Shown here piece after piece: positions 1 to 36,116 of a DNA stretch of 36,116 nt. The notes beneath the pieces are model-generated. The model was not told where the DNA came from and made no database searches. It worked only from the letters and a program-made list of their open reading frames with translations. The stretch lies in the NCBI GenBank assembly GCA_020725765.1, contig DYEI01000505.1, positions 1 through 36,116 of the forward strand, in the 5' to 3' direction. Origin of the DNA: Anaerolinea sp. Its GTDB lineage: Bacteria > Chloroflexota > Anaerolineae > SpSt-313. Positions within the stretch are counted from its first letter, which is position 1; every line of letters starts with the position of its first letter. A program made the translations under genes and the position numbers.

Positions 1-60
1 GCAGGCCGCGGGCGCCTGCGCTCCCCCCAGGCCACTTGTGGGTAATGGACAGCCCTGAAA
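1..60 (+). repeat. intergenic repeat family copy D (at the window start)
   Basis: gcaggccgcgggcgcctgcgctccccccaggccacttgtgggtaatggacagcc shares the acttgtgggtaatgga core with copy C and the left flank with copy E. Confidence 0.8.
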
Positions 61-261
61 GGGCGGGGGGAGGTGGCTCATGCAGGCCCCAAAGACCAGA
101 CTCGAGAGGAATGCCCTGAGGCGGAGGCCTGACGATAGAGGATCCTTACGCCTGCACAGGCGGATGGAGGCCATCGGCGCCTGAAGCGAGAGGGTGCCCG
201 GCACGCAGCAGCAAACAACGCTCAGCCGGACATCCCTGAGGCATGCCCAAACGCAACCCGG

Positions 262-1455
262 CTAGAGGAGTGCCCGGCGCACAGTGTCGAGGGCGACGAC
301 GACCACCCAGGGCACGGCCAGCTCGGCGGGTCGGCCCGAAAAGTCACGCTCGTGCACGAGCGCCCGGTCGCCGGTATCGAGTGCGATGCACACCACCCCT
401 TCGGGCGCTCCACGGGGAGAGAGCACCGCCAGGCCCCAGTCCGTGCCCTGCACCTCGCGGATGCGACGCGCGGCGGCCGCCACGAGCTCTCGTACGGGCT
501 CGGCCGCCTGCAGGCCGAGACGCTCGGCGAGCGCCGTGCCCTGCGCCACCAGGCTTCCCCGGAACCATTTCCCCTCGCGGTCGGCAGCGCTCAACCGCCC
601 GGCAATCGCTCCGGCCGTCACGGTCTCTACGGCGGCGAGCGTGCGCCCATGGCGCCGCAGCAGATCGATCACGACCCCCTCGAGCGTCTCGTCGTCGGCA
701 CCATAGATGCAATCCCCGAGCCGTCGGCGCACTTCCGCCTCGGTCTCGGCGATCAGGCGAGCCGCCTCTTCTTCGCTCTCCGCCTTGGCAGCGATGCGCA
801 CGTCCGTCTGGCCCGGATGGGCAGAGAGCCCCACGGTGGGGTTGGCTGCGCGCTCGAGGTCCCCAATCAGCGCGTCAACCTGGCTCTCGCCGATAGCGCA
901 GGTGTGGAGGTTGCGAACCTTGATGACGCCCCTGAGGTCGAGCTTGTCCCGCAGGTAGGGGAGGACGGTGTGCTCCATGAGGTAACGCATCTCTGCCGGC
1001 ACACCGGGCAGGCAGATGACGATCCCGGCCGCATCCTCCACAATAAAGCCGGGCGCCGTGCCGACCGGGTTGTGGATGGCGATGGCGCCCTGCGGCAGGT
1101 GGGCCTGGCGCAGGTTGTTCTCGGTCATCCGCGTGCCACGCCGCCGGAAGATGGCCTCGATCTCGGGGATCAGCTCCTCCCGAAGCTCGAGAGGGCGGCC
1201 TGTCGCCGCCGCCACGGCCTCGCGCGTCACATCATCGACCGTCGGCCCGAGGCCACCGGTGGCAATGACCACACCGGAGCGGGTCAGGGCCTGCCTGAGG
1301 ATGGCGGCAATGCGGGCCTCGTTGTCGCCCACCGTCGTCTTGTAGTAGAGGTCGAGCCCGATGCTCGCAAGCTGCCGGGCGATGTAGGCGGCATTGGTGT
1401 CCACGATCTGACCGAGCAGCAGCTCGGTGCCAATGGAGATGATCTCTGCCTGCAT
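262..1455 (-). CDS. cinA: CinA-like competence/damage-inducible protein (MoaB-like N-terminal domain plus degenerate CinA C-terminal domain)
   Basis: Starts MQAEIISIGTELLLGQIVDTNAAYIARQLASIG; contains ATGGLGPTVDDVTREAVA and LPGVPAEM, typical of CinA. The C-terminal domain has AVETVTAGAIAGRL where ESCTGG is expected. Confidence 0.93.
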   Translation of the reverse strand: MQAEIISIGTELLLGQIVDTNAAYIARQLASIGLDLYYKTTVGDNEARIAAILRQALTRSGVVIATGGLGPTVDDVTREAVAAATGRPLELREELIPEIEAIFRRRGTRMTENNLRQAHLPQGAIAIHNPVGTAPGFIVEDAAGIVICLPGVPAEMRYLMEHTVLPYLRDKLDLRGVIKVRNLHTCAIGESQVDALIGDLERAANPTVGLSAHPGQTDVRIAAKAESEEEAARLIAETEAEVRRRLGDCIYGADDETLEGVVIDLLRRHGRTLAAVETVTAGAIAGRLSAADREGKWFRGSLVAQGTALAERLGLQAAEPVRELVAAAARRIREVQGTDWGLAVLSPRGAPEGVVCIALDTGDRALVHERDFSGRPAELAVPWVVVVALDTVRRALL

Positions 1456-1512
1456 AATCCCGTTCCTGGTCGCCGCGGGTACCCCCGCGAGGGCGGCGTG
1501 CCCCGGCCACGC

Positions 1513-2619
1513 CTACAGCAAGTCGTGCCGACCGGCCCGCCGGAGCTTCTCGACGAGCTGCCGAACATCCTGGGCCCGGCTCTTCGGACAGACAAGCAGC
1601 ACATCGCCGGTGTCGACGACGATGAGCCCGCGCAGGCCGATGGTAGCAACCGTCCGGCCGGGCGCATAGATCAGCGAGTCCTCTGTATCGAGATCGAGGT
1701 GCTCGCCCTCGCCGAGGACCACGTTCCCGCCGCTCCTCGTGGACATCAGGTCGGCCAGGCTCGCCCAGCTGCCGACGTCGCTCCATCCAATGTCGGCCGG
1801 CACGACGGCGACCTGGTCGGCGCGCTCCATGATGCCGACGTCGATGCTGACACTGGGCGTGTCGTCCCACACCTCCGCCAGCGTGGCCTCGAGAGCTGCC
1901 GTACCCCAGACCGCGGCAATGCGGTCAAGCTGCTGGCTGAGGTCGGGCAGCCACTGACGCATCGCCTCCAGGATCGTATCGACGCGCCACACGAACATCC
2001 CCGAGTTCCACAGGCAGCGCCCACTGCGGACAAACCCGGCAGCCTGCTCTGCAGGAGGCTTTTCGATGAACCGGCTGACCCTGAAGACCGAGATGCCTCG
2101 AATGCGACGCATGAGACGCCCGCGCTCGATGTACCCATAGGCCGTTTCGGGGTAGCCCGGGCGGATCCCGAGGGTGACCAGTTGCCCGGCGGCGGCCACC
2201 TCTGCCGCTACGAGGAGCAGCTCACGGAAGCGGGCTGCATCGGCGATGACATGGTCGGCATGGAGGGAGACCATCACCGCCCCGGGATCGGCATGCGAGA
2301 CGGCGACGGCGCCAAGTCCCACGCTAGGGGCGGTGCCGCGCCCTGAGGGCTCGACGATGATATTGGACGCAGGGAGGTCGGGCAACTGCTCCCGGACCTG
2401 CCCGGCGTACTCCCGGCCGGTCACAACACGGATCCGCTCCAGGGGCACGAGCGGCGCCACCCGGTCCACCGTGTTCTGGAGCATGGTGCGCCGGTCGACG
2501 ATGTCGAGCAGTTGCTTCGGGCAGCGCCGGCGGCTGCGCGGCCACAGGCGTGTCCCCACTCCGCCAGCGAGGATAACCACGTGCAGTCTGTCGCTCAATC
2601 CGCCCTGTCCAGGCGGCAT
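1513..2619 (-). CDS. mannose-1-phosphate guanylyltransferase
   Basis: VVILAGGVGTRLWPRSRRRCPKQLL nucleotidyltransferase motif; FIEKP and WNSGMFVW motifs. Start at 2619 preferred because ggaggagg precedes the ATG (ORF track extends to 2646). Confidence 0.9.
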   Translation of the reverse strand: MPPGQGGLSDRLHVVILAGGVGTRLWPRSRRRCPKQLLDIVDRRTMLQNTVDRVAPLVPLERIRVVTGREYAGQVREQLPDLPASNIIVEPSGRGTAPSVGLGAVAVSHADPGAVMVSLHADHVIADAARFRELLLVAAEVAAAGQLVTLGIRPGYPETAYGYIERGRLMRRIRGISVFRVSRFIEKPPAEQAAGFVRSGRCLWNSGMFVWRVDTILEAMRQWLPDLSQQLDRIAAVWGTAALEATLAEVWDDTPSVSIDVGIMERADQVAVVPADIGWSDVGSWASLADLMSTRSGGNVVLGEGEHLDLDTEDSLIYAPGRTVATIGLRGLIVVDTGDVLLVCPKSRAQDVRQLVEKLRRAGRHDLL

Positions 2620-2671
2620 AGGCCTCCTCCGGAGAGAGTCTGTCACGGCAGTCGATCTTGCGTTGCTTCCT

Positions 2672-3793
2672 CTAGTCCACCCGATAGCTCACGTGGGACT
2701 CCCGGGCAAGCGCGTAGCTCATGGCCCCGACACGATGGATCAGACCTTTGAGCTCCATCAGTGCGAGGGCCGAGGACACCTCGGCGATGGGCAACTGCAC
2801 CTCTCGCCCCAGATCGTCGATATGCATCGGCTCGCTGGAGAGGTGAGATAGCAGCTTGGCCTCGACCTCGTTCTCGGGGATGAGCTCACGGATCTCGGCC
2901 TGCTGTGGCAGCATCGTGAGGTTGAGCTCTTCGAGGATGTCCTGCACGCAGGTGACGAGCTTGGCCTCGCCAGCCTGCACGAGCCGGTTGGTGCCACTGC
3001 TGCGACGGGAGAGGGCGCTTCCGGGCACTGCAAAGGTCTCGCGACCCTGCTCCAGTGCAAAGCGCGCGGTGATAAGGGCGCCGCTCGTCTCGCCCGCCTC
3101 TACCACGAGGGTGCCCAGAGAGAGCCCGCTGATGATGCGATTACGTGCCGGAAAGTTGCCGGCCTCCGGCTTGGTGCCGAAGGGATACTCGCTGATGACG
3201 GCCCCGTTCGCAACAATCTGCCGCGCAAGGTCGAGGTGCTCGGGCGGGTAGACGCGGTCCAGCCCTGAACCCAGGACGGCGATGGTGCGGCCGCCAGCGG
3301 CGAGGGCGGCATGGTGGGCCTCGGCGTCAATCCCGCGCGCCAGCCCGCTGACAACGGTGATCTGGCTCCGCGCGAGGTCGCCCGCGAGGATACGCGTCAT
3401 CTCCAGCCCGTAGGCGGAGGGGCGACGTGTCCCGACGACCGCTACCGCCCACTCATCGGCCGGGGTCAGAGAGCCTCGCACGTAGAGGACGGGTGGGGGC
3501 GTGCTGATCTCGCGAAGCCGCGGAGGGTAGGCGTCGTCGTCCCAGGTGAGCACGGTGACGCCGGCGCGCTCGACGCGCTCGACTTCCCGGTCGAGGTCAA
3601 GGGCCCGCCGTGCCGCGAGGAGGTTGGCCAGGGAGCGCCTGTCCAGCCCTGCCGCCTGCAGCTCGCTGGAGTCGGCGTTCCAGGCGGCCTCGGGCGAGCC
3701 GAAGTGGTTGAGGAGCGCCCGCAGGCGCATCGGGCCGATCTGCGGCACGATGCTGAAGCCGACCCAATAGCGAAGTTGCGAGCGCGTCACCAC
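2672..3793 (-). CDS. dprA: DNA-processing protein DprA (Smf) with C-terminal winged-helix-like domain
   Basis: VVGTRRPSAYGLEMT, VSGLARGIDAEAHHAAL, GSGLDRVYPPEHLDLA, RNRIISGLS. Confidence 0.95.
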   Translation of the reverse strand: MVTRSQLRYWVGFSIVPQIGPMRLRALLNHFGSPEAAWNADSSELQAAGLDRRSLANLLAARRALDLDREVERVERAGVTVLTWDDDAYPPRLREISTPPPVLYVRGSLTPADEWAVAVVGTRRPSAYGLEMTRILAGDLARSQITVVSGLARGIDAEAHHAALAAGGRTIAVLGSGLDRVYPPEHLDLARQIVANGAVISEYPFGTKPEAGNFPARNRIISGLSLGTLVVEAGETSGALITARFALEQGRETFAVPGSALSRRSSGTNRLVQAGEAKLVTCVQDILEELNLTMLPQQAEIRELIPENEVEAKLLSHLSSEPMHIDDLGREVQLPIAEVSSALALMELKGLIHRVGAMSYALARESHVSYRVD

Positions 3794-3796
3794 GTA

Positions 3797-4366
3797 TCAC
3801 GCCTCTTCCTCATCGATCAGGCCCGGAGGGAGCGTGACGATCAGGCGCTGCCGCTCGAGGTCGACCTCCTGCACGACATCAGCCAGTGCTGGGATGAGTA
3901 TCTCGCGGCCACGCTGCTCGACGACATAGACGTCGTTGCTGCCCGTCTCCAGAATCTCGGAGACGGTCCCCAGATACTCGCCGCCCGTCGTGTACACATC
4001 CAGGCCGAGGATCTGATGGTGGTAGTACTCGTGTTCCTCCAGAGGCATCGCCTCTGAGACCGGCACATAGAGCAACTCGTCCCGCAGGCCGGCGGCTTCC
4101 TCCGGCGAGTCGACACCCTCCAGCTTGAGGACGACGTTCCCCTTATGCAGCCGCGCCGACTGCAGGCGATACACCCTGTGCTCCTCGCCAACGGTGATCT
4201 CCTGCAGCACGGCAAAGCGCTCCGGGAACTGGGTGAGGATCTCGGCTCGCACCTCTCCGCGGACGCCCCACGGCGCGAGTATCCGGCCGACGACGAGATG
4301 CGTCGGCTCCTCGCGCCGCGGACCGCCCCCATGCGGCGCCCTCCGGACCGATTCGGCGCGGGGCAT
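3797..4366 (-). CDS. rimM: 16S rRNA processing/ribosome maturation factor RimM
   Basis: LVVGRILAPWGVRGEVRAEILTQFPERF and EYYHHQILGLDVYTTGGEYLGTVSEILETGSNDVYVV. Start at 4366 chosen to limit overlap with the upstream KH gene (ORF track extends to 4480). Confidence 0.92.
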   Translation of the reverse strand: MPRAESVRRAPHGGGPRREEPTHLVVGRILAPWGVRGEVRAEILTQFPERFAVLQEITVGEEHRVYRLQSARLHKGNVVLKLEGVDSPEEAAGLRDELLYVPVSEAMPLEEHEYYHHQILGLDVYTTGGEYLGTVSEILETGSNDVYVVEQRGREILIPALADVVQEVDLERQRLIVTLPPGLIDEEEA

Positions 4367-4377
4367 GCGCCTGCCGG

Positions 4378-4632
4378 TCACACGATCTCCAGGATGGCGC
4401 GCCGCCTCTTGCGCGTGGAGGCCACACGCAGGAGCGTGCGCATGGCGTTGGCCACCCTGCCCTGCCGTCCGATGACCCACCCCTTGTCGGCCGGGCGGAC
4501 ACGCAGCTCATAGATCACCGCATGTGCGCCGCTGGTCTCGGTGACGCGCACGTCCTCCGGATGGTCGACGAGGGAGCGAGCAATGTACTCAATCAGCTCT
4601 TGCACTGCTCTGACCTCGATAGCCTGCTGCAC
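4378..4632 (-). CDS. khpA: KH-domain RNA-binding protein (KhpA/YlqC family)
   Basis: ELIEYIARSLVDHPEDVRV plus KH core GWVIGRQGRVANAMRTLLRVA; sits between rpsP and rimM as usual. Confidence 0.92.
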   Translation of the reverse strand: MQQAIEVRAVQELIEYIARSLVDHPEDVRVTETSGAHAVIYELRVRPADKGWVIGRQGRVANAMRTLLRVASTRKRRRAILEIV

Positions 4633-4637
4633 GGCCG

Positions 4638-4922
4638 CTAGAGTGCGGCCTCGCCCGCCGGCTGGGTCGGGGCCGCCAGCCTGTCCATGATGCCGAGGCT
4701 GCGCAGCATCTTGGCGACGACCTCGGTTGGCTGGGCGCCCTGGCGCAGCCAGTGCAGGGCGCGTTCCTCGTCGATATGAACAGTCGGAGGCTCGGTCCGC
4801 GGATTGTAGTGGCCGATCGTCTCCAGAAACCTCCCGTCCCGTGGCGAGCGGGAGTCGGCGACCACGATTCGGTACGACGGTTGCTTCTTGGCGCCCACAC
4901 GACGCAGGCGGATCTTGACCAT
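4638..4922 (-). CDS. rpsP: 30S ribosomal protein S16
   Basis: [41 protein letters not shown]. Confidence 0.98.
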
Positions 4923-4965
4923 CCTGTAAAAAGACCTCCTGTCGGCTTCAAGCCTGCTACGCGAC

Positions 4966-6288
4966 CTACTGGAAGAGGGAGAACAGCCCCCGCCCTCGGC
5001 CGCTTGAGAACTGCTTCATGAGACGCTGCATATCGCGGAACTGGTGCAGGAGCTGATTGACCTCCTGCACCGACGTGCCGCTGCCCATAGCGATGCGCCG
5101 CTTGCGACTGCCGTTAAGGATCTGCGGGTCGCGGCGCTCAGCTGGCGTCATAGAGTCGATGATCGCCTCGATACGCTTCAGTTGCTTCTCGGGGAGATCC
5201 GCCGGAAGCTGGCGGCTGACCTGGCTGAAACCAGGAATCATCTCCAGCACCTGCTGCAGTGGACCCATCTTTCGGACCTCGCGCAGCTGCTGTCGGAAAT
5301 CCTCCAGATCAAAGCTGGCTTCGCGGAGCTTTTGCTCCATCTTGCGCGCCTGCTCCTCATCGAAGAGGGCCTCGGCCTTCTCGATCAGGGTCAGGACGTC
5401 GCCCATGCCCAGGATGCGCGACGCCAGACGGTCCGGATGGAAAGGCTCCAGGGCGTCGGTCTTTTCACCAACGCCGAGGAACTTGATCGGAACCCCCGTG
5501 ACACTCCGTATCGAGAGGGCAGCGCCGCCGCGAGCGTCCCCGTCGATCTTGGTGAGGATCAGGCCGGTCAGCCCCAGCCGAGCGTGAAACCCCTCGGCGA
5601 CGCGCACCGCCTCCTGCCCGGTCATGGCATCGGCAACGAGAAGAACCTCACGGGGATGCACGAGCCGGCTGATTCGCTCGAGCTCGTCCATCATCTCGTC
5701 GTCGATCTGCAGGCGCCCCGCCGTGTCGAGTATAACGACGCTGTAGGCACCGCCGGCGGCCATCTTGACGGCGCGCGCGGCGACCTCCTCTGGCCTCGTC
5801 CGCACATCCTCGGCGTGCACAGGAATGCCAAGCTGCCGGCCAAGCACCTCGAGCTGCGTGATGGCGGCCGGCCGGTAGGGGTCCGCCGCAACCAGGAGCG
5901 GCTTGTGCCCATCGCGGCGCAGGTAGAGGGCCAGCTTGGCGGCCATCGTCGTCTTGCCCGAGCCCTGGAGGCCGACGAGCATGATGACATGAGGCGCCTG
6001 GCCAGAAAGGTTCAGCTTTGCCGGCTGACCCAGCAGCGCGATCAGCTCCTCGTGCACGATTTTGACCATCTGCTGGGCCGGCGTGAGGCTCTTGGCCACC
6101 TCAGCGCCGATGGCACGCTCGCGCACCCTGGCTATAAAGTCTTTGACGACGCGGTAGTTGACGTCCGCCTCCAGCAGTGCAAGGCGGACCTCGCGCAGCC
6201 CCGCGTCTACATCGCTTTCCGACAGGCGGCCCTTGCGCGCAAGCTTGCTAAAGGTCGCCTGCAGCTTTTCACTCAGGTTCTCAAACAT
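4966..6288 (-). CDS. ffh: signal recognition particle protein Ffh
   Basis: [45 protein letters not shown]-domain [20 protein letters not shown]. Confidence 0.98.
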
Positions 6289-6639
6289 GGCACATCCAGG
6301 AAGAGTGGCATCCGGCGGCCACTCGAACCGTCATTCTACCCGACTTGACGGGATTAGTCAAACCCTGCGCAGCCGTGATGCATGGAGTCCTGCAGCTCGT
6401 CCACAGAGCTGCAGCCCTTCGCCACCACTGGCTCCCTCACCATCGCCTGATGTTCAGTCATAGCGCCCGCAGGGTTCGGCAACCTCCACACGCTTGAAGA
6501 TGTTGGCGTCAGGCGTGTCCCGCCCACACTGGTCGCCGGTTGAGAGGATGAACCGTCCCCTGCCGCTGCGGCATCGATGGCCTCCCGCGCCGCGCGCTCG
6601 ACCTCCTCGGGCGTGCCTTCAAGGGCGGGCAGCCTTCTT

Positions 6640-6748
6640 CGGCCGTGGGGCGAGGGCATCGCCCATCGAGGGCCCCCGCCCCGCCCCCGCCGCGGTGCTA
6701 TCACAAGTGGCCTGGGGAGAGCGTAGGCGCCCGTGGCCTGCGCGGCAT
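6640..6748 (-). repeat. intergenic repeat family copy E (minus orientation)
   Basis: Reverse complement gcaggccacgggcgcctacgctctccccaggccacttgtgatagcaccgcggcgg matches positions 1-60 closely, with the GGTAATGG portion of the core missing. Confidence 0.75.
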
Positions 6749-6759
6749 CTTGCGGAGCC

Positions 6760-6816
6760 GCCCCCACCCCTCCCCCTCGCGGACGCATTGCGTCCGCGAG
6801 GGGGAGGGGTGGGGGC
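6760..6816. repeat. 57-nt near-perfect palindrome (28-nt arms, 1-nt centre)
   Basis: gcccccacccctccccctcgcggacgca-t-tgcgtccgcgagggggaggggtgggggc. Confidence 0.95.
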
Positions 6817-6992
6817 ACTCCGGAGTTGCAGCCCATCGCGGCTGCCCCTCGGGGTGTTCCGAGCACCCGTGTGAGCGGCGGACGGTCCCCTCGGATGAGG
6901 ACCGCAGGGCTGCCTCATGCGCCGTGACACTGTGCAGCCCGATTCATCGGTAATGCATAGCGTGCCGCGGGGGCGGGGAATCCACAATCCCC
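6817..6992 (+). repeat. intergenic repeat family copy A
   Basis: gttgcagcccatcgcggctgccc...cgtgacactgtgcagcccgattcatcggtaatgcatagcgtgccgcgggggcggggaatcc aligns with copies B and C. Confidence 0.82.
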
Positions 6993-7119
6993 AACGGCGC
7001 TGGAGGCCGGCACAGGGCGTCCGCGCCCCGGCAGGCGCCAGCGCTGAGATCAAGAGACACAGGCCGCAGCGGAGGCCCCGCGGGCTTGCGGATTCGGCGG
7101 ACCCGCCGGGCGACGCGGG

Positions 7120-7965
7120 CTACAGAGGGTTCAGCCTGGAGGTCGCCATCCAAAAGATGGCCAGCAGCACGCGGTACACCTGCCTGAAACTCTCGCCCAC
7201 GTAGCGCACCGTGCGGTCGCCATCGTATCCGATCTCGGGCATCCAGGCTACGGACCGGGCGATCTCTCGCTCGACCAGCTCCACCTCGAGCGTAATCGGC
7301 GGCGTGAACCCGACGGGCCGGGCGGTGCTCAGCCGCTCCACTGCCCGGCGCGCCGCCTGCCGGATGCGCTCACGTGCCTCGATGAGCGGCAGGCACCGCG
7401 CCGCATAGCGCGAGAGGGAGTACTTGACCACCGCGGCCTCGATCTGCCCGCCGCTCCAGCGCTGGATGTCCAGACAGACCCGGTCGTCGCCGGTGATAAG
7501 GACGGTGGGGATACCGTACGAGGCAGCGAGGGAGATGGTCAGCTCGGCCTCGCCGACCGGCTGCCCGTTCACCCGCACGTCGCGCAGGAGCGGCCAGGAG
7601 AGCACGTGGCTCAGGATGGCACTCTCCCCCGCGCGCGCATGCATCCCGATAAGAAACGCCCCATTGTAGCCGCGGCCGAGGTCGGCCTCCTCATAGAAAA
7701 TGACCGGTCGGCCTCTCACGACCTCAACGGCCGGGTGGAGCTCATCCAGCAGGACATTCCGGAGGTCCAGGCCGTGACTCTCATGGAGCACAAAGGAGGC
7801 CGCACCCGCCTCCATCGCACCCTCGACCGCGGCGTTGACATCGCCCGTCAGCCAGCGTTGGGCCATTTGATAGTCGGCCGGCGCCCCATCCCCTTCGGTG
7901 CCGGTCTCCTTCAGACTGGCCACCCCTGAGATGCCCTCGATGTCGGCGGAGATGACGATCCTCAT
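7120..7965 (-). CDS. M55-family D-aminopeptidase (DppA-like)
   Basis: ISADIEGISGV, ESHG, FLIGMHARAG and GQPVGEAEL match the M55 Zn-ligand blocks. Confidence 0.88.
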   Translation of the reverse strand: MRIVISADIEGISGVASLKETGTEGDGAPADYQMAQRWLTGDVNAAVEGAMEAGAASFVLHESHGLDLRNVLLDELHPAVEVVRGRPVIFYEEADLGRGYNGAFLIGMHARAGESAILSHVLSWPLLRDVRVNGQPVGEAELTISLAASYGIPTVLITGDDRVCLDIQRWSGGQIEAAVVKYSLSRYAARCLPLIEARERIRQAARRAVERLSTARPVGFTPPITLEVELVEREIARSVAWMPEIGYDGDRTVRYVGESFRQVYRVLLAIFWMATSRLNPL

Positions 7966-8032
7966 GGCGACCCCCTTCCGACATTTTGGTCGCTCGAACG
8001 CGAGCTATCCCTGCTCGCCGGCTGCGCCCACC

Positions 8033-9049
8033 TCAGGCCGGGGTACGCAGCATCTTCGAAAGCATCGTCACCTCGGCCATGAGGCGCCGGAAACCCTCCA
8101 GGTCCAGCGACTGCTTGCCATCCGAGAGGGCGCGGCTCGGGTCAGGATGGACCTCTACCATCAGCCCATCCGCGCCGCAGGCGACGGCCGCCTTGGCGAG
8201 GGCCGTCACATAGTGACGATCACCCGCCGCGTGCGACGGATCGACAATGATGGGCAGATGGCTCAGCCGCTTGACGACCGGAACGGCGCTCAGGTCCAGG
8301 GTGTTCCGCGTATAGGTTTCAAAGGTCCGGATTCCCCGTTCGCAGAGGATCACCGCCGGGTTGCCCGCATCCAGAACGTACTCGGCCGACATCAGCCACT
8401 CTTCGATCGAAGCCATCATCCCGCGCTTCAGGAGCACTGGCCGGGAAAAGCGCCCGACCGTCTCCAGCAGGGGATAGTTCTGCATGTTCCGCGCCCCGAC
8501 CTGGATCACGTCCACATACTGTGCGGCCATAGGCACGTCCACGACCGAGGTCACCTCGGTGACGATGGCGAGCCCGGTCCGCTCGCGCACCCGAGCCAGA
8601 ATCTCCAGGCCTCGCTCTTTCAGACCCTGAAAGGAGTACGGAGACGTCCGCGGCTTGAAGATGGCTCCGCGCAAGAAGTGTGCCCCCGCCTCCCGCACCG
8701 TCTCCGCGACCTCGAGCAGCATCTCCTCGCTCTCCACGGCGCAGGGTCCGGCGATCACGGCGAGCTCACCGGCCCCGATCGTCCTCCCACCGACGGTGAC
8801 GACCGTGTCCTCCGGATGCAGTTCCCGGGAGGCGAGCTTGAAGGGGTGGAGCACGGTTAGAATCTGCTCCACCCCGGGCAGCGGCTCGATGAGCCTGGCA
8901 AGGCTGTCGCGGTCGCTCACACCGAGCACGCAGACGATCGTCTTCACCTCACCGACGACCACGCGGGTGCGCAATCCCTGCCCCTCGATGACCTCCTTCA
9001 CTCGCTCAACGTCCGCCTCGGGCGCCCCGGCTCTCAGGACAACGATCAT
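8033..9049 (-). CDS. 3-deoxy-7-phosphoheptulonate (DAHP) synthase, AroF/AroG type with N-terminal ferredoxin-like domain
   Basis: VIAGPCAVESEEMLLEVAETVREAGAHFLRGAIFKPRTSPYSFQG and GARNMQNYPLLETVG; PIIVDPSHAAGDRHYV. Confidence 0.96.
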   Translation of the reverse strand: MIVVLRAGAPEADVERVKEVIEGQGLRTRVVVGEVKTIVCVLGVSDRDSLARLIEPLPGVEQILTVLHPFKLASRELHPEDTVVTVGGRTIGAGELAVIAGPCAVESEEMLLEVAETVREAGAHFLRGAIFKPRTSPYSFQGLKERGLEILARVRERTGLAIVTEVTSVVDVPMAAQYVDVIQVGARNMQNYPLLETVGRFSRPVLLKRGMMASIEEWLMSAEYVLDAGNPAVILCERGIRTFETYTRNTLDLSAVPVVKRLSHLPIIVDPSHAAGDRHYVTALAKAAVACGADGLMVEVHPDPSRALSDGKQSLDLEGFRRLMAEVTMLSKMLRTPA

Positions 9050-9279
9050 AGACTCCCCTTCATCTCAAACGTAATCGTCGTCTGGAAAAGAAAACACCGT
9101 TCAGTCTAGACGGGCCGGACGCAGCGTCAAGTAGAGTTGTGCGGCGCCCCGGTTCCGGCCAGTGCATGGAGCCCTCCTGCCCTGCGTCTCGCCACGCAGG
9201 CCGTCCCCGCCATCCTCGGGATACCGATGCCGGGCGATCCTGATGGGCCTGCGCGAGTCCACGGGCGGCGCCCTCCCGC

Positions 9280-10062
9280 TCACTGCGACCTGTTGCGCCT
9301 CGTCCGCGCAATGAGCCGGACGATTCCGGCCCACGCTTCGGGATCGCGGCCGCGACGGCTGGCGCCCAGCCCGTCGAGGTCGGGCGTCTGCAGGAGCGCA
9401 GGCGCCTCGTCCTCCCGCACACTCCCGCCATAGATGATCCGCGCCGCTTCGGCAACCTCCTCGCCGTAGGCGCGGCGCAGCCAGGCGCGGATCACCTGGC
9501 ACCCTGCTTCGACATGCGCCACGGGTGCCGACCGCTCAACGCCGATCGTCCACTCTGGCTCGTACAGGAAGGCCGCCCGTGCCACATCCGCCGCCGCGGC
9601 CCCGGCGAGCACGGCACCGAGCTGCCGGTCGAGGTCCGCCCAGACCAGGCACTGTCGGCCGCGTGCCTCGCCGACGGAGAGGAGCGGCCTCAGGCCGGCC
9701 TCGAGCGTCCGGTGCATCTTCCGGTTCACCACCGTGTCATCCTCACCGAGGCGGCGCCGCACCTCCCAATGGCCCAGCAGCACCCACTCGCAGCCGACGT
9801 CGGCAAGGAGCGCCGCGGAGACCTCCCCGGTGTGCGCACTATCGACATGGACGGAGACGTCCTGTGCCCCCAGGCGCAGCGGAGTGCCGCGGATCGCCTC
9901 GGCCACCGCATAGAGGGCCGTGCAGGGCGGGCAGAGCACGACCTCAACCTCCTCGAGCGCCTCACCGGCCGCCTCCAGGAGCCGCGCCACAAAAGCGCGG
10001 CTCTCGGCGATGGTCATGGCCATCTTCCAGTTGGAGAGCGCCAGCGGCTTACGCGCAGCCAC
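9280..10062 (-). CDS. triosephosphate isomerase-like protein (divergent)
   Basis: SNWKMAMT, LLGHWEVRRRLGE, LYEPEWTIG and IIYGGSV correspond to TIM motifs; several motif positions are non-canonical. Confidence 0.8.
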   Translation of the reverse strand: MAARKPLALSNWKMAMTIAESRAFVARLLEAAGEALEEVEVVLCPPCTALYAVAEAIRGTPLRLGAQDVSVHVDSAHTGEVSAALLADVGCEWVLLGHWEVRRRLGEDDTVVNRKMHRTLEAGLRPLLSVGEARGRQCLVWADLDRQLGAVLAGAAAADVARAAFLYEPEWTIGVERSAPVAHVEAGCQVIRAWLRRAYGEEVAEAARIIYGGSVREDEAPALLQTPDLDGLGASRRGRDPEAWAGIVRLIARTRRNRSQ

Positions 10063-10079
10063 AGCCCATCCCCGCGCCC

Positions 10080-11306
10080 TCAGGCCTCCGCCTCGTCATG
10101 CGGCTGCGTTGCCTCGGCGAGGGAACGCCGGACTTCACGGGCGAATCTCGCCCCGAACTCGCGCGCCTTCGCCAGCTCCTCGGGGGTCGGCGCCCAGCGC
10201 ACGGCGAGGTCTGCGCTCATCACCTCAAGACCCGCCCTGCGCAGCGCCTCTTCCAGATCGGGCACGGCCCCGCCCGCCCAACCGTGCGAGCCAAAGGCCG
10301 CCCCGATCTTGCCGGTGAAGCGCAGGCCCTTGAGATCCTCCACAAAGGCGGCGACGTTCAGCAGCATCCCCTGATTGTGCGTGGCAGAGCCGAGGAGCAG
10401 TCCCTTGGCCTCCAACAGCTCGCCGAACACATCGGTGTGATCGGCCATGGGCAGGCCGCGCAAGAGCACCTCTACACCCTCCGACATCGCACCCTCGGCC
10501 AGCGCCTCCGCGAGTTGCTCCGTCGAGCCCCACATCGTCTCATAGACGATCACAACCCGCTCCCGTGCCTCGCCGGACGCCCAGCGCCGGTACGCCTCCA
10601 CGATCTGGCCGGGGTTCTCTCGCCAGATCACTCCATGGCTCGGCGCGATGGTCGCGATCTCGATGCCCATGCGCGCCACCTCATCGAGCTTGCGGAGCAC
10701 CATTCGGCTGAAGGGGGTGAGGATGTTGGCGTAGTAGCGGGTTGCCTCCTGCCAGAGCTGGCAGGAATCGACCTCGTCGGCAAAGCGCTGCGAGGTCGCA
10801 AGGTGCTGGCCAAAGGCATCATTGGGCAGGAGGAGCCGGTCCTCGGCGACGTAGGTGAACATGCTGTCGGGCCAGTGAAGCATCGGCGCCTCGATGAAGC
10901 GGAGCGTCTTTTTCCCCAGCGTCAGGGTATCGCCGGTAGCGACGCTTCGGAGCTCTGGCAGATCAAAGTACTTGCCGAGGCTGTCAAGCCCCTTTCGGCT
11001 GCAGAGCACCTCCGCCTCGGGTGCGTGCTCGAGCACGGCAGGGATCGCGCCGGAGTGATCGATCTCGCCGTGATTGGCGATCAGGTAGCGGATGCGGGCC
11101 GGGTCGACGACCTCGGCGATCCGCGAGAGCATCTCCTCCTCAAAGCCCGGCGCCACGGTGTCGACGAGGGCGACGTTGTCATCGAGGATGAGGTAGGCGT
11201 TGTAGGTCGTGCCCCGGGGTGTGGTGTAGGTATAGCCGTGGAAGTCCCGCCTGTTCCAGTCGATCGCTCCCACCCAGTAGACGTTCTCAGCAACCTGCAC
11301 CGGCAT
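10080..11306 (-). CDS. A-type flavoprotein / flavodiiron protein (beta-lactamase-fold diiron domain plus flavodoxin domain)
   Basis: NHGEIDHSGAIP diiron motif, MLHWPDSMFTY, ETMWGSTEQLAEALAEG flavodoxin loop. ATG at 11306 fits the family N-terminus (ORF track extends to 11501). Confidence 0.94.
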   Translation of the reverse strand: MPVQVAENVYWVGAIDWNRRDFHGYTYTTPRGTTYNAYLILDDNVALVDTVAPGFEEEMLSRIAEVVDPARIRYLIANHGEIDHSGAIPAVLEHAPEAEVLCSRKGLDSLGKYFDLPELRSVATGDTLTLGKKTLRFIEAPMLHWPDSMFTYVAEDRLLLPNDAFGQHLATSQRFADEVDSCQLWQEATRYYANILTPFSRMVLRKLDEVARMGIEIATIAPSHGVIWRENPGQIVEAYRRWASGEARERVVIVYETMWGSTEQLAEALAEGAMSEGVEVLLRGLPMADHTDVFGELLEAKGLLLGSATHNQGMLLNVAAFVEDLKGLRFTGKIGAAFGSHGWAGGAVPDLEEALRRAGLEVMSADLAVRWAPTPEELAKAREFGARFAREVRRSLAEATQPHDEAEA

Positions 11307-11532
11307 CGTAGCGTGCTCCTTCCTCTTAGAGCGCAGTCGGTCTGCGCGGCTCAAGGCTAGAGTATAGTCGCAATCCGCGCCCCAGTCCACGACAAATGTC
11401 GTCAGAGGTTGCGCCGTAAGATTCGGGGCAGGGCGAGTCCAGACGCCGCGGCGGTGCGCCACGGGCGCGTCGCCACCCATCTCTCGTCGCCCGTGTAGCA
11501 CACCTCACCCCGCAAGGGCGACGTGTCCGCCT

Positions 11533-11718
11533 GGGGGAGGGGCAGGGGTGGGGGCACACTGGAGTTGCAGCACGCCGCGGCCGCCGCTCGGCGTGTTGCG
11601 AGCATCAGTGTGGGCGGCAGGTCGTCCGCTGGGACGGGCGCTGGAGCGCTATCGCCTGCCCCGTGATGTGCTGCCCCACTTGTCGGTAATGCATAGGCCG
11701 CGGCGGGCGCGAGGATCC
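11533..11718 (+). repeat. intergenic repeat family copy B (with G-rich head)
   Basis: gttgcagcacgccgcggccgccgctcggcgtgttgcgagca...ccgtgatgtgctgccccacttgtcggtaatgcataggccgcggcgggcgcgaggatcc. Confidence 0.85.
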
Positions 11719-11826
11719 AGAAAAAGGGGTGACCGCTGCAAGTGACGGGCGCGCCGGTCTGCAGCCCATCCACCCGCTGCAGCACATCAGGGGTAGCGCT
11801 CCAGATCAGGATAGGTCCGAGGTGCG

Positions 11827-12444
11827 CTATGCGCCCCTCGAACCTGCCCCTGACGTACCCGTCTGCTGCCCCTCCAGCCTCAGCCGTCCGATGACCTCAC
11901 GGATCCTGCTCCTCACCTTCTTGTAGTCGATCTGGGCCCAGGCCTCCAGGAGCGGGATGTACTTGGGGTCCCGTGTAGCTTCGACCTTGTCGAGGAGCAG
12001 TAGAATCATGCTCCGGTTCCGGTCCTTGAGGTACGTCATGTCGTAGGGCGGGCCGGCCTCCAGCATCCGGTCAAAACCCCGGAGGAACTCCTCGGCGCGC
12101 GTCTCGCGCTCGATCTCCCAGCCCACTTCTGTGTAGACGAGCAGGGGCAGGCGATAGTCGTAGGCGATGTCCAGATAGCCGTGGATGATGGCCCAGTCGA
12201 TGCGGGCCAGAATCTCCTCCGGCGGAAGGTGCCGGTAGTAGCCGTACACCGGGCTCTGATCGAGGCCGAGCTCCAGCAGCTTTTTCCGGCGGGAGCCTTT
12301 GAGGATGAGCGTAAGCAGGTTGCGGCCGCCGCTCATGATGAGGTCGTCGGCACCGCGCAGGATGGCGACGAGCTCCTCGCGGGGCAACCGCTTGATGCCC
12401 CGAGCGTCGAGATGGTACGCCACTCGTCGGACCCGTCTGCTCAT
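11827..12444 (-). CDS. RQC-minor-1-like DNA-binding protein with helical C-terminal region
   Basis: MSRRVRRVAYHLDARGIKRLPREELVAILRGADDLIMSGGRNLLTLILKGSRRKKLLELGLDQSPVYGYYRHLPPEEILARIDWAI resembles remembered RQC-minor-1 proteins. Start placed at 12444. Confidence 0.72.
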   Translation of the reverse strand: MSRRVRRVAYHLDARGIKRLPREELVAILRGADDLIMSGGRNLLTLILKGSRRKKLLELGLDQSPVYGYYRHLPPEEILARIDWAIIHGYLDIAYDYRLPLLVYTEVGWEIERETRAEEFLRGFDRMLEAGPPYDMTYLKDRNRSMILLLLDKVEATRDPKYIPLLEAWAQIDYKKVRSRIREVIGRLRLEGQQTGTSGAGSRGA

Positions 12445-12759
12445 TGGGCAACCTCCCTCTCGCCTGCACCGCCTGACTCTATCAGGATAGAGCCCGGCCG
12501 TCAACCGGCCGTTGCCCTCTGGGCGCAGGTCAGCCTGCGGGCAGGCCTTTCTGTGGTGGTGCCAAGGTCGCTACCCCGAAAAGCGCCAAGCCGCGCACGG
12601 GAATAGGGCGCACCGGAAGGCGAGCCGCCTCTCCGCTGCGGCTATGCCGCCGGTGCCATCGGGCGGCCGGCCTGCACCGGCGACGGAAGGAGTGCAGGCT
12701 GGCGCGAGCAGGGGCTGCGTATCGTACCAGGAGCGTGCCTTGACGCCGCGCGCCAACGG

Positions 12760-13398
12760 CTAGAGTCCACTCAGCACCGGCTCCAGCAGCAGTGCGACGA
12801 CATCCTCGCGGGTCTGCAACCGAGCCAGCGGCACTTCGGTATACGTGCCCGTGTAGCTGATGGCCGTGCCCTGGGATACGGCCTTCCCCGGCTGGATCTG
12901 GCCCGACCGGGCCTGCCCACGGACCTCGGGCTCGAGCTGGGCAAACACCCCGGTCTGATAGTGCTCCCACATGCATCGCTTGCCTGATCCCTGAAGCTCC
13001 ACGTGGAGGCGTGCGATCCAGACAACCGGCTCTGCGGGCGATTTGTCGAGCCACCTTACCTGGAAGGCGAGGAGGTCCAGCCCGGAGGCATCAATCATCG
13101 TCTGCGTGAAGTAGCTCCCGACCTTGGTGCGCCCGGCGGGCACAAATGCGACGCCGATCTCCGTCGTTACCCAGTCGCCGGTGGCAAAGCTGGCCAGCCC
13201 GCGGCCCGTCCCATTTCGGGTCACTATGTAGGCGCCGGGCTTGACGAGCACCCACTGGTGCTTGAAGACCTCGGTCTCCAGAAAGCGCATGAGCGAATAG
13301 ACGTTCTCCAGCAGTGTGCGGTAGGCCTCGAGCACCCGGGTCAGCGCCCTTCCCGGAGCCACCTGCCCTGCGTCGAGGTCAGCAGTAGCCATTGCCAT
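12760..13398 (-). CDS. hypothetical protein, possible partner of the upstream nuclease-like gene
   Basis: Coherent, non-repetitive 212-aa ORF, 25 nt downstream of the 13424-14185 gene on the same strand; no family recognised. Confidence 0.7.
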   Translation of the reverse strand: MAMATADLDAGQVAPGRALTRVLEAYRTLLENVYSLMRFLETEVFKHQWVLVKPGAYIVTRNGTGRGLASFATGDWVTTEIGVAFVPAGRTKVGSYFTQTMIDASGLDLLAFQVRWLDKSPAEPVVWIARLHVELQGSGKRCMWEHYQTGVFAQLEPEVRGQARSGQIQPGKAVSQGTAISYTGTYTEVPLARLQTREDVVALLLEPVLSGL

Positions 13399-13423
13399 CC
13401 TCCATCCTGGTGACTGCGACAGC

Positions 13424-14185
13424 CTATCCGTAGGTCAGGTTCGCTCCCAGACGCCAGTCGATCGGCAGGTCCCTGCTGGCACACACCGCGGACTCAAGCG
13501 CCCGCCGAAAGCCCGGGGAGTCGGGCTTGGACCGAAGCGGCAGGGGGCTGAGCCAGGGGACGCCCTCGATATGCACCGCCCTGAGCCCTGCGAACACGGC
13601 GTGAAAGCCTTCACAGGGGACGAGCCCCATCCGCCGCAGCAGCGCCAGCAGATCGTCGCACCAGCCGCGCAGCAAATCGTCCCTCACGCCGGCCAGAAGT
13701 GGCGCGACCTCCAGCCAGCTCAGCCAGCAGACGTGCGTCGGATCGGCACGGCCCCCCGCGAGCTGTGCGCGGATCGCCTCGGCGGGCAGGACGGCATGGT
13801 TGGTCACGGCGATCAGCCAGAGCTCCTTGCCCTTTCGCTGCGCATGCCAGACCCCGTCCCGCCACTCGCGCAGCAACTGGTGCCCGGCCGTCGCCTCCTT
13901 GCCAAAATCCGAGTACAGCTTGGCCTCCACAACGCACAGGTTCGCGCCATCCTCTATCACCACGTCCGGCTCGCATCTGCGCCAGGAAGGCCAGAAGGAC
14001 CATGCCAGCGGCGGGGCAAGCACGGGTGACGCTGGGCCCTCCAAAGCGCGGGCCCGGGCCAGAAGCTCGACCGTAACCGAAGCAGGCAGGTTCTTCAGGG
14101 TGCCAAAGACCGCGCTCGTCAGAAGGTCCTCAGAGCCCAGCCAGACCTCACTGGAGAGCTTGCCTGAGAGCAGCGCCATCAGCAT
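13424..14185 (-). CDS. predicted PD-(D/E)xK-type nuclease
   Basis: SEDLLTSAVFGTLKNLP N-terminal block; CEPDVVIEDGANLCVVEAKLYSDFG matches a D-x(n)-ExK core. Start at 14185 preceded by ggaggg. Confidence 0.68.
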   Translation of the reverse strand: MLMALLSGKLSSEVWLGSEDLLTSAVFGTLKNLPASVTVELLARARALEGPASPVLAPPLAWSFWPSWRRCEPDVVIEDGANLCVVEAKLYSDFGKEATAGHQLLREWRDGVWHAQRKGKELWLIAVTNHAVLPAEAIRAQLAGGRADPTHVCWLSWLEVAPLLAGVRDDLLRGWCDDLLALLRRMGLVPCEGFHAVFAGLRAVHIEGVPWLSPLPLRSKPDSPGFRRALESAVCASRDLPIDWRLGANLTYG

Positions 14186-14248
14186 CCCATCGATCCCTCC
14201 AGCAGCAGTGCCCGACGCGGCACAAGTCCACAACAGCGTGCAATCGCC

Positions 14249-14315
14249 TCCGCCCCCTTCGCGTCCTTCGCGCTCCCCCTTCGTGCCCTTCGTGCTGCCC
14301 CGCCTACAGCCGCCG
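14249..14315. repeat. CACGAAA/TTCGTG array, left copy
   Basis: ccccttcgcgtccttcgcgctcccccttcgtgcccttcgtgctgccccgcctac; same unit and same terminal boundary as the array next to comM. Confidence 0.75.
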
Positions 14316-14532
14316 TCCTACCCCCTGAGTGATGGCAAACACTGCTCAGCCACAGTCGTCCATTGGCCTGTCGCTCACATCTGATGCCGCGGCCGATGAG
14401 GGGAGAGATCGCCGATCCCTACAGTGCTGCAGATCCAAACCGCTCGCACCCCCGACACAGAGGAGCCGCTTGGGCCAGATGGGCCGGGTGAGTCGCCTAT
14501 GCTAGGCTCACACCAGCATAGCCTGGCTGCCC

Positions 14533-16332
14533 CTACTCCGCTTTTTGTGCGCACGTTGTCATATGCGTCGCTAGCATGGCCCAGTTCAGGATGTCACTGA
14601 TTTCCTGGTGCACCTGCACCTCCCCGCGCCGGACTCGCATCCCAGCCTCCATGTACCTCGACTTCGAACTCGCTGAGAGCCCAAAGTACTGCTCTATCTC
14701 TCCATCCCTGAGGACCCAGACGTCCGCCTCCTGCTGCAATCGGCCTATGATGGCCTGTGCTGGGGTCCCAAGTTCACTGCACACCAGCGCGAAAGCGGCT
14801 TCCTTGTTGTCCACAACCCTGCCTTTCTTCTTGTCCTCTCTCGCAATGCCCAAGTCGAGTGCACGGGACCAGAACGACTGGCAGAATTGGCTGAGCTCGC
14901 TGTCGGCGCCCAGGCATCGACCGGCACCGTCCCACAGGAAGTCTAGATCGACCATGCCGCAGGCATTTATTCCCATCCTCTGAAGATAGGTGATCCATAC
15001 GGGCACAACTGCCTTGCTGCCTGCTTCGATAACACCTAGAACCAGTGGCCCTCTGGTGGCGCACATAGAGTCGCGCAGGATGCTCCAGGCAGCCTCCAGC
15101 AGCACGCGGTCGGATGTCCCTTCTACCACCATCACGCAGTCCGCGAAGAGGAACTCGGCACTGCTGGCGAATTCCAGGAGCTTGATCAGTTGCTTGTCGT
15201 TCTCGTCACCGAAGGAGTTGGGCTGGGGCCAATGGCACATCGTGCAGGGCGAAGCATCAGTGGCGACCTGATGCTGCCGCACAACAACAACGTCATCGAT
15301 GTGGCGCGGAGTCACTAGCAGCGGTGAATGAGTGGCGATAACCACCTGGTTGCTCTGCGATATCTTCTCAAGCGCGGTGCCCATCTCTCTCTGCAGAGCT
15401 GGATGCAGGAATGCCTCCGGTTCCTCCACCAAGACAACAAAAGGTCTGTGCAGCTCTGCATCAGTTGACTCCCTGAGTTCCTCAGCAAGTGCCTGGAGAA
15501 GGGCCACGTACAAGGCTCGCTGGACGCCCTGGCCCTTGAGCGAAGGCGATGTCCAGGCACCCCAGTCTCTCAGTTCGATGTGTGCAGTACCTATGAAGTC
15601 AGATACGGTGGGCAGGGTGAAGCGCACGCGCACGTCAGTTCCTTCGAAGACGCTGCGCACATGTCTCCCTATGCGCTGCTCGACGCGCCGCAGTTCCTCG
15701 GGCCTCTCATCGACTGTGCGGCCATCCTCCTCGAGCGTATTGAACTTACGCTGAGCAATGGCGAGCGCCCGTTGTACATCTCCCGCGACCTGGGTCGATA
15801 TCCCTTCCATGTTGTGCTTGAGTAGTTTGCCAAACGTCGCGCTGGTCTTTGCTGACGCTTCTTCTGACGGGTCCTTGAACGCCTCGATGAAGATGACCTC
15901 TGGAAGCAACTGCTTTAGCGCACTATCTATTCCTGTGGGAAGAGTAAACTCCTCCCGCTCTGGATCCCATAGGTGGATCGCCTCAAAGGCAAGGGGATCG
16001 CGATAGGCCCTTTTCCTGACGCGCAACTGATCATCGCGGATGCAGTTTGCTATCTTGGTTCGATGGCGGTCGGCACACAAGGGCAGATACTGTTGCACTC
16101 CCGCGACCACCGCTTCGATTTCGAACTCGCCGGCCTGAGTACTCTTGCTCCAGTGAAAATCGGCAGGCGAGATATCTCTGGTGGACCCCTCAAGGAGCAA
16201 GCTGATAGCCCTCAGAATGTTGGATTTGCCAGCATTGTTGCGCCCGATGAGTATGCAGAGGCTGTGAAGCTCAAGACGTACGTCGCTGAGCGACCGGAAG
16301 CCCCTCACCCTGAGTTCGGTGATCTTCATCAT
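14533..16332 (-). CDS. OLD-family ATP-dependent nuclease (ABC-type ATPase plus TOPRIM)
   Basis: ITELRVRGFRSLSDVRLEL, Walker A GRNNAGKSN, VVLVEEPEAFLHP Walker B, VIATHSPLL; TOPRIM-like VMVVEGTSDRVLLEA and GMVDLDFLWDG. Confidence 0.9.
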   Translation of the reverse strand: MMKITELRVRGFRSLSDVRLELHSLCILIGRNNAGKSNILRAISLLLEGSTRDISPADFHWSKSTQAGEFEIEAVVAGVQQYLPLCADRHRTKIANCIRDDQLRVRKRAYRDPLAFEAIHLWDPEREEFTLPTGIDSALKQLLPEVIFIEAFKDPSEEASAKTSATFGKLLKHNMEGISTQVAGDVQRALAIAQRKFNTLEEDGRTVDERPEELRRVEQRIGRHVRSVFEGTDVRVRFTLPTVSDFIGTAHIELRDWGAWTSPSLKGQGVQRALYVALLQALAEELRESTDAELHRPFVVLVEEPEAFLHPALQREMGTALEKISQSNQVVIATHSPLLVTPRHIDDVVVVRQHQVATDASPCTMCHWPQPNSFGDENDKQLIKLLEFASSAEFLFADCVMVVEGTSDRVLLEAAWSILRDSMCATRGPLVLGVIEAGSKAVVPVWITYLQRMGINACGMVDLDFLWDGAGRCLGADSELSQFCQSFWSRALDLGIAREDKKKGRVVDNKEAAFALVCSELGTPAQAIIGRLQQEADVWVLRDGEIEQYFGLSASSKSRYMEAGMRVRRGEVQVHQEISDILNWAMLATHMTTCAQKAE

Positions 16333-16595
16333 CAGCTGCCTCCAGGGCCTATCTGAGGTGTTGATGACGCGATCTGCCTGCGAGACCAAGCATCAGTCGC
16401 GCACCGCAAGGCATCGGTCCCTAACCCAGCATAGAAGCATGTGAGTGCTCTGGGCGAGCAGGCGGCTCCTGCAGCACTTGTGTTTCGTCTGCTCCTGACA
16501 GAATGGAGAATGCATACGGAGGAGAGGGACCCAATTGAAAGCGTCTCTTCGAGGCGCTCGCGAGGGGGCGCGAGGATGGGCACAGGGTCGCTCAT
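16332..16595 (-). CDS. possible 87-aa upstream/leader ORF coupled to the OLD gene (coding status uncertain)
   Basis: ATG at 16595 follows agggaggtcgtgtcac (Shine-Dalgarno-like). Its TGA overlaps the OLD ATG by one base (TGATG). The protein sequence itself looks unremarkable. Confidence 0.35.
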   Translation of the reverse strand: MSDPVPILAPPRERLEETLSIGSLSSVCILHSVRSRRNTSAAGAACSPRALTCFYAGLGTDALRCATDAWSRRQIASSTPQIGPGGS

Positions 16596-16665
16596 GTGAC
16601 ACGACCTCCCTGGGCAGAGCCGCTCTTGTTATGGAGAGCGCCAGCAAAGTGATGAAGTTGCGGAT

Positions 16666-16694
16666 ATTATACCGTGGCGTGAGTGGCGGGTCAA
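16666..16694 (-). promoter_or_regulatory. sigma70-type promoter TTGACC-N17-TATAAT
   Basis: Minus strand reads TTGACC cgccactcacgccacgg TATAAT, directed toward the 87-aa ORF and the OLD gene. Confidence 0.75.
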
Positions 16695-16698
16695 GCCT

Positions 16699-16826
16699 TT
16701 GGGGCACGAAACGACGCGAAGGAGGCACGAAAGGGCACGAAATGACGCGAAAGGGACGCGAAAGAGGACGGGGCAAAGGGGGCAAGAAGGCACACGAAAC
16801 GATGCGAAAGACGCGAAAGGGGCTCG
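16699..16826. repeat. CACGAAA-type degenerate array, 3' side of the GxxExxY gene
   Basis: ggcacgaaacgacgcgaaggaggcacgaaagggcacgaaatgacgcgaaagggacgcgaaagagg..., inverted relative to the 17265-17432 array. Confidence 0.85.
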
Positions 16827-16827
16827 G

Positions 16828-17247
16828 TCAGCGGGAGGTGTCCTCAGGCGGCGTGTAGACGAGGCGGCGGCGGCCGAGGGGCTTCTCGCCAAAGTTGACG
16901 AGCAGGCAAATGCGGTAGCCGCCCTGCTGCAAGTAGCGCAGGCACTGCTCGGCATCCTCCCGCAGCAGCCTGGCGCGGGCTTTCACCTCCAGCAGGAGTT
17001 GGTCCTGGTCATCCCAGACCCGGAAATCCACCCGCCGCGTGGTAACGACCTTGCCACCATACGTGATCGGGATCTCCACCTCACGCTCGTAGTGTAGCCC
17101 CCGCTCTTCCAGCGCCACCTCCAGCGCCCGTTGGTAGTCTACTTCCAGACAATGCACGCCCAGCTCGCGCTGCACATCGATACACGCCCCCAGCACCGCA
17201 TACGACAGCGGCTCGAACTTATGCCTGCCCTTCACCCCTGGCGCCAC
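16828..17247 (-). CDS. GxxExxY family protein (PD-(D/E)xK-like)
   Basis: LGVHCLEVDYQRALEVALEERGLHYEREVEIPITYGGKVVTTRRVDFRVWDDQDQLLLEVKA and YLQQGGYRICLLVNFGEKPLGRRRLV. Confidence 0.86.
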   Translation of the reverse strand: MAPGVKGRHKFEPLSYAVLGACIDVQRELGVHCLEVDYQRALEVALEERGLHYEREVEIPITYGGKVVTTRRVDFRVWDDQDQLLLEVKARARLLREDAEQCLRYLQQGGYRICLLVNFGEKPLGRRRLVYTPPEDTSR

Positions 17248-17264
17248 CGCCTCCTCACCCTTCC

Positions 17265-17432
17265 GCTCCTCTTTCGCGCCCGCGTCCTCTTTCGCGCCCC
17301 TTTCGTGCTGTTTTCGCGCCCCTTTCGCGCTATTTTCGTGCCCCTTTCGCGCTATTTTCGTGCCCCTTTCGCGCTACTTTCGCGCCCCTTTCGTGCCCTG
17401 TGCCCTTTTCGCGCCCCTTCGTGCTCCCCCGC
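17265..17432. repeat. TTTCGYG array containing a 22-nt tandem repeat (17290-17399)
   Basis: tttcgcgcccctttcgtgctgt / tttcgcgcccctttcgcgctat / tttcgtgcccctttcgcgctat / tttcgtgcccctttcgcgctac / partial fifth unit. Confidence 0.93.
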
Positions 17433-18983
17433 CTACGACCGCCGCGGCCGATACTGCAGCGCCTCGGCCAAATGGTGCGTCTTGATATCCTCCGCCCCGT
17501 CGAGGTCCGCAATGGTGCGGGCAAGCTTGAGGATGCGATGAAAGGCCCGGGCGCTCATCCCCAACTGCTGCACCGCCGCCCGCAGAAGGGCACGGCCCGA
17601 GTCGTCCAGCCGGCAGTGCTCCCGCACCTCGTTGGGGCCCATATCGGCATTGGTGATGATGCGCGGCCCGCGCTGCGGGATGCGCGTACCTTCCCCATCG
17701 ACCCCGAACCGCTCCCGCTGGATGGCCCGCGCCTTCTCGACCCGCGCCCGCACCGCCGCCGATGGCTCGCCGAGGCGATCGTCGGTGAGCTTGTCGTACT
17801 CGACCCGGGGCACGTCGAGGTGGATGTCGATGCGGTCGAGCAGCGGCCCCGAGATTCGCCGCTGGTACCGGCTGACCGTGGCCAGCGAGCAGGTGCACTC
17901 GTGGGTCGGGTCGCCATAGTAGCCACAGGGGCAGGGGTTCATGGCGGCGATGAGCATAAAGTTGGCGGGAAAGGTGAGGGTGCCTTGCGCGCGGGAGATG
18001 GTGACAACCTTGTCCTCGAGAGGCTGCCGCAGCACCTCCAGCACCCGCGGTCCGAACTCGGGCAGCTCGTCGAGGAAGAGGACCCCCCGGTGCGCGAGCG
18101 ACACCTCGCCCGGCCGCGGCCACTGCCCGCCGCCTACCAGCCCCGCATGGGAGATGGTGTGGTGCGGCGCGCGGAAGGGCCGCTGCGTGACCAGAGGCGT
18201 ATCCGCCGGAAGCAGCCCCGAGACGGAGTAGACCTTGGTGATCTCCAACGCCTCTTCGATGGAGAGGCTGGGCATGATGGAAGGCACCGCCCGGGCGAGA
18301 AGCGTCTTGCCGGCACCGGGCGGCCCGGAGAGGAGGACGCAGTGCCCCCCGGCCGCAGCAACCTCGAGCGCCCGCTTGCAGTGCTCCTGCCCTTTGATGA
18401 CCGCGAGGTCCGTCGCATACAGCGGCTGGCTGAGCTGCCCCGCGTCGAGGACGTGCTCAAAGGGCGGAATGCGCTCGACGCCGTTGAGGTGCCGGATCAG
18501 AGAGCCAAGGTCGGGCACCGGGATTACGGTCAGGCCCGGCATGAGGGCCGCCTCGGGCGCATCCTGCACGGGCACATAGATGGTCTTGAGGCCCTGCTCC
18601 CGGGCCGTGGCCGCCATGGAGAGGATGCCGTTGGTGTGCCGCACGCTCGAGTCCAGCGAGAGCTCGCCCACGAACATGGCGTCCGACACATCGGCATAGA
18701 TCTGCTCGGAGGCGATCAGCGCGCCGATGGCGATGGGCAGGTCGTAGGCGGGGCCCTCCTTGCGGAGGTCGGCAGGGGCCAGGTTGATGGTGAGGCGGTG
18801 CCTGGGGAACTCGGCGCCCGCGTTCTTGATGGCCGTCCGGACGCGGTCCATGGACTCTTTGACCGCCGCATCCGGGAGGCCGACGAGGGTCAGTGAGGGA
18901 AGCCCGCGGGAGTGATCGACTTCTACCTGCACCAGGGCGCCTTCGAGCCCCACGACGGCACAGCTCATCACCTTGGCGAGCAT
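17433..18983 (-). CDS. comM: ComM/YifB-family Mg-chelatase-like AAA+ ATPase
   Basis: [65 protein letters not shown]. Confidence 0.97.
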   Translation of the reverse strand: MLAKVMSCAVVGLEGALVQVEVDHSRGLPSLTLVGLPDAAVKESMDRVRTAIKNAGAEFPRHRLTINLAPADLRKEGPAYDLPIAIGALIASEQIYADVSDAMFVGELSLDSSVRHTNGILSMAATAREQGLKTIYVPVQDAPEAALMPGLTVIPVPDLGSLIRHLNGVERIPPFEHVLDAGQLSQPLYATDLAVIKGQEHCKRALEVAAAGGHCVLLSGPPGAGKTLLARAVPSIMPSLSIEEALEITKVYSVSGLLPADTPLVTQRPFRAPHHTISHAGLVGGGQWPRPGEVSLAHRGVLFLDELPEFGPRVLEVLRQPLEDKVVTISRAQGTLTFPANFMLIAAMNPCPCGYYGDPTHECTCSLATVSRYQRRISGPLLDRIDIHLDVPRVEYDKLTDDRLGEPSAAVRARVEKARAIQRERFGVDGEGTRIPQRGPRIITNADMGPNEVREHCRLDDSGRALLRAAVQQLGMSARAFHRILKLARTIADLDGAEDIKTHHLAEALQYRPRRS

Positions 18984-19140
18984 GCGGGCACCTCCCCTGC
19001 GACGACGAAGAGCGGAGCGACGCCGGTATTATAGCCGGGGATGGGGAGTCGTGCCAGTGGAACATGGGCCTCTCGCCGGCTGCAGGCGCTTGAGCGTCCG
19101 GCAGAGCCCCAACCATAGCGGAGCACCTCGCGGTCTCCCC

Positions 19141-19229
19141 GTCATTGCGAGCCAGCCCGAAGGGCTCGCGAGGCAATCTCGCCACCCGCGCGCGAGATTG
19201 CTTCGGCGGCTGCGCCGCCTCGCAATGAC
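19141..19229. repeat. GTCATTGCGAG...CTCGCAATGAC palindromic repeat
   Basis: Perfect 11-nt terminal inverted repeats and internal gcaatctcg/cgagattgc pairing. Confidence 0.92.
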
Positions 19230-19238
19230 GCGCGAGTG

Positions 19239-19290
19239 CCATTGCGAGCCAGCCCGAAGGGCTGGCGAAGCAATCTCGCCCCCGCGCGCC
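19239..19290. repeat. half-copy of the CATTGCGAG repeat
   Basis: ccattgcgagccagcccgaagggctggcgaagcaatctcgcccccgcgcgcc repeats the first half of 19141-19229. Confidence 0.85.
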
Positions 19291-19388
19291 CAGAGCCCTC
19301 TCGATAGTTCCCGGGTTGGTGCAACTGCCCTGCGGACAGCAACCCCAGCCCCCGCACCCCCACCTGAGCCTTTGGCCCACAGGCCGCC

Positions 19389-22364
19389 CTACGCCTGCGG
19401 AGCCCTCTCTTCCCCCGCCACCGGCAGGCTGAAGCAAAAGGTGCTTCCGACCCCGACCTGGCTCTCGGCCCAGATTCTCCCGCCGTGCGCCTCAACAAGC
19501 AGGCGCGAGATGTAGAGCCCAAGCCCCAGCCCGTCAGGGGCACGCCGGCGCGCCCGAAAGTACCGCTGGAAGAGGTGCGGCATATCCTCCGGTGCGATCC
19601 CCGGACCCCGGTCGGTCACCGCGATGATGACCTCGTCCGCCTCGCGGCGGAAGGTCACCGTCACCTCGGTGCCCGGCGTCGAGTACTTGAGGGCGTTGGA
19701 GAACAGGTTCGCAAGGACGCGCTCCAGCCGGTCGGGGTCCGCGAGGGCCGGCGGCAGCCCTTCCGTTGGCACGATGCGAATGCGCGCGGTCTCCATGGTC
19801 GGCGCGAGGCGCTCCCTGACCTCCTCCACAAAGCGGACGGGATCGATCGGCCGTCGCCTGAGCTCCAGGGGACGGAACTCGAGGCGGGCGGCGTCGACGA
19901 GGTCCTGGATCATGGTGTTCATGCGCTGCGCGCCCTTGAGGATGGCTTCGGCGCTCTGGCGCTCCCGGCCCGTGAGCCCTGCCTTCTCCAGCTGCCGCAG
20001 CAGGAGCTCGGCCTGCCCCTGAATCGCCGCAAGGGGATTGCGCAGGTCGTGCGAGACGGCCCGCAGCAGGTCCTCGCGCTGCTCCTGCAACTCGTGCATG
20101 GGAGTGATGTCGGTGAAGGTGGCTACTGCCCCGATCAGGCGGCCATCGGGATCGCACACGGGCGCAGCGCTCGACGACACCCACAGCGTCCTGCCATCCG
20201 GCGGATGCAGCACGAGCACCTCGCTGCGCACCGTCTCGCCGTGCAGGGCCCGAACCAGGGGGATCTCCTCTGCCGGCACGGGCTGCCCGTCGGGCCTCGT
20301 CAGCCCGTACATCTGCGCCCCAGCAGCGATGCCCAGCGAGGCGCGCTCGAGCGAGACCCCCAGGATGCTCTGCGCCGCCCTATTCATGCGGATGAGCTCT
20401 CCCGCCGCATTGTAGACGAGCAGTCCGTCGGCCACAGACTCGATGGTCGCATCCAGCTCCGCCGCCCGGCGCTGCACCTCCACCAGCAGGCGCTCCCGCT
20501 CCTCTTGGAGCACTCGCATTCGTGTGATATCCGAGAAAGTGCTGACCGCCCCCAGGATGCGGCCGCTGGCATCGCGGATCGGGGCTGCGCTGACAGAGTA
20601 CCACGCTGGCTGCCCATCGGCCGCGCGATGGGCCAGGAGTATGGCGCCCTGCACCGTCTCCCCACGCAGCGCCCGAGCCATCGGCAGGTCCTCCGTCGGA
20701 AACGGCTTACGTTCCGGAGTCTCAAAGTGCAGCAGCGCCATCCGCTCGGCGAAGGGCAGCCGGCGCTCCTCGGGGGTGTAGGCCAGTATGTCCTCGGCAG
20801 TCCGGTTCATGCGCACTATCTCGCCCGCCGCGCCGTAGATGATGAGGCCATCCGGCACTGCCGAGATGGCCCCATCCAGCTCGGCGGCCCGGCGCTCGGC
20901 CTCCTCGCGGGCCTCTTGCGCCTGCCGGAGCAGACGCACGTTCTCGATGGCGAGACCCGCCCTCCTTCCTATCTCTTGAGCCAGCGCCAGATCAGCCGGC
21001 CCGTAGCGGCGGGACGACTCGGTGATCAGCAGCAACAAAGCGCCCAGGGGGCGCTCGCGCCCAAGCACGGGGACGGCAATGACCGACCGAGGGCCCATCC
21101 GCCGGGTCATCTCGAGGTGTTCCTCGCTCTGCGCCAGGCTCTGCAGCAGTGCCAGGTCGATCTCCGGATGCAGGATCGACTCGCCCCGGAACACGACCGC
21201 GCCATAGCCCGCCTTCTTTGGGTCGAGCGGATAGCGGCGCTGCAGCTCACGCGCCAGCTCGTCCTTCTGAGGGTCGACGTGGGTCACCGCCGCCGGGCGG
21301 GCTCGCTCTTCGTCCACGAGGATGTCCACGACGGCCCAGTCGGCCAGGGTGGGGACCATCAGCCGGGCCATCTCCTGCAGCACGGCCTCATAGTCCAGCG
21401 AGGAGACGAGCACCCTCCCCACCTCGCCCAGCAGGCGCAGTCCTTCCTCGGCCCGCCGCCGCGCCGTGACGTCCCGATCCATCCCCCGGTACCCGGCGAG
21501 GCGGCCAGCCTCATCAAAGAAGGGCACCGCGTTGGTCTCGAGCTCTACGATCTGGCCGTCTTTGCGAACGTTCCGGTTCGGCAGGAACCTCAGGACGCGG
21601 CGCTCGTCCCGCACCGACCGGAAGAGCGCCTCGTAGCGAGGGACATCTTCTGGAGGAAGGACGTCGAGGACCGTCTTCCCGATGAGCTCTTCGGGTTCGT
21701 AGCCGAGGACGTCCCTGACGCTGGGACTCATGTAGGTATAGACGCCATCGGGGTTGACCTCCCAGATGACGTCGCTGGAGATCTCGACCAGATGGCGAAA
21801 GCGGGTCTCGCTCTCGCGGAGCGCCTGCTCGGCCAGATGCCGCTCGGTAACGTCGCGGCTGAAGGCGCACAGCCGGTGCCCGCGCGCCGTGTCGATGGCA
21901 AAGACCAGCGACTGAACGTAGCGTATCTCGCCACCCGGCCGTCGGAGCGGCATCTCCCGGGACCAGGCCCGGGCGGGCACCTCGCCGGTCCGCAGGGCCT
22001 TCCGGATCGCGTGCTCAAGCCGCTCCTTCTCCTCCGGGGAGACGGGCTCTGGCCTCATCTGGACCTGGACATCCCACAGCGGGCGGCCGAGAGTCTCTTC
22101 TGGGCGGAGCCCGGCGATGCGTGCCTGGGCATCGTTCCACTCGATGATGCGCCCCTCTTCATCGGTGAGGACGATGCCGTCGAGCGATCTCTCGAGGATG
22201 CCGCGGTACACCGCCTGGCCGGCAGCCAGGCCGCGTAGCCTGTCCTCGAACTGGGCGATCTGCGCGCGCAGCGCCTGGCACTCAGCTGTAAGCTCCTCCA
22301 GGCGCGCCTCTGCAGCGCCAGCCTCCCCGACCGCTTCTCGCCGCGCGCCCCCGGCCTTGCGCAT
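19389..22364 (-). CDS. soluble multi-PAS/GAF hybrid-sensor histidine kinase (HisKA plus HATPase)
   Basis: Several PAS blocks (DGIVLTDEEGRIIEWN, DVIWEVNPDGVYTYMSPS, DGLIIYGAAGEIVRMN, DGLLVYNAAGELIRMN), GAF-like segment, AVSHDLRNPLAAIQGQAELL H-box, NLFSNALKYS N-box, DRGPGIAPED. Confidence 0.95.
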   Translation of the reverse strand: MRKAGGARREAVGEAGAAEARLEELTAECQALRAQIAQFEDRLRGLAAGQAVYRGILERSLDGIVLTDEEGRIIEWNDAQARIAGLRPEETLGRPLWDVQVQMRPEPVSPEEKERLEHAIRKALRTGEVPARAWSREMPLRRPGGEIRYVQSLVFAIDTARGHRLCAFSRDVTERHLAEQALRESETRFRHLVEISSDVIWEVNPDGVYTYMSPSVRDVLGYEPEELIGKTVLDVLPPEDVPRYEALFRSVRDERRVLRFLPNRNVRKDGQIVELETNAVPFFDEAGRLAGYRGMDRDVTARRRAEEGLRLLGEVGRVLVSSLDYEAVLQEMARLMVPTLADWAVVDILVDEERARPAAVTHVDPQKDELARELQRRYPLDPKKAGYGAVVFRGESILHPEIDLALLQSLAQSEEHLEMTRRMGPRSVIAVPVLGRERPLGALLLLITESSRRYGPADLALAQEIGRRAGLAIENVRLLRQAQEAREEAERRAAELDGAISAVPDGLIIYGAAGEIVRMNRTAEDILAYTPEERRLPFAERMALLHFETPERKPFPTEDLPMARALRGETVQGAILLAHRAADGQPAWYSVSAAPIRDASGRILGAVSTFSDITRMRVLQEERERLLVEVQRRAAELDATIESVADGLLVYNAAGELIRMNRAAQSILGVSLERASLGIAAGAQMYGLTRPDGQPVPAEEIPLVRALHGETVRSEVLVLHPPDGRTLWVSSSAAPVCDPDGRLIGAVATFTDITPMHELQEQREDLLRAVSHDLRNPLAAIQGQAELLLRQLEKAGLTGRERQSAEAILKGAQRMNTMIQDLVDAARLEFRPLELRRRPIDPVRFVEEVRERLAPTMETARIRIVPTEGLPPALADPDRLERVLANLFSNALKYSTPGTEVTVTFRREADEVIIAVTDRGPGIAPEDMPHLFQRYFRARRRAPDGLGLGLYISRLLVEAHGGRIWAESQVGVGSTFCFSLPVAGEERAPQA

Positions 22365-22501
22365 GGCCCACCTCCCGCTGACTGCCCTTCCTGCCGGCGT
22401 GCAGCAATTCTCGGTCCAGGAAGGGCTTCCGCATCCAGACGTAAGGGATGGCGGCCACGGGCAGCCCTATCGCGAGCACCGTCCAGGCTACCCGCTGCCA
22501 G

Positions 22502-22744
22502 CTAGTGTGGAACCCAATCGGCGCAACTCTCCAGGAGATCCCCCAACTGCTCCAGAATCCCGGCTACGCGGTCTACCTTGGTCAGAGGAGTGTCCTCCGA
22601 CCGCAAGACAGCCTCCACATCCTCATGTGCACGTCGCAGGCAGGCTGCGATCGCCCGGAGACAGGCATCGGTCTGTGCCTCCGCGAGGAGGTCTTCGCCC
22701 ATCGAACAGCGCCACGCAGCTCCCTGTGGCGTCTCAGCGTTCAC
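22502..22744 (-). CDS. small hypothetical protein downstream of recR
   Basis: 80-aa ORF with GTG start 3 nt after the recR stop; alpha-helical appearance; no family recognised. Confidence 0.5.
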   Translation of the reverse strand: MNAETPQGAAWRCSMGEDLLAEAQTDACLRAIAACLRRAHEDVEAVLRSEDTPLTKVDRVAGILEQLGDLLESCADWVPH

Positions 22745-22747
22745 CCG

Positions 22748-23350
22748 TCACACATCCCGTCGCCCCTCGAGCGCCTCGCCGAGGGTGACTTCATCTGCAT
22801 ACTCCAGATCGCCACCAACGGGCAGGCCCATGGCAAGGCGCGTCACCCGGATGCCCGTTGGGGCCAGCTGCCTGGCCAGGTACATGGCTGTCGCATCGCC
22901 CTCCATGGTCGGGTTCGTGGCCAGGAGCACCTCCCGAACGCCCCCCGACCTCACCCGCTCCACCAGCTCGCGCATCTTGAGCTCGTCGGGGCCGATGCCA
23001 TCTACCGGAGACAGCGCACCGTGCAGCACGTGATAGACGCCGCGGAACCGGCGCGTCCGCTCGATGGCGAGCACATCGAGCGGCTCCTCGACCACGCAGA
23101 TGAGGCCCCGGTCCCTCTCCTGGTCCGCACAGACGGGGCAGGGGTCGTGCTCGGCGATATTGAAGCAGGTGCTGCAAAGCACGGTCCCCGCGCGCAGTCC
23201 GCGGATGGCATCGGCGAGGGCAATGACCTGCGCCTCGGGCGCCCGCAGCATGTAGAAGGTCAGGCGCGAGGCCGTCTTCGGGCCGATCCCCGGCAGGCGG
23301 CTCAGCTCCTCGATCAGCCGGCCAACCGGTCCAGGTGTCAGAGACATCAC
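22748..23350 (-). CDS. recR: recombination protein RecR
   Basis: LIEELSRLPGIGPKTASRLTFYML, zinc motif CSTCFNIAEHDPCPVC, VVEEPLDVLAIERT TOPRIM. Confidence 0.97.
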   Translation of the reverse strand: MMSLTPGPVGRLIEELSRLPGIGPKTASRLTFYMLRAPEAQVIALADAIRGLRAGTVLCSTCFNIAEHDPCPVCADQERDRGLICVVEEPLDVLAIERTRRFRGVYHVLHGALSPVDGIGPDELKMRELVERVRSGGVREVLLATNPTMEGDATAMYLARQLAPTGIRVTRLAMGLPVGGDLEYADEVTLGEALEGRRDV

Positions 23351-23688
23351 AGCAACCCCGGTATGTTCAGGCCACCGGTCAGAGGTGCCATGCGGCTCTC
23401 GACCAGCCTTCTCGACTGGGCCAGCGCCTCGTTATAGGCTGCGACCAGCAGGTCCTCAAGCATCTCCACGTCCTCAGGGTTGAGGATCTGTGGGTCGAGC
23501 TTGACGGCGCGCACCTCCTGCTGCCCCGTCATCGTCACCGATACGGCTCCACCGCCGACGGTCGCCGTGACCGTCTCCTCGGCGAGCGCCTGCTGGGCAG
23601 CGAGCAGTTGGTTCTGCAATTGCTCCAGCTGGCGCATCTGCGGCGCTGCCGGCATGCGGAAGCGGCTGCCCTTCCCCTTGCTCCCCAC
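23347..23688 (-). CDS. YbaB/EbfC nucleoid-associated protein
   Basis: QLEQLQNQLLAAQQALAEETVTATVGGGAVSVTMTGQQEVRAVKLDPQILNPEDVEMLEDLLVAAYNEAL; GTG at 23688 preceded by gaggtatttatc. Confidence 0.94.
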   Translation of the reverse strand: MGSKGKGSRFRMPAAPQMRQLEQLQNQLLAAQQALAEETVTATVGGGAVSVTMTGQQEVRAVKLDPQILNPEDVEMLEDLLVAAYNEALAQSRRLVESRMAPLTGGLNIPGLL

Positions 23689-23734
23689 GATAAATACCTC
23701 CTCATAAGTGCATCGGTGGCACACGCCACCCTGG

Positions 23735-25423
23735 TTACTTTTCGTCGCCTGCTTCGGGCTCGGCGCGCTGCACGCTCTGAACCCGCGCGCCAAGGTCCTC
23801 TACGGCGTACCTCACGACCGGGTCCTCGCGCACGGCCTCGTCAACGGCAGGGCCGCGGGCGCCCCGAGGCGGCCGTCGCCCGGCGACGATACACTCCACC
23901 TGGCAGGGCACGCCGAGGAAGTCCTGGAGCACCTGCTCCAGGATGCGCCTGTTCTTCTCCTCCATGACGCGCTCCTGATGGAAGGCGGCCTCCATCTCGA
24001 AAACCACCTTCCCGCCGACGAGCTCGCATGGCCGCCCGGACCGCATGAGCGCTTCCAGCACCTTGCTGGTGCCACGGAGCCGCTGCAGTATCTCCGGCCA
24101 TTGCCGCGTGAGCCGGGCGAGCGTCAGCTCACTACCCGGCTCGGCCGCGGATCCGGCGGGCGCCGCCACGGTCGGCTCCGGGGCGGCGCCACGAGTTGGC
24201 GGCTCTGCATGCCTCGAAGCCCCCGGGGCTGCAACTGACCGCCCGCCCTCCGGGGCCGCGGCGCGGCGGGTACTGACTGGCGCCGCCGTCTCGGGCTTTG
24301 GCGCCGGGATCGCCGGCTGCCGGGCCTCCTCCTGCGGGTTCCCGGCGAGCACCGCCTGCACAAAGGCCAACTCGAGGGGCATCTGGGAGCGCACTTCGCC
24401 CCGGGCTGCCCCTTCGCTCTGGCTGAAGATGCGCAGGGCGTCGACGAGGCGCGGCAGGGTCAGCCGCGCGAGCTGCTCGCGCATGCGCCCCGCGGCCTCG
24501 GCGGTGATGTTGGCCAGCCTGTCATCCCCTCCCGCCTGCAGGAGCAGCAAACCCCGCAGGTACTCGACCAGCTCTAGCTGAAGCTGTCGGGCGTCGGCGC
24601 CTGCGTCCACGAGACGGTTGATCTCACGGAGCCCGGCGGCGAGGTCGCCGTCGAGCCAAGCGTCGACGAGGTCTGCCACCGCAGTCAGCGACACACCGCC
24701 CAGGAGCTCCTGTACGCGCTGCAGGGTGATCTCGCCCTCACCGGCGGCTACAAGCTGGTCGAGCAGACTCTCGGCATCTCGAAAGCTCCCACCCGCACGC
24801 CGGGCAATGGCTTCGATAGCTGCCGGCTCGATGGCGATCTGCTCCGCCTGGCAGATGTGCTCGAGCTTGCGCCGCAGATCGGCGAGCGGGATGCGGCGAA
24901 AGTCGAAACGCTGGCAGCGGGAGAGGATCGTGGGAGGGATGCGCTGCGGCTCGGTCGTCGCAAGCACAAAGATGACGTGCGGCGGCGGCTCCTCGAGCGT
25001 CTTGAGCAGGGCGTTGAAGGCCTCGTTGGTCAGCATGTGCACTTCGTCGATGACATAGACCTTGTACCGCCCTTCATTGGGCGAGAAGGCGACCTTGTCC
25101 CGCAGCTCGCGTATCTCGTCGATGCCGCGATTCGAGGCAGCATCGATCTCAATCAGGTCCAGGTCCCGCCCGGCGTTGATGGCCTCACAGCGCAGGCAGC
25201 GGTTGCAGGGCCGCTCTGCTGGCTCGGCAAGACAGTTGACCGCCTTGGCCAGGATGCGCGCGGTCGACGTCTTGCCCGTCCCCCGCGGACCGCAGAAGAG
25301 ATACGCGTGTCCAATGCGCCCGGCGCGCAGCGCGTTCTGTAGCGTCCGCGTCACATGCTCCTGCGCGAGGACCTCGTCAAAAGTCTGCGAGCGCCATCTG
25401 CGGTACAAGACCTGACCATTCAT
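23735..25423 (-). CDS. dnaX: DNA polymerase III subunits gamma/tau
   Basis: LYRRWRSQTFDEVLAQEHVTRTLQNALRAGRIGHAYLFCGPRGTGKTSTARILAKAVNC; four-Cys zinc module; KVYVIDEVHMLTNEAFNALLKTLEEPP. Confidence 0.97.
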   Translation of the reverse strand: MNGQVLYRRWRSQTFDEVLAQEHVTRTLQNALRAGRIGHAYLFCGPRGTGKTSTARILAKAVNCLAEPAERPCNRCLRCEAINAGRDLDLIEIDAASNRGIDEIRELRDKVAFSPNEGRYKVYVIDEVHMLTNEAFNALLKTLEEPPPHVIFVLATTEPQRIPPTILSRCQRFDFRRIPLADLRRKLEHICQAEQIAIEPAAIEAIARRAGGSFRDAESLLDQLVAAGEGEITLQRVQELLGGVSLTAVADLVDAWLDGDLAAGLREINRLVDAGADARQLQLELVEYLRGLLLLQAGGDDRLANITAEAAGRMREQLARLTLPRLVDALRIFSQSEGAARGEVRSQMPLELAFVQAVLAGNPQEEARQPAIPAPKPETAAPVSTRRAAAPEGGRSVAAPGASRHAEPPTRGAAPEPTVAAPAGSAAEPGSELTLARLTRQWPEILQRLRGTSKVLEALMRSGRPCELVGGKVVFEMEAAFHQERVMEEKNRRILEQVLQDFLGVPCQVECIVAGRRPPRGARGPAVDEAVREDPVVRYAVEDLGARVQSVQRAEPEAGDEK

Positions 25424-25478
25424 GTCCCTGGTCCTTCACCCTGCCGGCCGGGCCCTTCCGGTCGAGCCCGCTGGACAT

Positions 25479-25507
25479 AGTGTAACACCGCAGAGGGCTC
25501 TTGGCAA
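25479..25507 (-). promoter_or_regulatory. candidate dnaX promoter TTGCCA-N17-TACACT
   Basis: Minus strand spacing of 17 nt, upstream of the dnaX ATG at 25423. Confidence 0.5.
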
Positions 25508-25540
25508 GTAAATGTGAACAAGCGGGTCGGCACGCGGAAA

Positions 25541-25570
25541 CTGGCAGGCCGGGCGAGGCCGGAGTATAAT
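25541..25570 (+). promoter_or_regulatory. candidate promoter CTGGCA-N18-TATAAT
   Basis: TATAAT at 25565-25570 upstream of the flavoprotein gene at 25638. Confidence 0.5.
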
Positions 25571-25637
25571 ACCTTCCCGGCGCAGGCCGCCGTAGCGCCC
25601 ACGGCGTGTCTCTCGGTCACACGAAAGGAGCAGCACC

Positions 25638-26216
25638 ATGCTCGTGCTCGGTATCTCGGGTAGCCCCCGCCCCGAGGGCAACACCGCCCGTGCCGTGCAG
25701 CGCGCCCTCGAGGTGATCCGCGGCGAGGGGGTGGACACGGAATACATTTCGCTCGCCGGCAGGAACATCGGCTTCTGCACCGGGTGCTGGGGCTGCCGTG
25801 CCACCCACACCTGCGTCATCGACGACGACATGACCGAGATCTACGAGGCCATGCGCCGCTGCGATGGCCTGCTCCTCGGCTCGCCCGTGTACATGGGGAT
25901 GGTCACCGGGCAACTCAAGGCCATGATGGACCGCACGGTGCTCCTGCGCGTCGGAGGCGTCTTTGAGCTCAGCGGCAAGGTCGGCGCCGGGATCGCCTGC
26001 GGGGGCTTTCGCAACGGCGGGCAGGAGCTGGTGCTGCAGAACATCCACACCTACCTCCTGCAGCTCGACGTCCTCGTCATCGCCGACGGCCCACCCTTCA
26101 GCCACTCCGGTGCAGCCATCGCGGGCGTGATCGAGCAGGACGAGCTGGGCCTGCGCACTGTGGACAACCTCGCCCGGCGGCTCGCCGCAGCCGTCAAGCG
26201 CTGCCGGGGACGCTGA
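25638..26216 (+). CDS. NAD(P)H-dependent FMN reductase-like / iron-sulfur flavoprotein
   Basis: ISGSPRPEGNTARAV flavodoxin-like loop; CTGCWGCRATHTC cysteine cluster; GSPVYMGMVTGQLKAMMDR. Confidence 0.9.
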   Translation: MLVLGISGSPRPEGNTARAVQRALEVIRGEGVDTEYISLAGRNIGFCTGCWGCRATHTCVIDDDMTEIYEAMRRCDGLLLGSPVYMGMVTGQLKAMMDRTVLLRVGGVFELSGKVGAGIACGGFRNGGQELVLQNIHTYLLQLDVLVIADGPPFSHSGAAIAGVIEQDELGLRTVDNLARRLAAAVKRCRGR

Positions 26217-26277
26217 GCGACGCGCGGGGGCCGGGGCCGGGCCTCGCCAGGTGCTGTATGTGGTGTCTCCCCGGCGA

Positions 26278-28533
26278 TCAGACCCGAGCAGGGGCCAGAG
26301 CCCTTCTTGTGCCTCTGACCATGCCCGCGAGCAACCAGCCGCCGAGGCCCAGCCAGGTGGCCGCGCTGAGGCCGAAGCCGATCCAAAAGGTCGCCGGCGA
26401 GAACCAGAGTTGCACGCGGTGCCTGCCCGCCGGAACGTAGACGGCCCGGAACAGGTAGTCGGCCACAAGGATCCGTGCTGGTTGCCCGTCCACACTGGCC
26501 CGCCAGCCGGGGTAGTATACCTCGCTGAGGAGGAGATAGCCGGGCGCTGGCGTCTCGACCTCGAGGGTCAGCCGGTTGGCACTGTACTCCGTGTAGCGGA
26601 CGCTCCGCGGCTCCGCCCCGGGCTGCCCGGTCGGCTGCGGCTCCTCCTGCAGAACGACGACGCGCGCCGGGTCAAAGCCCGGCGCGTGTATGGCCTCAAA
26701 AGCCTCACGCGCCCCAGAGACCTGCACCGCATCGTAGACGAGTTGCGCCATCGGATACGCGGCTGTGTTCAGGTAGACGTCCACCGCAGAGCCCCCAGTG
26801 TAGGCGGGCACGAGCCGCTCATCCCCCGGCGGACTCCCCTTGTCGGAGAGGACATACCTGACCCCCAGCAGGCTGTAGAGGGTGTCCCCACGCGCTGAGA
26901 TGCTCCAGCGATAGGTCTCGTATGCGGCCAGGCCCAGCGGATTGTGGATGCCCGAGATATCGTACAGGCCGTGCACCGCGGCAGCGTCCGGCTGCCAGAG
27001 ATGGGCGGCGCTCGAGTCGATGCGGTAGGGCCCGGCATCCCGACGCAGCCACTCCACCACTTCGGCGTGGCGGTACCCCTGCCAGGGGTCGCCGGTGTCG
27101 ATCTCGACCGTGGAGCCGCTGGCGATGAGGTCGAAGGCCACGAGCAGGACGGCCGCAGCGCCCAGCCACCGCGCGCGCGGCCAGCGCACAGCCGCCACAA
27201 GCCAGAGGAGGCCCGTGCCACAGCAGGCCGCAGCCAGCCACACTCCGCGCCGGACCGACTCCACCCGCTCCGCTGGCACCGCGATCACCTGCGGGAGCGC
27301 GAGGGTTACGGCCAGCGCCACAGTCAGGAGCACAAGAGCCGCCCCGCGCAGACGCCGACACGCCGCCAGCCGATCCAACCCACAGGAGCCCAGGGCAGCC
27401 AGGCCAAAGCTCGTGAGCACGATAGCGCGAGCAGGCGCGCGGAGGCTACGCAGGAGCGGCAACGCATGGGCCAGGCGGAAGACCGGCGTCCGGTCGCCGA
27501 GCGCCAGAGCAAGCCCGGCCAGCGCCAACATGGCGAAAAAGCCGGCCGGGAAACCCTCAGGCCCGCGCTCGCCCCGGCGACGCGGCAGGAGGGCAGCCAG
27601 CCCCAGAGCGAGAGGCAGGACTCCCAGGTACCCTACCTCTACCCTCTCCCATGATCCCCAGAAGGCGTGAGGGCCGCGCCCATAGAACCGCGGCACGATC
27701 AGGCCCACAAGCCCCCGCCAGGGAAGCGCGTACCGACTCGCCTCCTCGAGAGAGAGCCCTCTGCCGCGCAGGCTGTAGCCCTCGAGCTCGAAGGAAGGGA
27801 GGAGCGCGATGGCCGCACCTCCCAGCCCCGTGAGGACGATGAGCGCGGCGACAAGAACCAGCCGCGGCACCGCGCCCTCACTCCCCCGCAGGGCGCAGCC
27901 GATGCGGTACAGGACCAGAACCGTGAGGCCTATCCCCAGAAAGGCCAGCATCTGCCCATGCCCGGCCAGCGCCGCGATGGCCAACAGCGCGCCCGCACCG
28001 CCGGCATACCCGGCTGAGCGGCGAAGGAGGGCCCGGTCCGCAAGCAAGAGGATCCCCGGCAGATAGGCAATGGTGGCGTTCAGGTTCAGGTTGCCGATGT
28101 GGGTCACAAAGAGGTCGGAGAGCGCGAACGACAGACCGCCCAAGACAGAGGCCGCCGGGCTCAGCCGATGATCTCGCAGGAGCAGGTACATCAGGACTCC
28201 CGCCAGCACCATGTGCAGCACGACCAGCGCCTCCATCGCTTCGTAGCCCGGCTCGCCCCCAATCAGGAAGAGCAGGAGGTTCGGAGGATAGAAGAGGCCG
28301 GACTGGTTGTCGGCGGCGAAGGGCATCCCCCCGTACAGGGTGGGGTTCCACAGCGGCAGGACCCCCTGGCGCAGCGAGCGGGCGGCAAAGCGGTAGGTCG
28401 GCCAGAGGAAGGAGACCAGGTCGCCGCCTCCTCGAGGGATGAGGTATCGCCCCGAGAGGAGGGGCCAGAAGAAAGCCAGAATGAGGAGCACCAGCGCCGA
28501 CAGGGCCAGCGCATCCCGCTGATACCGTCTCAC
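26278..28533 (-). CDS. YfhO-like multi-pass membrane protein
   Basis: PLWNPTLYGGMPFAADNQSGLFYPPNLLLFL, many hydrophobic helices, C-terminal YYPGWRASVDGQPARI. GTG start at 28533 proposed. Confidence 0.82.
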   Translation of the reverse strand: MRRYQRDALALSALVLLILAFFWPLLSGRYLIPRGGGDLVSFLWPTYRFAARSLRQGVLPLWNPTLYGGMPFAADNQSGLFYPPNLLLFLIGGEPGYEAMEALVVLHMVLAGVLMYLLLRDHRLSPAASVLGGLSFALSDLFVTHIGNLNLNATIAYLPGILLLADRALLRRSAGYAGGAGALLAIAALAGHGQMLAFLGIGLTVLVLYRIGCALRGSEGAVPRLVLVAALIVLTGLGGAAIALLPSFELEGYSLRGRGLSLEEASRYALPWRGLVGLIVPRFYGRGPHAFWGSWERVEVGYLGVLPLALGLAALLPRRRGERGPEGFPAGFFAMLALAGLALALGDRTPVFRLAHALPLLRSLRAPARAIVLTSFGLAALGSCGLDRLAACRRLRGAALVLLTVALAVTLALPQVIAVPAERVESVRRGVWLAAACCGTGLLWLVAAVRWPRARWLGAAAVLLVAFDLIASGSTVEIDTGDPWQGYRHAEVVEWLRRDAGPYRIDSSAAHLWQPDAAAVHGLYDISGIHNPLGLAAYETYRWSISARGDTLYSLLGVRYVLSDKGSPPGDERLVPAYTGGSAVDVYLNTAAYPMAQLVYDAVQVSGAREAFEAIHAPGFDPARVVVLQEEPQPTGQPGAEPRSVRYTEYSANRLTLEVETPAPGYLLLSEVYYPGWRASVDGQPARILVADYLFRAVYVPAGRHRVQLWFSPATFWIGFGLSAATWLGLGGWLLAGMVRGTRRALAPARV

Positions 28534-28671
28534 GGCGCCACGGCCCCGTATGTTGACGATGCCCCGGCCGACGCCACCGGAGGCTCGCGCCGCGCCGGGG
28601 CCACCTGTACCGAGCCCGCTCGGGAGCGGGCATTGCGCCGGGCAGAGAGGGGTTTTCTGGTCATGGCGGGC

Positions 28672-28701
28672 ATGATAGCATCGGGGGCAGAGGTCCGTCA
28701 A
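28672..28701 (-). promoter_or_regulatory. candidate promoter TTGACG-N18-TATCAT upstream of the YfhO-like gene
   Basis: Good match to both hexamers on the minus strand with 18-nt spacing. Confidence 0.5.
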
Positions 28702-28863
28702 ATGATGGAGAGAAGGCAAGTGTTCAGATTCGTGCCGTCGTCCCCTCCGCCCCTGAGGTCTTGAAGGCAGGCTCTCGCGCGGCCCCGCTCTCCGGGTGGA
28801 CCGCATGTGGCACACTTGTTGCTACTTCTGCTGGTGACACTACTAGCCGAAAGGAGCGCACTG

Positions 28864-29337
28864 ATGAGCGATTATCAGCCGGGCATCCGCGTTCCGGCAG
28901 GCGAGCCCGAGCCCGGGCGGGCTACCGAGCGCTGGGAAGAGGCTCGCACCACAGTCGCGGAGCGTCTCAGGCGGGCCGAAGAGACCACGCGCGGCGCGCG
29001 GCAGCAGCTGCGCCGCGGCGCCGAGCGCCTCCGCATCCTCACCGCCACCGGCCTGGCACGGGCCGCGGACACCCTGCGCGGCAGCTCGACCGGAACCGAA
29101 TCTACCGCACGGCGCTTCGCCGACAGTCTCGAGCAAGGGGCCGCCTACCTTCGCCGTACCGACCTCGAGGGCATGCAGCGCGACCTCGTCGGCCTCGTCA
29201 GGCAGTACCCCGTGCAGGCGCTCGGTGCAGCCTTTGTGACCGGGCTCTTGCTCGGCCGCAGGTTGCAGCTGGGGGGATTGGCCAGGTCCCGGTCCGGCGG
29301 TCGCTCAACCGGCATCGAGGACCCTCTGGATATGTAG
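28864..29337 (+). CDS. DUF883/ElaB/YqjD-like protein with C-terminal transmembrane segment
   Basis: Helical Arg/Glu-rich body, then VGLVRQYPVQALGAAFVTGLLLGRR; ATG at 28864 preceded by gaaaggagcg. Confidence 0.6.
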   Translation: MSDYQPGIRVPAGEPEPGRATERWEEARTTVAERLRRAEETTRGARQQLRRGAERLRILTATGLARAADTLRGSSTGTESTARRFADSLEQGAAYLRRTDLEGMQRDLVGLVRQYPVQALGAAFVTGLLLGRRLQLGGLARSRSGGRSTGIEDPLDM

Positions 29338-29396
29338 CCGGGCATACACTGGCCAGTCAGCGGGGTCGGCGCAACATCCCAACCTGGGCACGAGGT

Positions 29397-29420
29397 GGCC
29401 GGGGAGCACTGTCCCCGGCC
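29397..29420 (+). terminator. GC-rich hairpin, possible terminator after the DUF883-like gene
   Basis: GGCCGGGGA-GCACTG-TCCCCGGCC (9-bp perfect stem), followed by gctgctcttt; the U-tract is weak. Confidence 0.4.
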
Positions 29421-29521
29421 GCTGCTCTTTGTCGGCGAATGGCACGAAACTTGCTCCGTCGCCAACGGTAGGGCGTCCATAGTGCAGGAAGGCCGGCCGT
29501 TCCGGGTCAGGGGGACTGGCT

Positions 29522-30130
29522 ATGCGCGACTATGAGGTCGAAGAGTACGAGCAGTGGGAGGAAGGTTACCTCGAAGGCGATGACGGGAGCATGGAGGAGA
29601 CCTATCTGTACGACCCCGACGAGGGGTTCACCGACGAGGACCTGCTCTTCGCCGAGAACGCCTTCTCCCCCCACATGATCGGCCGCCCCGCACCGCAGGA
29701 TGGGCTCGAAGAGCCGGACGTGCCTCCAGAAGACGTCGAGAGCGACGAGCCGACCACCGATCCCTATGCAGCCATCGACGAGGGAAGGATTTACTATCCG
29801 CCCGAAGATCCACCAATCCTCCCCTCGGAGCGACTGCGGGATGCCGACATCGCTATCGGCTTTGCCTCCTCAGCCGACGATGCTCCACTCGAGGTCGAGG
29901 ACGTCCCCGAGCGGTTCGACAGCTCTGACTATGACATCGCCGAGCGCGTTGCCGAGGCGCTGCGCCTGCACTCTGCCACCTCCGACCTCGACATCAGAGT
30001 TCAGGTGCAGGATGGCGTCGTCACGCTGCGCGGGCACGTGAACACCCTGCAGGACGTGGCCGCCGTCGAGGACATTGCCTCCGAGGTCGAGGGTGTGGTC
30101 GAGGTGCGGGAGCAACTGACGCTCGACTGA
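29522..30130 (+). CDS. BON-domain protein with long acidic N-terminal region
   Basis: IAERVAEALRLHSATSDLDIRVQVQDGVVTLRGHVNTLQDVAAVEDIASEVEGVVEVREQLTLD is a typical BON domain. Confidence 0.88.
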   Translation: MRDYEVEEYEQWEEGYLEGDDGSMEETYLYDPDEGFTDEDLLFAENAFSPHMIGRPAPQDGLEEPDVPPEDVESDEPTTDPYAAIDEGRIYYPPEDPPILPSERLRDADIAIGFASSADDAPLEVEDVPERFDSSDYDIAERVAEALRLHSATSDLDIRVQVQDGVVTLRGHVNTLQDVAAVEDIASEVEGVVEVREQLTLD

Positions 30131-30163
30131 CGCTGGCGAGCACCCCAATGGGGAGGGTCCGAG

Positions 30164-30607
30164 ATGGCACCACGGGGGACGATCGTGGTCGACGGGTCCA
30201 ACGTGGCGTGCGAGGAGCAGACACACGACGGCAAGCCCCGCATCGAGAACATCGAGTTGGCGCTCGAGACCCTGCGCAAGCAGTACGAGCACGTCATTGT
30301 GATCGTGGACGCCGCGCTGCACCACAATATTGACAGGCCTCGCGAGATGCGCCGGCTGCTGGACGATCAGATCATCCGGCAGGCGCCGGCGGAGACGCCC
30401 GCCGACTATTTCATCTTGGAGATGGCGGATGCTCTGGGCGCCGACGTGCTCTCCAATGACCGGTTCAGGCAGTACCATCGGCGATGGCCATGGATCGAGC
30501 ACCGGCGCATACCCTTCATGATCATCGATGGCCGGCTCATCATCTACCGTCCGGCCCAGGTTGAGAGCCGGCTATCGCAGAAGGAGGGCAGGAAAGCCCA
30601 CTCCTGA
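30164..30607 (+). CDS. NYN/PIN-like ribonuclease (Zc3h12a-like NYN)
   Basis: TIVVDGSNVACE, VIVIVDAALHH, PADYFILEMADALGADVLSNDRFRQYHRRWPWI. Confidence 0.83.
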   Translation: MAPRGTIVVDGSNVACEEQTHDGKPRIENIELALETLRKQYEHVIVIVDAALHHNIDRPREMRRLLDDQIIRQAPAETPADYFILEMADALGADVLSNDRFRQYHRRWPWIEHRRIPFMIIDGRLIIYRPAQVESRLSQKEGRKAHS

Positions 30608-30711
30608 CGAGAGACACGGTCGCTTGCGTGCCGCGCTGAAGGTAGCGGGCTCTGCCCTCTCAATGGCCCGGTGCCCTGCAAAGGGCATGCCGCCGGAAGG
30701 GGGTTGGAAAC

Positions 30712-31113
30712 GTGGCGTGGCACGTCTACGACATCGAGTTCGACGGGTTTGAGCGGCTCACAGGCGGCAACTATCACGTCGCCCGCTTTACTGTTGTCAA
30801 GGATGGCGGGGTGCGCACCTGGCAGGTGCGGGTGAGGGTCAAGCCATCCCTCCGCCAGGCCCTTGGCGACCGGGTGAGCCAGTATGATGACCGCGACCTC
30901 GCCGGAGGTCTGGGGGCTCAGACTATCCTCAAGCTCCTGGAGAGCGGGCTGGAGGTCTTTGAGCAGGATATCATCCTCGACGCCAGCCACTACCCGGGCC
31001 GTCCTGGAGAGCCGGCCGTCTTTCCCGACTACCGGCATCTGACCGTCCGGGTGGAGACGACTCCGGAGGGTGAGGTCGTGCCGCCCCTTGCCGTCTCCAC
31101 TGCCCCGCGGTGA
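30712..31113 (+). CDS. hypothetical protein
   Basis: 133-aa ORF with GTG start, in the plus-strand gene train; MAWHVYDIEFDGFERLTGGNYHVARFTVVKDG. No family recognised. Confidence 0.6.
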   Translation: MAWHVYDIEFDGFERLTGGNYHVARFTVVKDGGVRTWQVRVRVKPSLRQALGDRVSQYDDRDLAGGLGAQTILKLLESGLEVFEQDIILDASHYPGRPGEPAVFPDYRHLTVRVETTPEGEVVPPLAVSTAPR

Positions 31114-31223
31114 CGGCTTGGAGGGTCGGGCATGACCCGGTGCGGGCCAGCGCCGCGGGGGCGTTCCGGATGCCTGCCGCCTGGCCGTTTCCGGGAGCGA
31201 TACCCTTGCGAGAGGAGATTGAT

Positions 31224-32372
31224 TTGCGCGGGTTCAGCATTGGCCGCATAGCGGGTATTCGGATCCGAATCGACTGGAGCTGGCTCATCATCTTCCTGCT
31301 GGTCGCCTGGACGCTGGCGGTGGGCTACTTTCCGGCCCTCTTTCCCACCTTTTCCACGGCCGTGAACTGGGTGCTGGGGATCGTGTCCAGCTTTTTGCTC
31401 TTCGCCTCGGTGCTCGCCCATGAGCTGGCGCACTCCTTCGTCGCCCGGAGCCAGGGCCTGCCGGTGGAGAGCATCACCCTGTTCATTTTTGGTGGCGTGT
31501 CGGAGATCGAGGAGGAACCGCGTACCGCCGGCGACGAGTTCCGCATGGCCTTCGTGGGGCCGCTGACCAGCCTGGGCCTCGCGGGCATCTTCTGGCTGAT
31601 CTTTCTGGCCACCGGCCCCAACGCGAGCCCCCTGGCCGCCGTGGTGCAGTACCTGGCGGTCATCAACCTCGCCCTCGGCCTCTTCAACCTCGTGCCAGGG
31701 TTTCCGCTGGACGGCGGGAGGGTGCTGCGGGCCATCCTGTGGGCAATCACCGACAACCTCCGCCGGGCGACGCGCATCGCCTCCTACGTCGGGCAGGGCT
31801 TTGCCTTCTTCCTGATCTTTGTGGGCGTGGCCCTGATCTTTGGCGGAGCCTTTATCAGCGGCATCTGGCTCGCGTTCATCGGGTGGTTCCTGAACAACGC
31901 GGCCAGTGCGAGCTACCGGGAGCTGGTGGTGCGCCAGTCTCTGGAGGGGGTGCCGGTGCGCCGGCTGATGGCTACCGATGTCGATCGCGTGCCGCCGTCG
32001 CTCACCGTCCAGCAGGTGATCGACCAGTACATCCTCTCGGGCCGCCAACACGCCTACCCCGTTCAGACCGACGGCGAGCTGGTCGGCCTGATCTGCCTGC
32101 ACGACGTGCGCAGCGTGCCCGAGGACGCGCGCACGACGACGACGGTAGCCGAGGCGATGACCCCCTACGACCGTCTGGTCACGAGCACGCCCGATGAGGA
32201 CCTGGCTTCCGCCGTCGACAAGCTGGGGCGCGGCGGCTATGAGCAACTCCCCGTGCTCGACGCGCCCCATCACCTCGCCGGCCTTCTGCGGCGGCGGGAC
32301 GTGATCAACTACCTCCAGGTGCAATCCGATCTTGAGGGGACCGGGAGCCGCGGCGGCGAGGGCGAACAGTAG
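31224..32372 (+). CDS. site-2-protease (M50) membrane metalloprotease with tandem CBS domains
   Basis: LAHELAHSFVARSQG (HExxH), NLVPGFPLDGGRVLRA, CBS repeats MATDVDRVPPSLTVQQ and AMTPYDRLVTSTPDEDL. TTG start after gaggagattga; GTG at 31110 (GTGA overlap) is an alternative. Confidence 0.92.
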   Translation: MRGFSIGRIAGIRIRIDWSWLIIFLLVAWTLAVGYFPALFPTFSTAVNWVLGIVSSFLLFASVLAHELAHSFVARSQGLPVESITLFIFGGVSEIEEEPRTAGDEFRMAFVGPLTSLGLAGIFWLIFLATGPNASPLAAVVQYLAVINLALGLFNLVPGFPLDGGRVLRAILWAITDNLRRATRIASYVGQGFAFFLIFVGVALIFGGAFISGIWLAFIGWFLNNAASASYRELVVRQSLEGVPVRRLMATDVDRVPPSLTVQQVIDQYILSGRQHAYPVQTDGELVGLICLHDVRSVPEDARTTTTVAEAMTPYDRLVTSTPDEDLASAVDKLGRGGYEQLPVLDAPHHLAGLLRRRDVINYLQVQSDLEGTGSRGGEGEQ

Positions 32373-32439
32373 CTGGCGCTCGACTCCGCCCGGCCTGGGT
32401 ACGAGCCAGGATCAGGCAATCTCTTGGATTGGGAGAGCG

Positions 32440-34377
32440 ATGACGCAGAGCGAGCATTCGAGAGGAGTGTGCCACCGCGGCGCGGCGTTCAGGCCAGCGC
32501 CTGAGGGCACCTGGGTAAGCCGCAGAGCCCGGGCTTTGCTGCTCATCGCCTCGGTGCTGCTGGTGCTCGCGGCCGGCAGCTGTGCGGAAGGCACCAGCAT
32601 GGACCCTGAGGCTGTCCGCATCCCCTACTCCGAGTTCCGTGTGCAGCTGGAGGCAGGCAATGTCGCACGGATTGTGGCTCGGGGCAGCGAGATCCGTGGC
32701 GAACTCGAGTCGCCTGCCCAGACGATTGGGGGGACCAATGGGGCACTCGTGGACTATCGCAGGTTCGTCACGCACCGCCCGCCCTTTGAGGACCCGGAGC
32801 TGTATGCCCTGCTCCGTCGCCACAACGTCGAGCTGGACGTGCAGCAGGCAACCGACCTGAGCGGGGCCTGGACCGTGCTGTTGAACCTGCTGCCCATCCT
32901 GCTTCTCCTGGCGATCGGCTTTGCCCTCGCGCGCAGCATGCGAGGCCAGGGGCACACCCTGACCGATTTCGGCCGCAGCGGCGCCAAACTGTACCGCAAA
33001 GAGCCCGCGACCGCGGTGACCTTTGACGACGTCGCCGGAGCAGAGGGCGCCAAGGCGGAGCTGCAGGAGGTGATCGAGTTCCTGCGAAACCCCGCCAAGT
33101 TCCGTCGCCTCGGGGCGACCATGCCCAAGGGCATCCTGCTGGTCGGGGCGCCCGGCACGGGCAAGACGCTTCTCGCCCGCGCCGTCGCCGGCGAGGCAGG
33201 AGTCCCCTTCTACAGCATCACCGGATCCGACTTTATGGAGATGTTCGTGGGCGTCGGCGCGAGCCGCGTGCGCGACCTGTTTGCGGAGGCCAAGCGCACA
33301 CAGCCCAGCATCGTCTTTGTCGACGAGCTGGATAGCATCGGCCGACTGCGCGGGGCCGGCATCGGCGGGGGACACGACGAGCGCGAGCAGACGCTCAACC
33401 AGCTCCTCAGCGAGCTGGATGGCTTTGAGCGAAACGAGGGCGTGATCGTCCTCGCCGCCACCAACCGGCCCGATATCCTCGACCCCGCTCTGCTCCGCCC
33501 CGGACGCTTTGACCGACGGGTGACCGTCGACCTGCCCACGACCAGTCAGCGCGTCGCCATCCTGCGCGTCCATAGCCGCAACAAACCCCTCGCACCGGAC
33601 GTCGACCTCGAAGAGCTCGCGCGCAGCACGCCGGGGTTCTCAGGCGCGGACCTGGAGAACCTGCTCAACGAGGCCGCGCTGAACGCCGCGCGGGAAGGCA
33701 AGTCCGCCATCGACCGCTCCGACGTCGAGGACGCCCGAGACAAGGTCCTCATGGGCCTCAAGCGAGAGGGCATGGCCATCGGCGACGAGGAGAAGCAGCT
33801 CCTCGCCTACCATGAGGGCGGGCATGCGCTGGTCGCCATGCGCCTGCCGAGGGCCGACCCCATCCACAAGGTGACGATCGTACCCCGAGGGCGGGCCATG
33901 GGCATCACCCAGCAGTTGCCCGAGGGCGAGATACACGTCTACCCGCAGGACTATATGGCCGACCGCCTCGCCGTGCTCCTTGCCGGCCGGGCCAGCGAGA
34001 CCCTGGTCTTTGGCACGAGGACTTCAGGGGCGGAGGCGGACCTGCGGGAGGCAACCATGATCGCACACCGCATGGTGTCGAGCTGGGGTATGGGCCTCGA
34101 CCTCGGCCCGGTCAGCTTTGACACGGAGGGCGGGAGCGTGTTCCTGGGCGAGGACCTCGGCCGGCCCCGGCCCTACAGTGAGGAGACGGCCAGCCTCATC
34201 GACCGGGAAGTGCAGCGCCTCCTGAGCGAGAGCCTGGAAAGGGCGCGCACCATCCTCGAGCAGGACCGCCCGGCCCTCGTTGCCATCGCCACTGCCCTCG
34301 CAGAGAAGGAAGAGCTCACCGGTGAGGAGGTCAGGGAGATCGTCGAGCGTGCCAGTCAGCATGTGCCGGCGGGATAG
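32440..34377 (+). CDS. ftsH: FtsH-family membrane AAA+ zinc metalloprotease (divergent paralog)
   Basis: [96 protein letters not shown]. Confidence 0.96.
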
Positions 34378-34488
34378 CCCCTGGCCACGTCCCGCACCGG
34401 CGCGTGATGCCCGCTACACTGTAGCAGGAATGAGAGATCACGACGTTAGCCCCACAATGCCAGCAACGGAGGAAAGGAGAACACCGCA

Positions 34489-34881
34489 GTGCCAACCGAT
34501 CCCTTTACCGGCCTCGTGCCGCGCAAGATGACGGCCAGTGAGCTGGCCCGCGCCATCCGCCTGGACATCCAGGCGGAGCTGGACGCCACCAACCTGTACC
34601 AGGCGCACATCGACGCGACCGATGACGAGCGCGCTAAGGCCATCCTCGCCCACATTCGCGACGAGGAGAAGGAGCACGCCGCCGAGTTCGTCGAGCTGCT
34701 CAAGCTTCTCGACCCGGACCAGGCCACCTATCTCGATGAGGCGCCCGGGGATGTAGCGCAGATCATCCGGGAGGCCCGCGGCGCGGCCGCCGGGCAGGGC
34801 ACGGGTGGACCCGAGGGGCGCCTCACGGTCGGGAGCTTGCTCGGCCGGCCCCAGGGTGAGATGGAGGAGGGCTATGCCTGA
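34489..34881 (+). CDS. encapsulated ferritin-like protein (EncFtn) with encapsulin cargo-loading peptide
   Basis: DIQAELDATNLYQAHIDATDDERAKAILAHIRDEEKEHAAEFVELL matches the EncFtn helix pair with ExxH; C-terminal LTVGSLLGRPQ matches an encapsulin targeting peptide. Confidence 0.93.
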   Translation: MPTDPFTGLVPRKMTASELARAIRLDIQAELDATNLYQAHIDATDDERAKAILAHIRDEEKEHAAEFVELLKLLDPDQATYLDEAPGDVAQIIREARGAAAGQGTGGPEGRLTVGSLLGRPQGEMEEGYA

Positions 34882-35716
34882 TTACCTGCTTAGGGACCAG
34901 GCGCCCCTCACCGAGCAGGAGTGGGGCCTCCTCGACGACGTCATAGTCCGCGTCGCCAGAAGGCAGCTTGTGGCCCGGCGTTTCCTCTCCATTGCCGGGC
35001 CGGTCGGCGCCGGCGTGCAGAGCTATCCGTCGGACCGCTACGGCGACGGCGCGGCCCAGATCAGCCTCTTCGGAGCAGAGGAAACAGGGAGGGTTCGCGT
35101 CCAGCGCCGGACCTTTGTGCCCCTGCCCATCCTGTGTCAGGATTTCACGATCAACTGGCGAGACCTCGAGAGCGCCCGCCGGTTGGGGGTGCCGCTCGAC
35201 ACGACCGCCTCCGCCATCGCCGCGGCGGCCGTCGCGACGATGGAGGACAGGCTCATCTTCGGTGGCCTTGACGAGATGCAGCAGCAAGGCCTTCTGAACG
35301 CCGAAGGCCGCCAGCAGTTGCCCCTGGGCGACTGGGCCACGACCGGTGGCGGCTTTGCCGCCATCGTGAGCGCGGCGGAGGCCCTCGTTGCCGCCGGGTT
35401 CGGCCAGCCGTTCACAGTGGTGCTCCCGCCCGCGCTCTACGCCAGGCTCAACCGCGTGTACGACAACACCGGCGTGCTCGAGCTCGATCAGGTGCGGCGG
35501 CTGGTTCGTGGGGGCGTGTACGTCACACCGGCACTGCCGCCAGGCGTGGCGGTCGTGCTGGCGCCCGGGCCCGAGAACCTGGACATCCTGATCGCGCTGG
35601 ATCTGACCGTCGCCTTCCTGGAGACGACCTCGATGGAGCATCACTTCCGGGTGTTGGAGGTCCTGAGCCCGCGGGTCAAGCGGCCCGAGGCGGTTGTGAC
35701 TCTGGGGCAGGTATAG
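34874..35716 (+). CDS. family 1 encapsulin nanocompartment shell protein
   Basis: APLTEQEWGLLDDVIVRVARRQLVARRFLSIAGPVGAG and FTINWRDLESARRLGVPLDTTASAIAAAAVATMEDRLIFGG align by eye with T. maritima encapsulin. ATG overlaps the EncFtn stop by 8 nt. Confidence 0.95.
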   Translation: MPDYLLRDQAPLTEQEWGLLDDVIVRVARRQLVARRFLSIAGPVGAGVQSYPSDRYGDGAAQISLFGAEETGRVRVQRRTFVPLPILCQDFTINWRDLESARRLGVPLDTTASAIAAAAVATMEDRLIFGGLDEMQQQGLLNAEGRQQLPLGDWATTGGGFAAIVSAAEALVAAGFGQPFTVVLPPALYARLNRVYDNTGVLELDQVRRLVRGGVYVTPALPPGVAVVLAPGPENLDILIALDLTVAFLETTSMEHHFRVLEVLSPRVKRPEAVVTLGQV

Positions 35717-35825
35717 TGCCAGCACCGGGGCACGAGCCTGTCCTGTCACAGCGAGCGCCCCGGGCTGGACCTCTGTGCGAAGTGGGGAGACTCGCCAGGC
35801 GGCAGCAGTCTGTGAGCAGTCGGCC

Positions 35826-35899
35826 CGACCGCCGAGGCAATCTCACCGGCGCGCAGGTGGGATTGCTTCGCCAGCCCGGCGGGCTGGCTCGCCGTGACA
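35826..35899. repeat. diverged copy of the CATTGCGAG-type repeat
   Basis: gccgaggcaatctcaccggcgcgcaggtgggattgcttcgccagcccggcgggctggctcgccgtgac. Confidence 0.82.
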
Positions 35900-35994
35900 G
35901 AAACAGCCTCCCCCAGCCGTGACTCCTTCAGGGGCGCATAGGCTGCCCTGGCCGCCTTACGTCGGCCCTTATCGAGGGTACCCCATCCCCCCGT

Positions 35995-36030
35995 CCCTCT
36001 TCCCCGCCGCCGAGGCGCCGGGGAAGAGGG
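35995..36030. repeat. strong inverted repeat (16-nt arms, one mismatch, 4-nt loop)
   Basis: ccctcttccccgccgc-cgag-gcgccggggaagaggg. Confidence 0.9.
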
Positions 36031-36039
36031 CGTCTTATG

Positions 36040-36116
36040 GAGGGCCATTCCGGATTCCCCCCCCCGCGGCGCGCTATCCATTACCCACAAGTCGGGCTGC
36101 ACAGCATCACGGGGCA
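36040..36116 (-). repeat. intergenic repeat family copy C (runs off the window end)
   Basis: Reverse complement tgccccgtgatgctgtgcagcccgacttgtgggtaatggatagcgcgccgcgggggggggaatcc. Confidence 0.85.

Follow-up and report, generated by a model that had tools for sequence, protein, structure and literature searches.

A probable two-gene iron encapsulin operon in Anaerolinea and an encapsulin-type tail on a scaffold-like viral protein

Encapsulins descend from phage capsids, and how they gained cargo loading is an open question. Of the described systems, the closest to the locus reported here is that of Myxococcus xanthus, in which the shell protein EncA is accompanied by the cargo proteins EncB and EncC; EncA forms a T=3 cage of ~32 nm and T=1 shells as well. 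Shells of the same long type are found in Dendrosporobacter quercicolus (9i8e) and Quasibacillus thermotolerans (6nj8, T=4), the latter with IMEF as its cargo. More distant is the Thermotoga maritima encapsulin, a T=1 shell of HK97 fold whose EncFtn-type cargo ends in the loading peptide LGIRK.

We analyzed a window of 36,116 nucleotides (positions 1-36,116 of contig DYEI01000505.1, Anaerolinea sp., assembly GCA_020725765.1), toward whose 3′ end an EncFtn gene runs into an encapsulin shell gene (Table 1). We read the pair as a two-gene family 1 operon of the EncA/EncC kind, which would form a cage, load it with EncFtn by means of an LTVGSL peptide and store iron, and assign this reading a probability of roughly 0.93. 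It shares with M. xanthus a shell 45% identical over its full length, an EncC-like cargo, the LTVGSL peptide and a Trp-Arg motif in the shell. Unlike in M. xanthus, a single EncFtn gene lies directly before the shell gene and overlaps it by 8 nt, 13 residues follow the loading peptide, and no EncB-type second cargo was found in the draft genome.

Table 1. Features of the operon region, its upstream neighbors and one viral comparison locus. Positions refer to the window unless a viral contig is named.
Feature	Position	Strand	Basis or remark
BON-domain protein	29522..30130	+	PF04972, 55.9 bits; synteny
NYN-domain ribonuclease-like protein	30164..30607	+	PF11977, 65.7 bits; synteny
133-aa protein, family unknown	30712..31113	+	conserved neighbor by synteny
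M50 site-2-type protease with CBS domains	31110..32372	+	PF02163, PF00571; synteny
FtsH metalloprotease	32332..34377	+	TIGR01241, 749 bits (cut-off 600); true start perhaps 3′ of the listed TTG
EncFtn Shine-Dalgarno region, GGAGGAAAGGAG	34468..34479	+	direct reading; 9 nt 5′ of GTG; identical in sister species
EncFtn-type encapsulated ferritin-like cargo, 130 aa	34489..34881	+	GTG start; TGA 34879-34881
Glu30, ferroxidase ligand (R. rubrum EncFtn Glu32)	34576..34578	+	alignment, invariant in 11/11; role from PMC11202242
Tyr37, conserved Tyr by ferroxidase center (R. rubrum Tyr39)	34597..34599	+	alignment, invariant in 11/11
Glu60 and His63, ferroxidase ligands (R. rubrum Glu62, His65)	34666..34677	+	alignment, invariant in 11/11
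LTVGSL cargo-loading peptide, then 13-residue tail LGRPQGEMEEGYA	34822..34839	+	identical to M. xanthus EncC peptide
Shell Shine-Dalgarno region, GGAGGAGGG, within EncFtn frame	34863..34871	+	direct reading; identical in sister species
8-nt overlap of EncFtn and shell frames	34874..34881	+	exact; kept in sister species, not in related genus
Family 1 encapsulin shell, EncA type, 280 aa	34874..35716	+	ATG start; TAG 35714-35716
Arg35, cargo-peptide binding residue (K. pneumoniae Arg34)	34976..34978	+	invariant in 35/35 encapsulins; role from PMC10960027
Trp95-Arg96	35156..35161	+	Arg96, not Trp95, in T. maritima flavin-Trp column
Asp243, cargo-peptide binding residue (K. pneumoniae Asp229)	35600..35602	+	invariant in 35/35 encapsulins; role from PMC10960027
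Scaffold-like viral ORF	L083:2097-2462
Viral capsid gene	L083:2977-3861

The EncFtn cargo and its shell

The two open reading frames described in an earlier note on this DNA are both in place, and curated models confirm its assignment of them to an EncFtn cargo and a family 1 shell. In the profile search that note had called for, the cargo passes NF058679 (EncB_fam, NCBIfam; 122 bits, cut-off 90); it also passes the Pfam EncFtn-like model (44 bits, cut-off 27) and scores 94.7 bits on the older TIGR04535, under that model's cut-off of 125. Its nearest relative in the PDB is M. xanthus EncC (7s8t, E = 5.5e-32; 61% identity over 115 aligned residues), and since its N-terminus, TDPFTGLVPRKMT, aligns with that of EncC, we favor the GTG start. 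The Glu, Glu and His of the ferroxidase center and the nearby Tyr that mark EncFtn proteins are all present; mutants show that Glu32, Glu62 and His65 matter in R. rubrum EncFtn (PMC11202242). The R. rubrum entry-site residue Glu31 is replaced by Ala here, as in several other family members.

The EncFtn C-terminus reads RLTVGSL, the same as in EncC, so the cargo peptide proposed in the earlier note is indeed there. The defining arrangement of family 1, a cargo with a C-terminal targeting peptide, is thus found in an adjoining and overlapping gene. No further LTVGSL-type loading peptide lies in frame near the end of an ORF in the draft genome; two other matches to the pattern were discarded, one being out of frame and the other inside a membrane protein.

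The shell protein scores 255.6 bits on the family 1 equivalog model NF041155 (cut-off 100) and 233 bits on PF04454 (cut-off 24.3). M. xanthus EncA is its closest solved relative (E = 2.3e-75, 45% identity), whereas the T. maritima encapsulin, to which it had been compared previously, is only 25% identical and proved to be the wrong reference. The absence of a predicted HK97 fold had been named as grounds for rejecting the shell assignment; an AlphaFold model built from an alignment of 30 sequences (pLDDT 82.6) instead found EncA (8vjo) as its best PDB match, with a TM-score of 0.92. The EncA T=3 subunits matched the model at 0.91-0.93 versus 0.78 for T=1 T. maritima (7kq5), and the D. quercicolus and Q. 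thermotolerans shells, 39-42% identical, at 0.90-0.94. A T=3-like shell is therefore most likely by likeness to EncA, although similarity does not settle the T number.

Both residues known to hold the cargo peptide are retained in the shell as Arg35 and Asp243, and loss of their K. pneumoniae counterparts, Arg34 and Asp229, almost abolishes loading (PMC10960027). A third residue of the T=1 peptide site, Asp38, is Ser39 here, a further difference from M. xanthus; Asp38 is mostly dispensable in K. pneumoniae. Gene identity, docking residues and the predicted fold thus support the nanocompartment that had been proposed for this organism. We envisage that the shell protein would self-assemble, giving an icosahedral cage that is most probably T=3 and, as for M. 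xanthus EncA, ~32 nm across, and that EncFtn would form a decamer with di-iron ferroxidase centers at its subunit interfaces. The LTVGSL tail would draw EncFtn into the growing cage by settling in a cleft of the shell, bounded by its N-terminal helix and the P-domain sheet, where Arg35 and Asp243 would grip it, and Fe2+ entering the cage could then be oxidized and laid down as a mineral core for storage. With docking and ferroxidase residues intact, the pair offers a usable and simple two-gene system.

Expression signals, gene neighborhood and distribution

The 8-nt overlap between the two frames is exact, as reported before, and in the sister species Anaerolineae bacterium HOT.MB2.62 it is kept together with both ribosome-binding sites. 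Its interpretation as a functional feature did not hold, since it is limited to the genus: in the related genus the EncFtn and shell genes are 193 nt apart, which rules out translational coupling as a trait conserved beyond the genus, and EncFtn there has a 4-nt overlap with ftsH, its upstream neighbor. Gaps of 2-181 nt occur in ~25 other members of the class. Coupling is possible in this organism but unneeded, because the shell gene has a strong Shine-Dalgarno sequence of its own. A palindrome 5′ of EncFtn, GCTACACTGTAGC, considered as an operator, is absent from the sister species and was set aside, and scans of positions 34300-36116 for sigma-70 promoters and terminators gave no match.

The gene order BON protein, NYN nuclease, 133-aa protein, M50/CBS protease, FtsH, EncFtn and shell is the same in three genomes and spans two genera of one family; L043 is among the loci that carry the upstream block, and EncFtn and shell remain adjacent in G029 and G063. 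The EncFtn and shell proteins are 98% and 93% identical to those of the sister species and 69% and 62% identical to those of the second genus. This recurrence, together with the E-values, excludes chance as the source of the pairing. Immediately 3′ of the shell gene the contig stops inside a dispersed repeat (35790-35950), which probably broke the assembly at this point; the repeat recurs at 19141-19287, and ~40 further partial copies occur in the genome, many of them at contig ends. Elsewhere in the window, a gene on the reverse strand at 14533-16389 encodes a nuclease-like protein of the OLD family (PADLOC Old, 333.7 bits) and is a possible anti-phage gene. Another, at 10080-11501 on the same strand, encodes a flavodiiron-type protein with ODP beta-lactamase-like and flavodoxin domains, a pair typical of oxygen or NO detoxification.

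Encapsulin-like proteins are encoded in 47 of 298 genomes of the class. A tandem ferritin ending in a TVGSL-type sequence is the cargo encoded upstream at most of the class loci examined (for example L005-L028; solved relative, 9viw), in agreement with what Andreas and Giessen predicted in 2021 as Bfr-type cargo in Chloroflexi (PMC8346489). These encapsulins resemble the present one in shell sequence (~35-46% identity) and in having a cargo gene upstream that encodes a C-terminal TVGSL-type peptide; they differ in the cargo itself, a protein of ~300-350 aa with two four-helix bundles. Phylogenetically, the shell falls together with EncA and with three EncFtn systems from other classes of the phylum (support 87/59), a grouping with EncA that is absent from a larger tree. 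We considered and rejected a cargo swap within the class, as the shells of EncFtn and tandem-ferritin systems separate in the tree, albeit weakly (44/54).

This organism may keep its iron chiefly in the encapsulin, since the other ferritin-superfamily matches in its 570-contig genome are rubrerythrin-like proteins only; no other ferritin, Bfr or Dps was found, an absence that in a draft genome is not final. A BFD-type ferredoxin domain occurs elsewhere in the genome, within a 592-aa open frame.

Alternative readings of the operon

The earlier note had drawn attention to a Trp in the motif TINWRDLE as lying near the T. maritima flavin site, and a flavin Trp occurs in ~35% of ferritin-type encapsulins (PMC8610991). 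The shell might accordingly be a flavoprotein like the T. maritima encapsulin, with Trp95 stacking FMN and aiding iron release. The Trp is real but sits one column before the flavin position: after checking the T. maritima sequence against its PDB chain, we obtained two independent alignments, in both of which W87 (W90 in the numbering of LaFrance et al., PMC8610991) pairs with Arg96. The place of the aromatic residue, number 87 in T. maritima (90 in the tagged numbering), is hence taken by an Arg here, and this column holds Arg, Lys, Asp or Glu in every other encapsulin compared. Trp95 itself is common to EncA and many relatives, and EncA has the identical Trp-Arg pair in a system where flavin is supplied by the encapsulated reductase EncD (PMC11202242). 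With Arg in the flavin-Trp column, flavin binding is unsupported, and we regard it as improbable. Still harder to credit is that the 280-aa protein is a prophage major capsid protein and forms no cellular shell. Encapsulins and phage capsids share the HK97 fold, and NF041155 is not decisive by itself, as it also accepts the capsid proteins of L083 and L166, discussed below. Against this, the shell gene comes with an EncFtn cargo that bears a loading peptide, its neighbors are housekeeping genes, the genes scanned in the window include no portal, terminase, capsid protease or tail gene, and a comparison with 50,697 phage records yielded no match to the protein.

A stronger competitor, which we nonetheless consider unlikely, concerns function: the compartment would protect against oxidative stress, not store iron in bulk, and would belong with the FtsH and M50 proteases to one stress operon. 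The conservation of FtsH, M50 protease, BON protein and nuclease upstream in two genera, with ftsH overlapping EncFtn in one of them, fits such a role, and a role as secondary stores induced by stress has been suggested for the EncFtn systems of M. xanthus (PMC11202242). The linkage to FtsH is confined to the family, however, with none at the other encapsulin loci examined, and the lack of a second ferritin in the draft genome favors a primary store. We therefore retain iron storage as the preferred reading. As such, the operon is a clean EncA/EncC-type iron encapsulin for a Chloroflexota-type family; it is of a known kind and changes no view alone.

A scaffold-like viral protein with an encapsulin-type tail

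Weightier than the operon itself is a comparison with viruses. In a search of viral contigs for proteins related to the shell (for which an alignment of 12 shells proved too varied), one group of nine IMG/VR contigs stood out (L179-L187, for example IMGVR_UViG_3300035099_000591), which are close relatives and count as a single group. Each encodes a coiled-coil protein of 113-123 aa with the C-terminal sequence LTVG[CD]L[FY]HK. Its gene is placed between those for the capsid protease and the cement protein and ends 442-520 nt 5′ of the capsid gene, a position that, together with the coiled coil, suggests a scaffold-like protein. Genes for a capsid protease (DUF2213), cement protein, terminase, portal and tail proteins on representative contigs identify the group as tailed viruses.

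The capsid proteins of the group are of encapsulin type. Two that we tested (L083:2977-3858 and L166:5001-5882) score 195-196 bits on NF041155, against a cut-off of 100, so annotation pipelines would call them encapsulins, and for the L083 capsid EncA is the closest PDB entry (E = 1.5e-55). The equivalents of Arg34 and Asp229 are kept in all seven group capsids aligned; among 27 other related viral capsid proteins, the Arg is kept in none and the Asp in eight. We examined 298 ORFs lying 5′ of encapsulin-like viral capsid genes for TVGxL-like tails and dismissed a widespread enrichment (3 found versus 2.6 expected); the complete motif was confined to the L083 group.

An encapsulin-type tail on a scaffold-like protein, combined with capsids that keep the Arg and Asp, suggests that the cargo-loading peptide may be a domesticated scaffold-docking tail of viral origin, older than the encapsulins themselves. 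We advance this tentatively, at somewhat less than even odds; the converse, in which a virus captured a shell together with its tag, appears less likely. If true, a scaffold with an encapsulin-type tail would provide a direct and testable answer on the origin of cargo loading. Viruses and encapsulins are also the subject of a 2025 preprint by Aguilar et al. (bioRxiv 10.1101/2025.06.18.659913), as cited in PMC13185644. In our own tree, which the present sampling does not allow us to root, the viral group is intermediate, with the encapsulins on one side (100/97) and the remaining viruses on the other (100/100).
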